From a candidate division WOR-1 bacterium RIFOXYB2_FULL_37_13 (GTDB taxonomy: Bacteria; Margulisbacteria; WOR-1; XYC2-FULL-46-14; XYC2-FULL-37-10): a stretch of 49,244 nt of DNA. The notes beneath the pieces are model-generated. The model ran no database searches. It had not been told where the DNA came from and worked only from the letters and a program-made list of their open reading frames with translations. How positions within the stretch are numbered: the stretch's first letter is position 1; each line of letters starts with the position of its first letter. The stretch lies in assembly GCA_001771535.1 (NCBI GenBank), contig MEUB01000013.1, forward strand, positions 4,595-53,838, read 5' to 3'. Position numbers and translations under genes: made by a program. Positions 1 to 49,244 of the stretch are shown here, in pieces.

Positions 1-738
1 CTTTTTCTTTAAAACCGAAGTTGCATCCATCCCGTCTCCCGAAGATGCCAAATAATAAAGATTGCCCGCATCGTCAAATTGGACGATTTTTGCCGGCAGT
101 TCTGACTGGTTGCCTCCTCCGTTATACCATGAACCCATTCCGGAGATGCTTGAATCTACGACTTCAATTGAGCCATCGGTTTTTACTTTAAAGAAAGCAG
201 CTCCCTCCGAATCCACGTATTTTGGCTTAATCGATGAAGCATCTGAAGAAGCCGTTGCGCCGCCGGAAGTTGTATCTGTCGGAGTTTTGTCCTCATCAGA
301 ATTCCCATTTGAGCTTCCTGTTGAATAATAAAGTTTGTTGGAAAACCCTACATATAATGAACCATCAGGGCCTTTTTCAATAACAGAAATTGAAGGGCGA
401 TAACCATAAGAAGAACTCAATATTTCTTTAAATGTCCCATCCGGAAGCAGCTTCAGCAATTCTGTAGCTGAAGAGCTTTTAGCGCGTATGCTATTTGCGG
501 ATGTTTGACTTGAAGCGGCACTTACTATTGCTTTCGCGCCGGAAACGTCAAACAAGCTTGAAAGTGTAACTGTGTTTGAATATGGATCTCCGCTGCCTCC
601 TCCTCCGGAACCCGGATCATAGTAAGAACCGCCACCACCGCTACCTCCCTGTTGTCCGCAACCAAAGTAGAACAGCGTAAACGAAACAAGAAAAGCAATG
701 GCTACAAGGGATCCAATGGCGATATGATGTTTTTTCAC
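1..738 (-). CDS. Secreted Gly/Ser-rich lipoprotein, N-terminal part (runs off left edge)
   Basis: An open frame of 246 codons starts at GTG (738-736) and reaches base 1 without a stop, so the C-terminus lies outside the window. AGGTGG at 745-750 lies 6 bases before the GTG and fixes the start. The protein begins VKKHHIAIG, has one hydrophobic core and a lipobox-like FYFGC with the cysteine at residue 27, followed by a Gly/Ser-rich stretch ([16 protein letters not shown]). It is therefore likely a lipoprotein with a flexible stalk. The rest alternates strand-like stretches such as [19 protein letters not shown] and [10 protein letters not shown], which resemble the blades of a beta-propeller or NHL-like repeat protein. 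That fold is inference. No catalytic motif is recognised. It is transcribed divergently from uvrA. Confidence 0.8.
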
Positions 739-810
739 TCTTGACCACCTCTTGGCGGATATTATCGCTTTTAGTTGTAAAAAAATCAAGTGGCGATTTT
801 AATTGTGTGT

Positions 811-816
811 TACAAT
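811..816 (+). promoter_or_regulatory. -10 box of uvrA
   Basis: TACAAT lies 11 bases before the uvrA ATG. No Shine-Dalgarno is visible between it and the start, so the leader is at most a few bases. The -35 is weak. Confidence 0.45.
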
Positions 817-827
817 AATAGTTTATC

Positions 828-3644
828 ATGCAGGAAAACATTATAGTTAAAGGGGCTCGCGAGCATAACCTAAAAAATGTCAATCTTGAAATACCTCGTA
901 ACAAACTTATAGTTTTTACGGGGCTTTCAGGTTCTGGGAAATCTTCTTTGGCATTTGATACCATTTATGCCGAAGGGCAAAGGCGGTATGTTGAATCCCT
1001 TTCCGCTTATGCAAGGCAATTCTTAGAGCAGATGCAAAAGCCTGATGTTGACAGCATAGAGGGTCTTTCTCCTGCGATTTCAATAGATCAAAAAGCGCCT
1101 TCACGCAATCCTCGGTCAACAGTAGGTACTGTTACAGAAAGTTATGATTATTTAAGATTGCTTTATGCCAGTATCGGAGAACCCCATTGTCCTCAGTGCG
1201 GCAGAAAAATAGAAAAACAGACGCCGGAACAAATTGTTGATCAAATTTTAACCCGTAAAGAAGGGGGAAAGATAATAATTTTATCTCCTGTTGTAAGAGG
1301 GAGAAAAGGGGAGCATAGAGAACTTTTTGAAAGTATTCAGAAAGACGGGTTTTTAAGGGCGAGAGTTAATAAAAAAATCATAGAAGTTTCATCTCCCCCC
1401 GTGCTAGATAAAAAAAAGAAGCATAACATAGATATTATTGTAGATAGGCTTATTTTAAATGTTTCAGGCCGTAAGAGATTGTCCGATTCTGTTGAAACGG
1501 CTCTTAGATTCGGCAATGGTACATTAATAGTGGTTTTTGGGGAAGGGAAAAAAGCAAAAGAAGAAATCTTTTCTGAAAAATTTTCCTGTCCGCATTGTAA
1601 TATAAGTTTGGATGAAATAACGCCGCGCATATTTTCTTTTAATACGCCATATGGCGCCTGTCCTGAATGCGGCGGGCTTGGGGCAAAACTTGAATTTGAT
1701 CCGGATCTTGTAATCCCCGATAAAAGCCTTTCTGTCAAAGACGGAGCAATTGCGGCATGGGGCGATTCTGCCAGCTATTACATGCAAAGGGTCGCCGCGA
1801 TTGGCGATAAATTTGGCTTTGGGGTAGATACTCCGTTCAATAAACTTACTAAAAAACAAGTGGAGATTCTTTTGTATGGCAGTGATATCCCTGTTAAGTT
1901 TAAATATGAGATGCAGCGGGGCTACTGGGAGCATGAGGGAACGTTTGAAGGGATTATTTCCAATTTAAAACGCAGATTTTTTGAAACAAAGTCTGAAAAT
2001 ATGAGATTTTTCTTGCATAGATATATGAGTTCTTTTAAATGTCCTCTTTGTAAAGGTGCAAGATTAAAGCCTGAAAGTTTGGCTGTTAAAATTGGAAATA
2101 AATCAATTTCAGAAGTTACAGCCTTATCGATAAAAAAATTGATAGAGTTTATAGATAATCTACAACTTTCCGATCGCCAAAAAAATATTGCAAAACAGGT
2201 TATAAAAGAAATAAAAGCCCGGCTTGAATTTTTAAACAATGTGGGGCTTGATTATATTACTCTCAGCAGAGAATCCAGTACTTTATCAGGAGGAGAGGCT
2301 CAACGAACTCGCCTTGCAACTCAGGTTGGCTCCGGGTTGGTTGGCGTTTTATACATATTGGATGAGCCATCAATTGGGCTGCACCAAAGGGACAACAAAC
2401 GCCTTATTGAAACATTAAAAAGACTTAGGGATTTGGGGAATACGATTATTGTTGTTGAACATGATGAAGATACCATGCGGGAGGCTGATTTTCTGGTAGA
2501 TATTGGCCCTGGTGCCGGTGTCCATGGAGGAGAAATCATCGCGGTAGGTTCTGTTTCCAAAATTATTGAAACTAAAAGGTCTATAACAGGCAGGTATTTG
2601 AGCGGAAAAGAAAGAACAGAGATTCCAAGAGAAAGAAGAAAGCCATATGGAGAAAAAATTGTTATAAAAGGGGCTCGGCATCACAACTTAAAAAATATTG
2701 ACGTTGAAATCCCTCTTGGAGTTTTTACATGTGTAACTGGTGTTTCTGGATCGGGGAAAAGCTCATTGATAAATGACATCCTTTATAATGCTTTGGCTAA
2801 AAGATTTTACAAGTCGATAGATAAGGCTGGAGAGCACGATGCCATTGAGGGGCTTCAATACTTAGACAAAGTAGTTATTATTGATCAGTCTCCCATAGGA
2901 AGAACTCCGAGGTCTAATTCTGCGACTTATACCGGAGTCTTTAACCATATAAGAGATTTGTTTGCTATGACACCTGAGGCAAAGGCAAGGGGATATCAGC
3001 CGGGAAGATTTTCTTTTAACGTAAAAGGAGGGCGTTGTGAAGCTTGCGGGGGTGAGGGATTAGTTAAAATAGAAATGCATTTTTTGCCGGATGTTTATGT
3101 TCCATGCGATGTTTGCAAAGGAAAACGTTACAACCGAGAAACCTTGGAGGTCCATTATAAAGGTAAAAATATTTTTGAAATTTTGGATTCTACTGTTGAA
3201 GAGTCATTGGAGTTGTTTGACAGTATTCCGCAGATTAAAAGAAAGCTTGAAACACTTCGTGATGTTGGGTTAAACTATATAAAGCTTGGCCAGGCGGCTA
3301 CTACACTGTCCGGAGGTGAAGCTCAAAGGATAAAACTGGCAACAGAACTTGCAGCCAGATCAACGGGCAGGACTCTTTATCTTTTGGATGAGCCTACGAC
3401 AGGGCTTCATTTTGACGATATAAAAAAGCTTCTGCATGTTTTGCATCGTTTAGTTGATAGCGGCAATACGCTGGTTATAATCGAACATAATCTTGATGTA
3501 ATAAAAACAGCCGATTATGTAATTGACTTAGGGCCTGAGGGGGGAGATCACGGAGGTCAGGTTGTAGCGACAGGGACACCTGAAGAAATTGCAAAAGCCG
3601 AAAAAAGTTATACCGGCCGGTTTTTAAAAAAAGTTTTGAATTAA
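828..3644 (+). CDS. uvrA: Excinuclease ABC subunit A
   Basis: UvrA is the DNA-damage sensor ATPase of nucleotide excision repair; it loads UvrB onto lesions. The 938 residues match the usual family length. The first Walker [10 protein letters not shown] is at residues 32-40. Cysteine pairs of the family's zinc modules are visible (CPQCGRK, CPHC and CPECGG in the first half; CEACGGEG and CDVCKGKRY in the second). A second Walker [10 protein letters not shown], opens the C-terminal ATPase, and each half carries the ABC signature LSGGEAQR. Walker B regions [13 protein letters not shown] and [13 protein letters not shown] are intact. uvrB and uvrC are not in the window. The next gene follows after 17 bases with a GGAGG site, so cotranscription with the protease is plausible. 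Confidence 0.98.
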
Positions 3645-3661
3645 CATAACGGAGGACAAAA

Positions 3662-4243
3662 ATGGCTGCGTTAAGTTTTTTGATTTTTATAGGAATAATT
3701 TTGGCGAGTCTTACCATTCATGAGTTTTCTCATGCTAAAGCGGCAGACATTTTAGGGGATCCTACTCCTAGGATGGCGGGTCGTCTGACTTTAAATCCTA
3801 TAGCCCATTTGGATCTTTTGGGGTTTCTGGCTTTGTTGCTGGTGCATGTGGGCTGGGCGAAGCCTGTTCCGATCAATCCTTATAATTTTCGTGACCCTAA
3901 CCGCGGGATGATGATAACAGGGCTTGCGGGACCTATTTCAAATTTTATTTTAGCCTGGATATTGGCTGTAATTTTTAAATTTGTTCCGATTGACGCTCCT
4001 TTATGGGTAGAAATTATGCAGCTTGCCATTTGGATTAATCTCGCGCTTATGGTTTTTAACCTTCTTCCGATTCCGCCCCTTGATGGTTCTCGTATTTTTA
4101 CACAATATTTTCCTGTTGAATGGCAGATGAATCTGGAAAGATACGGATTTTTTATATTGATAGGAGTAATCATTTTTCCACCTACGCAGGAGATTTTGTT
4201 TTTGATAATTAATTCTATTTATGGATTGCTGATGAAGATATAA
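3662..4243 (+). CDS. Site-2 protease family (M50) membrane zinc metalloprotease
   Basis: A short (193 aa) member of the M50 family, which cleaves substrates within the membrane. The zinc-binding HExxH reads HEFSH (His20, His24) at the end of the first membrane helix. The third-ligand motif NLLPIPPLDG is in the C-terminal third. The GxAGP region (GLAGPISNF) and about five hydrophobic helices fit the minimal RseP-like or YwhC/SpoIVFB-like core without PDZ domains. GGAGG precedes the ATG. The physiological substrate cannot be told from sequence. It may be cotranscribed with uvrA. Downstream lies the first copy of the 126-bp repeat. Confidence 0.93.
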   Translation: MAALSFLIFIGIILASLTIHEFSHAKAADILGDPTPRMAGRLTLNPIAHLDLLGFLALLLVHVGWAKPVPINPYNFRDPNRGMMITGLAGPISNFILAWILAVIFKFVPIDAPLWVEIMQLAIWINLALMVFNLLPIPPLDGSRIFTQYFPVEWQMNLERYGFFILIGVIIFPPTQEILFLIINSIYGLLMKI

Positions 4244-4324
4244 AGAATTGTTTTCCTCTATTTTGCCAATTATAAAAAAATCAAAAAAATCATATGGGTG
4301 AAATTCCAAAAAAGAAAAAACGAT

Positions 4325-4450
4325 AAATTATTTCTACACAAGAATTTATTAAAAAACTAAAATCTCTTTAAATTGAAAGCTATATCTTAAAATGGTATAA
4401 TCCTATAAGTAATAGCCTATGTCTCTTTTTCAATGTATTTTCAAGGAGAT
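4325..4450. repeat. Direct repeat copy 1 (126 bp) flanking the DUF2281/PIN cassette
   Basis: This stretch matches 5134-5259 at 122 of 126 positions; the differences are transitions at 4386, 4418, 4435 and 4442. It contains the last 14 codons of the PIN toxin gene as a non-functional 3' fragment, then a promoter and an AAGGAG site. Here the fragment has no gene in front of it; in copy 2 the same bases are the true end of the toxin gene. Confidence 0.95.
4373..4401 (+). promoter_or_regulatory. Promoter of the toxin-antitoxin operon, inside repeat copy 1
   Basis: TTGAAA (4373-4378), a 17-base spacer and TATAAT (4396-4401) form a near-consensus sigma-70-type promoter. It is the only good promoter seen upstream of the antitoxin and it is a duplicate of the promoter before the sugar-binding lipoprotein. 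Confidence 0.75.
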
Positions 4451-4504
4451 TTTAATATCAAAAACAATAAAAACTTATTGGATTATTATTAAGGAGTGAA
4501 TAAA

Positions 4505-4771
4505 GTGAAAACAGATATTAAAAAAGAAAGACTAATTGAATTATATGACAATCTTCCTCCCGTTAAAAAAGAGGAGGTTTTTGATTTTGTTGAGTGGCTT
4601 TGGATAAGCAAAGAAAGTAAGTTTATTGAACAAAAAAAACCTTCGGAATGGTTGAAAAAACTTTCTTTTTTGTTTTTTGATGTTAGAAAACAAACAAAAA
4701 AAAGTTCTTCTAAAAAAATTGATTTAGATATAACAGAAGCAATAAAAGAGACAAGAAAAAAACATGCTTAA
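4505..4771 (+). CDS. DUF2281-like antitoxin of a PIN toxin-antitoxin pair
   Basis: A small (88 aa), highly charged protein. The N-terminal helix ERLIELYDNLPPVKKEEV, then FDFVEWLW, matches the pattern of DUF2281/VapB-like antitoxins. GTG at 4505 is chosen because AAGGAG at 4491-4496 lies 8 bases upstream; the earlier in-frame GTG at 4496 overlaps that site. The gene overlaps the toxin start by 8 bases (the toxin ATG lies in the last codons), the usual arrangement in type II modules. The antitoxin is expected to bind the PIN toxin and repress its own promoter. Only the N-terminal half looks like the domain; the Lys-rich C-terminus would be the toxin-binding part. Confidence 0.75.
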   Translation: MKTDIKKERLIELYDNLPPVKKEEVFDFVEWLWISKESKFIEQKKPSEWLKKLSFLFFDVRKQTKKSSSKKIDLDITEAIKETRKKHA

Positions 4772-5180
4772 GGTTGTCTTTGACACTAATGTTTTTTTAA
4801 GGGCATTAATTAATCCTCACGGTATAAATTCCCAGTTGATTCTATCTTCAGATAAGTATAAATTATTCCTTTCCATGGAAATAATCGATGAAATTCTTGA
4901 TGTTTTATCTCGCTCATCGTTGAGAAAAAAATACAATCAAATTAAAGATGTCGATGTCCGAGAGATATTAAAAGTCATTTCTGATGCGGAAATAATTGAA
5001 CCAAAGATGAAAATTGATATATGCAGGGATATTGATGACAATAAGTTTTTGGAATGCTCAGTTTCAGGGGCTGCCGATTATTTAGTCTCTGCTGATAAAG
5101 ATTTGCTTGATTTGGTTGAATATAAGGGTGTCAAAATTATTTCTACACAAGAATTTATTAAAAAACTAAAATCTCTTTAA
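4764..5180 (+). CDS. PIN-domain toxin (COG1569-type putative RNase)
   Basis: 138 aa with the PIN nuclease acidic residues: Asp7 in VVFDTNVFL, the glutamate in MEIIDEIL, and the aspartates in DIDDNKFLEC and SADKDLLDL. The family members are Mg-dependent RNases held in check by the upstream antitoxin. The arrangement (small charged protein first, 8-base overlap) supports a type II module. The last 47 bases of the gene belong to a 126-bp direct repeat whose other copy lies before the antitoxin, so the whole cassette is flanked. A paralogous PIN protein is encoded at 21235-21636; both share the ending pattern (V/I)(I/V)S(T/V)Q(E/D)F(I/L)KK. Confidence 0.88.
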   Translation: MLKVVFDTNVFLRALINPHGINSQLILSSDKYKLFLSMEIIDEILDVLSRSSLRKKYNQIKDVDVREILKVISDAEIIEPKMKIDICRDIDDNKFLECSVSGAADYLVSADKDLLDLVEYKGVKIISTQEFIKKLKSL

Positions 5181-5259
5181 ATTGAAAGCTATATTTTAAA
5201 ATGGTATAATCCTATAAGTAATAGCCCATGTCTCTTTTTCAATATATTTTTAAGGAGAT
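5134..5259. repeat. Direct repeat copy 2 (126 bp)
   Basis: It is 97% identical to 4325-4450 at an offset of 809 bp. It covers the PIN gene 3' end plus the promoter and ribosome-binding site of the sugar-binding lipoprotein. Confidence 0.95.
5182..5210 (+). promoter_or_regulatory. Promoter of the sugar-binding lipoprotein gene
   Basis: TTGAAA (5182-5187), 17 bases, TATAAT (5205-5210). AAGGAG at 5252-5257 follows, 6 bases before the ATG at 5264. The promoter begins just after the toxin stop codon. Confidence 0.75.
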
Positions 5260-5263
5260 GATT

Positions 5264-6604
5264 ATGCGTAAATTTGTTTTGCTCTTCTGCCTTTTAGTTC
5301 TTTCTTTGACTCTTGTTTCATGTGCCCCTTCAAAAGATGGAAATGATATTGTTACCGTTAGAATGTGGATGATGCCGAATTCCCTTGAACCTGTTATTGA
5401 TATTAAAGAAGTTTTAACGCCTTTTGAAGAGGCCAACCCAAAAATTAAAGTCGAAGTTACTCTTCTTGACTGGGGCGCCGCATGGACCAAAATTACAACA
5501 GCTGCCACCTCTCAAGATACTCCTGATATCGTCCAATTGGGGTCAACATGGGTCGGCTCTATTTCCGGCATGGGCGCCTTGTGGGATATGAATGATAAAG
5601 TTGGAGAACTTGGCGGAGCAGCAGCTTTTGTCCCTGCCGCTTGGGCGACAAGCGGGATTATTGGCAGTGGGAAAGTAACTTCAATCCCATGGATCGTTGA
5701 TGCCCGTGCCCTTTACTATCGTACAGATGTCTTAAAAGCTGCCGGGCTTACGCCAAAAGATCTTGCCACATGGGATTCTTTCAAGGCATCATTAACCAAA
5801 ATAAAAGACGCAAAGCTTACTATTGAAGGGCTTGAAATAGCTCCGTTAGGAATGCCTGGCAAAAACGACTGGAATGTAGTCCATAACCTGTCTCCCTGGA
5901 TTTGGGGTGCCGGCGGAGATTTTCTGTCAAAAGACATGAAAGCTTCTGTGTTGAATTCTACTCAAGCGTTAAAAGGAGTCTCTTTTTATATAAGCTTAGT
6001 TAAAGCCGGTCTTGTCCCTGCCGAATTTCTTGAATTGAATACAGCTCAAGTCAGTTCAAATTTCAACAATGGCTCTGTCGCGATGTATTTTGACGGTCCA
6101 TATGAAGTAAGGACATTAACAACTCCTCCCGCGCAGGGTGGAGCGGCAGATTCCATTACAGCTAGGAATTTTGGAGTTCTTCCTTATCCAAAAGGGCCTG
6201 AAGGGCAATATACCTTTGTCGGAGGCAGTAATCTCGCGATTTTCAAAGCTTCAAAAAATAAAGAAGCCGCGTGGAAAGTTGTAAAATATTTAACGAGCGA
6301 TCCAGGTGCTCAACTTGATTATACAAAAGCCTGCGGTTTTTTGCCTGCTTATAAAAAGGTTTTTGATAACCCTTATTTTTCTGTGAGTCCGGCGCGCAAA
6401 GTTTTTAAAGAAGCAATTATCTATGGTAAAACATATCCTTGCATTCCATCTTGGGGAATGTTAGAGCCTATTCTTACCCGTAGGTTTGGAATACTTTGGG
6501 ACTATGTGACTGGAAGTGGTGAAAACGTTGACATGGGAGATATACAGAAACAACTCGATCTTGGAAAACGTGAGGTTGAATCTGTTTTAAACCAGGGGGA
6601 GTGA
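5264..6604 (+). CDS. ABC sugar transporter extracellular solute-binding lipoprotein (family 1)
   Basis: 446 aa starting at MRKFVLLF, chosen because AAGGAG lies just upstream; the longer frame from 5228 runs through the leader. The signal peptide ends in a lipobox LVSC with Cys20 as the lipid anchor. The body shows the family pattern: VTVRMWMM near the N-terminus, LTPFEEANPKIKVEVTLLDWG, TPDIVQLGS, and the ligand-cleft segment NNGSVAMYFDGPYEV, then GGSNLAIFKASKNKEAAWKVVKYLTSD. Such proteins bind oligosaccharides outside the inner membrane and deliver them to a two-subunit permease. No permease or ATPase gene is adjacent, which is unusual. Glycoside-degrading genes downstream suggest a beta-glycoside ligand, but that is inference. 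Confidence 0.9.
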   Translation: MRKFVLLFCLLVLSLTLVSCAPSKDGNDIVTVRMWMMPNSLEPVIDIKEVLTPFEEANPKIKVEVTLLDWGAAWTKITTAATSQDTPDIVQLGSTWVGSISGMGALWDMNDKVGELGGAAAFVPAAWATSGIIGSGKVTSIPWIVDARALYYRTDVLKAAGLTPKDLATWDSFKASLTKIKDAKLTIEGLEIAPLGMPGKNDWNVVHNLSPWIWGAGGDFLSKDMKASVLNSTQALKGVSFYISLVKAGLVPAEFLELNTAQVSSNFNNGSVAMYFDGPYEVRTLTTPPAQGGAADSITARNFGVLPYPKGPEGQYTFVGGSNLAIFKASKNKEAAWKVVKYLTSDPGAQLDYTKACGFLPAYKKVFDNPYFSVSPARKVFKEAIIYGKTYPCIPSWGMLEPILTRRFGILWDYVTGSGENVDMGDIQKQLDLGKREVESVLNQGE

Positions 6605-6610
6605 TACAAG

Positions 6611-6631
6611 TGTACACTGTACACTGTAAAC
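6611..6631. repeat. Heptamer-period array upstream of glmS
   Basis: Three adjoining 7-base units (TGTACAC twice, then TGTAAAC). It fills most of the 37-base gap between the lipoprotein stop and the glmS ATG. Its reverse complement matches units of the array inside rluD (45695-45722). Confidence 0.7.
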
Positions 6632-6641
6632 TTATTATATT

Positions 6642-8480
6642 ATGTGCGGAATTTTTGCTTATATAGGAACCAAAGAGGCGATTCCCTTTCTTCTTGAAGG
6701 CTTAAAAAAGCTTGAATATAGAGGTTACGATTCTGCTGGCGTCGCGACACTTGATAATGGACGGATATTTTCATCAAAACACGCTGGCAAAATTGTAGAA
6801 CTTGAAACCGAACTCCAAAAAAGGCCTATTGGCGGAAAAATCGGAATAGGTCACACAAGGTGGGCGACTCACGGCCGGCCTTCCGACGAAAACAGCCATC
6901 CTCATTGCGACTGCAAAGGAGAACTTGCGGTTGTCCATAACGGGATTATTGAAAACTATCTTCAAATAAGAAGAGATCTTGCTGAAGAAGGGCACCATTT
7001 TGCTTCAACAACCGATACCGAAGTGCTGGCTCACTTAATAGAAAAATTTCTAAAAAAAAGAGGAACCTCTTTGGAAGAAGCGATAAGGAGCACATTAAAA
7101 ATTATAGAAGGATCATACGCTATTGCCGTAATTGCACAAAAAGAACCAAACAAGATAATTGCCGCGCGCAAGGGGAGTCCATTAATAATAGGGCTTAAAG
7201 AAGGAGAATTTTTTGTCTCTTCCGACATCCCTGCTATGTTAAAGTATACAAGCCAAATTATATATTTAAACGATTTGGAAATCGCCACAATTACAGGATA
7301 CGATGTAAAAGTTCAATCTTTAAAAGGGGATAAAATCAAAAAAGAATCTGTCCTTATATCCTGGGATCCCGAATCTGCCGAAAAAGGCGGGTATTCCCAC
7401 TTTATGCTAAAAGAGATACACGAACAGCCCAAAGCTATTCGCGATACAATTGCAGGCAGGGTTAAGATAGAATCTTCTTTTATACATTTTGACGAGCTCA
7501 ACTTTACCGAAGAAGAAGCGCGGAAAATAAACCGTATTGTCTTTACCGCATGCGGAACTTCCTGGCATGCCGGCCTTGTGGGTGAATACCTTATGGAGCA
7601 GTATGTAAAAATTCCTACAGAAGTTGAATACGCTGCGGAATTTCGATACCGCCATCCGATAGTCGACGAAAATACGCTTGTTATCGCTATCTCCCAATCA
7701 GGAGAAACAGCAGACACTGTCGGAGCAATTTGGGAGGCAAAAGCTCAAGGTGCCAAGGTTATAAGTATTTGCAATGTTGTCGGATCTACAATCGCCCGTG
7801 AATCCCATGGAGTAATCTACACGTATGCGGGACCTGAAATCGGGGTTGCGTCTACAAAAGCCTTTACAACACAACTTACTATCATTTATCTTTTTGCTTT
7901 GTATCTTGCCAAGAAAAGAAAATCTATCCCGATTTCCGAAGTCAAAAAGATGATAGGCGACTTAATTGAAATTCCCGACAAAATGGAGCGAATTCTTTTA
8001 AAAGAAAAAGAGATTGAAAAGATAGCAAAAAAATATTATAAGTCAAATAATGCCTTATTCCTTGGCAGGGGAAAAGGATTTCCTGTTGCGTTGGAAGGAG
8101 CTTTAAAACTAAAAGAAATATCCTATGTCCACGCGGAAGGATATCCCGCGGCGGAAATGAAGCATGGGCCGATTGCTTTGATTGACAAGAATATGCCTGT
8201 AATTGTTTTAGCCCTTCAAGGCCGCAGGTATGAAAAAGTTTTGGGGAATATTGAAGAGGTTAAAGCCCGCGGCGGGATGGTAATTTCAATTGTTTCTGAA
8301 GGAGATAAAGATGCCACGGAAAAAGCGGATGATATTATTGCTGTTCCATCAACGACAGAGGCGTTGTCTTCAATCCTTTCTGTAATCCCTCTACAGCTTT
8401 TCGCCTATTATATAGCTGTCAAACGCGGCTGTCACGTCGATCAACCCCGCAATTTAGCAAAGTCTGTTACGGTTGAGTAA
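6642..8480 (+). CDS. glmS: Glutamine--fructose-6-phosphate aminotransferase (isomerizing)
   Basis: GlmS makes glucosamine-6-phosphate from fructose-6-phosphate and glutamine, the first step toward UDP-GlcNAc for peptidoglycan and lipid A. The start is certain because catalytic Cys2 must become the N-terminus (MCGIFAYIG). The N-terminal class II glutaminase domain shows RGYDSAG, GIGHTRWATHG and VVHNGIIENY. Two SIS isomerase domains follow (TACGTSWHAG, AISQSGETADT, EVGVAS-type loop, FLGRGKGFPVALEGALKLKEISY, HAEGYPAAEMKHGP), and it ends in the canonical PRNLAKSVTVE. The 612 aa length is typical. A TATTAT box lies immediately upstream with no clear Shine-Dalgarno. glmM is not in the window, but a GlmU-type uridylyltransferase is at 30393. 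Confidence 0.98.
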   Translation: MCGIFAYIGTKEAIPFLLEGLKKLEYRGYDSAGVATLDNGRIFSSKHAGKIVELETELQKRPIGGKIGIGHTRWATHGRPSDENSHPHCDCKGELAVVHNGIIENYLQIRRDLAEEGHHFASTTDTEVLAHLIEKFLKKRGTSLEEAIRSTLKIIEGSYAIAVIAQKEPNKIIAARKGSPLIIGLKEGEFFVSSDIPAMLKYTSQIIYLNDLEIATITGYDVKVQSLKGDKIKKESVLISWDPESAEKGGYSHFMLKEIHEQPKAIRDTIAGRVKIESSFIHFDELNFTEEEARKINRIVFTACGTSWHAGLVGEYLMEQYVKIPTEVEYAAEFRYRHPIVDENTLVIAISQSGETADTVGAIWEAKAQGAKVISICNVVGSTIARESHGVIYTYAGPEIGVASTKAFTTQLTIIYLFALYLAKKRKSIPISEVKKMIGDLIEIPDKMERILLKEKEIEKIAKKYYKSNNALFLGRGKGFPVALEGALKLKEISYVHAEGYPAAEMKHGPIALIDKNMPVIVLALQGRRYEKVLGNIEEVKARGGMVISIVSEGDKDATEKADDIIAVPSTTEALSSILSVIPLQLFAYYIAVKRGCHVDQPRNLAKSVTVE

Positions 8481-8481
8481 A

Positions 8482-8523
8482 TTGACATTTGACATTGGAT
8501 ATTGGTCATTGGACATTGTATAA
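8482..8523. repeat. Heptamer-period array forming the GH42 promoter
   Basis: Six 7-base units in register (TTGACAT twice, then TGGATAT, TGGTCAT, TGGACAT and TGTATAA). It starts one base after the glmS stop codon and ends inside the -10 box. The same family occurs at 12814-12848, 22130-22157 and 45917-45958. Confidence 0.85.
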
Positions 8524-8524
8524 T
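8495..8524 (+). promoter_or_regulatory. Promoter of the GH42 gene, built from heptamer units
   Basis: TTGGAT (8495-8500), an 18-base spacer and TATAAT (8519-8524). The -10 ends 6 bases before the ATG at 8531 with no Shine-Dalgarno, so transcription should start at or next to the start codon. Confidence 0.7.
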
Positions 8525-8530
8525 GCCCCC

Positions 8531-10381
8531 ATGCAATTTGGAGTAACTTATTATCCTGATCAATGGCCGCGTGAAACGTGGGATAAAGAGTTTTCAAAAA
8601 TAAAAGAGATAGGCTTTTCTGTTGTCCGTTTTGCTGAGATGGCGTGGGATCTAATTCAGCCAAAAGAAAATAAGTGGGACTTTAAATGGCTCGACCGAGC
8701 TTTAAGTCTTTGTGAAAAATATGACCTAAAAGTTTTGCTTGGAATTCCCGTAGCCCAGGCTCCACAATGGCTTGTTAAAAAACACCCCCAAGTGCTTCAT
8801 GTCGGAAATGATGGATATATTCATCCAGAATTTGGCCCTCGCCCAAATGCTTGCCGTGATAATAAAATCTTACAAAAATATGCCGAGGAACTGACCCGCA
8901 AAATGGCGAAACGATATGCGAAACATCCAGCTCTTTACATGTGGCAAGTAGACAATGAGCCAAATTATCCGCCACTTGATTTAGCCGACAACAGCCGTGA
9001 TTTTTGCCATTGCGAATCGACCAAAAAAGTCTTTGTAGAATGGGCAAAAAAGAAGTATAAGACAATTGAAAATCTCAATGAAAAATGGGGAACAAAATTT
9101 TGGGCGGGGACATTTTCTTGTTTTGATGAAATAACAACGCCGAGAGTTGGCATGTGGGATGCGGGAAATCCCCATATTTATCTTGATTGGATGAGGTTTA
9201 AGTCAGAGAATCTTTCAAAGTGGCTGAAAAAATTAAAAATGATTGTTAAGTATTATGATGATAAGCATAAAGTTGGAACAAATAATTTTACAAGTATTGT
9301 AAATAGGATAGTTGATCATACGGTTGTTGCAGATAAAATGGACTTTTTTGGTTGGGACATTTATCCAAAAGGGACGGAGAACTCATTGGAGTCACTTGCT
9401 CAAATTGCCGACTATTGGCGAGGCGTTTGCTCCTCATCCGGTGCGGAGTTTATTGTTTCAGAATTACAGGGAGGGCCGAATGTGAGATGGGGGAATGGGA
9501 AGTGGGTTGTGGGTAGTGAGATGAGGGAGTGGGTTGATCTTTTGATGAATCACGGGGCGCAAATGATCCTTTTCCACAATTGGAAACCGCCTCTTTTTGG
9601 ATCAGAGACAGGCGGATTTGGCATCCTCCGCCCCGACGGCGAACCAACAGAAAGATATTTTGCGATAAAAGAGATAATTGATGACTGCAACCGAAGGGAC
9701 GCGCGTAAGGACGCGATTAATCGCGTCCCCACAGACCAAGTGGTCCCCACAGACAACCAGATTGCTGTCTACTATTCCCGTCAATCGGACATACAAACCT
9801 TCCAGGAAGAAGGGTTGCAAAGGTCTGCTCCTCCCAGTTGGTTTTCTGGTCGTGGGGATTTGGGGTTGTTTTACGGGAATAATTCAATTGTCGGAGCATA
9901 TCGGTTGGCATATGATAAAAACATACAAACCTCTTTTGTTTTTGATAAAGACATAGAAGAAGAAAATCTTAATTGTAAAATCTTATTATTGGCAAATCCT
10001 TATCTTTTAAGCAGAAAACAATTTGAAAACATTAAAAAATTTGTCGAAAACGGCGGCACTCTCATTTCCGAATGCCGCTTTGGGTTGAAAGATGAAAATG
10101 CTTATCTTTACGAAAAACCTTTGATTTCCGAGCTTTTGGGTGTGGAGCATTTTTATACAGAGATAGTAGGAGGGACTGTCAAGGTTGACGGGAAAAATAT
10201 TTCGGGGTTTAGGGATGTTTTGAGCGTAAAAGATAAAGAGATAAAAATCCTCAAGAATTTTGAGGACGGACACCCCGCTCTTATGGAAAAAAAACTTGGA
10301 ACAGGTAAAATTGTTTATGCCGCGTTCAGCTTGTTTTCAAACATTTTAAAATTCGGGAACCAGACTTTTATACAGATTTAA
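8531..10381 (+). CDS. GH42 family beta-galactosidase
   Basis: 616 aa from MQFGVTYYPDQW, the conserved start of GH42 enzymes, which hydrolyse terminal beta-galactosides. The in-frame extension to 8489 is rejected because it reads through the promoter repeat. The TIM barrel has the acid/base Glu143 in VDNEPN and the nucleophile Glu311 in SELQGG, with NFTSIVNR and DFFGWDIYP between. HNWKPPLFGSETGGFG matches the family's trimer and active-site region. The C-terminal part holds a glutamine-amidotransferase-like fold (domain B, GGTLISECRFG) and a terminal strand region. Two unusual inserts lie in the gene: a G-rich heptamer array (9482-9537) and a palindromic element (9697-9757). The frame stays open. 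GH94 follows on the same strand. Confidence 0.93.
   Translation: MQFGVTYYPDQWPRETWDKEFSKIKEIGFSVVRFAEMAWDLIQPKENKWDFKWLDRALSLCEKYDLKVLLGIPVAQAPQWLVKKHPQVLHVGNDGYIHPEFGPRPNACRDNKILQKYAEELTRKMAKRYAKHPALYMWQVDNEPNYPPLDLADNSRDFCHCESTKKVFVEWAKKKYKTIENLNEKWGTKFWAGTFSCFDEITTPRVGMWDAGNPHIYLDWMRFKSENLSKWLKKLKMIVKYYDDKHKVGTNNFTSIVNRIVDHTVVADKMDFFGWDIYPKGTENSLESLAQIADYWRGVCSSSGAEFIVSELQGGPNVRWGNGKWVVGSEMREWVDLLMNHGAQMILFHNWKPPLFGSETGGFGILRPDGEPTERYFAIKEIIDDCNRRDARKDAINRVPTDQVVPTDNQIAVYYSRQSDIQTFQEEGLQRSAPPSWFSGRGDLGLFYGNNSIVGAYRLAYDKNIQTSFVFDKDIEEENLNCKILLLANPYLLSRKQFENIKKFVENGGTLISECRFGLKDENAYLYEKPLISELLGVEHFYTEIVGGTVKVDGKNISGFRDVLSVKDKEIKILKNFEDGHPALMEKKLGTGKIVYAAFSLFSNILKFGNQTFIQI
9482..9537. repeat. 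G-rich heptamer-period array inside the GH42 gene
   Basis: About eight 7-base units with one slipped base (for example TGGGAAG, TGGGTTG and TGGGTAG). It encodes the segment around RWGNGKWVVGSEMREW just after nucleophile Glu311, at a surface loop position of the barrel. The reading frame is kept. Confidence 0.7.
9697..9757. repeat. REP-like palindromic insert inside the GH42 gene
   Basis: A perfect 20-bp palindrome (9709-9728, half-site GGACGCGATT) is preceded by another GGACGCG at 9697 and followed by CCCCACAGAC repeated at 9727-9736 and 9745-9754, with a small hairpin (GACCA/TGGTC) between. It is more GC-rich than its surroundings and translates to ARKDAINRVPTDQVVPTD, a linker between the catalytic barrel and the next domain. 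It looks like a small mobile palindromic repeat that landed in frame. Confidence 0.75.
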
Positions 10382-10466
10382 TTATTGAATAAATTTCTTT
10401 TAGCCCCCCTTCGCAAAACAGCGTAAAAATGATATTATTTATTAAGGAAAGAGAGGAAAAGTTTAA

Positions 10467-12827
10467 ATGAAATATGGTTATTTTGATATGGAGAGCAACG
10501 AATATGTGATAGAGAGGCCGGATACTCCAACACCTTGGATAAACTATATAGGCGGCGGACAGTATGGAGGGATAGTTTCCAACACGGGCGGCGGATATAG
10601 TTTTGATAGGGATCCAAAAAATAAAAGGGTTTTACGATATCGATATAATTCAATACCTGTTGATCAGCCTGGAAGATATATTTATTTAAGAGATGAGCAA
10701 TTAGAAAAATTTTGGTCGGCTACCTGGCAGCCAACCATGACAACCCTTGACAGTTATGAGTGCAGGCATGGCATGGGATACACAAAAATCAAAACATTCC
10801 TGCATAACATAGAATCTGAAGTTACTTATTTTGTTCCCGGCGAAGAGGCTCTCGAGCTTTGGGTTATTAAGATAAAAAATAAAAGCGACAAATCAAGGAA
10901 ATTAAAACTTTTTACTTATGCTGAGTTTAGTTTTTATGATGCGATAAAAGACCAGACAAATGTCGATTGGTGTCAGCAGATAAACCAGGCAAATTTTCAT
11001 AATAATACAATTTTCTGGGCTCCTTTTATGAAAACTCTAGGGATTACGTTTTTTTCAGCCAATGCAAAAGTTCACAGTTTTGATACAGACAGAGAGCAAT
11101 TTATCGGCAATTACAGAAGCCTTGCAAATCCTGTTGCTTTAACAAGTGGGAAGTGTTCAAATTCGGAAGTTTTACGCGGTAATGGAATAGGCTCTCTTTG
11201 TATAGAAATAAATTTAAAACCACAAGAGGAGAGAGAGGTTGTTTTTATTTTAGGAGTTGCAGAAAATCCTGAAAAAGCCCTCCCATTAATTGAAAAATAC
11301 AGAAAAATTAAGACCGTTCATGAAAGTTTTGAAACCCTGAAAAAATACTGGTCAAGTTACATAAGTAATCTTCAGGTAAAAACTCCTGACAAAGAAGTAA
11401 ATGAAATGCTCAATTTGTGGAATCAATATCAATGCAAATCAACCTTTAACTGGTCGCGCTTTGTTTCCCTTTATCAGTTGGGGGTAAATCGCGGAATGGG
11501 TTTTCGTGATACCGCGCAAGATACGCTTGGTGTTATGCATACAATTCCGCAAGAGGCAAAAGAGACAATAAAGAAACTCTTAAAAATTCAGTACAAAAAA
11601 GGATGCGCAGCACACCAGTTTTATCCATTAACAGGCGAAACTGATATTGGTGATGCGGCCGAAGGGACGAAAAAAACCGCAAAATGGTATAGCGACGACC
11701 ATCTTTGGATTATCCTTTCAACTTGTTCATATCTAAAAGAGACCGGTGATTTTGATTTCTTGAAGGAAAAAATTACTTATCTCGACGGAGAAGGCATAGT
11801 TATGGAACATCTTCAAGCGGCAATCGATTTTTCTGATACACATGTCGGGAAACATGGTTTAGCTTTGGCTGGTTGGGCAGATTGGGACGATACATTAAAC
11901 CTTGATACAGGGAAAGGTGAGGCCGAATCTGTTTGGACTTCGATGTTGCTTGGAGTAGCGCTCCTTGAAATGATAGAGCTGTGTCATGTTTTAGATAAGC
12001 CAAAACTTGTTGAAAAATATAAAAAGATGCATGAGAAATTTAAAAAAGCTGTAAACAAAGCTGGCTGGGACGGCAAGTGGTACTTAAGGGCATATACTGA
12101 TGAGGGGAAAAAGGTTGGAGCATCAAAAAATGAAAAGGCAAAAATTTATCTTTTAGTCCAAAGCTGGGCTGTTATGGCCGGGTTTGCGGACAGCAAGAGA
12201 ACTGTTTTAGCTCTTGATTCTGCCCATGAATATTTAAATACGAAATACGGATTGGTTTTGATATGGCCGGCTTATAATGGTTTTGATTGGAAGATTGGAG
12301 GAACTACTACATATCCTCCTGGGGCAAAAGAAAATGGAGGGATCTTTTTGCAGACTAATCCTTGGCAGGTTATTGCGCAGGCTTTGGCGGGAGACGGCGA
12401 TCGGGCTTACCAATATGGGAGGCAAATTCTACCCTCGGCAAAAAATGAAATTGCCGATCTTTATGAAGTGGAGCCGTATGTTTACTGCCAAAATATTTTA
12501 GGCAAAGAGCATTCCCAATTTGGCTTGGGGCGCAACTCGTGGCTTACAGGGACTGCGGCATGGGCTTATGTCTCGTGGACGCAATATGTTTTGGGTGTTC
12601 GCGCGGAATACAATGGATTGCGGGTTGATCCATGCATACCCAAAAAGTGGAAAGGCTTTGAAATAAAGAAAAATTATCGCGGAGTAAATTATTACATAGT
12701 TGTAAGAAATCCAAAACATCTTTCTCGCGGTATTAAAGAAATAATTGTTGACGGAGAAAAAATAAAAGGAAATCTTATCCCTATTTTTGAAAGCGGAGAT
12801 CATCATATTGAAGTGACATTGGGGTAA
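10467..12827 (+). CDS. GH94 family phosphorylase (cellobiose/cellodextrin phosphorylase-like)
   Basis: 786 aa, the usual length for single-unit GH94 enzymes, which cleave beta-glucosidic or chitobiosyl bonds with phosphate and release a sugar-1-phosphate. The N-terminal beta-sandwich starts with RPDTPTPWINYIGG and GGGYSFDRDPKNKRVLRYR. The (alpha/alpha)6 barrel has GFRDTAQDTLG, TGETDIGDAAEG, SDDHLWI and the catalytic Asp motif as ADWDDTLNL (residues 471-479); many relatives have DWND. Phosphate-site-like GGTTTYPPGAKENGGIF and the C-terminal SWLTGTAAW are present. The exact substrate cannot be fixed; cellobiose, cellobionate, chitobiose and beta-1,2-glucan enzymes share these motifs. AAGGAAAGAGAGG precedes the ATG. 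Together with GH42 it forms a small glycoside-using unit. Confidence 0.92.
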   Translation: MKYGYFDMESNEYVIERPDTPTPWINYIGGGQYGGIVSNTGGGYSFDRDPKNKRVLRYRYNSIPVDQPGRYIYLRDEQLEKFWSATWQPTMTTLDSYECRHGMGYTKIKTFLHNIESEVTYFVPGEEALELWVIKIKNKSDKSRKLKLFTYAEFSFYDAIKDQTNVDWCQQINQANFHNNTIFWAPFMKTLGITFFSANAKVHSFDTDREQFIGNYRSLANPVALTSGKCSNSEVLRGNGIGSLCIEINLKPQEEREVVFILGVAENPEKALPLIEKYRKIKTVHESFETLKKYWSSYISNLQVKTPDKEVNEMLNLWNQYQCKSTFNWSRFVSLYQLGVNRGMGFRDTAQDTLGVMHTIPQEAKETIKKLLKIQYKKGCAAHQFYPLTGETDIGDAAEGTKKTAKWYSDDHLWIILSTCSYLKETGDFDFLKEKITYLDGEGIVMEHLQAAIDFSDTHVGKHGLALAGWADWDDTLNLDTGKGEAESVWTSMLLGVALLEMIELCHVLDKPKLVEKYKKMHEKFKKAVNKAGWDGKWYLRAYTDEGKKVGASKNEKAKIYLLVQSWAVMAGFADSKRTVLALDSAHEYLNTKYGLVLIWPAYNGFDWKIGGTTTYPPGAKENGGIFLQTNPWQVIAQALAGDGDRAYQYGRQILPSAKNEIADLYEVEPYVYCQNILGKEHSQFGLGRNSWLTGTAAWAYVSWTQYVLGVRAEYNGLRVDPCIPKKWKGFEIKKNYRGVNYYIVVRNPKHLSRGIKEIIVDGEKIKGNLIPIFESGDHHIEVTLG

Positions 12828-12848
12828 GGACATTGGAAATGGTATAAT
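12814..12848. repeat. Heptamer-period array across the GH94 stop and the DUF433 promoter
   Basis: Five 7-base units (including GGACATT and GGAAATG, ending GTATAAT). It spans the last codons of GH94 and supplies the -10 box of the next gene, as at 8482-8523. Confidence 0.6.
12843..12848 (+). promoter_or_regulatory. -10 box of the DUF433 gene
   Basis: TATAAT at the end of the heptamer array. GAGGTGAT lies at 12856-12863, close to the expected transcript 5' end, and serves as the ribosome-binding site for the ATG at 12869. Confidence 0.6.
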
Positions 12849-12868
12849 TATATATGAGGTGATTTTCC

Positions 12869-13099
12869 ATGACTGAAGAATGGATTGTATGTGATAAAGA
12901 TATCTTTTCCGGAAAACCTATAGTTAAAGGGACACGCATTTCTGTTGCTATTATTTTGCAGGCAATTGCATCTGGTATGACGATAGAGGAAATTCTAAAA
13001 GGGTATCCCAGTTTGACAAAAGAAGGATTGTTTGCCGCGTTAGAATTTGCGGCTTTCCAAATGGCAGGGGAAGAGGTAAAAATCCTGGAGAATGCTTAA
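12869..13099 (+). CDS. DUF433 family antitoxin-like protein
   Basis: 76 aa matching DUF433: WIVCDKDIFSGKPIVKGTRISVAIILQAIASGMTIEEILKGYPSLTKEGLFAALEFAA. These winged-helix-like proteins are normally the antitoxin half of a pair with a DUF5615 PIN-like nuclease encoded just downstream with overlapping ends. Here the overlapping downstream start ATGCTTAAG is still present (13092-13100), but the toxin frame closes after four codons and only a C-terminal toxin fragment remains. The antitoxin is therefore probably solitary. GAGGTGAT supports the start. Confidence 0.88.
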   Translation: MTEEWIVCDKDIFSGKPIVKGTRISVAIILQAIASGMTIEEILKGYPSLTKEGLFAALEFAAFQMAGEEVKILENA

Positions 13100-13185
13100 G
13101 TGTTAAAAAGAAAAATTTGCTTGAGCCAAAAAGCATTTTGGTTGTTTTAAGCGAAGGGCGTTACAGAATTCACTATCCCAAATAA
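13092..13185 (+). pseudogene. Remnant of a DUF5615-like PIN toxin gene
   Basis: The first codons (ATG CTT AAG TGT TAA) overlap the antitoxin stop exactly where a partner toxin should start. In another frame, up to the TAA at 13183-13185, the sequence reads NLLEPKSILVVLSEGRYRIHYPK, which has the hydrophobic strand and R-x-R-I tail typical of the C-terminus of DUF5615 proteins. The 100-odd codons carrying the acidic active site are missing, so this looks like an internal deletion. Confidence 0.55.
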
Positions 13186-13244
13186 AAAAGCCTTTTTGTA
13201 ATCTTTCCGCATTTTTCTCGATATTTAACTGGGATAGGAAAAAC

Positions 13245-14039
13245 ATGCGTATTTCAAAAATTTCTAAAATACTTGCTGGTGCCGGTTTTTTTGCAGTTGG
13301 AGTTCTTGTTTACAGGTCAACGACTTGCAATCTCTTTAATAATGGGTCGATTATGAGTTCTTCTCCGGCAACATTTTTTTCAGCTAAAAAGACCTCTTCG
13401 TTTTCTTTGGCTGATGTTACACCTTCTCCTCAAAATCCTTTATCTGGCATTCAAGCAGAAACCCCTTTTCCCGATACTATAAGGCTAAGGGAATTGACAG
13501 ATCTTTCAAAAATTGATGTGTGGAAGAAAAGAACATCAGGACACCTTAAAGTATCTGCCACGTACGACAATTCTTTTTCTGTAAGTTGGGGTGGAAATGA
13601 TTATCCCCGCCTTGAAATTCCTGTTATTCCTTTTAACCTGTGTGAAGGAGATGTCATTGTTATGGATGTTTTTATACAGGCGGATTATTTTTATGATGAG
13701 GGAGGAAAAGCGTTATGGATTGAGTGGGGAGAAAAGCCTTCTGTTGTATCCGGTGATGCTTGGATTTCAAAGAATAGGGACAAAGTTTTTGGACAATGGG
13801 TGCTTGATTTTGTTGAAGGCAGTGGAGTCGCAAGCGCCACCTTTGACAAAAAAGGGAAAGCCTGGTGGATATCTTATCCGTATGGTATTCCAATAGGGCC
13901 ATTAAATACAACCTTGAAGTTAATAAGCACAAATGGCTGTAATGTTGTAAATTCTTTAAACTTTAAAGTCCCTTCTGCGGAAGGATTGGATCTCAACATT
14001 AATTTGAAATTAGAAAGAGAGGCAAAAACCACACCATAA
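13245..14039 (+). CDS. Hypothetical membrane-anchored or secreted protein
   Basis: 264 aa, not recognised. The N-terminus MRISKISKILAGAGFFAVGVLVY is a signal peptide or single membrane anchor without a clear lipobox. A Ser/Thr/Pro-rich linker follows (residues about 35-75, including ADVTPSPQNPLSG), then a strand-rich domain with many aromatic residues (SATYDNSFSVSWGGNDYPRLEIPVIPF, then WIEWGEKP, KAWWISYPYGIPIGP) that could be a beta-sandwich, perhaps carbohydrate-binding; that is a guess. GGATAGGA lies about 6 bases before the ATG. It stands alone between the antitoxin and another hypothetical gene. Confidence 0.75.
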   Translation: MRISKISKILAGAGFFAVGVLVYRSTTCNLFNNGSIMSSSPATFFSAKKTSSFSLADVTPSPQNPLSGIQAETPFPDTIRLRELTDLSKIDVWKKRTSGHLKVSATYDNSFSVSWGGNDYPRLEIPVIPFNLCEGDVIVMDVFIQADYFYDEGGKALWIEWGEKPSVVSGDAWISKNRDKVFGQWVLDFVEGSGVASATFDKKGKAWWISYPYGIPIGPLNTTLKLISTNGCNVVNSLNFKVPSAEGLDLNINLKLEREAKTTP

Positions 14040-14126
14040 ATATGATGACACTAACCGCTCTTCACAATTTACTGCTAACTGAAATTTCTTAAATTTTATT
14101 AAGATACTATTTCAGGGGTAAATTTT

Positions 14127-14798
14127 ATGATAAGTGCAAGCTTAATAACGCCTAGTGTGCCTACTAGATTTGGTCTAAAAACGGTTGTTTTGGCCGAATT
14201 TTATTGTTTATCTCCAACGTTAACGCGTAGTGCGGTGACATTGGTAAATAAATTTATGAGAAGACCTTTTGTCAAAAAAGCGTTTGAAGGTGTTTTTGGA
14301 AGAGAATATAGATCTTTTCAAACATTTGATAAAACGCGATGCTTTCTTAAGTTGCAAATGAGGTTGGATTTGTCCGAAGCGCTTACGGCGTGTGAAACAG
14401 CTGAAATTGATGGGATACCTGATGGTTTAACTGATAAGAAAGATATTATACAATTCAAAAGGTTTATTGGCGCCGTAAAATATTTTGCACAAAAGAACAA
14501 TTTGCATCATTATTGTTTATTTGCTGTTTCATCTTCTTTTTTGCCTCTTTTTGGGGCAAAATTTGCCCATGTTGGTCTTTATGAATTGACAAACGGGTAT
14601 CCTGCAGAGTTTCTTTTAGCAAATGTTGGAGTATTTGCGAGTTCCTTTTATTTCCTCATTAATAGAGTTGTCAAAAGTCATAATTTTATTCAAAGCGTGT
14701 CTTGGTTTATGTCGCAGGACTTGAATAGCTTAAATTCAAAGTCTGCATTGCTTCTTTCTCAAATCATAAGCAACATAAACGTGGTTAAAAAGCCCTAA
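14127..14798 (+). CDS. Hypothetical protein with C-terminal hydrophobic segments
   Basis: 223 aa, not recognised. The N-terminal 25 residues are Ser/Thr/Pro-rich (ASLITPSVPTRFG) with no signal peptide. The middle is charged and helical. Two hydrophobic stretches follow (HHYCLFAVSSSFLPLFGAKFAHVGL and ANVGVFASSFYFLINRVV) and could be membrane helices. CAGGGGTAAATTTT before the ATG provides a weak ribosome-binding site. It resembles the other lineage-specific genes of this window in lying alone between housekeeping operons and starting with a low-complexity tail. Confidence 0.65.
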   Translation: MISASLITPSVPTRFGLKTVVLAEFYCLSPTLTRSAVTLVNKFMRRPFVKKAFEGVFGREYRSFQTFDKTRCFLKLQMRLDLSEALTACETAEIDGIPDGLTDKKDIIQFKRFIGAVKYFAQKNNLHHYCLFAVSSSFLPLFGAKFAHVGLYELTNGYPAEFLLANVGVFASSFYFLINRVVKSHNFIQSVSWFMSQDLNSLNSKSALLLSQIISNINVVKKP

Positions 14799-14806
14799 AA
14801 ATTTAA

Positions 14807-14836
14807 TTGACCTTTTCCCTTGTTTTATGGTATAAT
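14807..14836 (+). promoter_or_regulatory. Promoter of rplU-rpmA
   Basis: TTGACC (14807-14812), an 18-base spacer, TATAAT (14831-14836). The -10 ends 9 bases before the rplU ATG and no Shine-Dalgarno lies between, which predicts a leaderless or nearly leaderless mRNA. Confidence 0.85.
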
Positions 14837-14845
14837 TTCAAAGTT

Positions 14846-15154
14846 ATGTACGCTATAATTGAAACAGGAAATAAGCAATATAAGGTTCAAAAAGGGGATG
14901 TTGTTGATATCGAGCTTTTGCCTCAAAAAGAGGGAGATATTAGTTTTGATAAAATTCTACTTATTTCCAACGAAAACAATATTGAAATTGGAACTCCTTA
15001 TGTTTCAAGGGCCAAAGTTACAGGAAAAGTATTAAACTTATTTAAAGATGAAAAAGTTATCAATTATAAGTATAAATCAAAATCAAATTATCACCGTAAA
15101 AAAGGGCATCGCCAGAATTTAATGAAAGTTGAAATTATGGAGGTTTCTTTATAA
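14846..15154 (+). CDS. rplU: Large ribosomal subunit protein bL21
   Basis: 102 aa from MYAIIETGNKQYKVQKGD, the canonical bL21 start. A longer frame from 14807 is rejected because it overlaps the promoter. The family core VDIELLPQ, FDKILLI and KVTGKVL is present, and the C-terminal signature YKYKSKSNYHRKKGHRQ reaches 23S rRNA. The start codon lies 9 bases after the -10 box without a Shine-Dalgarno. rpmA follows directly with no spacer, the near-universal bL21-bL27 operon. Confidence 0.97.
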   Translation: MYAIIETGNKQYKVQKGDVVDIELLPQKEGDISFDKILLISNENNIEIGTPYVSRAKVTGKVLNLFKDEKVINYKYKSKSNYHRKKGHRQNLMKVEIMEVSL

Positions 15155-15397
15155 ATGGCACATAAAAAAGGGGGCGGCACCTCCAGAAACGGCCGCGATT
15201 CCAACGGACAAAGATTAGGGGTTAAAGCTTATGGCGGTCAAGTTGTAAAATCGGGGAATATAATCCTTCGTCAGCGCGGAACAAGGTATTTTGCGGGTAA
15301 AAATGTAGGCATGGGAAGCGACCATACTCTTTTTGCAACATCTGCTGGAATTGTAACTTTTGAATCAGGCCAAAAAGTTTCTGTTTTGCCCCAGTAA
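15155..15397 (+). CDS. rpmA: Large ribosomal subunit protein bL27
   Basis: 80 aa with the hallmark N-terminus [16 protein letters not shown], which reaches toward the peptidyl-transferase centre, then [34 protein letters not shown]. There is no N-terminal cleaved extension of the Firmicutes type. GGAGGTTTC in the end of rplU is the ribosome-binding site, so rpmA is translated from a leadered message unlike rplU. Confidence 0.98.
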
Positions 15398-15408
15398 TTA
15401 ATCTGTGT

Positions 15409-15414
15409 TAAAAT
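15409..15414 (+). promoter_or_regulatory. -10 box of proB
   Basis: TAAAAT lies 9 bases before the proB ATG and no Shine-Dalgarno is visible; a probable leaderless start. Confidence 0.5.
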
Positions 15415-15423
15415 AACCACACA

Positions 15424-16176
15424 ATGTCAAAAAGCGGTATTATTGTTATAAAAATTGGAACCTCTACTCTTACTTTGGATAATAAGTTAGACCTTCAAAA
15501 TCTTCAAAGAATAGTCAAAGAGATTGCTTTATCAAAAAAGAAAGCCATCATTGTAACATCGGGAGCGATAGTTACAGGAGCTCAAAAACTTGGCCTTGCA
15601 TCAAAGCCCAAAACAATCCCCGAAAAACAGGCGGCCGCTGCAATAGGGCAGTCCGTTTTAATGCGCCAGTATGAAAAGGCTTTTGAAAAGTTTGGGATTA
15701 CAACAGCACAGGTATTGCTTACCCGTGATGCACTGACAGATAAAGAGCGATATCGCAATGTCCGCAACACCTTGACAACCCTTTTAAACGAAGGTGTAGT
15801 TCCGATTGTAAATGAAAACGATACAGTTTCCACGGAAGAGATAAAAGTGGGGGATAACGATACCTTATCAGCACTTGTCTCGGAATTGATATCAGCTGAT
15901 ATCTTAGTTCTTTTGACTGATGTTGATGGATTTTATATTAAGGACAAAAAAGTTGATGTGATAAAAAAAATAACAAAAGAGATTAGGTTTGCGGCTGGGC
16001 ATTCTTTAACAGAGATAGGAACTGGGGGGATGATTACCAAAATAAATGCAGCCCAAATCTGCATGTCTTCGGGGATTTCGGTTTTTATAGCTAATGGAAG
16101 AGAACGAGGGGCAATAAACAGCATAATATCAGGGAAAAAAATCGGGACAAAATTTTGCCCGAAAAAATACAGGTGA
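15424..16176 (+). CDS. proB: Glutamate 5-kinase (short form without PUA domain)
   Basis: ProB phosphorylates glutamate to gamma-glutamyl phosphate, the first step of proline synthesis. The amino-acid-kinase fold is clear: IVIKIGTSTLT at the N-terminus, IVTSGAIVTGAQKLGL, QAAAAIGQSVLM, VPIVNENDTVST, VGDNDTLSALVS, ADILVLLTDVDGFY, GTGGMITKINAAQI. At 250 aa it ends after the kinase domain, lacking the C-terminal PUA domain of E. coli ProB. proA follows after 7 bases, so they form an operon. Confidence 0.95.
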   Translation: MSKSGIIVIKIGTSTLTLDNKLDLQNLQRIVKEIALSKKKAIIVTSGAIVTGAQKLGLASKPKTIPEKQAAAAIGQSVLMRQYEKAFEKFGITTAQVLLTRDALTDKERYRNVRNTLTTLLNEGVVPIVNENDTVSTEEIKVGDNDTLSALVSELISADILVLLTDVDGFYIKDKKVDVIKKITKEIRFAAGHSLTEIGTGGMITKINAAQICMSSGISVFIANGRERGAINSIISGKKIGTKFCPKKYR

Positions 16177-16183
16177 TTATAAA

Positions 16184-17428
16184 ATGACAGAAATTTTTGA
16201 AAAATGCAAAAAAGCAAAAGAAGCAGCTTTAAAGCTTGGAAATATTTCAACACAGATAAAAAACAAAGCTTTGGATGCTATGGCGGATGCTTTGGGAAAG
16301 AATTCAAAAGATATAATACTGGCTAATAAAATTGACCTTCAAGAGGGAGAAAAAAAAGGGTTATCGTCCGCGCTCCTTGACAGGTTGATGATTAACGAAA
16401 AGCGGATTTTGGGAATTATTGACGCGTTGGACGTTGTAAAAAAGCTAAAAGATCCTATTGGAGAAATAATCAGTGAATGGACAAGACCCAACGGCTTGAG
16501 AATCCAAAAGAAGAGAGTTCCTCTTGGTGTTGTCGGAATAATTTATGAAGCACGGCCTAATGTGACAGTCGATTCGGCTTCTCTTTGTATGAAATCAGGG
16601 AATTCAACGGTTTTACGCGGAGGTTCCGATGCCATAAATTCAAATAAAATTCTTGCAAAAATCATAAGCGAAGCGGCTTATGGCGCGGGAATTCCGGAAG
16701 GGGCTATTGAATTAATTTCTGATACATCACGAGAATCGGCAGAAGAACTTATGGGGATGAGGGGGTATCTTGATGTTTTAATTCCGCGCGGAGGCAAAAA
16801 TTTAATCCAGACAGTTGTCCAAAAAGCAAAAGTCCCGACTATTGAGACGGGGGAAGGGAACTGTCATGCTTATGTTGAAAAGACCGCCGACTTGAAAATG
16901 GCGGTTGATATTGTTTATAACGCAAAAGTTTCTCGTCCGTCTGTTTGCAATGCGATAGAGACTTTGCTAATCGATGAAGCAATTGCCGATAAATTTCTTC
17001 CTGTGATTTTTGCTAAATTACAAGAAGCTGGCGTTGAAATTCGAGGCGATAAAAAAGTTAAGGCTATCGATTCATCCGTAAAAGATGCGGTTGAAGAAGA
17101 CTGGGCAACAGAATTTTTGTCTCTTATTTTGACAGTTAAAGTGGTTAAAGATTATAAAGAGGCAGTAGCCCATATCAATAAATACGGAACAAGACATTCT
17201 GAGATGATTGTTACAAAAGATAAACAGGCAGAAAACTACTTTTTGGCATATGTTGATGCTTCGTCTGTATATGTAAACGCATCTACCAGATTTACGGATG
17301 GCGGTGAGTTTGGGTTTGGTGCGGAAATAGGCGTTTCAACTCAAAAGCTTCATGCGAGAGGTCCGATGGGACTACCCGAGCTTACCTCATACAAGTATGT
17401 TGTGTATGGAGATGGGCAAGTTAGATAG
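16184..17428 (+). CDS. proA: Glutamate-5-semialdehyde dehydrogenase (gamma-glutamyl phosphate reductase)
   Basis: ProA reduces gamma-glutamyl phosphate to glutamate semialdehyde with NADPH, the second step of proline synthesis. The 414 aa include RVPLGVVGIIYEARPNVTVDSA, the nucleotide-binding GGSDAINSN and LIPRGGKNLIQ, the catalytic cysteine in RPSVCNAIETLL, and VYVNASTRFTDGGEFGFGAEIG with HARGPMGLPELTSYKY at the end. The reading frame ends 8 bases inside the convergent hypothetical gene on the other strand. Confidence 0.97.
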   Translation: MTEIFEKCKKAKEAALKLGNISTQIKNKALDAMADALGKNSKDIILANKIDLQEGEKKGLSSALLDRLMINEKRILGIIDALDVVKKLKDPIGEIISEWTRPNGLRIQKKRVPLGVVGIIYEARPNVTVDSASLCMKSGNSTVLRGGSDAINSNKILAKIISEAAYGAGIPEGAIELISDTSRESAEELMGMRGYLDVLIPRGGKNLIQTVVQKAKVPTIETGEGNCHAYVEKTADLKMAVDIVYNAKVSRPSVCNAIETLLIDEAIADKFLPVIFAKLQEAGVEIRGDKKVKAIDSSVKDAVEEDWATEFLSLILTVKVVKDYKEAVAHINKYGTRHSEMIVTKDKQAENYFLAYVDASSVYVNASTRFTDGGEFGFGAEIGVSTQKLHARGPMGLPELTSYKYVVYGDGQVR

Positions 17429-18125
17429 GGTTTTCTAGCTGATTTGGGACTGCTTCTTTTTGAGCAGGTTGCGTTCCATCGGTTGGAAGAGTAACTTGAA
17501 TTTGGCTTGTTAATTTTTCATGTTCAAACCCATTAAGTTTTATAATTTCAGCAAGAGCTATTTTCTGTATTTCCCTTCCTATTTCGGATTCCTTTGAGTA
17601 AAAACAATTTATAACTTTATCAAGAAAATCTACACGATCGTTTCCTTTTGAGAATAATTCTTTTGTGGTTCTGACGATATAGCATACTTCTTCTCTCATT
17701 AGCCTTTCTAGTGATTTGCCAGTATTCTCTGGGGTTTTTCTTGTTCGCATTTCTCTTATAAAATCATAAACAATTTTTAACCTATCTTCTTCTCCTTTAC
17801 ATGCTTGATAAAGAGCATTAATAGGATTGTAGCTTTCTTCTGATGATATATGAAAGACCTCTCTTGCCCCACCTGTGGCAACGCAAGGAGCGCTTGTTTG
17901 TGCCTGTCGTTGTGGTATTTCTATCTCGTAGCAAGAAGGACCTACATATCCAGGAACGTGGAAAGAGGCAGAAGAGACTCCTTCCATATAGTGATCACTA
18001 GGTTTACGCGGTGGTTGAGGTGTTTCATAAGAAGAACGATTTACAGACCCGGGAACATATAACGGACAAGGAGTACTAGGTCGTGATAAAGGGCTAAGAC
18101 GCAGGCCTGTTAGATATGCACTCAT
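17421..18125 (-). CDS. Hypothetical protein with a Pro/Tyr-rich N-terminus and internal repeat
   Basis: 234 aa, not recognised. GGGGGAAA lies 5 bases before the ATG. There is no signal peptide. The first 80 residues are low-complexity and contain a duplicated unit: LYVPGSVNRSSYETPQPP and, about 30 residues later, FHVPGYVGPSCYEIEIPQ. The second half is charged and helical (AYQACKGEEDRLKIVYDFIREMRTRK, then ERLMREEVCYIVRTTKELF) and may be a compact domain. Its 3' end overlaps proA by 8 bases on the opposite strand. An 11-bp tandem repeat lies upstream (18183-18204). It belongs to the set of lineage-specific genes with disordered N-termini in this window. Confidence 0.7.
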   Translation of the reverse strand: MSAYLTGLRLSPLSRPSTPCPLYVPGSVNRSSYETPQPPRKPSDHYMEGVSSASFHVPGYVGPSCYEIEIPQRQAQTSAPCVATGGAREVFHISSEESYNPINALYQACKGEEDRLKIVYDFIREMRTRKTPENTGKSLERLMREEVCYIVRTTKELFSKGNDRVDFLDKVINCFYSKESEIGREIQKIALAEIIKLNGFEHEKLTSQIQVTLPTDGTQPAQKEAVPNQLENPI

Positions 18126-18182
18126 TTGTGTTTCCCCCTTCTATATATTATTATCGGCTCTTTGGCTAAAAAATTTCACTTT

Positions 18183-18204
18183 TCTTCAGGGAGTCTTCAG
18201 GGAG
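18183..18204. repeat. 11-bp tandem duplication
   Basis: TCTTCAGGGAG occurs twice in direct succession in the spacer between the divergent hypothetical gene and nadD. Confidence 0.8.
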
Positions 18205-18273
18205 ACTACTTTTTGTTGATTATAACTATACTATTAATTTTAATAAAATCAAGCGCAAAAAGGAAAGATGTTG

Positions 18274-18279
18274 TATACT
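18274..18279 (+). promoter_or_regulatory. -10 box of nadD
   Basis: TATACT ends 6 bases before the ATG at 18286. There is no Shine-Dalgarno, so a leaderless transcript is likely. Confidence 0.6.
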
Positions 18280-18285
18280 ACAGGC

Positions 18286-18909
18286 ATGATGAGGCAAAAA
18301 AGGGTTAAAAGGCTTGGTATTATGGGCGGCACTTTTGATCCTATTCACAAGGGGCATATCGCGCTTGCGAAAGCAGCCAAAAAAGAATTTGTGCTTGATG
18401 AAATAGTCTTTGTACCCTCCGGGCTTCCTCCGCATAAAAATGCGTCTGAAATTACAGATAAAGAAGATCGTTTTGAAATGGTAAAGCTGGCAATTAAAAA
18501 GTTTAAACGATTTTCTTCTTCAAGAATAGAAATGGACAGAAAAGGGATCTGTTACGCGGTTGATACTTTTAACGGACTAAGAAAAATTTACGGAGAAAAC
18601 ACAAAGCTTTTTTATATAATGGGGATGGACTCTATCCTGGAAATACTTGATTGGAAAAAACCGCTGGAGCTTTTTAAGTTGTGCGAGTTTATTGTGGGAA
18701 CAAGGCCTGGTGCTAAAGCTAGGACTTTTAAACGGCTATTGAAATTTCCTCCTCTACAGAAAGAGGTTGATAAAATACATTTGATGGAATTAAAAGAAGA
18801 TATTTCATCTTCTGAAATTAGAAAAAAATTAAAGGCGGGAAAGTCGGCCGTCAAAATTGTTCCCGGAGTTGTTTTGACCTATATTAAGGAGAAAGGATTA
18901 TATAAATGA
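18286..18909 (+). CDS. nadD: Nicotinate-nucleotide adenylyltransferase
   Basis: NadD joins nicotinate mononucleotide and ATP to deaminated NAD in NAD synthesis. 207 aa with the nucleotidyltransferase motifs GIMGGTFDPIHKGHIALA and, near the C-terminus, ISSSEIRKKLKAGK, plus FVPSGLPPHKN and YFI-type IMGMDSILEILDWK. The ATG at 18286 is chosen over 18268 because the latter lies upstream of the -10 box; 18289 is also possible. The stop overlaps the next ATG (ATGA), so the peptidase is translationally coupled. Confidence 0.95.
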   Translation: MMRQKRVKRLGIMGGTFDPIHKGHIALAKAAKKEFVLDEIVFVPSGLPPHKNASEITDKEDRFEMVKLAIKKFKRFSSSRIEMDRKGICYAVDTFNGLRKIYGENTKLFYIMGMDSILEILDWKKPLELFKLCEFIVGTRPGAKARTFKRLLKFPPLQKEVDKIHLMELKEDISSSEIRKKLKAGKSAVKIVPGVVLTYIKEKGLYK

Positions 18910-20162
18910 AAATTCCAAATGTTGAAAAAACTATATTGGATAACGGGTTGACTATTGTTACTGAAAACATTCAAAGTTTGCGTTCTGTCGCGTTGGGTCT
19001 TGTTGTTGGCGCGGGTTCCGGGGATGAGCTGCAAGGAGAAGAGGGGCTCACCCATTTTATAGAACATATGGCTTTTAAAGGGACTCCCAAAAGATCGGCG
19101 TTCCAAATTGCAAAAGAGCTTGATGCGGTTGGAGGAAAGCTTAACGCGTATACCAGTAAAGAGTATACGGTTTATTATTCCGTGGTTCTTGATCGGCACA
19201 TTAATATAGCATCTGATGTTTTAACTGACATATTCTTAAATCCTTCCTTAAAAGAAGAAGATATACAAATGGAAAAAGGTGTTATTCTGGAAGAAATTAA
19301 CATGTATGAAGATGCGCCCGATGATCTTATCCACGACCTTTTTATGCAGACAATCCTTCACGCCCATCCTATTGGAAAGTCGACTCTTGGTACAAAAAAA
19401 AGTGTTTCGGGTTTTTCTAGGGAGTCGTTTTTAAAATATCGGGACCGATTATACAAGCCAAACAATGTTATCGTTTCTGCTGCGGGGGATGTAAAGCATC
19501 TGGATGTTATAAAAATGGCCGAATCGGTTTTTGGCCAATTTAATGGGAAGAAAGAAGCTGTAAAATCTTTTATTCCTCAAATTAAGAGCGAAACAAAATT
19601 GCAAAATAAAAAGACAGAACAGGTTCATCTTTGTTTGGGGACAAAAGGGGTGTCGCAGATGGAGGATGATCGTTATGTTTTGTCCATATTGGATACAATT
19701 TTAGGCGGATCCATGAGCTCTTGGTTGTTTCAGGAGGTTCGCGAAAAAAGGGGGCTTGCTTATTCTATTTATTCCACTGCCCAGCCTTTTCGTGACTTTG
19801 GTGTTTTTTATGTTTACGCGGGGACGGAAAAGAAAAACGTAGATCAGGTTATATTTTTGATTCTTGAACAGTTTAAAAAAATGAAAAAAGAGGGGATATC
19901 GAGCGAAGAGCTTTCCCGTGCTAAGGAGCATTTGAAAGGGGGGCTTGTTTTGGGGCTTGAATCGAGTTCTGCAAGGATGAGTTATATTGCAAAATCGGAG
20001 TTTTTCCACAAAAGGGCGATCTCGGTTGAAGAGATATTTGAAAACATCGATAAAATTTCACAGAAAGATATAATTTCTTTGGCGGAAAAGATTTTTGATG
20101 AGGAATATTTAAATTTGGTGGTTTTGGGTGATGTGGAGAGTGTGCAGGGGATAAAAGTTTAA
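18906..20162 (+). CDS. M16 family zinc peptidase
   Basis: 418 aa, a PqqL/YmxG-type M16 peptidase. The inverted zinc motif HxxEH reads HFIEH in GLTHFIEHMAFKGTPKRSA, and the downstream third-ligand glutamate lies in EKGVILEEINMYEDAPDDL. The second half is the inactive paralogous domain, with REKRGLAYSIYS, the R/Y pair that contacts substrate. Such enzymes degrade peptides in the cytoplasm or periplasm. No signal peptide is seen, so it is probably cytoplasmic. It is coupled to nadD, and the 3' end overlaps the convergent hypothetical gene by 4 bases. Confidence 0.93.
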   Translation: MKIPNVEKTILDNGLTIVTENIQSLRSVALGLVVGAGSGDELQGEEGLTHFIEHMAFKGTPKRSAFQIAKELDAVGGKLNAYTSKEYTVYYSVVLDRHINIASDVLTDIFLNPSLKEEDIQMEKGVILEEINMYEDAPDDLIHDLFMQTILHAHPIGKSTLGTKKSVSGFSRESFLKYRDRLYKPNNVIVSAAGDVKHLDVIKMAESVFGQFNGKKEAVKSFIPQIKSETKLQNKKTEQVHLCLGTKGVSQMEDDRYVLSILDTILGGSMSSWLFQEVREKRGLAYSIYSTAQPFRDFGVFYVYAGTEKKNVDQVIFLILEQFKKMKKEGISSEELSRAKEHLKGGLVLGLESSSARMSYIAKSEFFHKRAISVEEIFENIDKISQKDIISLAEKIFDEEYLNLVVLGDVESVQGIKV

Positions 20163-20758
20163 CTTTGCCTGTTCCAAGGAAATTTAAGCCAAAAAAGAAC
20201 TGTATCAACCCTATCTGGAATTTCATTGCAGCATAAAGCGACAGATATTTCCTCTGCAATGCTCCAAGTGCTGTGTTTGACTCGATCTTTCAGCGTTGAC
20301 ATAAAGGTTCCAAATAAGTTAACAGGAAAAACAAACCGTTTGTCTGTTTCAAAACCATAATCTCCCTGCTTAGCAAATATAACTTCATAAGTTAATGCCC
20401 TGTGAGAATCAGGAAGTCCAATTAATTGAAGAGGCCTATTACGTCCAAAAAAATCATTAGGCATATGTCCTGCTTGTTTTAGGAGTATTCCACAACTAAC
20501 GACTTGCCGTCCAATCGTCGTTATATCCTCACCTACCGGATTACTTAGTTCTGCGAGTTGGCAGTCAGTTTTTATGAACTCGTCGAGAGCTTCCCGTTCT
20601 GTAACAACAGATGAAGCTCCTTCAGAAATATTTCCTAAGACAGTTGCCTTTAAAGGTGGGACATTAGTTCCTGATGTATTTCCAGACAAACATATATCTC
20701 CTCTTACTTTTACCCCTGGTGTTGTATAAGGCCTTGCAGTTATTTTCATTGAAAACAT
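20159..20758 (-). CDS. Hypothetical protein, convergent with the M16 peptidase gene
   Basis: 199 aa, not recognised. AGGAGG lies 8 bases before the ATG and supports the start. No signal peptide or membrane segment. The first 45 residues are low-complexity (MKITARPYTTPGVKVRG, SGNTSGTNVPPLKATVL). A folded part follows with SVVTEREALDEFIKTDCQLAEL, VVSCGILLKQAGHMPNDFFGR and YEVIFAKQGDYGFETDKRFVFPVNLF. Its stop codon overlaps the peptidase stop on the other strand. Confidence 0.7.
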   Translation of the reverse strand: MFSMKITARPYTTPGVKVRGDICLSGNTSGTNVPPLKATVLGNISEGASSVVTEREALDEFIKTDCQLAELSNPVGEDITTIGRQVVSCGILLKQAGHMPNDFFGRNRPLQLIGLPDSHRALTYEVIFAKQGDYGFETDKRFVFPVNLFGTFMSTLKDRVKHSTWSIAEEISVALCCNEIPDRVDTVLFWLKFPWNRQS

Positions 20759-20980
20759 TTAATGTCCCTCCTATAAGATAGAAAAATTGTTGTATATCTT
20801 GAGCCGCACAATAATCTGTATGAATGATTATCTAAAGAAAAATACAAAAATTTCAAATTAAAATATTTTTTTATCCAAGCCCCTGACTTAATAAAGGCAT
20901 TTCATAGTTTTTTTTTCAGTTTTAAGAGGGAGTTGTGATAGTTTGTCTTGTTATGTTAAGATAGTTATAAGGGGTGAAGC

Positions 20981-21235
20981 ATGAAAGCGATTAAATATTT
21001 TACGAGCGTATTGCCGGATGGTAATATTCCTATCCCTAAATATGTAAGAAGAGAGATGCCTGTTAAAAAAGGGGAGGAGTTAGAAGTTATTCTCTCCTAT
21101 ATAACTATAAAAAACAAAGAAGATAGCATTAAATCTCTACAAAAAAGGATGCAAGAGGATTCAAAAGCAAAGGTAAAAAAACATTTAACCCTTAAAGAGA
21201 TCAATGAAATGGTTCATGAAATAAGAAGAATTTAA
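20981..21235 (+). CDS. AbrB/MazE-like antitoxin of the second PIN module
   Basis: 84 aa. The N-terminal 40 residues, LPDGNIPIPKYVRREMPVKKGEELEVIL, follow the swapped-hairpin AbrB/MazE pattern (G-x-I-x-IP, R-x-x, K-x-G-x-E-L-x-V). The Lys-rich C-terminal helix would bind the toxin. AAGGGGTGAAGC precedes the ATG. It overlaps the PIN gene by one base (TAATG), as in type II modules. Confidence 0.75.
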   Translation: MKAIKYFTSVLPDGNIPIPKYVRREMPVKKGEELEVILSYITIKNKEDSIKSLQKRMQEDSKAKVKKHLTLKEINEMVHEIRRI

Positions 21236-21636
21236 TGATTAATGTAGTTTTAGATACGAACGTTGTTTTGGCGGCCTATTTAACTCAAGGCGCCGCGTCA
21301 AAAATTGTAAAACTTTGGGCGGAAGGCAAATTTGAACTTTTAATTTCAGACGACATTGTAAAAGAATATTTACGTATACTTCTTGTAAAAAAGATTGAGC
21401 CTGAATTGGTTTCTGAGTTTAATCAACAGTTAACTCGCTTTGCTAGATTGATTTGCCCTTCAAAAGAGTTCAAGATAGTTAAGGATGACCCTGCAGATGA
21501 TAAGTTTTTTGAATGTGCCATTGAAGGAACTGCTGATTTTATAGTTTCCAACGATAAACATTTACTAAATGTTAAAAAGTATAAAGCCGTAAAGGTTGTT
21601 TCTGTCCAAGATTTTTTGAAAAAGTTTGAGAGATAA
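21235..21636 (+). CDS. PIN-domain toxin (COG1569-type putative RNase), second copy
   Basis: 133 aa of the same family as the protein at 4764-5180. The PIN acidic residues are visible: Asp in VVLDTNVVLAA, glutamate in DDIVKEYLRIL, and aspartates in DDPADDKFFEC and SNDKHLLNV. The antitoxins of the two modules are unrelated (DUF2281 versus AbrB-like), so related toxins have been combined with different partners. dut follows after 44 bases with its own ribosome-binding site. Confidence 0.88.
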   Translation: MINVVLDTNVVLAAYLTQGAASKIVKLWAEGKFELLISDDIVKEYLRILLVKKIEPELVSEFNQQLTRFARLICPSKEFKIVKDDPADDKFFECAIEGTADFIVSNDKHLLNVKKYKAVKVVSVQDFLKKFER

Positions 21637-21680
21637 TTTTTTGATTCCAGCGGAAAAGATGCTGATAAAGGAGAAACAAA

Positions 21681-22130
21681 GTGAACATAAAAGTACAAGT
21701 AAAACGGTTGGAACATGGCAAAGATTTGCCGCTTCCAAAATATATGAGCGATCATGCGGCTGGGATGGATCTTTATGCTGCTGTTACCGAAGAGGTTATA
21801 ATTGAATCTGGTGGGTGGAAACTTGTTCCAACAGGACTTGCAATCGCTCTACCTGAAGGGTATGAAGCTCAAGTGCGGCCGCGTTCCGGACTTGCTCTAA
21901 AACAGGGTGTTTCTGTCTTAAATACCCCGGGAACCGTTGACGCCGATTATCGCGGGGAGGTTGGAGTTATTCTTATGAACCACAGCAAGCAAAATTTAAC
22001 AATCAAACGGGGCGATCGCATCGCACAGATGATTGTTAATAAAATAGAAAGAATTGAGTTTGAAGAAGTATCTGATCTTTCAGTTACGGATAGGGGTGCT
22101 GGAGGGTTTGGGCATACGGGGGAAAAATGA
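21681..22130 (+). CDS. dut: dUTP diphosphatase (trimeric dUTPase)
   Basis: Hydrolyses dUTP to dUMP, keeping uracil out of DNA and feeding dTMP synthesis. 149 aa with the five trimeric dUTPase motifs: [41 protein letters not shown] and the C-terminal P-loop-like [15 protein letters not shown] start with AAAGGAG 7 bases upstream. The stop codon is at the edge of a heptamer array (22130-22157). Confidence 0.97.
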
Positions 22131-22157
22131 TCAATATCCAATGTCTAATATTCAATA
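22130..22157. repeat. Heptamer-period array at a convergent gene junction
   Basis: Four 7-base units (ATCAATA, TCCAATG, TCTAATA, TTCAATA) start at the last base of the dut stop codon and run into the last codons of the opposite-strand lipoprotein gene, providing its stop. Reverse complement resembles the array at 8482-8523. Confidence 0.7.
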
Positions 22158-22846
22158 GTTATAGGTGCGAATTTGACAATAAAGATATCAGATGGACTCA
22201 TGAATTCTACTGCAATGTAAGAAATAAAAAGAGGCTGGCTTGCTGCTTGAATAGTTATGGCGTGCGACTCTTCAAAAGAAGCATCATCTTCAAAAGTTAA
22301 AAAATTGCAGGAAGAATTAAAACCTCCAGGGGCTTGAACTTCTTCTCCGATTTCAATTGCATAAGCCGCTGCCGCCGATTTGAAGGATACTATTGTTTGC
22401 CAGCTTCTTAGGTTTGTACCAGAAAGATTAATATCTAGTCCTGCTTCAATATTGGGAGCAATATAAATTGTTGCTTGGTCTTTTACTTGCAGAGGAGAGT
22501 ATGGCGCAAATATTAAAAAAGTATAATTATATTCCATCATGTCGCTGCATTCTATTGTTGTTGTATTTGACTTTTTATCAGTATTAACAAAGCATGTTCC
22601 TTGATCTTCATATTTTTTTTCAACGTAACAGTCAGTATTTTCTCCACAGTTTAGAGTAATCGGAGTTATTTCCGGCTTTGGTGTTTGCATTGGCGTAGGA
22701 GTTTCATCTATTTCTACTTCCCCGCACCCCAATAAGGAAATTGCAGTTGCGGGTAAAAATAGACGATTTGCAAGATGCTTCATGTAAAAAGGACGATTAG
22801 CTATAGGGCTCTTTTGAGCTCGGAGATTCACCGCATTTGTTGTCAT
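22145..22846 (-). CDS. Hypothetical lipoprotein with a long n-region and Thr/Pro stalk
   Basis: 233 aa, function unknown. AAGGAG lies 9 bases before the ATG at 22846, so the 21 residues before the more usual-looking MKHLANRLFL are likely real. The hydrophobic core ends in a lipobox SLLGC (Cys41). A stalk ETPTPMQTPKPEITPI follows, then a strand-rich domain with several cysteines (CGENTDCYVEKKYEDQGTCFV, ECSDM, SSCNFL). This suggests a surface or periplasmic lipoprotein. The C-terminal ITIEY and stop are encoded by a heptamer array. Confidence 0.75.
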   Translation of the reverse strand: MTTNAVNLRAQKSPIANRPFYMKHLANRLFLPATAISLLGCGEVEIDETPTPMQTPKPEITPITLNCGENTDCYVEKKYEDQGTCFVNTDKKSNTTTIECSDMMEYNYTFLIFAPYSPLQVKDQATIYIAPNIEAGLDINLSGTNLRSWQTIVSFKSAAAAYAIEIGEEVQAPGGFNSSCNFLTFEDDASFEESHAITIQAASQPLFISYIAVEFMSPSDIFIVKFAPITIEY

Positions 22847-22861
22847 CGGCTTATACTCCTT

Positions 22862-22879
22862 TGCCCAGTTACCCGGGCT
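22862..22879. other. Small GC-rich hairpin in the leader of the lipoprotein gene
   Basis: GCCC at 22862 pairs with GGGC at about 22874-22877 around a short loop. On the minus strand this sits just before the AAGGAG ribosome-binding site of the lipoprotein gene and could affect translation. There is no match to a riboswitch I know. Confidence 0.35.
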
Positions 22880-22932
22880 TTGGTATAATGGTGTCGTGAT
22901 ATGGAATAAGAAATTTCAGTATATTATAAAAA

Positions 22933-22974
22933 GCAGAAAGTAGAAGGTGGAAAGCGGTTAGCGGAAAGCAAATA
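22933..22974. repeat. Heptamer-period array upstream of dapB
   Basis: Six 7-base units (including GCAGAAA, GTAGAAG, GTGGAAA and GCGGAAA). It fills the leader between a TATTATAAA stretch and the dapB ribosome-binding region. The same family appears at 42481-42501. Confidence 0.75.
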
Positions 22975-23000
22975 TTTTTTAATAAGGGGAAATATATTAT

Positions 23001-23681
23001 ATGTCAAAAATAAAAGTTATAGTTAATGGAGCTCGCGGGAAAATGGGGATTGAAACTGTAAAAGCGGTTTCAAAAGAAAATGACTTAGAACTTGTTGCAG
23101 AACTTGATATGGGAGATGATCTTGTGAAAGCTATAAAAGATAAACAGGCTCAGGTTGTTGTCGACTTTACCCATCCAACAACTGCATTCTCAAATATTAA
23201 AAACATCCTGGAATCGGGCGCTCACGCTGTTGTTGGTACAACAGGGATTACAGCCGAGGACTTGAAAAAAATAGAAGATATTTGCGCGAAAACAAAAAAG
23301 AACTGTCTTGTAGCGCCAAATTTTGCAATAGGAGCCGTTCTTATGATGCAATTTTCAAAAGAGGCAGCGGCATACATGCAAGATGTTGAAATAATCGAGT
23401 TCCATCATCCCCAAAAAGCTGATAAACCGTCCGGAACAGCAATTAAAACAGCCAAAATGATTAAAGAAGTGATTGGTGAAGATAAAGAAGTTCCAATCCA
23501 TGCGGTAAGGCTTCCTGGCCTTGTGGCACATCAAGAGGTCATATTTGGAGGGCTTTCCCAAACGCTAACGATTCGCCATGATACAATAAATAGAGAGTCT
23601 TTTATGCCGGGCGTAATTCTTGGCATACGCAAAATTGGGAGTCAAAACGGTTTGGTTTACGGATTGGAGAAAATCCTCTGA
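23001..23681 (+). CDS. dapB: 4-hydroxy-tetrahydrodipicolinate reductase
   Basis: DapB reduces hydroxy-tetrahydrodipicolinate in the lysine/diaminopimelate pathway, feeding peptidoglycan. 226 aa, slightly shorter than E. coli DapB. Motifs: IVNGARGKMG (NAD(P)H binding), DFTHPTTA, VVGTTGI, APNFAIGAVLMM, EFHHPQKADKPSGTA (catalytic His and Lys), and the C-terminal IRHDTINRESFMPGVILGIRK. The stop overlaps the pyrE start (TGATG), giving a two-gene operon. Confidence 0.96.
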   Translation: MSKIKVIVNGARGKMGIETVKAVSKENDLELVAELDMGDDLVKAIKDKQAQVVVDFTHPTTAFSNIKNILESGAHAVVGTTGITAEDLKKIEDICAKTKKNCLVAPNFAIGAVLMMQFSKEAAAYMQDVEIIEFHHPQKADKPSGTAIKTAKMIKEVIGEDKEVPIHAVRLPGLVAHQEVIFGGLSQTLTIRHDTINRESFMPGVILGIRKIGSQNGLVYGLEKIL

Positions 23682-24193
23682 TGTACAAACAACTTAAGAA
23701 ACTCTTAAAAGAGACAGGGGCATTTAAAACAGGGGAGTTTACTTTGTCTTCTGGTAAGAAGAGTAATTTCTATATAGACTGCCGCAAAATAACTTTGCAT
23801 CCTCAAGGTGCGAAGCTGATTGGCAAAATCATTCTCGAGAAGATAAAGGGTTTAAAAATTGATGCGGTTGGCGGGATGACGCTTGGTGCTGATCCTATAA
23901 TTGGTGCGGTAATTACTCTTTCTGATATTCCGGGTTTTATAGTTCGCAAAAAAGAGAAGACACATGGAACAGGACAAAAGATAGAAGGGATTATCAATTC
24001 GGGATTTAATGTTTTAATTGTGGAGGATGTCTCAACAACAGGAGGGTCAGCTTTGCAGGCAATCGAGGCTGTGGAAGCTGTCGGGGCTAAAGTTGTGAAG
24101 ATTATTTCTGTTGTGGATAGGGAAGAGGGCGCTAAAGAGGCTTTTAAGAATTATGATTTCGATCCGATTTTCAAAAAGTCAGAGCTTATCTAA
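23681..24193 (+). CDS. pyrE: Orotate phosphoribosyltransferase
   Basis: PyrE attaches orotate to PRPP in UMP synthesis. 170 aa with FTLSSGKKSNFYIDCRKITL at the substrate site, AVGGMTLGADPI, FIVRKKEKTHGTG and the PRPP-binding loop VLIVEDVSTTGGSALQAIE. It is translated directly after dapB through a one-base overlap. Confidence 0.96.
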   Translation: MYKQLKKLLKETGAFKTGEFTLSSGKKSNFYIDCRKITLHPQGAKLIGKIILEKIKGLKIDAVGGMTLGADPIIGAVITLSDIPGFIVRKKEKTHGTGQKIEGIINSGFNVLIVEDVSTTGGSALQAIEAVEAVGAKVVKIISVVDREEGAKEAFKNYDFDPIFKKSELI

Positions 24194-24215
24194 ACACTAA
24201 TTATATTGAATATTT

Positions 24216-24250
24216 GTTAAAAGTTATAGGTTATTGGTTATCAGTTAAAC
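24216..24250. repeat. Heptamer-period array abutting tRNA-Thr
   Basis: Five 7-base units in exact register (GTTAAAA, GTTATAG, GTTATTG, GTTATCA, GTTAAAC). The last unit ends at the base before the tRNA 5' end. The same family is found just before tRNA-Leu at 42524-42558. Confidence 0.85.
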
Positions 24251-24322
<72 letters not shown>

Positions 24323-24323
<1 letters not shown>

Positions 24324-25240
24324 TATTTTTTTGCCAGTTTTCTGAGAGTGGCTGAGATTTTCATTTCTTCTTTGTGGTCAATTGCGGGAAATCCGGAAAC
24401 GATCATATTTGTAGGAATGTCTTTGGTAACTCCTGCTCGAGCAGTGATAATTGTATTTTCTCCAACAGAAACGTGATCTTTAAACCCTGCCTGACCTCCT
24501 ATAATCACATTATCTCCTATTGTAACGCTCCCAGCCATGCCTACAAAACTTGCCAAAGCGCAGTTCTTACCGATGATGCAGTTGTGGGCAATCTGGTTTA
24601 AATTATCTATTTTTGTGCCAGATTTTATGACGGTATTTCCTATTGTTGCGCGGGAGATGCAGACGTTTGAAAATATTTCAACATCATCCTCAATTAGAAC
24701 TCCGCCTATTTGCGGTATTTTTATCCATGTGTTGTCTTTGTCTTTTTCAAAACCAAAACCGTCCACACCAAGTACCGAACCGCTATGTATTACACATCTG
24801 TTTCCGATTTTTACATTTTGGTAAATTGTTACATTTGGATATATTGTTGTACAATTTCCTATTTCAACATTTGGGCCTATGTAAACAAAAGAACCAATCG
24901 CAACATCTTTACCGATTCTGGCTGTTTTATCTATGACTGCTGTTTTGTGTATCCCGTTTTTAATTTCAGATGGCAGGGCAAACAATTGAAGAATTTTTGC
25001 CATAGCTAATCGGGGTTTTTTTGCTAAAATAGCCGATTTATTTGTTGTCTTTAAATCAAAAGAAGTTACTATAGCAGAAGCATCTGATTCAAGGGCTAAA
25101 ATAAGCGATTGTTTATTGAAAGCAAAAACCAAACTTCCATTTTGGGCTGACTCAATTTCTGATACAGCGCTGATATTTAAAAAGGAATCACCTACAATAA
25201 CTCCGTTAACTAATTTGGCAAGATCCCCTAGTTTAGGCAT
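24323..25240 (-). CDS. lpxD: UDP-3-O-acylglucosamine N-acyltransferase
   Basis: LpxD adds the second acyl chain in lipid A synthesis, so the cell should make an LPS-type outer membrane. 305 aa: an N-terminal uridine-binding domain (LAKLVNGVIVGDSFLNISAVSEIESA) and a left-handed beta-helix of hexapeptide repeats (about residues 100-270). The catalytic His lies in NLNQIAHNCIIG. Typical GFGFEKD and IGGQAGFKDHVSVGEN are seen. It follows the Skp-like gene after 3 bases. The usual neighbours bamA and fabZ/lpxA are absent here. Confidence 0.95.
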
Positions 25241-25243
25241 GCA

Positions 25244-25699
25244 CTATTTGTTTAGTTCTTTAATTACCATGTCGGAAATATCCATTCCGCCAATAATTAT
25301 GACCTGTTTGTCAAGAACCACATCTATGCCGACTTTTTGCGCGACTTTTTCAACTGCTTTTACAATATTGCCTTGAAGTTTTGTGGTAAGCTGTTCATTT
25401 AACTGCAAAAGTTCACTTCTTTGCGGTTCAAGTTTTTTCTCAAGCTCTTTTGTCATTTTGTCGAGCTCATCTTTGGTTTTTCCTTTATCTTCGGCCTCTT
25501 TTAATTTCTTTTGGCTCTCTTCAAACAGTTTTTTAAAAGATTCTTCCTTTTTTTGTAAATCTTTTTGGGCTTTAGCTGTTTCTTTGTAATTGGTAAAAAC
25601 TTTTTGCACTTCTATATATCCTATTGATGATGTTTGTGCAAAAGCAAAAGAAGCAATAAACAATGAAAACAATAAACCGGCAGTCAACTTTTTTAACAT
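25244..25699 (-). CDS. Skp/OmpH family periplasmic chaperone
   Basis: 151 aa. AGGAGG lies 7 bases before the ATG at 25699, so a longer frame is rejected. A signal peptide with a type I cleavage site (ASFAFA, then QTSS) gives a periplasmic protein. The mature N-terminus IGYIEVQKVFTNYKETAKAQKDL is diagnostic of OmpH/Skp, followed by a long Lys/Glu coiled coil (residues about 45-110) and the C-terminal VDVVLDK-type strand. It would guide outer-membrane proteins. It is cotranscribed with lpxD. A -10 TATAAT lies at 25728-25733 on the minus strand. Confidence 0.93.
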   Translation of the reverse strand: MLKKLTAGLLFSLFIASFAFAQTSSIGYIEVQKVFTNYKETAKAQKDLQKKEESFKKLFEESQKKLKEAEDKGKTKDELDKMTKELEKKLEPQRSELLQLNEQLTTKLQGNIVKAVEKVAQKVGIDVVLDKQVIIIGGMDISDMVIKELNK

Positions 25700-25795
25700 A
25701 ACTTTCCTCCTATATTTAATTGCAATAATTATATCATATTTTTTAAAAAAAGAAATTACAAAAATAGACAACTATCCAGCCTCACAAAACAGAAG

Positions 25796-25880
25796 AGAGC
25801 CCTCACCCAAATTGAAGATATAAGGAGCGGGCGATTAATCATAAAGAAAATTTAATGATTGCAGCTTGAGTGAGGGCTCT
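25796..25880. repeat. 85-bp element with 11-bp terminal inverted repeats
   Basis: AGAGCCCTCAC at 25796-25806 is perfectly complementary to 25870-25880. Between them lies an inner imperfect stem (AATCAT with ATGATT). It could be a small non-autonomous element or a structured transcript end after the divergent skp gene. There is no T-run right after it that would make it a standard terminator. Confidence 0.6.
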
Positions 25881-25922
25881 TCCCTTGCTTATAGTTTTTA
25901 ATGCACTTATAATAAAAATATC

Positions 25923-25952
25923 TTGACAATATTGTCTTTTATATGTTATCAT
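25923..25952 (+). promoter_or_regulatory. Promoter upstream of the hypothetical gene at 26144
   Basis: TTGACA (25923-25928), an 18-base spacer, TATCAT (25947-25952). The gene starts about 185 bases downstream, so this promoter would give a long leader. Apart from the 85-bp inverted-repeat element and this promoter I see nothing in 25700-26143. Confidence 0.55.
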
Positions 25953-26143
25953 ATTAAAAGTAATTTAAACATAAGAGCATTTTTCCTCTCAATACTAATA
26001 TTATACACACGATTTTATACTTTCTACTTTGGAGCCCTGACATTTCAAGGACCCAATTCAAAAATGCGACAAAAGAAATTTATTCAAAATTTAGGGATTT
26101 AAAATTAGCATATCCAAATGACTCTATTAAAGGATATATTTTT

Positions 26144-26671
26144 ATGTTTCAGCCTAGTTCTGGTGGAAATGTAAACAGGTATTCTCTTCAGACAATACCA
26201 AAAAAGGCTGAGATCCCTCAGATGCAGGTACAAACCTCTTCTAAATCTCAAAAAATTATTGGCGAATTAAAACCTGTTTCTTCTAATCCTGTCGCAGGAA
26301 AAAGAGCAGCAGCCATACAAGGGAATGCGCCTGTTGAAACTAAACATTGGGTAAATATTTTAGTTGATATTGTGGATGGCAACCATGATGTTTCGTTTAA
26401 AATAGTCCAATTTTTTATTCAATGGAATGATGAGCTTTATTCTGTCGGGATATTTGATTCTGTGATATCTGATTTTATTTATTCTTCATTTCCTGGAAAT
26501 TATATAGAACAAAGTTGCTCTTTTTCGCCTAGCGAATTACAGGATTTTGCGAAAAAGATTGAAAATGAATCAATAACAGGCGGGGTTATCGATGTTTTGG
26601 AAATGTTGAAAAATCCGGACTCAGGAATGATTTATTATTCACCCGCGATTCCTGTTGGGATTAATAAATAA
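26144..26671 (+). CDS. Hypothetical protein with disordered N-terminus
   Basis: 175 aa, not recognised. No signal peptide. The first 65 residues are low-complexity, rich in Ser, Pro, Gln and Lys (MFQPSSGGNVNRYSLQTIPK, VQTSSKSQKIIG). A compact domain follows (WVNILVDIVDGNHDVSFKIVQFFIQWNDELYSVGIFD, then CSFSPSELQDFAKKIENE). The ribosome-binding site is weak (AAAGGATAT). It is convergent with apgM and belongs to the same style of genes as those at 14127, 17421 and 20159. Confidence 0.65.
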   Translation: MFQPSSGGNVNRYSLQTIPKKAEIPQMQVQTSSKSQKIIGELKPVSSNPVAGKRAAAIQGNAPVETKHWVNILVDIVDGNHDVSFKIVQFFIQWNDELYSVGIFDSVISDFIYSSFPGNYIEQSCSFSPSELQDFAKKIENESITGGVIDVLEMLKNPDSGMIYYSPAIPVGINK

Positions 26672-26730
26672 GCTATAGATGGTGAATTATCAAATTGCAG
26701 GGAAGTAATAGCCGTACGGATTGTTAGATT

Positions 26731-27942
26731 CTAAATCGTTAAAAACTTATTCATCATTGTATGTCCGTTTTTTATTAAGACCTTTGATTTTTTTAGCTCT
26801 TTTTCATTGAATTTTTTGATTCTGCTTTCCGCTTTTTTTGTGCTGTCATACAGGATAAAAGGAACAGGGTCGCTTGTGTGCGTCATGAATTTAATCGGGG
26901 TGGGATGGTCAGGCAGGACAAGCATTCTGAAATCTTTTTGAGATTTTTTCAGCTTATTTATAAGATATCCCACAATCTTTTCATCAAAATCAGAAATTGA
27001 TTTTATTTTTCCTTTAACATCTCCCATGTGTCCGCATTCGTCGGGTGCTTCCACATGCACAAAGACAACATCATGTTTCTTTAGCATTTTCAACGCAGTA
27101 TCGGCCTTCCCTTTATAATTGGTATCCAAAAATCCGGTTGCGCCTTTAATGTCGGGAGTCCCCATCCCCAAAATTTTTCCAAGTCCCTTTAAAAGATGAA
27201 CAGCCGTTATTACCGCAGCTGATGCCCTGTATTTTTTCTTAAATGATTCCATCTGCGGAGCTTCACCCTGTCCCCATAACCAGATCATTGTTGCAGGTCT
27301 CTTTTTGTTTTTTATCCGATTAATGTTTACAGGATGCTCCAAAAGATGCATTATCGACTCTTTCATTAAAAACTTTATAAGATGTTCACCGGCTCCCTCA
27401 GGGAGAAATTCTTCAATTTTCCTACCTGTAATGTCATGAGGAGGAGCGCATGCGAGCTTTGCAAGTAAAGGGGTATAGGCGTTTGATGTCGGGCTTACAA
27501 CCAAAAGATGCCTGTATGACAAGCCGGTGTAAAATTTAATACCTCTATTGCCAAGTTTTTTATTTAAGGTTCCTATTAATTTTTTTGCTTCTTTTGTCGT
27601 TATGTGGTCTGCAGTAAAACTATCCATCAAACCGTCTTTTACAGTGACAAGATTACAACGAAATGCAATATCGCCTTTTTTTAGCTTAACATTCAATGAG
27701 GCTGCTTCAAGAGGACCTCTCCCTGTGTAGCACGCTTTGGGGTCATAGCCAAAAATAGAAGTTGCGGCAACATCCGATCCGGGAGGCATCCCTTTTGGAA
27801 TGTTGGAAACCCATCCGCAACGACCGTTTTGCGCCAAAAAATCCATATTAGGTGTTTTTGATGCTTCAAGAGGTGTTTTACCGTTAAGTTGTTTTAAAGG
27901 AAGGTCGCTCATGCCATCGCCTATTAAAATAAGATATTTCAT
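26731..27942 (-). CDS. apgM: 2,3-bisphosphoglycerate-independent phosphoglycerate mutase, archaeal (ApgM) type
   Basis: Interconverts 3- and 2-phosphoglycerate in glycolysis and gluconeogenesis. 403 aa of the alkaline-phosphatase-fold ApgM family: metal-binding ILIGDGMSDLPL at the N-terminus, the phosphoserine region PPGSDVAATSIFGYDP, CYTGRGPLEA, FRCNLVTV, VHVEAPDECGHMGD and LPDHPTPI. This family is typical of archaea and scattered bacteria, distinct from GpmI and GpmA. The ATG overlaps the end of the cvpA gene by 4 bases, the last gene of a four-gene minus-strand operon. Confidence 0.93.
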   Translation of the reverse strand: MKYLILIGDGMSDLPLKQLNGKTPLEASKTPNMDFLAQNGRCGWVSNIPKGMPPGSDVAATSIFGYDPKACYTGRGPLEAASLNVKLKKGDIAFRCNLVTVKDGLMDSFTADHITTKEAKKLIGTLNKKLGNRGIKFYTGLSYRHLLVVSPTSNAYTPLLAKLACAPPHDITGRKIEEFLPEGAGEHLIKFLMKESIMHLLEHPVNINRIKNKKRPATMIWLWGQGEAPQMESFKKKYRASAAVITAVHLLKGLGKILGMGTPDIKGATGFLDTNYKGKADTALKMLKKHDVVFVHVEAPDECGHMGDVKGKIKSISDFDEKIVGYLINKLKKSQKDFRMLVLPDHPTPIKFMTHTSDPVPFILYDSTKKAESRIKKFNEKELKKSKVLIKNGHTMMNKFLTI

Positions 27943-28556
27943 GGCGTTAACCTCTTTACTTTATTTATGTTTTCTGCCGCTTTTGAGGTTATGCTCGTTA
28001 TTTCTTCTGTATTAAAAGGGATTTTTATGTCTGTTTTTATTTTTGGAATTTTCCCTGAAATTGATTTTGTCAAAGTATCAGTAGCGGTTTTGGCTTGAGG
28101 AAGGGTAAATTCCATGACGTTTTTTGTAAATATGAATAATTGTGAGTGTTCTCTCTCTTTTTCAAGATTTTGAAGAAGAGGAAAAACTCCTACAACCATA
28201 AGTAATATTGAGCCGAGAAGCAATCCTCTTGCAAAGCCCAATATCATTCCTCCTACTTTATCAAACGGACCTAGAACTATTACAGTTATAATTTTTTTAA
28301 TTACCCAGAAAACAAATTCGAAAACAGCGGTTAACGCCAGAAAGATGGTAAGAATGATAATTATCTTACTTAACTCATTATCCAAAAGCCCTATTTTGCT
28401 TAAAGCATTTGTTGCCTCTCCGGCAAAATTAGAGGCTACTGTTAAACTGAAATACATTGCAAGAATCGAAAGGATTGTACTTAACAGCCCCGCTCTTAAT
28501 CCAATTATTAAAAATAAAAGTCCCAAGCATGAAAGGAATATATCTATTGAGTTCAT
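27939..28556 (-). CDS. CvpA family membrane protein
   Basis: 205 aa from MNSIDIFLSCLGLLF. Four hydrophobic helices in the first 150 residues show the CvpA pattern: an N-terminal DIFL, a glycine in LRAGLLSTI, and the motif GPFDKVGGMILGFARGLLLGSILLM. E. coli CvpA is needed for colicin V secretion, but the wider role is unclear. A -10 box TATAAT (28563-28568) ends 6 bases before this ATG, supporting it over 28598 and predicting a leaderless message. Confidence 0.85.
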   Translation of the reverse strand: MNSIDIFLSCLGLLFLIIGLRAGLLSTILSILAMYFSLTVASNFAGEATNALSKIGLLDNELSKIIIILTIFLALTAVFEFVFWVIKKIITVIVLGPFDKVGGMILGFARGLLLGSILLMVVGVFPLLQNLEKEREHSQLFIFTKNVMEFTLPQAKTATDTLTKSISGKIPKIKTDIKIPFNTEEITSITSKAAENINKVKRLTP

Positions 28557-28562
28557 GGCGAT

Positions 28563-28568
28563 ATTATA
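28563..28568 (-). promoter_or_regulatory. -10 box of the cvpA-apgM transcript
   Basis: TATAAT on the minus strand, 6 bases before the cvpA start, with no Shine-Dalgarno. Confidence 0.6.
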
Positions 28569-28616
28569 GAAAACCTGCAGCGAAGAAACAAGGAGCAAAA
28601 ATAAAAAAGATTATTT

Positions 28617-29054
28617 TTAATTTAATTTTTTAAGCTTTTCTCTGACCTTTGGGTTTTTACACCCTATAATCTGTGCTGCCAGTATTGCAGCGTTTTTTCC
28701 GCCGTCGATAGCAACGCACGCGACAGGAACACCGGGAGGCATTTGGACTATTGAGAAAAGGGCATCGTGGCCTTGGAGTGCTTTTGATGATATTGGGATT
28801 CCTATTACCGGAAGAGTTGTGTGTGCTGCAACAACTCCAGGAAGTGCTGCCGCCATTCCTGCTGCCGCAATAATTACTTCGAATTTTTTCTCAGCTGATT
28901 TAGCGAAAGAGACAGCTTTTTCAGGTGTTCTGTGGGCAGAGGCGACAAGTATTTCATAATTAATTCCAAGTTCTGTAAGCTGATCCGTTGTCTTATCAAT
29001 AATTGGCATATCTGATTGCGAACCGATAATTATTCCGACTTTTGGTTTTGACAT
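28617..29054 (-). CDS. purE: 5-(carboxyamino)imidazole ribonucleotide mutase
   Basis: PurE converts N5-CAIR to CAIR in purine synthesis. 145 aa, class I length, with VGIIIGSQSDMPI, EILVASAHRTPEK, IIAAAGMAAALPGVVAA, PVIGIPISSKALQGHDALFSIVQMPPGVPVA and AAILAAQIIG. purK is not adjacent. A heptamer array fills the space before it, and its AGGATTA unit is the only possible ribosome-binding site. Confidence 0.97.
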   Translation of the reverse strand: MSKPKVGIIIGSQSDMPIIDKTTDQLTELGINYEILVASAHRTPEKAVSFAKSAEKKFEVIIAAAGMAAALPGVVAAHTTLPVIGIPISSKALQGHDALFSIVQMPPGVPVACVAIDGGKNAAILAAQIIGCKNPKVREKLKKLN

Positions 29055-29057
29055 GGT

Positions 29058-29085
29058 TTAATCCTTATCCTTAATTCTTATCCTC
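29058..29085. repeat. Heptamer-period array in the 32-base gap before purE
   Basis: Read on the minus strand, four units (GAGGATA, AGAATTA, AGGATAA, GGATTAA) fill almost all the spacer between the upstream synthase stop and the purE ATG. Confidence 0.6.
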
Positions 29086-29086
29086 A

Positions 29087-30319
29087 TTAGGGGGTAACTG
29101 TCATTATCTTTCTTGCCTGTTCAGGATATTTTGCCACAAATAAAAGCTCTTCTCTTGTAAGTGGCTTTTGCGTGTGAACATTGGCATAACGGACCAGTTC
29201 GAGTATTTTTGTGGCTTCTGCGTCATCTTTAAATTCTACTTCAAGATTGCCGTAAACGTTGCGAAATCCTTTAATCCCTGAATATTCTCCGGCTGTAATA
29301 AGCCTTCCTGTATCTACAGTTTCAGGTTCTCCGCGGCCAAGCTCTTCATAATCGTAAAGTTCATAATTTCTTCTGTTTTTAAGGGCTCCATCGGCATGTA
29401 TTCCCGATTCATGCGCGAACGCATTGCGTCCGACACCTACTTGATTTATTGGGATTGGAATGCCAAAGGCATAAGAAGCATATTTTGCAAAAGCCCATAT
29501 TTTGTCTAGTTTTATATTCTTCGGAAATAGGTTAGCATCTTTTAACCCATGGGCATATTTTAACGCAAGAAGAACAGACAAGAGATCTGCGTTTCCAGCG
29601 CGTTCACCGACACCGTTTATTGTTGTATTTATATACGCATCCTGTCCTCCTTCTATGGCACCCCTTGCGCCTTCAACAGAACAGGCGACAGCCATTCCCA
29701 AATCATTGTGGCAATGCAGCTCCAAAGGCATCTTTACATTTTCTGCCAGGGATTTGAGCCTTTCGTAAATGCTGTTCGGGCTGTCTGCTCCAAGTGTATC
29801 GCAATAACGAAGCCTTTTTGCCCCATGTTCCTTGCCCGCTTTTCCAAATTTTGCAAGAAAATCCAATTCTGAACGTGACGCGTCTTCGGCATTTATTGCG
29901 ACTGATTCTGCTCCGAGTTCGTATGCTTTGTCGACTGCATCTGTCATGCTTTTAATTATTTTTTCATCGGCTATTTTCCCGCTGAATTTTAATTCCCACA
30001 TCAAAGGAGATGTAGATATTGAAAGATTTAAATGCTTTATTTTAGGAACCAGTTTAAAAGAAAGTTCAACATCTTTTACTATTCCTCTTGCCCATCCTTC
30101 CAGTTTTATCATGGATAGTGAGCCTATTTCCGCAAGTTCAAGGTTTGCGTTAAGATAATTTGTTTCGTGATGGGTAAACGGAAATCCGAATTCGGATTGA
30201 AAAATCCCCATATCGTTGAGATACACGTTAATAAGGGTCTTTTCCAGTTTAGCAAGACCGATTTGGCTTGTTTGTACTCCGTCTCTGTTTGTTACATCTA
30301 TAATATAAATTTGAGGCAT
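29087..30319 (-). CDS. Homocitrate/isopropylmalate synthase family protein (possible Re-citrate synthase)
   Basis: 410 aa from MPQIYIIDVTNRDG; GGGAG lies 7 bases before this ATG, and the longer frame is rejected. It belongs to the DRE-TIM metallolyase family, which condenses acetyl-CoA with a 2-oxoacid. Visible are the metal-binding VTNRDGVQT (RDG-x-Q), ELHCHNDLGMAVACS (HxH-type ligands), NTTINGVGERAGNADL and HESGIHADGAL. The variant DVTNRDG in place of DTTLRDG and the sequence FGFPFTHHETNYLNANLE are features I associate with homocitrate/Re-citrate synthases rather than LeuA. A C-terminal LeuA allosteric domain is absent. Substrate assignment is uncertain. First gene of a purE-cvpA-apgM cluster. 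Confidence 0.8.
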   Translation of the reverse strand: MPQIYIIDVTNRDGVQTSQIGLAKLEKTLINVYLNDMGIFQSEFGFPFTHHETNYLNANLELAEIGSLSMIKLEGWARGIVKDVELSFKLVPKIKHLNLSISTSPLMWELKFSGKIADEKIIKSMTDAVDKAYELGAESVAINAEDASRSELDFLAKFGKAGKEHGAKRLRYCDTLGADSPNSIYERLKSLAENVKMPLELHCHNDLGMAVACSVEGARGAIEGGQDAYINTTINGVGERAGNADLLSVLLALKYAHGLKDANLFPKNIKLDKIWAFAKYASYAFGIPIPINQVGVGRNAFAHESGIHADGALKNRRNYELYDYEELGRGEPETVDTGRLITAGEYSGIKGFRNVYGNLEVEFKDDAEATKILELVRYANVHTQKPLTREELLFVAKYPEQARKIMTVTP

Positions 30320-30341
30320 ATATTTTTCTCCCTTTTTAAAA

Positions 30342-30370
30342 ATTATAACCGTTTTTTTGACTAAAGACAA
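30342..30370 (-). promoter_or_regulatory. Promoter of the LeuA-family synthase gene (overlaps divergent promoter)
   Basis: On the minus strand TTGTCT (30370-30365), 17 bases, TATAAT (30347-30342). Its -35 lies inside the spacer of the plus-strand promoter at 30357-30385. Confidence 0.75.
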
Positions 30371-30385
30371 GCTCGATGTTATACT
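30357..30385 (+). promoter_or_regulatory. Promoter of the GlmU-type uridylyltransferase gene
   Basis: TTGACT (30357-30362), 17 bases, TATACT (30380-30385), then 7 bases to the ATG without a Shine-Dalgarno. Near-consensus and strongly suggestive of a leaderless message. Confidence 0.85.
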
Positions 30386-30392
30386 CTTTTTT

Positions 30393-31130
30393 ATGGAAAA
30401 AAGGCAAAATGTGGCAGCCATAATTTTAGCAGCCGGCAAAGGAATAAGGATGCAGTCTGACCTTCCAAAAGTTTTTCATAAATTAAAAGGAAAACCTCTT
30501 TTGCAGCATGTTATCGAAACTGTTCAAAAATCAGGGATTGATAAAATTTATATAGTTGTCGGCTACAAAAAAGAGATTATTGTCGATTATTTCAAAAATT
30601 GGCCTGTAAAATTTATAATTCAGGAAAATCAACTGGGAACAGGGGATGCGGTTAAGACCGCAAAACCTTATCTTTCCGATTTTGACGGCACTGTTTTGGT
30701 TTTGGCGGGAGATGTTCCATTGTTGTCTAAAGAGACTTTGCAAAAACTGCTTGGCTTCCATAATGAACATAAGGCAGCTGCAACTGATTTGACGGCAGAA
30801 CTTCCCGACGCGGGGAATTATGGCCGTGTGATAAGAAATTCTGACGGGGAAATTATAAAAATTGTTGAGAAAAAAGATGCTTCAGAAGCCGAATTAAAAA
30901 GAAAAGAGATCAACACAGGAACTTTTTGTTTTAATTCCAAAGATCTTTTTGATTCTCTTTTGAAGGTTGAGCCGTTAAATGCCCAAAAAGAATATTATCT
31001 TACAGATACGATTGAAATATTAAAAAAAGCAAAACGGCCTGTTTTTGCCTTTTTAGCTTTCGATTATAGAGAAACACTGGGCATTAATACAAAAGAAGAA
31101 CTTGCTGATCTGGAAAAGATGGTCAGCTGA
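30393..31130 (+). CDS. Stand-alone NTP sugar nucleotidyltransferase (GlmU N-domain type)
   Basis: 245 aa corresponding to the uridylyltransferase half of GlmU, which makes UDP-GlcNAc from GlcNAc-1-phosphate. Motifs: AAIILAAGKGIRMQSDLPKVFHKLKGKPLLQHVIE, IQENQLGTGDAVK, LVLAGDVPLL, GRVIRNSDGEIIKIVEKKDA, INTGTFCF and KEYYLTDTIEI. The left-handed beta-helix acetyltransferase half is missing; the frame simply ends after GINTKEELADLE. The start at 30393 follows the promoter by 7 bases, whereas the longer frame begins inside the -35. Either acetylation is done by another protein or the true substrate is another sugar phosphate. Confidence 0.9.
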   Translation: MEKRQNVAAIILAAGKGIRMQSDLPKVFHKLKGKPLLQHVIETVQKSGIDKIYIVVGYKKEIIVDYFKNWPVKFIIQENQLGTGDAVKTAKPYLSDFDGTVLVLAGDVPLLSKETLQKLLGFHNEHKAAATDLTAELPDAGNYGRVIRNSDGEIIKIVEKKDASEAELKRKEINTGTFCFNSKDLFDSLLKVEPLNAQKEYYLTDTIEILKKAKRPVFAFLAFDYRETLGINTKEELADLEKMVS

Positions 31131-31171
31131 TTTTTTAACTGCATCATTGTTTGCATCTTCTGTCAAATAAT

Positions 31172-31177
31172 TATAAA
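31172..31177 (+). promoter_or_regulatory. -10 box of the methyltransferase gene
   Basis: TATAAA, 8 bases before the ATG at 31186, with no Shine-Dalgarno. Confidence 0.5.
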
Positions 31178-31185
31178 ATAAACCA

Positions 31186-31890
31186 ATGCCGCATAAACAC
31201 GCGAAGGCATTAGATGTAATGTCCTGTGCAAAAAACTATAATTATTGGATTTTCCGGAAAATAAAACCATACATCGGCTCATCTGTTTTGGAAATAGGGT
31301 GTGGCATAGGCAATTTTACCGAGTTCTTGACAGATTTAGAAGGACTGACTTGTTTGGATATGATAGAAGAATGCATAACAAGATCCAAACTGAAATTCCA
31401 TAAACATAACAATATCAAATATATTCACGGCGATTTTTTGGATAAAACAATTTTAAGCGAGGTCAGTGAAGCTGGATATGATACTATAATTTGTTTAAAT
31501 GTTCTTGAGCACATAGAAAAAGACAGGGATGCTCTAAAAAAGATGTTTTCTCTTTTAAAAAAAGGGGGCAATTTAATACTTATTGTTCCTGCTCTTTGGC
31601 AGATTTATGGGTCACTAGATCAGTCGCTTGGTCATATTAAAAGGTATAACAAAAAACCTTTAAGCCAATTATTGGCTTGTGCAGGTTTTAAAAATACATA
31701 TTTGGAATATTTTAATTCAATTGGGATTTTGGGCTGGTATATAAACGGAAGAATCTTAAAAAGAAAAGAGATGTCTTTGGCGCAGGCTTTAATTTATGAT
31801 AAATTGTTCATACCTGTGATTGCAAAAATTGAATCATTTGTTTCCCCTCCATTTGGAATGTCTTTGCTCGCGATATCAAGAAAAGAGTAA
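31186..31890 (+). CDS. Class I SAM-dependent methyltransferase
   Basis: 234 aa. The SAM-binding motif I reads VLEIGCGIGNFTEFL, with CLDMIEE as motif II and TIICLNVLEHIEKDRDAL and KGGNLILIVPAL as later motifs; the YGSLDQSLGHIKRYNK segment after it is typical of UbiG/BioC-like and glycan-associated methyltransferases. Substrate unknown. The C-terminus is hydrophobic (FNSIGILGWYINGRIL). It precedes two membrane proteins with a GT39-like gene, so a role in cell-surface glycan modification is possible but unproven. Confidence 0.85.
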   Translation: MPHKHAKALDVMSCAKNYNYWIFRKIKPYIGSSVLEIGCGIGNFTEFLTDLEGLTCLDMIEECITRSKLKFHKHNNIKYIHGDFLDKTILSEVSEAGYDTIICLNVLEHIEKDRDALKKMFSLLKKGGNLILIVPALWQIYGSLDQSLGHIKRYNKKPLSQLLACAGFKNTYLEYFNSIGILGWYINGRILKRKEMSLAQALIYDKLFIPVIAKIESFVSPPFGMSLLAISRKE

Positions 31891-31921
31891 ATGCTTGCGC
31901 TTTATTGTACAATATCAGTTT

Positions 31922-32028
31922 TTAGAAATAAAAGTTTTTTTGGCAGGAGAAAAGTTCGTCTGTCTGAGCCCTGTTTTTCAGGGCGAGTTACGAACTTTTC
32001 GGATGACAACAAAAACTTTTATTTCTAA
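31922..32028. repeat. 107-bp nested palindromic element (MITE/REP-like)
   Basis: Ends are 18-bp perfect inverted repeats (31922-31939 and 32011-32028). Inside is a second 11-bp pair (GAAAAGTTCGT with ACGAACTTTTC) and a central stem GCCCTG-5 bases-CAGGGC. The whole can fold into one long interrupted hairpin. It carries no gene. There is no T-run as in a terminator. Confidence 0.85.
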
Positions 32029-32063
32029 CGTTTGGCGGTACTGACATTGTATGCTTTATTTTG

Positions 32064-32092
32064 TTGCTCAAAACAAGTATTTAATTTATAAT
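32064..32092 (+). promoter_or_regulatory. Promoter of the membrane protein pair
   Basis: TTGCTC (32064-32069), 17 bases, TATAAT (32087-32092), 13 bases before the ATG at 32106. Confidence 0.6.
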
Positions 32093-32105
32093 TAGCCGCA
32101 AAACA

Positions 32106-32675
32106 ATGTTAGACTTCTTAGATGATTTTTTTGCTGTTGAACAAATGACCGCGCGGATGGTTAATAACATCAATGGCGTTATTATCAACGATTTATCTTT
32201 GAATGTTTACGTATTTGGAATGATTTTTTTGGTTGTTGTCCTCTGGATATTTTTTGATTTCTATAAAAACAACTTTTTTAATTTTAAGGATTTGGGGCGA
32301 AAAACTTTAATTATTATATTTATTTTTTGGGCTCTAATGGAAATCCGAACATCACAAAACTATATCAGCTATGCCGAAAACGACTATAAAGCCTTTTTTG
32401 GAAAGACGCTGGATCAAAAAAGAGCCGAAACTCCGACCACAGGGCTTTACCAGTTTGTTCAACTGATAAAAGAGAAAACGCCGAAAGGGGCAAAGATAAA
32501 ATTTTTCAGTTTAAATGATGACTTTGTAAAAATGAAACTAAAATATTATTTGGCTCCAACACATTTTAATCAGGTTGAATTGGAAGAGGCGGAGTATGTG
32601 GCCGGCTATGGAGTGAATTTTGCTCCAAGATATGTTTTAGGCTCAACTTCATATGGATGGGTGACTAAAAAATGA
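32106..32675 (+). CDS. Hypothetical membrane protein
   Basis: 189 aa, not recognised. Two hydrophobic helices (LNVYVFGMIFLVVVLWIFFDF and TLIIIFIFWALMEI) are followed by a soluble domain of about 110 residues (GLYQFVQLIKEKTPKGAKIKFFSLNDDFVKMKLKYYLAP) resembling the periplasmic tail of membrane glycosyltransferase-associated proteins. It overlaps the next gene by 4 bases (ATGA), so the two products probably act together. Confidence 0.8.
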   Translation: MLDFLDDFFAVEQMTARMVNNINGVIINDLSLNVYVFGMIFLVVVLWIFFDFYKNNFFNFKDLGRKTLIIIFIFWALMEIRTSQNYISYAENDYKAFFGKTLDQKRAETPTTGLYQFVQLIKEKTPKGAKIKFFSLNDDFVKMKLKYYLAPTHFNQVELEEAEYVAGYGVNFAPRYVLGSTSYGWVTKK

Positions 32676-34027
32676 TTTTATTTGCAGTTTTGTTTCCGCT
32701 ATTTATAGGATATTTGATTATTTGTTTTATTTACAGGCAATCGATCTCTTTTTTGGAAAAAATTGCCCTTGGCTTTTTGGTGGGAACATCATTTATAACT
32801 GTCCAAATGTTTGCTTATTCCATTGTCGGGATAAAATTTTCTGTATTATCGATTATCCTTCCTTGGTGCTTGCTTCTTTCTTTAATTGGTTTTGCTGATA
32901 AGAAAGTTACTTTCGGCTTTAAGGATTACAAACAGATCGAAATTCTTCTTGTTTTTTTGATTTTGATAAAAGTTTTATATGTGTTTTTTGAAGCTTTGAT
33001 AAAGCCGGTTGTGGGCTTTGACTCTCTTTGGAACTTTTCACTTAGGGCGAAAATCTTCTTTTTTGAAAAAACTGTTCCTTTATTTTCGACGCACCCTTAT
33101 TTTCTTGGAGCCGGCATGAAAAGCTATCCCTTGCATTTGCCTTTGCTAGAGGCGTGGAATTATTTGTCGATGAATACCTGGGACGATGTTCAAATGAAAA
33201 TAATATTTCCTGTATACTTTTGCGCGCTATTAATTATTTTTTATCAAGCTTTATTGCGTGAAAAAAGCAGGATCCAAAGCCTGTTTTTTGTTTTCTTGCT
33301 TTCTTCTCTTCCGCTGTTGGCATATCATGCGACTATTGAGTACGCGGACTTTGTTTTGGGGACATATTTTCTGGGAGCGGTTATTTATTTGTATGAATTT
33401 TTTAAGAGTCGTGATGTTAAGCATCTTTTTGTTTCTTCTCTGTTGGCGGCAAGCTGCGGTTGGATAAAAGAAGAAGGGCTTATCCTTTATCTTATATGTT
33501 TTCTTGTTTTTTTTGCATGCAATAGATTTAAGAGTTTTAAAAATATTGCAGTTTACTTGGCTCCTTTTTTTGTTTTTATATTTCCTTGGTTTGTTGCAAG
33601 AAGATTGCTGGGGCTGGAATTTGGAAATGATACTGTTTTTGAAATAGAAAAACTTTTTTATTTTCATCAGGAAACAATAGGCAAAATCCTTTATAAAATC
33701 TTTTTGACTGATAATTGGCACCTGTTTCCAATTGCAATGGTTGTACTTTTAATTTTTTATTTCAAAGATATTATGTCGACGAATAAAAAATATATTCTTG
33801 CCTGTTTTGCTTTGGTGTGGGGATTTTTTATGTATCTTTATTTGTTTACGTACAATGCAGGAATGGTCATGAGCGATATAATTTTAAGCAGAAATTGTCT
33901 GGTTTATTTCCCTGTAGGCCTATATCTGATAGGATTGACTTTTTCAATAACCAGAGAAAAACAGCCTGGAATAATTGATAATTCCCATCCCTCTTCCAAA
34001 AAACGCACAGAAAAATATGCAAAGTAG
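32672..34027 (+). CDS. Polytopic membrane protein, GT39/GT-C glycosyltransferase-like
   Basis: 451 aa with about 11 hydrophobic segments. After two helices the loop VKPVVGFDSLWNFSLRAKIFFF carries an Asp in the position of the catalytic DE or D-x-W of GT-C enzymes (ArnT/PMT family), and MKSYPLHLPLLEAWNYLS is typical of GT39-like proteins. Such enzymes move sugars from lipid carriers to acceptors outside the inner membrane. The assignment rests on topology and these two loops. It is coupled to the upstream membrane protein and follows a methyltransferase. Confidence 0.65.
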   Translation: MILFAVLFPLFIGYLIICFIYRQSISFLEKIALGFLVGTSFITVQMFAYSIVGIKFSVLSIILPWCLLLSLIGFADKKVTFGFKDYKQIEILLVFLILIKVLYVFFEALIKPVVGFDSLWNFSLRAKIFFFEKTVPLFSTHPYFLGAGMKSYPLHLPLLEAWNYLSMNTWDDVQMKIIFPVYFCALLIIFYQALLREKSRIQSLFFVFLLSSLPLLAYHATIEYADFVLGTYFLGAVIYLYEFFKSRDVKHLFVSSLLAASCGWIKEEGLILYLICFLVFFACNRFKSFKNIAVYLAPFFVFIFPWFVARRLLGLEFGNDTVFEIEKLFYFHQETIGKILYKIFLTDNWHLFPIAMVVLLIFYFKDIMSTNKKYILACFALVWGFFMYLYLFTYNAGMVMSDIILSRNCLVYFPVGLYLIGLTFSITREKQPGIIDNSHPSSKKRTEKYAK

Positions 34028-34056
34028 TTGACGAGATAAAAAGAGCGTAGTACAAT
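34028..34056 (+). promoter_or_regulatory. Promoter of the kinase-less sensor gene
   Basis: TTGACG (34028-34033), 17 bases, TACAAT (34051-34056), 9 bases before the GTG at 34066. No Shine-Dalgarno lies between. Confidence 0.8.
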
Positions 34057-34065
34057 CGCGCCATA

Positions 34066-36306
34066 GTGGAAGTTTTGTTGAACTTGAATCGGTTGATTTT
34101 AGCTTTTGCCTTGGTGACGAATGTCACCTTAGCTTTTTATGTTGTTTTTAACAATTATTCCAAGCGATTGAACCGCCTTCTTTCTTTTCTGATTTTATCT
34201 GTTGCTGTATGGGTTCTGAGCTCTTTTTTAATTTTATTTGCCGATAATGTAAGTTCTATATTATTTTTGAAGAGGTTAGGGCTAGCTTCTTTTTCCTTTA
34301 TTGCTTTTTTATGGGTATACTTTACTTTTACCTTTCCAACACAGGAAGAGCAGCTGACTAAAACTGAAAAAAGTTTATTATTTGCGCCTGCTTTGTTGTT
34401 TGTAGTGTCGGCATTATTTACTCCTTGGCTGATAAAAGATTTTGTTGTAATTAATTCTTATCCTGCCTATCTTGGAAATACTTTGTTTGGGTTTATGTAT
34501 CCGGCTTATATTTTTTATTTTATAATTTATTCTTTTTGGGGAATGGCAAATCTGGCTTTAAAATTTGCGGACAACAGGAGACCCGAAAAACTTCAGCTTT
34601 TATATGTACTTTTTGGGATAACCTTTGCTTTTATTTGCGGCCTATTAATGGAATTTATAATGCCTTTGGTTGGAATTTATGATTTTTACAGCATAGAGCC
34701 GTTATTTGCTTTAATAGCGGTCTTTTTTGCTGCTTATGCGGTAATTCACGCTCAATTTCTAAATATTGAAGATTTTCTAGTGAAGGGATTCGGTATTATT
34801 CTGGCTGTAGTTTTATTTCTTGGGACATTTTTTTCGGTTGTGACAACAAACTTTTATTTTTTGTTGACTTTTTACATTATTTGCATTGAAATTTTCCTAG
34901 CTGTTTCCATATTGTTTCGTGATTGGAGAGGTACTACAAACCGCGCATTTTCTCTTGTTGCGCTAAGTGCTGCGGCTTGGACTTTTTCCATATTTATGTA
35001 TGGTGTCGCAGGGACGCCTTCGGATGCTTTGTTTTGGTCTCGTTTAGCTTTGTATTTTGCTTCTTTTATTCCTGTTTTTTTTGCTTGCTTTGTCAGGGTA
35101 TTTCCTCGGGAAGAAAATATTAATGTTTGGGAGTGGACAGTCTTATTTGTTCCAGCCATTTCTCTGGCAGTACTTTCCTTTTCCCGGTTACTTATTGTTG
35201 ATGTTGTAACTCAGCCTTGGGGTTATCAATTGGTTGTTGGTCTGTGGTTTATTTTATATGCTTTTTACTTTGTTTTTACAATGGCATATGCTTTTTATCT
35301 TCTTTTTAGAAAATACTTTGTTTCTTCGGGTGTTTTTCGTTTTCAGATTGGATGTCTCTTTTTTGGATTTTTTATTGGGTCATTATTTATTTGTTTTTCA
35401 AATATAATCCTGCCTATTTTTGGAAATTCTCATTTTGTTGGATTTGGTCCTTATTTTTCTCTTATTCCGATTATCTTTTTGATTTATGCAATTGGCCGAT
35501 ATAAATTTATGGGCTTGGAATTGGTGCTGCAAAAAGGAGCAAGTTATGCTCTTGTTACGTTTTTTATGTTTGGCTTTTATGTTTTAACCGGATCGATTGC
35601 GGAAACCTTTTTTAGACGGTCACTTGGGGGAAACGCGGTTTTAGTCGGTGGATTTTCCGCCGTTTTTATTGTTTTAGCTTATCAACCCTTGGCTGCGTGG
35701 TTTGTTCGTTTGAGTACCAGATTTTTTATTGTCTGCAGATATGATTACCATTCCACTTTGCGAAGAGTTTTTGCTGCAATTCAAGAAAAAAATGATTTCA
35801 ACAGTTTATTTAATTTAATTGTTGGAATTGTTCTTGAAACCATGTGTACTTCCAGAATTTCTTTATTAATTCCAGATCAAAGTGGTGGGAATTATAAATC
35901 TGCCCCCATTGATTTAATTCGAGGCATCCGGTTTTATAAAAAAATGGAAATTCATGGCAATGGGACGCTTGCCAAATGGTTTGGAGAGTTGAAAAAGGTT
36001 TTATATCTTCAAGATTTAGAAGATAAAATTTCAAAAAACCAATCGTTTGCTAGGGAGTTTGGGAAGAGCAAAGATTTTTTTCTTGAGGTTAGAGACGAGA
36101 TGAAGCAGCATGGGATGGAACTTTTTGTCCCTATAGCTTACAAGAGCGAGCTTAAAGGAATTTTAGCTTTAGGGCCTAAATTATCGGGAGATATTTATAC
36201 CAGTTCCGACATTTCGCTGCTTACAACTGTTGCCAGCCACGTTGCTGCGGCATTGGAGAATATATCTCTTTCAAACGAAAATGCGGCGTTGAAAAAAAAG
36301 CTTTGA
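34066..36306 (+). CDS. Multi-pass membrane sensor with tandem HisKA_7TM-like regions and GAF, no kinase
   Basis: 746 aa. Two consecutive 7TM-type regions are visible (about 1-240 and 245-520); each has the pattern of a helix, NRLLSFLILSVAVWVLSSFL or NRAFSLVALSAAAWTFSIF, then FTFP or RVFPREE. A conserved segment LSTRFFIVCRYDYHSTLRR links to a GAF domain (about 560-735; MELFVPIAYKSELKGILALGPKLSGDIY, then LLTTVASHVAAALEN). It stops there, without HisKA or ATPase. The neighbouring 1099-aa histidine kinase has the same order and then continues into PAS and kinase. The start is a GTG 9 bases after the -10 box. It may form heterodimers with that kinase. Confidence 0.85.
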   Translation: MEVLLNLNRLILAFALVTNVTLAFYVVFNNYSKRLNRLLSFLILSVAVWVLSSFLILFADNVSSILFLKRLGLASFSFIAFLWVYFTFTFPTQEEQLTKTEKSLLFAPALLFVVSALFTPWLIKDFVVINSYPAYLGNTLFGFMYPAYIFYFIIYSFWGMANLALKFADNRRPEKLQLLYVLFGITFAFICGLLMEFIMPLVGIYDFYSIEPLFALIAVFFAAYAVIHAQFLNIEDFLVKGFGIILAVVLFLGTFFSVVTTNFYFLLTFYIICIEIFLAVSILFRDWRGTTNRAFSLVALSAAAWTFSIFMYGVAGTPSDALFWSRLALYFASFIPVFFACFVRVFPREENINVWEWTVLFVPAISLAVLSFSRLLIVDVVTQPWGYQLVVGLWFILYAFYFVFTMAYAFYLLFRKYFVSSGVFRFQIGCLFFGFFIGSLFICFSNIILPIFGNSHFVGFGPYFSLIPIIFLIYAIGRYKFMGLELVLQKGASYALVTFFMFGFYVLTGSIAETFFRRSLGGNAVLVGGFSAVFIVLAYQPLAAWFVRLSTRFFIVCRYDYHSTLRRVFAAIQEKNDFNSLFNLIVGIVLETMCTSRISLLIPDQSGGNYKSAPIDLIRGIRFYKKMEIHGNGTLAKWFGELKKVLYLQDLEDKISKNQSFAREFGKSKDFFLEVRDEMKQHGMELFVPIAYKSELKGILALGPKLSGDIYTSSDISLLTTVASHVAAALENISLSNENAALKKKL

Positions 36307-36345
36307 AATTTGTATCGCAAACTGTAAAAGAATGAATTGATAATG

Positions 36346-36351
36346 TATAAT
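36346..36351 (+). promoter_or_regulatory. -10 box of the histidine kinase gene
   Basis: TATAAT, 7 bases before the ATG at 36359, with no Shine-Dalgarno. The kinase therefore has its own leaderless-type promoter although it lies 52 bases behind its paralogue. Confidence 0.7.
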
Positions 36352-36358
36352 ACTCAAC

Positions 36359-39300
36359 ATGTTTGATTATTTAATAAACCTTCAAAGTATTTTTTTGTTG
36401 CTTGCGTTTTTTTTAAACCTTGCTTTAAGTTTGGTCATTTATTTTAAAAACCGAAAGGATGAAGTTAATCGTTCTTTTTCTGCTATGCTTTTTGGGATTG
36501 CTTTTTGGACAGGGAGTCTATTTGCCTTTCTTTTGGTCAAAGATTTAAATTGGATTCTTTTTATCAGAAGAATAACTCCAATAGGGTCGTCGCTTTTAGT
36601 TGGCTATTTTTTGTATTTTTCTTTTTTGTTTCCCGATAAACATAATCCGTTGCCTCGATTGCAGAGATATTTAATGCTTGTTCCTGGTTATGTCTTTTCA
36701 TTTTTTTCAATTTCAACCTCTTTTATGATTAAAAAAATTTTTATTATTGATTTGCATTATCCTTTCTTAGGAATGCCTGAATTTGGATTTTTATACAAGT
36801 TGTATGCCATTTATTTTGTTGCTTACTTTATTCTGGCGATTTCTGTTTTAATTTACAAGTATAAAAATGGTTCCGGCAAAGAACGTGTCCAGCTTTGGTA
36901 TGTTCTTTTCGGAACTGCTTTTGCAGGTGGGGGCGGAATTTTATTAAGCTTATTGCTGCCTATTTTAGGAATACCATATTTTTTCACTGTAGGGCCTATT
37001 TTTAGTTTGCTTCTTGCGGGATTTATTTATTACGCGATTGTAAGACATAAGCTTTTAGGTGTTGATGTTTTTTTGTCACGGGGATTTTATGCCCTGATTG
37101 GACTAATGGTTGCAGCTGGGAGTATTTTAGTTGTTATTTCAGGGAATATGGCTTTTTTGCCGGTTTTTTTCCTAATACTAATACAAATAATTTTGGGATT
37201 TATTGTTTTATTCAAAGATGCCAGAAATGAAATTAATATTTCCTTTGCTTTTTTTACTTTTAATTTCAGCATATTAAGTTATTTTGCTTATATGGTTACA
37301 AAAGCAGAGTTATCAGGCGTGATTTTTTATAATAAATATATTTTTGTTGTTGCAGCCTTAGCTTTATCCTTTTTCATGTACTTTTCTTTTGTTTTTCCTG
37401 CCCCAAAAAAGAATTTTAACATCATTAAAAAAATATTGATTTTTATATTTCCAGCGATATTATTCTTTCTTGCTTTATTTGATTTGATAATTAAAGACGT
37501 AGTGTTGGATAAAGGTGTTGTTATTCTTGTTTTTGGACAAGCTTATCCGTTATTTGTTGTTTTTGCTTTATTTTACATGATTGCAAGTTTGCATAATTTT
37601 ATAACTGGCCACAAAAATGCGAAAAGCATTGAAAAAAAACAAAGTCGCTATATGTTTTTAGGAATGGGGCTTACGTTTATTTTTTTAATAATTGCTAAAT
37701 TGATTTTGCTGCGCTTAGGGTATGATTATTTTATCGTTTTTGGTTTATATTCTGTATTATTTTTTATGGCTTTTACTTCATATGCTATATACTCCATAAT
37801 AAAACATCGCCTTATTGGTGTAGAAATTATCATCCAGAAAGGGATTATTTACAGCATAGTTTCATCTCTTATTATGGGGATTTATGCCTTTATAATATTA
37901 ATGTCAGAACAGTTTTTTAAGAGTTTTTTGGGTTACACTTCAATTATTATTTCAACCTTCATTGCGTTGGGGTTTGCAATTGTTTTTCAGCCGCTGGTTA
38001 GATATTTGCACGTTTTAACAAATAAGTTTTTTCTTCATGGTAAATATGATTATCAGAAAAAACTTAGGCTTGTCAGCCAAAAAATTACTACCCAAATTCG
38101 TATGGAAGATATGGCAAAGTTAATGGCGACAACATTTATTGATGAGGTAAAGGTTGAACAGGCCGCTTTATTGTTTTTGGATAAGGAGAAACAGAGATTT
38201 TGTACGATACCCTTAAAAATTAAAGATAAATATAAAGAATATAGAGAGATGGAAATCAACCTTCATAGCCCTGTGCCTGATTGGCTTTTAGCTTCAAAAG
38301 ACGCTCTTTTGCTGGATGAACTGCAAGATGAGATTTCAAAACAAAAAAAATATTACTATGAGGAAGGCCAGATGAAATTGAAAAGCCTTTTAACGGTCAA
38401 GGAAGAGCTTGATAAATTTGGAGGAACTCTTTGGGTCCCTGTGTTATTAAAAAATGATCTTGTTGGGATTATATTTTTGGGAGAAAAAAAATCAGGAGAT
38501 AATTATACAGCTGAAGACATAGAGCTGTTAACGGTTCTTGCTGGACAAATTGCGATAGCTCTTGAAAATACGGCTATCTATGAAGAGGTTTTAAGTATTA
38601 AGAATTATATCCAGGATATATTAGATGCAATGACGTCGGGGGTTTTGACGGTAGATATTTTTGGCCGAATAATAACTTTTAACCCTATGGCAGAAAAAAT
38701 TACAAAATTGTCTGCTGAGGAAATTATCGGTAGGAATTATAAAGAGGTATTTTCTTCAAAAAGCGCAATTTATCAGACAATAGAAGCTACGTTTCATAAT
38801 AAATATTTTGTTGATTTTGAAACCAGTCTTGTTTCCAGCGAGAAAAACTTAATTCCTGTTTCTTTGAGCAATACCTTGCTTAGAGATTCTCAAGGCAAAA
38901 AAACAGGGGTTTTGCTTGTTATGGCCGATCTTATGGAACTTAAAGTTTTGAGGGATAAAGCTCGCCAGGCTGATAAAGTTACGGCGTTTGGCACTATGGC
39001 GGCTGGCATGGCTCATGAAATTAAAAATCCGCTTTCTTCCATGAAAGTTTTAGCTCAACTTTTGCCTACAAAATATGATGAAACAGAATTTAAGAATAAA
39101 ATTATTGAGATAATGCCAAGAGAAATAAACAGAATTGACCGAATTGTTGAATCTCTTCTCGGTTTTGCGCGCGCGACTTCTCCTAAGTTTATAGCTATTA
39201 ATTTAAATCAATTAATAGCTCAGAGTGTTGAACATTTTAACCATCAGGCTGAAAGCGCCAAGGTGAAAATTATACCTAATTATGGCCAAATCCCTCAAAT

Positions 39301-39658
39301 AGAGGCTGATCCTGATCAGCTTATGCAGATTTTTGTGAATTTAATATTAAATGCTATTCAGTCAATGGCAAGTGGAGGAGAGCTGAAAATATCTACGAGT
39401 CAGGGGCGTAAGATTGAAAACATCCTTGAAAACGTTAAAGTTGAAATGGAGGATACGGGTCACGGAATTTCTGCTGATGGCTTAAATAAGCTGTTTGACC
39501 CATTTTTTACTACAAAATATGCGGGTACTGGCCTTGGTTTGACAATTGCTCATAGCATTGTAGATAGTCATGGTGGAACCATAGAGGTTCAGTCTGTTTT
39601 AGGAAAGGGATCGATTTTTACCATTTATTTACCGGTAAAGCAAGCTTTTAAACAATAA
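36359..39658 (+). CDS. Membrane histidine kinase with tandem 7TM regions, GAF, PAS, HisKA and HATPase (PrsK-like)
   Basis: 1099 aa. Two 7TM-type regions (about 1-240 and 245-540) precede VRYLHVLTNKFFLHGKYDYQKKL, a segment also seen before the GAF of PrsK-like kinases of exopolysaccharide/PEP-CTERM systems. A GAF domain follows (about 590-745), then PAS (about 755-860; ILDAMTSGVLTVDIFGRIITFNPMAEKI). HisKA has phospho-acceptor His886 in AAGMAHEIKNPLSSM. The ATPase has the N box NLILNAIQSM, G1 MEDTGHGIS and G2 GTGLGLTIAHSIV. No response regulator lies in the window, so its target is unknown. rseC begins 2 bases after it, suggesting an envelope-stress role. Confidence 0.95.
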   Translation: MFDYLINLQSIFLLLAFFLNLALSLVIYFKNRKDEVNRSFSAMLFGIAFWTGSLFAFLLVKDLNWILFIRRITPIGSSLLVGYFLYFSFLFPDKHNPLPRLQRYLMLVPGYVFSFFSISTSFMIKKIFIIDLHYPFLGMPEFGFLYKLYAIYFVAYFILAISVLIYKYKNGSGKERVQLWYVLFGTAFAGGGGILLSLLLPILGIPYFFTVGPIFSLLLAGFIYYAIVRHKLLGVDVFLSRGFYALIGLMVAAGSILVVISGNMAFLPVFFLILIQIILGFIVLFKDARNEINISFAFFTFNFSILSYFAYMVTKAELSGVIFYNKYIFVVAALALSFFMYFSFVFPAPKKNFNIIKKILIFIFPAILFFLALFDLIIKDVVLDKGVVILVFGQAYPLFVVFALFYMIASLHNFITGHKNAKSIEKKQSRYMFLGMGLTFIFLIIAKLILLRLGYDYFIVFGLYSVLFFMAFTSYAIYSIIKHRLIGVEIIIQKGIIYSIVSSLIMGIYAFIILMSEQFFKSFLGYTSIIISTFIALGFAIVFQPLVRYLHVLTNKFFLHGKYDYQKKLRLVSQKITTQIRMEDMAKLMATTFIDEVKVEQAALLFLDKEKQRFCTIPLKIKDKYKEYREMEINLHSPVPDWLLASKDALLLDELQDEISKQKKYYYEEGQMKLKSLLTVKEELDKFGGTLWVPVLLKNDLVGIIFLGEKKSGDNYTAEDIELLTVLAGQIAIALENTAIYEEVLSIKNYIQDILDAMTSGVLTVDIFGRIITFNPMAEKITKLSAEEIIGRNYKEVFSSKSAIYQTIEATFHNKYFVDFETSLVSSEKNLIPVSLSNTLLRDSQGKKTGVLLVMADLMELKVLRDKARQADKVTAFGTMAAGMAHEIKNPLSSMKVLAQLLPTKYDETEFKNKIIEIMPREINRIDRIVESLLGFARATSPKFIAINLNQLIAQSVEHFNHQAESAKVKIIPNYGQIPQIEADPDQLMQIFVNLILNAIQSMASGGELKISTSQGRKIENILENVKVEMEDTGHGISADGLNKLFDPFFTTKYAGTGLGLTIAHSIVDSHGGTIEVQSVLGKGSIFTIYLPVKQAFKQ

Positions 39659-39660
39659 AG

Positions 39661-40089
39661 ATGAGAGAACAGGGTCCTGTGAAAAAAATAATTTCAAGTA
39701 ATCTGGCTCAGGTTGAAATCCAACGTCAAGGCGGTTGCGGAAAATGCAGCGCTTGTAAAATTTTAAATGACGGGACATTTGGACTTGAGACAGTAAATAA
39801 CATTGGGGCAAAGGTTGGAGATATGGTTTTGCTTGAGATATCATCCAGCAATATTACCAAAGCTTCTGCTCTGGTTTATTTATTGCCGATAGCGTTGCTT
39901 TTGATTGGGTATTTTATGGGAGAAAGAACAGCAAAATATTTTGGTTTGGACAGTTTGTCCGAATTGTTGGGTGTTTTGGTGGCGATTATATTTTTGATGA
40001 TGAGTTTTATTTTTGTTTATTTGTTTGATAAAAACATAAAAAAAGATATTATTCCAAAACCGGTGATATTAAGAGTTATTTCTTCATAG
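39661..40089 (+). CDS. RseC/MucC family envelope protein
   Basis: 142 aa. The N-terminal domain has the cysteine cluster GGCGKCSACKI of RseC/MucC proteins, then two membrane helices (ASALVYLLPIALLLIGYFMG and LLGVLVAIIFLMMSFIFVYLF) and a short basic tail. In proteobacteria RseC acts with the RseA-sigma-E system and relatives take part in SoxR reduction. Here it is placed 2 bases behind a histidine kinase, so the two are surely cotranscribed. No sigma-E or RseA is nearby. Confidence 0.85.
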   Translation: MREQGPVKKIISSNLAQVEIQRQGGCGKCSACKILNDGTFGLETVNNIGAKVGDMVLLEISSSNITKASALVYLLPIALLLIGYFMGERTAKYFGLDSLSELLGVLVAIIFLMMSFIFVYLFDKNIKKDIIPKPVILRVISS

Positions 40090-40275
40090 ATAAAAAAATC
40101 AGGCAAGGATTTTTTTGCAATAAAAGAGCTACTTAAAAAGAGCAAGCCTGATTTGTACGCCCAAAAGAAGATATAGGCGTTTACGGCAGAGGGTCTAAAA
40201 ATTTTGCTTGTTATGGATATTGAAACAAAGCATAAGACGGAACTTATAAACTTTATATCCGGGTTTTTGGATTAA
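40090..40275 (+). pseudogene. Possible decayed coding remnant in frame with rseC
   Basis: After the rseC TAG the same frame reads IKKSGKDFFAIKELLKKS, then PDLYAQKKI, a TAG at about 40174, then AFTAEGLKILLVMDIETKH and KTELINFISGFLD before TAA at 40273-40275. The composition looks coding (charged helix pattern) but there is no start or ribosome-binding site. I do not recognise the family. It may be noise. Confidence 0.3.
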
Positions 40276-40304
40276 AACCCAAAAGCGACGACTCGAATTG
40301 TCGC
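40261..40304 (-). terminator. Hairpin pair, probable terminator of the RCC1 lipoprotein gene
   Basis: GCGAC (40285-40289) pairs with GTCGC (40300-40304). Read on the minus strand the stem is followed by TTTTGGGTTTT, about 50 bases after the stop codon of the RCC1 gene. An adjoining hairpin GGGTTTT/AAAACCC covers 40261-40280. Confidence 0.6.
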
Positions 40305-40352
40305 CTTTAAGAATATATTGTTAAACATCGTTTCCTTTTGCCGCTTTTTTTG

Positions 40353-41777
40353 TTAATCCAGAGTAAAAGGATCTCCGGTATCTGTTGTTACAAGGCCTAT
40401 GTTTTCTCCTTCATGCCCTAATTGTTGAGAATCATTTCCTCCCCAAGAATAAAGATATGAGCCTGAACTTGCCAGACCCCAACTATCATAATTATAGCCG
40501 CAAATTTTGATGTGGTTGGGAAAGAAATCTTCTACTTCCGAAATTAACCAGCTTGCCTCCCCCCACACAACAATTTTATGGCTGGAAGTTAAAGCCGCTG
40601 TAGTGTCGGAGCTTGTTGACACTTCTATAAGAAACTCGTCTAAACGACCGGGCGTCATTCCGCAAGCTTGATCTGAACAGGAGGTTTCTGTCTGTATCCC
40701 TAACTGTCCATAATTATTTTTCCCCCATGCCCAGGGAATACCGTTGGAGTCCAAAACTATGGAATGGGATTTCCCTGACGCGGCATATAAAATGTGGCTA
40801 CTGTAAAAATTGTATGGATAAAATATTTCTGAAGGCCGCGCCTGCTTCCTCCGCAATAAATTGGTTCCCAATTGTCCAAGATTATCCAAGCCGCATGAGA
40901 AAACAGTGCCGTCTGAAGAAATGACCAATGAAAAATAAAGCCCTCCTACCACCGCGACCGCCTTTATTTTTGGGGGTAAGACTATTCGAATTGGGGATGG
41001 TTCAGTGCCATCATTATCTGACGGTCGGCCTAATTCCCCATAAAGATTATGCCCCCAGACCCAAACATTTCCATTTTTGTCTACCGCAAGCGAATGAAGA
41101 GTGCCCGCGGCAATGGCAACCACAGGAAATGGTAAATTTACTTTTGTAGGGTTTGGATGTCTTCCCCCCACAGAACCCGTTCCCAGCTGGCCTGAATCAT
41201 TGTTTCCCCATGCATAAACATTTCCGTCTTTTGTCAGAGCCAATATGTGTAAATCCCCGGCGGCTATGGCTGTAACAACCTCCGGGACTTCAACTTGTAT
41301 TGCATAAGCAATCATTTCTTCTTCAGTGTGTTTCGGTCCCAATACTTGCTCTGTATTTGAACCCCAAACCCAAACTGTGCCATCTGTTTTTAGTGCAACT
41401 GAAAATCTACCACCACAGCCCAAAAAAGTTTGTCCTCTTGGTTCAACGGGTGAAGGAGTTATATCTTCCATGGGTTTTGGAGTAGGAAGATTTTCCAGCC
41501 ATGGGCTTGGAGTTCTTTCAGCATTTTCAGTATTTGGTGTTTCTGTTGAGAAAGAGGGCTCTATCGTTGGAGTTAAATCAGGAATAGTCGTAGGAGTTTC
41601 TATTTTCTGAAAAGCATTGGAATAGTCATAACATCCATCGCATGCTTTTAAAAGCGGTGAGATTATAAATAACAAAAATATAAATTTTAACCCGGCAAAT
41701 TTTGAAAAGATAAAAGAGTTAAGTGTTACTCTTCTTGCATATTGGCTTTTTTGAGGTAGAATTTTTGGTATTTCCAT
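40353..41777 (-). CDS. RCC1-repeat beta-propeller lipoprotein
   Basis: 474 aa. An unusually long basic n-region of about 30 residues (MEIPKILPQKSQYARRVTL) precedes the hydrophobic core and the lipobox LLKAC. No ATG, GTG or TTG lies between residue 1 and that core, so the start cannot be moved inward. A Thr/Pro stalk (about 60-105; TPTTIPDLTPTIEPS, SPWLENLPTPKP) leads to a seven-blade RCC1 propeller with repeats of the type VAIAAGTLHSLAVDKNGNVWVWG and GELG/GQLG. Bacterial RCC1 proteins are usually surface-exposed binding scaffolds; the ligand is unknown. Confidence 0.92.
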   Translation of the reverse strand: MEIPKILPQKSQYARRVTLNSFIFSKFAGLKFIFLLFIISPLLKACDGCYDYSNAFQKIETPTTIPDLTPTIEPSFSTETPNTENAERTPSPWLENLPTPKPMEDITPSPVEPRGQTFLGCGGRFSVALKTDGTVWVWGSNTEQVLGPKHTEEEMIAYAIQVEVPEVVTAIAAGDLHILALTKDGNVYAWGNNDSGQLGTGSVGGRHPNPTKVNLPFPVVAIAAGTLHSLAVDKNGNVWVWGHNLYGELGRPSDNDGTEPSPIRIVLPPKIKAVAVVGGLYFSLVISSDGTVFSCGLDNLGQLGTNLLRRKQARPSEIFYPYNFYSSHILYAASGKSHSIVLDSNGIPWAWGKNNYGQLGIQTETSCSDQACGMTPGRLDEFLIEVSTSSDTTAALTSSHKIVVWGEASWLISEVEDFFPNHIKICGYNYDSWGLASSGSYLYSWGGNDSQQLGHEGENIGLVTTDTGDPFTLD

Positions 41778-41886
41778 ACTTTACCTAGTATCGTTAAATT
41801 TACTATGAATTTTCACTTTTTATTTAAAATGCACGAAAAAAGTAAGAGATTGGATGAAATTTATAGGTCTTTAGCCTGTTTTTTGC

Positions 41887-41892
41887 TATAAT
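41887..41892 (+). promoter_or_regulatory. -10 box of the flavin reductase gene
   Basis: TATAAT, 9 bases before the ATG at 41902, with no Shine-Dalgarno. Confidence 0.65.
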
Positions 41893-41901
41893 TATATTAT
41901 A

Positions 41902-42489
41902 ATGGAAAAAAATAAGATCAGCGATAAAGTTGTTTGGAAACCGGGAACAATGGTATACCCTGTTCCCGCGGTCATGGTTTCGTGCGGCGATAATACGGAC
42001 AATTACAATATAATCACAATCGCGTGGACCGGAACTATTTGTTCTGAACCTCCGATGACATATGTTTCTATCCGACCGCACAGGCATTCTCACGGTCTTA
42101 TAAAAAAGAGCGGAGAGTTTGTAATTAATTTGACGACTGCAAAACTCGCATATATTACCGATTTATGCGGGGTTAAATCGGGCAGAGATGTTAACAAATT
42201 TAAAGAATTTAAATTAACTCCTGTAAAAGGCGAGCATGTCAAAGCTCCTTTAATCAAGGAATGTCCGGTTAATATAGAGTGTAAAGTAACGGAAGTTAAA
42301 AAGCTTGGGACGCATGACATGTTTATGGCACGCGTCATGTGTATCCATGCTGACAAAAAATATATTAGAAAAGACGGCAAATTCGATCTGCGCAAAGCGG
42401 AACCCATTGCGTATTCACATGGGAATTATTACGCATTAGGCAAGTATTTAGGCTTCTATGGTTATTCGGTAGCCAAGAAGAGAAAGTAG
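41902..42489 (+). CDS. Flavin reductase / flavoredoxin family protein
   Basis: 195 aa of the FMN-binding split-barrel flavin reductase domain: PGTMVYPVPAVMVSCGDNTDNYNIITIAWTGTICSEPPMTYVSIRPHRHSHGLIKKSGEFVINLTT, the last part covering the FMN phosphate and stacking residues, then CGVKSGRDVNKF and ECKVTEVKKLGTHDMFMARV. Members pass electrons via FMN in anaerobes or supply FMNH2. The C-terminal AEPIAYSHGNYYALGKYLGFYGYS is family-typical. The last codons and the stop form the beginning of a heptamer array. Confidence 0.92.
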   Translation: MEKNKISDKVVWKPGTMVYPVPAVMVSCGDNTDNYNIITIAWTGTICSEPPMTYVSIRPHRHSHGLIKKSGEFVINLTTAKLAYITDLCGVKSGRDVNKFKEFKLTPVKGEHVKAPLIKECPVNIECKVTEVKKLGTHDMFMARVMCIHADKKYIRKDGKFDLRKAEPIAYSHGNYYALGKYLGFYGYSVAKKRK

Positions 42490-42558
42490 AAAGTAGAGAA
42501 TGGCAAGTGGTGCGGGTGGCTGTGTTATAAGTTATTAGTTATTAGTGATAAGTTATAC
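42481..42558. repeat. Heptamer-period arrays between the flavin reductase gene and tRNA-Leu
   Basis: Two families in succession. First AGAAAGT (twice) with related units over 42481-42501, decaying to 42523. Then five units in register (GTTATAA, GTTATTA twice, GTGATAA, GTTATAC) from 42524 to 42558, ending at the base before the tRNA. Confidence 0.85.
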
Positions 42559-42642
42559 GGGCGAGTGGCGGAACTGGCAGACGCACATGACTTAGGATCA
42601 TGCGGGCTAATCCCCTTGGAGGTTCAAGTCCTCTCTCGCCCA
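42559..42642 (+). tRNA. tRNA-Leu (anticodon TAG)
   Basis: Acceptor GGGCGAG pairs with CTCGCCC, discriminator A. The anticodon stem CATGA/TCATG encloses CTTAGGA with anticodon TAG. A long variable arm (GCGGGCTAATCCCC region) is typical of class II tRNA-Leu. T loop GGTTCAAGTC. No CCA is encoded. Confidence 0.93.
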
Positions 42643-42646
42643 TAAT

Positions 42647-42702
42647 AGCTTATAGCTTATAGCTTATAGTTTATGGCTTATGGGGAACATCTTATGGCTT
42701 GA
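42647..42702. repeat. Heptamer-period array after tRNA-Leu
   Basis: Eight units in register: AGCTTAT three times, then AGTTTAT, GGCTTAT, GGGGAAC, ATCTTAT and GGCTTGA. It begins 5 bases after the tRNA. Confidence 0.85.
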
Positions 42703-42730
42703 TTGTTTGTATGCTATAATATTTTTGAAA

Positions 42731-42751
42731 GCTATAGGCTATAAGCTATAC
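42731..42751. repeat. Heptamer-period array before tRNA-Gly
   Basis: Three units (GCTATAG, GCTATAA, GCTATAC) ending 2 bases before tRNA-Gly; a TATAAT lies just upstream at 42715-42720. Confidence 0.75.
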
Positions 42752-42753
42752 AT

Positions 42754-42826
42754 GCGGGAGTAGCTCAGTTGGTAGAGCGCAACCTTGCCAAGGTTGAGGT
42801 CGCGAGTTCGAGACTCGTCTCCCGCT
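42754..42826 (+). tRNA. tRNA-Gly (anticodon GCC)
   Basis: Acceptor GCGGGAG pairs with CTCCCGC. Anticodon stem CAACC/GGTTG with loop TTGCCAA gives GCC. D arm TAGCTCAGTTGGTAGAGC and T loop GTTCGAGAC are normal. No CCA is encoded. Confidence 0.95.
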
Positions 42827-42838
42827 TTTTTATCGCAG

Positions 42839-42912
42839 GCGCCCGTAGCTCAGCTGGATAGAGCGGCTGCCTTCGAAGCAGCGGGTCGCAGGTTCAACTC
42901 CTGTCGGGCGCT
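42839..42912 (+). tRNA. tRNA-Arg (anticodon TCG)
   Basis: Acceptor GCGCCCG pairs with CGGGCGC. Anticodon stem GCTGC/GCAGC with loop CTTCGAA gives TCG. T loop GGTTCAACTCC. It lies 12 bases after tRNA-Gly and is probably cotranscribed with it. Confidence 0.95.
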
Positions 42913-42918
42913 TGAATT

Positions 42919-44880
42919 CTACCTTTGAGCTATTTTTGCATATAACGGATTAATTTCGTTTTCATAACCGGCATCAAAATTAAGCAACTCATTTGTTAAT
43001 TCTTTAACTGTATCTGTTTTTGACAGCAACTCTACCGCTTCGGCGCGGGTAAGCTTTTTATTCGGTTCAAAAGATTTGCCTCTTAGGTATTGAAGCATCC
43101 CTGCATCATAAGCACCGGCAATTATTTTTGCTGCCCAGTGGTTTGATGCAATGTCTTTAAATAATGTTTGAGAGTAGGTTTCCTGTTCAACCTTGCCAAA
43201 CCTCGCGATCATTGTTAAGCCTTCCGCGCGGGTTATATTTTCTTTTGGCCTGAACGTCCTGTCAGGATAACCTTTTACAATGTTTGTTTTTACCGCTTTT
43301 TCAATAAAGCCCGCTGCCCAATGTTTTGCCGTAAAATCTTTAAATGATACGGAATTTGGCGTTGCTATCTCATTGCCGCTTTCTGTTCTTACAAGCAAGG
43401 TTGCCAATTCAGCCCTAGTAATATTCCCTTCAGGTTTGAAGGTTCCGTCTGGATATCCCTTGATTATGCCTAATGTTCCTATGTAACTTACAGGATCATA
43501 AACCCAATAGCTTGGCTTAACATCAGGAGAAGATATTAGCCGTAATGTCCTGAGCCTTTCTGTTTCTACAAGTTCGCCCTTTTTATTATAAGCTTGAACC
43601 CATAAAGTATTCTTTTTGAGGGAAAGAGGAACTTCTACGTCAAAAGATCTGTCTTGCCCGATGCTGATCCATGTGCCATTGATTTTTGCTGATCCGACAT
43701 CAGGATGCATTTTACCTGTAACTGTTACTTTAAAATCATGAGTTATTGATGTTGGACTTGGACTTGTTATAATAATGTAATCTTTTACCTCTTTTGCCGG
43801 AGGAACAAGCCCATAATTTATTGAAAAGAAATGATTATCAACTCCGGGTGCGCCCGCAAACTGGTGATAAGCATAATCAAACCTGAAACCTTTAAAATCA
43901 ACTCCAATTCCTGCCGTTAAATCATTGCTGATGTCACTTCCGACCATTGCCTGATCGATGCCGGCTCTTATTGAGAGTAAACTGATAGGGCTCCATTCAA
44001 CTCCTAATTTATACAAAGCCGGTACACTTAGATTTGGCTGCATGTGTAAATCAAGAAGCGCTTTTAAACTTTGATTATTATATGAAGTTAATGCGTTTTC
44101 ATCTCCAAGTATGTTTGAGCTTATCCCTACTTTTATAAGAGCAGGATAAGATTCTTCCCATCCGTTGGGGTACGTTAATTTTCCGCCAAGGGAAAAAGGA
44201 AGGGCGTTTTGAACAACTGCGCCGTAGGATAACCCTTTAATTGCTGTATTGCCTTTAAGCCCAAGATCGAGTTCTGTCCCGTTTCCTGCTGTATTGGAGA
44301 GGCCTCCTCCCGATAAACCAACACTGAATATTTTAAAATTAACTCCATAATCTATATCGTTCATCCAAGGGGTATTTATTACCAGACGTTTTAAAGGATA
44401 AAAAGAGAAAATTCCTTCCATTTTATTTGCATATGAAAGAATTAACGCGTTATTATAGTAGCCCATATTGCTTAATGCCGGATCTTGTATATAAATAGGA
44501 TCTGACGGATCTGACAATTCTTCTACCTTTGTCGGCAGTGCTCCTCCCGTATTTGAACTTACAATACCAAGACCAAATTTCCCATATTGTGTCGGATAGA
44601 TCCCGCTCAAACTGAAATAATTATATTCTTCAAGTAAGTTTCCAGACATACTGGCGATCTGCCAATATTTAATAGAAGCTAAACTTGCCGGATTGCTGTA
44701 AAGGCTGTTTGCATCTCCCTCCAATCCCATGCTGGCACTTCCCAAGCTTAAAACTCTCGCGCCGATGGCAATTCTTGTAGGGTCGGGAGCAACAGCCGCA
44801 AATACTGCGTAACTTAAAAAGAAAAGAACAAAAACGCTGGCCAGTAACCTCCTTATAGTTTTGTTTATTAATTTATTCAT
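42919..44880 (-). CDS. Outer-membrane-type beta-barrel (PorV/UPF0164-like) fused to three SLH domains
   Basis: 653 aa. Signal peptide MNKLINKTIRRLLASVFVLFFLSYAVFA, then the start of a PorV/FadL-like barrel (ARVLSLGSASMGLEGDANSLYSNPASLASI) and alternating strands to about residue 360 (IRAGIDQAMVGSDISNDLTAGIGVDFKGFRFDYAYH). An Ig-like or Cadherin-like domain of about 85 residues follows (IIITSPSPTSITHDFKVTVTG). Three SLH repeats end the protein: GIIKGYPDGTFKPEGNITRAELA, IVKGYPDRTFRPKENITRAE and MLQYLRGKSFEPNKKLTRAEA. SLH domains bind pyruvylated wall polymers, so this would tether the outer membrane to the cell wall from the barrel's C-terminus. GGGGGA precedes the ATG. Confidence 0.88.
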   Translation of the reverse strand: MNKLINKTIRRLLASVFVLFFLSYAVFAAVAPDPTRIAIGARVLSLGSASMGLEGDANSLYSNPASLASIKYWQIASMSGNLLEEYNYFSLSGIYPTQYGKFGLGIVSSNTGGALPTKVEELSDPSDPIYIQDPALSNMGYYNNALILSYANKMEGIFSFYPLKRLVINTPWMNDIDYGVNFKIFSVGLSGGGLSNTAGNGTELDLGLKGNTAIKGLSYGAVVQNALPFSLGGKLTYPNGWEESYPALIKVGISSNILGDENALTSYNNQSLKALLDLHMQPNLSVPALYKLGVEWSPISLLSIRAGIDQAMVGSDISNDLTAGIGVDFKGFRFDYAYHQFAGAPGVDNHFFSINYGLVPPAKEVKDYIIITSPSPTSITHDFKVTVTGKMHPDVGSAKINGTWISIGQDRSFDVEVPLSLKKNTLWVQAYNKKGELVETERLRTLRLISSPDVKPSYWVYDPVSYIGTLGIIKGYPDGTFKPEGNITRAELATLLVRTESGNEIATPNSVSFKDFTAKHWAAGFIEKAVKTNIVKGYPDRTFRPKENITRAEGLTMIARFGKVEQETYSQTLFKDIASNHWAAKIIAGAYDAGMLQYLRGKSFEPNKKLTRAEAVELLSKTDTVKELTNELLNFDAGYENEINPLYAKIAQR

Positions 44881-44902
44881 TTATTTTCCCCCTTAACATC
44901 CT

Positions 44903-45045
44903 TCTAAAAAGGACAGCACGCCCTGTTTTTAATTTGAGCGTGCTGCAAAAATTCATCTGATTTTTAAATGCCGGCAAAAACAGGAAAACGGCATTTTGCT
45001 CCATGCACTTGTACTATCGGGGGGAGGAGCTGAAAACTTGCATGG
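44903..45045 (-). ncRNA. Structured leader or small RNA upstream of the barrel-SLH gene
   Basis: Three stems follow each other: CCATGCA/TGCATGG (45001-45007 with 45039-45045), AATGCCG/CGGCATT (44967-44973 with 44989-44995) and CAGCACGC/GCGTGCTG (44914-44921 with 44938-44945). On the minus strand the last stem is followed by CCTTTTT, like an intrinsic terminator or attenuator directly before the gene's ribosome-binding site. I do not recognise a known riboswitch. Confidence 0.45.
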
Positions 45046-45093
45046 GGTTTATTGCCAGGGATTAGTTGATAGCTTATAATAGTAGGACTTTTG

Positions 45094-46083
45094 ATGCGCT
45101 ATTTAATAAAAGAAGTAAATTGCAATAAACGATTGGATGTTTTTGTCTCATCCTTGGGAATAGGCCTTTCGCGATCTTACGCCCATCATTTGATAAACGG
45201 CGGGAATATTTTAGCCAATAATAAAAAGGTAAAACCTTCATATAAAGTAAAACTTGGCGATGAGGTTGAAATCAACCTTCCTCCTTCCATTGAATTAAAA
45301 GCAATTCCTGAAAAAATCCCTTTAAAAGTTATTTATGAGGACAGCAATCTTATTGTCATAAACAAGCCGAGGGGGATGGTTGTTCATCCCGCGGCTGGAA
45401 ATTATACAGGAACGCTTGTCAATGCCTTGTTGGCTCATTGTAAAGATTTGTCGGGAATTGGGGGTGTTTTACGTCCGGGGATTGTTCATCGACTGGATAA
45501 GGATACTTCAGGCCTTATAGTTGCGGCCAAAAATGACGAAGCTCATCAATCGTTGAGCAAGCAGTTTAAAGAGCATGCCGTCAAAAAGGTTTATGTCGCG
45601 CTGGCTTTTGGCTGGCCTAAAAAAGACAAGGAGACAATAGAAGAGCCAATTGGAAGGCATCCTGTGCATCGCAAAAAGATGGCAGTTGTAAAGAGTGAAC
45701 AGTTTACAGTTAACAGTGTACAGGAAAAAAAAAGAAAGTTAAAAGCTAGAGAGGCGGTTACTCATTATAGTGTTATAGATAGATTTACTGATGAAGAAGG
45801 GAATAAGTATTCATTGCTTGAGCTTAATATTGAAACCGGCCGTACTCATCAGATCCGCGTCCATTTAAGTCATATAGGGCATTCGATCGTGGGAGATGCA
45901 GTTTATGGATTGGGGAAATGTCGAATGTCGAATGTCCAATGTCAAATTAAAGGTCAATTACTTCATGCGAAACTTTTGGGGTTTGTTCATCCGTCAACTG
46001 GTAAATATGTTGAATTTCGGGCAGAGATTCCTGATGACATGAAAAACGTTCTTGATCTACTCAAGCAAACAAAGAATATATAA
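45094..46083 (+). CDS. RluD/RluC family 23S rRNA pseudouridine synthase with repeat inserts
   Basis: 329 aa from MRYLIKEVNC; TATAAT is at 45075-45080. An S4 RNA-binding domain (about 15-65; DVFVSSLGIGLSRSYAHHLINGGNILAN) precedes the synthase domain with VINKPRGMVVHPAAG and the catalytic Asp in HRLDKDTSGLIVAAK. LNIETGRTHQIRVHLSHIGHSIVGD is the other signature. Two short segments do not fit the family: SEQFTVNSVQEKKRK and KCRMSNVQCQIKGQ. Both are encoded by heptamer arrays. The frame is intact, so the enzyme is probably active. The exact uridines cannot be assigned. Confidence 0.95.
   Translation: MRYLIKEVNCNKRLDVFVSSLGIGLSRSYAHHLINGGNILANNKKVKPSYKVKLGDEVEINLPPSIELKAIPEKIPLKVIYEDSNLIVINKPRGMVVHPAAGNYTGTLVNALLAHCKDLSGIGGVLRPGIVHRLDKDTSGLIVAAKNDEAHQSLSKQFKEHAVKKVYVALAFGWPKKDKETIEEPIGRHPVHRKKMAVVKSEQFTVNSVQEKKRKLKAREAVTHYSVIDRFTDEEGNKYSLLELNIETGRTHQIRVHLSHIGHSIVGDAVYGLGKCRMSNVQCQIKGQLLHAKLLGFVHPSTGKYVEFRAEIPDDMKNVLDLLKQTKNI
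45695..45722. repeat. Heptamer-period array inside rluD-type gene (first)
   Basis: Four units in register: GTGAACA, GTTTACA, GTTAACA, GTGTACA. It encodes SEQFTVNSVQ in frame. Reverse complements of the units match the array before glmS. Confidence 0.85.
45917..45958. repeat. Heptamer-period array inside rluD-type gene (second)
   Basis: Six units: AATGTCG twice, AATGTCC, AATGTCA, AATTAAA, GGTCAAT. It encodes CRMSNVQCQIKGQ in frame. On the opposite strand these are GGACATT-type units, the family of the GH42 promoter array. Confidence 0.85.
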
Positions 46084-46087
46084 TTCG

Positions 46088-46255
46088 TTAAAATATTACA
46101 AATGACGAAAAAAATCCGAGCATGGAAGGAAAAAGAATTATCAACGATTCATCAATTCCTAAATTCAATCCGGAGAACTTGAAACTTGCATAGATTCCGG
46201 CGGCAATTAAAAGGCTGATCCCGCTTCCCTTGAGCAATCTTTTAATAAGGGACAT
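46088..46255 (-). CDS. Small hypothetical membrane protein (55 aa)
   Basis: An open frame on the minus strand starts at ATG 46255, 9 bases after AGGAG, and ends at TAA 46088. It reads MSLIKRLLKGSGISLLIAAG, then IYASFKFSGLNLGIDESLI and ILFPSMLGFFSSFVIF. A basic N-terminus, two hydrophobic helices and a short loop suggest a small inner-membrane protein. Without this gene the 295 bases between rluD and coaX would be empty. A TATAAA stretch lies upstream. Function unknown. Confidence 0.65.
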   Translation of the reverse strand: MSLIKRLLKGSGISLLIAAGIYASFKFSGLNLGIDESLIILFPSMLGFFSSFVIF

Positions 46256-46378
46256 AAAAATCATCTCCTATTTTATATCGTTTATATATTTTGGGAATTT
46301 CATTGAAAATGCTATACTTTTTAAAATGAACGATTTGCGGCATCCAATGTGCTTTCTACTGAAGAGAGAGGGACGGAG

Positions 46379-47101
46379 ATGAAAAAAATACTGGTAATTG
46401 ATATTGGGAACAGTTCAACAACTTTTGGTGTTTTTCATGGAAAGAAACTAAGAAGCCGATGGGTTGTTAAAACTTTGAAATTGGGGGAATATAATCTTAA
46501 AAGTTATGCTAATTATGATGTTATCGTTTCTTCTGTTGTTCCTTCAATTGATAAAGTTTTGAAAACAAAATTATCTCAAAGTGTTTTTGTAAAAGCCTCT
46601 GATTTTGATAAAAGCATGAGGATTAGGATTAGGAGAAAAGGAGAAGTCGGAGCCGATCGTGCTGTTAATGCTTATGCTGCAAGAGAAATATACGGGAAGC
46701 CCGCTATTGTTATAGATTTTGGCACGGCGACGACTTTTGATATTGTTTCGGGCAAAGGTGAATATCTTGGGGGTGCTATTGTTTCAGGGATTCAAATGAC
46801 CTGCGATGCTTTGTCTGAAAAGACAGCAAAACTTCCTCACATTACAATCAAACCTCCAAAAAATTTAATAGGCGATTCAACTGTTGAGGCTATGAGATCT
46901 GGGATTTTGTACGGATATGTATCATTGGTTGAGGGCATGATTGCAAGATTCAAAAAGAAGATTGGTTCAAAAGCTATTGTTGTCGCAACAGGTGGTTATT
47001 CTAAACTAATAGCGAAATACGCGAAAGGGATAGATGTTGTGGATGTGGATTTGATCTTGAAGGGGTTGGTTGGTTTTTGGTTTTGGGAAGGCTTAAGATA
47101 A
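46379..47101 (+). CDS. coaX: Type III pantothenate kinase
   Basis: CoaX phosphorylates pantothenate, the first step of CoA synthesis. 240 aa from MKKILVIDIGNSSTTFGVF, the ASKHA phosphate-1 motif. GADRAVNAYAA, VIDFGTATTFDIV, GEYLGGAIVSGIQMTCDALSEKTAKLP and VATGGYSKLIA are family signatures. The ATG at 46379 is preferred to 46349; GAGAGGG lies upstream. The final residues VGFWFWEGLR are unusual; they are encoded by a GT-rich heptamer-like stretch and extend past the family's normal LKGL ending. The last 101 bases overlap the convergent glycosylase gene. Confidence 0.95.
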   Translation: MKKILVIDIGNSSTTFGVFHGKKLRSRWVVKTLKLGEYNLKSYANYDVIVSSVVPSIDKVLKTKLSQSVFVKASDFDKSMRIRIRRKGEVGADRAVNAYAAREIYGKPAIVIDFGTATTFDIVSGKGEYLGGAIVSGIQMTCDALSEKTAKLPHITIKPPKNLIGDSTVEAMRSGILYGYVSLVEGMIARFKKKIGSKAIVVATGGYSKLIAKYAKGIDVVDVDLILKGLVGFWFWEGLR

Positions 47102-47609
47102 ACCTATATGGCTTCATTGCCCAAATTTCCCCCGCATAATCAACTCCTATCCTTGGCAAACATTTGATTTTTGAACTTGAAATTTTAACTCCGCGATCTT
47201 CAAACCACAAACCTGTTTCAGGAGTTGCGTCTTTTCCATTGAATTGTTTATCAATCTTAAAATATTTAGTAAGCCTTGCCGGGCCGTTTACAGCCTCAAC
47301 TCCTCTTAGTAATACAGCCGCAGGGTAATCTTTTTTATCCGTTACTATATTTACAAGCCAATGTATTCCATAAGTAAAATAAATATAAAAACATCCAGCC
47401 TCTCCAAACATGATCTGATTTCTATTGGTTTTTCCGCGATGCGCATGTGATGCTTTATCCAAAAATCCGTCATAAGCTTCAACTTCTGTAAGCATAGAGA
47501 CGATCTCTTTACCTCTATAATGTCTTACAAGATATTTGCCCAATAACTCTTTTGCTACAATAAGCGTTTTGCGCGCAAAAAATGGTTTTGTTAAAATTTT
47601 TCTTTTCAT
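47001..47609 (-). CDS. 3-methyladenine DNA glycosylase (AAG/MPG family)
   Basis: Removes alkylated purines such as 3-methyladenine in base excision repair. 202 aa from MKRKILTKPFFARKTLIVAKELLGKYLVR. Core motifs: EVEAYDGFLDKASHAHRGKTNRNQIMFGEAGCFYIYFTYGIHWLVNIV (catalytic Glu and the base-flipping Tyr region), AVLLRGVEAVNGPARLTKYF and LPRIGVDYAGEIWAMKPYRF. The frame does not stop after PYRF but runs on through ILSLPKTKNQPTPSR and further, antisense to the end of coaX. The start at 47651 is rejected since it precedes the -10 box (TATACT, 47635-47630). Confidence 0.93.
   Translation of the reverse strand: MKRKILTKPFFARKTLIVAKELLGKYLVRHYRGKEIVSMLTEVEAYDGFLDKASHAHRGKTNRNQIMFGEAGCFYIYFTYGIHWLVNIVTDKKDYPAAVLLRGVEAVNGPARLTKYFKIDKQFNGKDATPETGLWFEDRGVKISSSKIKCLPRIGVDYAGEIWAMKPYRFILSLPKTKNQPTPSRSNPHPQHLSLSRISLLV
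47062..47096. repeat. GT-rich heptamer-like array at the coaX/glycosylase overlap
   Basis: About five units (GGGGTTG, GTTGGTT, TTTGGTT, TTGGGAA, GGCTTAA). It encodes the extra C-terminus of coaX on one strand and extra residues of the glycosylase on the other. Weaker register than other arrays. Confidence 0.45.
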
Positions 47610-47666
47610 ATTACGGTAAAGTGAAATGTAGTATAATAGGAGGTATTTCAATAGAAACCTTTACTT

Positions 47667-47879
47667 TCAAAAAAGCACCGCTTGTGTAGGAGTTTTTCCT
47701 GCAAAAGTTTCATAAACATCTGGATCTTTTAAAACACAATGAAGACCGTGGTGTGTTTTAGCTTTAGCAATAATTTTACCTAAAATAGGTTCTTTGTATT
47801 TCCCTCTTTTTGTAACTTTAATACCCAGCCAAAAACCGCGAAATTTCTTTTTTAATTTTTTTATATTTTCTCCATCCAT
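47667..47879 (-). CDS. Small hypothetical protein (DUF5678-like)
   Basis: 70 aa from MDGENIKKLKKKF, with GAGGTG 6 bases before this ATG. The pattern FRGFWLGIKVTKRGKYKEPILGKIIAKAKTHHGLHCVLKDPDVY resembles DUF5678 proteins (a short beta-alpha-beta module usually encoded beside a retropepsin-like protease). No such partner lies downstream, where the glycosylase starts. Assignment is tentative. Confidence 0.5.
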   Translation of the reverse strand: MDGENIKKLKKKFRGFWLGIKVTKRGKYKEPILGKIIAKAKTHHGLHCVLKDPDVYETFAGKTPTQAVLF

Positions 47880-47961
47880 TAAATTCACCTCTTTATTTGA
47901 AATTTAAATATAATTTAAATTATATCATTAAAAAAGGGGTTTATCCTTTTTATCTCTTATC

Positions 47962-48130
47962 TTTGTATGAAGCAGCTCAAATTCTAAGAAGCATTCCAGC
48001 AATTAATAGCGCAGTTAATCTTGATACTGGTGGTGGAAATGTGGGAGGATATGCAGATGGAGAAAATTGGCAGTTTTTTTCGTCAGGACACACTGCTCGC
48101 TCTGTTTTTTATTACAAAAAGTTACCCTAG
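47962..48130 (+). pseudogene. C-terminal fragment of a phosphodiester glycosidase (NAGPA/DUF2233) family gene
   Basis: The frame reads LYEAAQILRSIPAINSAVNLDTGGGNVGGYADGENWQFF and SGHTARSVFYYKKLP before TAG. Helix, (A/V)LNLDGGG-type strand and the final R-x-V-x-x-x-x-x-YK match the C-terminus of NAGPA-domain proteins (usual motif NLDGGGS). There is no start codon with a ribosome-binding site and the rest of the domain is missing, so this is a 3' gene remnant. Confidence 0.55.
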
Positions 48131-48153
48131 TTCTGTGACCGTGTAAAGAGTCC

Positions 48154-48576
48154 TCATTGCAATTCCAAAACTTTTTGCAGTAATTTTTTTATTAGATTTA
48201 CCTGACCCTTAAACATTTTGATGCTTTCCCATTTTAAATCAAGATACCTATGCGCAAGACGGTTTCTTTGTACTGCAAGTTTTGAGAGTGATTCCTGTTC
48301 TTCTTTTGTAAAATTAAATAATTCCGCGGTTTTCATTAAAACTTCTTTATAGTTTTCAGTTGCAATGCCTTTTTCGGCTAATATTGTACCTCCAACTTCA
48401 AGTAAAGCTGTTAGAATGTTTTCTACGGTTTTTTCCATTAATTTTTGAATTTTAGAATCTTTATGATATTGTTCCCATGACTTGTTATTATATTCCACTT
48501 CAAACTCTTTAATTTCCTGCAAAATAAATTGTAATGAATCTGCAATCCTTCCTTTAGCGTAAGAAAATTCAACCAT
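48154..48576 (-). CDS. HepT-like HEPN toxin (DUF86) of a MntA/HepT pair
   Basis: 140 aa, all-helical. The HEPN RNase motif R-x4-H-x-Y reads RNRLAHRY in VQRNRLAHRYLDLKW near the C-terminus, as in HepT. HepT cleaves RNA and is silenced by AMPylation by its MNT partner. The upstream partner gene overlaps it by 8 bases. Typical helices ADSLQFILQEIKEFEVEYN and ETKYKEVLMKTAELF-like segments precede the motif. Confidence 0.9.
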   Translation of the reverse strand: MVEFSYAKGRIADSLQFILQEIKEFEVEYNNKSWEQYHKDSKIQKLMEKTVENILTALLEVGGTILAEKGIATENYKEVLMKTAELFNFTKEEQESLSKLAVQRNRLAHRYLDLKWESIKMFKGQVNLIKKLLQKVLELQ

Positions 48577-49012
48577 GAGAAACCTCCTTCAACACATTTC
48601 TGGCCGCTTGCAACTGAAATGATGTTCCAAAAAGTTCAAAATCATTCATTTGAAAAAGAGCTTCATTGAATAAGCTTATATATTGGTTTTTATCTTTTAC
48701 GTACAAAGGGATACCTAAAATAATTGCGTTATAGTAAACCATAGGCTTTCTAAAATCATTATATATAGGCATAATATCGACTTCGGCATTAATATAAGAA
48801 TTTATATCAACAGTGATTTGAGAGATAAAGTTTAAAATTTTTTCATCAGAATCAATATCTTTTGAAAAAACAATGGCAATGTCAACATCAGACTCTTCTT
48901 TTATAAACCCCGAGGCATATGAGCCAAAAAGAAAAGCCGCCTCTATACAATAACTTTCTGCGTTTTTTTTGAAATAATCTGTTAAAATTTCTATAAGTCT
49001 ATCTTTTAGCAT
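48569..49012 (-). CDS. MNT-type nucleotidyltransferase antitoxin (MntA-like)
   Basis: 147 aa. The minimal nucleotidyltransferase motif reads FLFGSYASGFIKEESDVDIAIVF (GSxASG with D-x-D), with a later acidic residue in EVDIMPI. In MntA/HepT modules this protein adds AMP to the HEPN toxin and blocks it. The gene order antitoxin-toxin and the 8-base overlap fit. No good Shine-Dalgarno is visible before the ATG. Confidence 0.9.
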   Translation of the reverse strand: MLKDRLIEILTDYFKKNAESYCIEAAFLFGSYASGFIKEESDVDIAIVFSKDIDSDEKILNFISQITVDINSYINAEVDIMPIYNDFRKPMVYYNAIILGIPLYVKDKNQYISLFNEALFQMNDFELFGTSFQLQAARNVLKEVSHG

Positions 49013-49200
49013 TAGATTTAAATTATACTCTTTTTGGCGGCTTTATTGCAATCCTTTCTATCTCTTATAGGGAATAGATAGAAGAAAGTGTAAAAGAAAT
49101 TTATAAGTTGAAATCAGTTGCAAGTAGAGTAGCATTATAAAATGCTAATAAAATGCTAACAGAAGAATTGAAAGTTCGATAATTTAGCTATACAGCAATA

Positions 49201-49244
49201 AAAAGCCGTAGTTCAAAATAATAATTGACACGGCTTTTCTTTTT
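49201..49244. terminator. Intrinsic terminator, probably bidirectional
   Basis: AAAAGCCG (49201-49208) pairs with CGGCTTTT (49231-49238), with an inner GTTCAA/TTGAC stem, then CTTTTT. The A-run on the left gives a T-run on the other strand. In the preceding 190 bases I see only AT-rich sequence with a short direct repeat of AATGCTAA. Confidence 0.75.

Follow-up and report, generated by a model that had tools for sequence, protein, structure and literature searches.

Tandem arrays of seven-nucleotide units, typically about 31 bp long (4-5 units), are scattered through genomes of the bacterial class WOR-1 and recur in frame within loops of conserved enzymes. Each genome spells its arrays with a repertoire of its own, and where both orientations can be translated, the more hydrophilic and turn-prone reading prevails. 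We put a probability of roughly 55% on the reading that these arrays spread by copying or overwriting, with selection keeping those that preserve frame and fold. Two of the arrays lie in an rluD-type gene of candidate division WOR-1 bacterium RIFOXYB2_FULL_37_13 (the source genome; 1.79 Mb in 71 contigs), within a stretch of 49,244 nucleotides that is referred to here as the window.

Two heptamer arrays in an rluD-type gene

The following features define this locus:

45091..46083, + strand: rluD-type 23S rRNA pseudouridine synthase gene, assigned by profile, domain and fold matches
45688..45723, + strand: heptamer array 1, consensus GTKWACA, encoding VKSEQFTVNSVQ (residues 200-211)
45917..45947, + strand: heptamer array 2, AATGTCN x 4.4, encoding KCRMSNVQCQI (residues 276-286)
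45948..45958, + strand: non-array segment, encoding the KGQL that the alignment shows to be conserved in the family

The open reading frame (45091-46083) encodes 330 amino acids when counted from TTG, with an ATG at 45094. Its product belongs to the RluA/RluD family, scoring 300 bits against the curated profile TIGR00005 (cut-off, 192.7). It contains the Pfam domains PF00849 and PF01479, retains an intact catalytic GIVHRLDKDTSGL motif with HRLDKDTSG present, and has a modelled fold matching that of E. coli RluD (2ist, E 5.8e-32). The score against PRK11180, the equivalog for RluD proper, is 238 bits and falls below the cut-off of 351; judged from these matches, the product is RluD-type and not proven RluD. 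The profile, the Pfam domains and the motif bear out the earlier note, which had described an RluD-type enzyme with an intact catalytic core. The gene is the sole copy in the source genome—the second match consists of an S4 domain only.

The core of array 1 comprises four units (GTGAACA GTTTACA GTTAACA GTGTACA) at 45695-45722, exactly as first described, and is preceded on its 5' side by a weaker fifth unit, GTAAAGA, which extends the period-7 stretch to 45688-45723 (score 11.5). Array 2 reads AATGTCG AATGTCG AATGTCC AATGTCA AAT (score 19) and is placed by TRF at 45916-45947. Six heptamers spanning 45917-45958 had been proposed; the array in fact ends at 45947 after 4.4 units, and the supposed fifth and sixth units, AATTAAA and GGTCAAT, are not repeats and encode KGQL, which is conserved in nearly all relatives. 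The idea that the segments alien to the family coincide with the arrays therefore stands for the array-encoded residues, which are absent from homologues, and fails for the KGQL part. Neither array contains GGG or CCC.

Loop 1 of the product is 33 nt longer than in G001, the nearest relative without an array; loop 2 exceeds its G001 counterpart by 6 nt and the class norm by approximately 15 nt. These gains replace the earlier estimate of inserts of about 28 and 42 bases with small adjustments. Since the net gain of loop 2 is small, array 2 must mostly have replaced native sequence.

When the ORF was dinucleotide-shuffled, a score of 11.5 was reached in 2 of 2000 draws and a score of 19 in none of 2000. 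Shuffling the codons while leaving the protein unchanged yielded 215/2000 and 4/2000, respectively, although this control is not an independent null because the peptide is itself array-encoded. Chance, codon bias or assembly error has a negligible probability as an explanation for the arrays: array 1, if judged solely by its own modest score (11.5; reached in 11% of the codon-shuffled null), would fit it, yet chance is excluded by the dinucleotide nulls together with the other-period controls, the outside lineages and the independent genomes presented below, and against assembly error, the frames are intact and an array of 31 bp fits within an ordinary sequencing read.

Placement of the arrays in loops of the RluD-type protein

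The alignment, which comprised the source protein, 29 relatives and 23 proteins from outside, places both array stretches in length-variable parts, and the array-encoded residues were found in none of the RluD homologues. The inserts are absent from the nearest homologues, as the earlier note had anticipated: both loops of G001 (same family, 62% identical) are free of heptamer arrays, and in G002 (63% identical) loop 1 carries another heptamer, GGGTCAA, and loop 2 the palindrome CCCTCGACTTCGCTCGGG. Matches to the pattern of this palindrome number 55, spread over 19 of 57 genomes, and a control pattern gave none. Across the 30 genomes, the array 1 loop holds a period-7 array in eight, each with a unit of its own—GTTAACA in the source genome, GGGTCAA in G002, GAAATAC in G030, CGAACTC in G022, GAAATTC in G013, AAGGGTC in G021, GGGATTA in G027 and GAACGAA in G016—and five of these pass the score used in the four-family survey described below.

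The AlphaFold2 model of the RluD-type protein has a mean pLDDT of 87, with most of the chain outside the array loops above 85. Residues 200-211, encoded by array 1, lie in a loop preceding strand 223-233, with pLDDT <50 at residues 204-216. Those of array 2 (276-286) occupy the loop 262-290 between helix 252-261 and strand 291-299, where pLDDT blocks are 64-66. Both arrays are thus situated in low-confidence loops of an otherwise confident model, in line with the surface-loop placement initially suggested, and we infer that the two loops are permissive sites for arrays. Loops of IleS, TrpA and TsaD, as well as arrays inside ValS, MurE and other genes, support the further claim that the repeats invade genes and that loops tolerate them; the data point to an invasion of genes far more general than the earlier note saw.

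Period-7 arrays across the class

In 433 kb of the source genome we detected 29 strong period-7 arrays, as compared with 0-5 for each other period between 4 and 13 and none in shuffles; the density is somewhat overstated here, since some of these contigs were chosen for their AATGTC arrays. The stretches from relatives, picked around rluD, held 26 arrays in 276 kb. Taken together, 709 kb of class DNA contained 55 period-7 arrays (about one per 13 kb), against a single array in 232 kb from other, non-class members of the phylum and none in the 143 kb scanned around 23 RluD loci from outside lineages. Being dispersed tandem 7-nt units in several copies, the arrays qualify as heptameric STRR, or long simple sequence repeats. 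Cyanobacterial heptameric STRR arrays also occur inside rnpB; no period-7 array was present in rnpB of the 30 relatives or in the source-genome stretch carrying rnpB.

Long ORFs containing arrays encode ValS, MurE, TsaD, an alternative GlmU, a radical-SAM protein and an IolG-like fusion in the source genome, and IleS, TrpA, CoaX, QueA, Tgt, agmatinase and HycI in relatives. Our cross-genome survey covered four families (RluD, IleS, TrpA and TsaD; 30 genomes each), with a three-dimensional model for RluD alone. It returned 88 period-7 arrays, compared with 10 for periods 4, 5, 8, 10, 11 and 13 summed and none in shuffles. These arrays concentrate, in frame, at approximately ten recurrent sites; their units vary from genome to genome, and at least half of the relatives have no array in the loop concerned. 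Array-bearing loops are 0-8 residues longer than array-free ones, and an array encodes about ten residues, indicating that the arrays partly replace native loop sequence.

Recurrence at the same site could in principle stem from a single entry in the class ancestor, followed by inheritance, with units that drifted or were homogenised. Arrays at one site are indeed more alike across genomes than arrays at different sites (excess 0.32-0.49 vs 0.09-0.12), with 8-13% of same-site arrays from different genomes sharing a unit, above chance, and IleS site 3 shows nearly one length and similar peptides (KFEIRNPKSEI) in about ten genomes. Vertical inheritance, therefore, explains part of the pattern, as at IleS site 3. 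As a general account, however, an ancient insertion is improbable. Most sites carry quite different units in sister genomes, and presence is patchy, changing state 3-9 times per site on a quick tree built from conserved columns—a count that includes decay below the detection score. The MAGs may also be incomplete. Same-genus pairs with unrelated units or empty sites were seen in part, and palindromic elements substitute for heptamers at one site in close relatives, as in the same-genus sisters G011 and G014, which have CCCCAGT heptamers and a palindrome, respectively, at IleS site 6. Finally, unit sharing between different sites within a genome (15.6%, see below) is at least as frequent as sharing at the same site between genomes.

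Palindromic elements of at least three kinds were observed in frame at heptamer loops in IleS, TsaD, TrpA and RluD of relatives: CCCTCGACTNCGCTCGGG; ACCCCCTCT...AGAGGGGGT, in both orientations; and GGTTTCC...GCGAC-GTCGC (e.g., loci L157, L169, L160, L143, L152, L154, L175, L191, L224 and L003). They are possibly elements of this class akin to the Rickettsia palindromic elements (RPE). At residues ~128-140 of TrpA in class genomes (loci L172-L201), the array occupies the position of a variable segment of similar length in ordinary TrpA.

Uniform length and genome-specific units

The length distribution has a sharp peak at 30-34 bp, a range that takes in 55 of 88 coding arrays and 49 of 75 from the genome stretches; a single array measures 28 bp, none measures 29 bp and few exceed 40 bp. 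The units themselves follow the genome: a unit is shared (at least 5.5 of 7) by 15.6% of same-genome, different-site pairs versus 3.0% within a family and 1.9% between families, a 5-8-fold excess over the rate between different genomes (permutation P ~0.001). In the source genome, an AATGTCC/AATTTCC group spans RluD, IleS, TsaD, ValS, MurE and the IolG-like fusion, with AATGTCN also in many spacers, and a CAGTGTA/GTTAACA group spans RluD, TsaD and the radical-SAM gene. The weak pattern that the units have in common (3.84 bits vs 3.39 +/- 0.07 in shuffles) carries no weight, as shared ancestry of units may explain it.

Both features bear on local slippage, according to which each array is born de novo from the sequence at its site and then filtered for frame and fold, with no copying between sites. 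This explanation requires no extra machinery, and the degenerate neighbouring units (88% identical) fit old, mutating arrays. Moreover, in many bacteria heptamers outnumber all other long simple repeats, and slippage has been proposed for them (PMC4679880, PMC4692102). Slippage predicts broad, roughly geometric lengths, however, and arrays simulated with a geometric copy number and passed through the same detector spread widely, unlike the observed peak. Nor does it predict that unrelated sites of one genome share units, although a common bias of the slipping polymerase could be an alternative source of such sharing. On balance, we regard local slippage as unlikely, and we infer that arrays were copied into their targets, or overwrote them, rather than having grown locally.

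Two structural explanations were tried and rejected. The four-unit preference of the G-rich heptamers of Xanthomonas and Nostoc has been tied to G-quadruplexes (PMC4692102); 114 of the 140 arrays studied here lack GGG/CCC and show a length peak identical to that of the 26 that have it, so a quadruplex account of a four-unit preference cannot hold in this class. Hairpin-driven growth fares no better, the heptamer units being no richer in palindromes than shuffled units. Loss of mismatch repair was likewise discarded, as MutS and MutL are present in nearly all class and non-class genomes. The MutL profile match is broken at ~111-132, with little DNA between the halves, in G000, G001, G002, G008, G011, G013, G014, G016, G021-G024 and G028-G030, reflecting a segment of the N-terminal domain that is shortened or diverged only in some class genomes.

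A proposed copying model and probable selection on the encoded peptide

On the copying-or-overwriting reading, existing arrays or a genome-specific template would be copied into new places, most simply via template switching or repair synthesis with variable deletion of the target. New arrays would land everywhere, and purifying selection would purge those that break frames, bring in stops or disturb folds—leaving as survivors arrays that abut tRNA genes or stop codons, or that sit in flexible loops. We also entertain, more tentatively, that a dedicated, class-specific machine may write or copy fixed-size arrays (~31 bp, 4-5 units, three helical turns) from a genome-specific unit repertoire, continually rewriting flexible loops of essential enzymes over evolutionary time.

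Selection on the outcome can be read from the 63 arrays that are translatable without stops in both orientations: in 44 of them the sense strand gives the more hydrophilic peptide (P 0.002), and in 50 the one more prone to turns (P 3e-6). Array peptides are enriched in Ser, Gln, Asn, Pro and Arg and depleted in Trp, Tyr, Ala and Gly. This pattern is consistent with arrays that land in many places and persist wherever they do no damage, and the inserted peptide probably does nothing specific.

Relation to known repeats

To our knowledge, heptamer repeats of bacteria have been known for decades with their mechanism unproven, slippage and G-quadruplexes being the standing ideas. The class offers many independent arrays of one length, with varied units and a within-gene record, for which these two ideas appear insufficient—a matter that strain comparisons can test. 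The even size and genome-specific spelling call for a new mechanism. RPEs are palindromes of ~100-150 bp with conserved sequence that enter protein genes in frame at tolerated surface sites and give rise to new peptide. The class arrays resemble them as short repeat DNA placed in frame in genes, where it creates new peptide, but differ in being tandem heptamers of ~31 bp with free unit sequence and no long palindromic consensus.

Bacterial heptamer simple repeats and their proposed origin by slippage have been described before (PMC4679880, PMC4692102; also PMC6749651), including GGGGA(T/C)T in Nostoc, GGGNATC in Xanthomonas and TAACTGA in Beggiatoaceae (PMC4692102, PMC4679880). The cyanobacterial STRRs are similar in their heptamer unit, dispersal, frequent occurrence as about four units and proximity to stop codons, and about a third of the Nostoc heptamer repeats are non-intergenic (PMC4692102, PMC4679880). 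The same papers depict one unit type per genome, scarcity in genes and four units as G-quadruplexes (PMC4692102, PMC4679880), whereas the class arrays display many units free of G runs, a single length and repeated placement in loops of conserved enzymes. The tandem repeats of archaeal Borgs are genome-specific, lie in ORFs in about half of the cases and form flexible protein segments, and all in-ORF units are divisible by three (PMC9879509). The class unit of seven departs from this, so that the frame depends on total array length plus flanking change. Small dispersed repeats of Nostoc and REPINs are comparable as very small mobile or dispersed elements without genes of their own (PMC3116915); REPINs, however, are hairpins linked to RAYT transposases, and the class heptamer units show no palindrome excess. 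In the open-licence literature, we found no prior report of heptamer arrays as recurring in-frame occupants of enzyme loops. Repeat DNA with a unit that is not a multiple of three represents a route for renewing loops of essential proteins, and alignments, trees and structural studies can misread such loops as adaptive insertions.

Arrays in spacers and beside tRNA genes

Further arrays in the window, none assigned to a strand, lie close to stop codons and tRNA genes:

6611..6632: intergenic heptamer array TGTACAC, unit group of array 1, 6 nt past a stop codon
8482..8518: heptamer array GACATTG (the AATGTCC type on the other strand), 1 nt past a stop codon
24216..24247: heptamer array GTTATNN, ending 3 nt before the tRNA gene 24251-24323
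42524..42557: heptamer array GTTATAA, ending 1 nt before the tRNA gene 42559-42642
42645..42683: heptamer array ATAGCTT, starting 2 nt after the tRNA gene 42559-42642
42731..42750: weak heptamer array GCTATAR, 3 nt before the tRNA gene 42754-42826

The array at 8482..8518 uses the same unit family as array 2. Of the 61 arrays located in 764 kb, 39 have more than half of their length within candidate ORFs; these ORFs, called mechanically, make up 93% of the bases, so that spacers are array-enriched per base, yet most arrays are in genes. Many spacer arrays start 1-6 nt past stop codons or end 1-4 nt from tRNA genes. This positioning, along with the tight length of about three helical turns whatever the unit, could mean that the arrays are useful in themselves, either as 31-bp DNA that binds protein or forms a structure, or through their peptide as a linker or RNA-contact loop. 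Such a function is very improbable, given that units vary freely between genomes, that at least half of the relatives have no array at the corresponding loop, that the G-quadruplex reading fails and that palindromes are not enriched in the units.

Intergenic arrays wedged between tRNA genes or close against one, leaving 1-4 nt to the gene end, were seen in the window and at locus L086 (9274-9305 and 9328-9359), and arrays adjoining tRNA genes often have stop-rich units such as GTTATAA. Locus L086 additionally contains three near-identical 32-bp arrays within 560 bp (9824-9855, 10300-10331 and 10352-10383), with almost the same order of variant units, which suggests whole-array duplication. The window also holds a 126-nt direct repeat (4325-4450 and 5134-5259), 97% identical, with its copies 809 nt apart.
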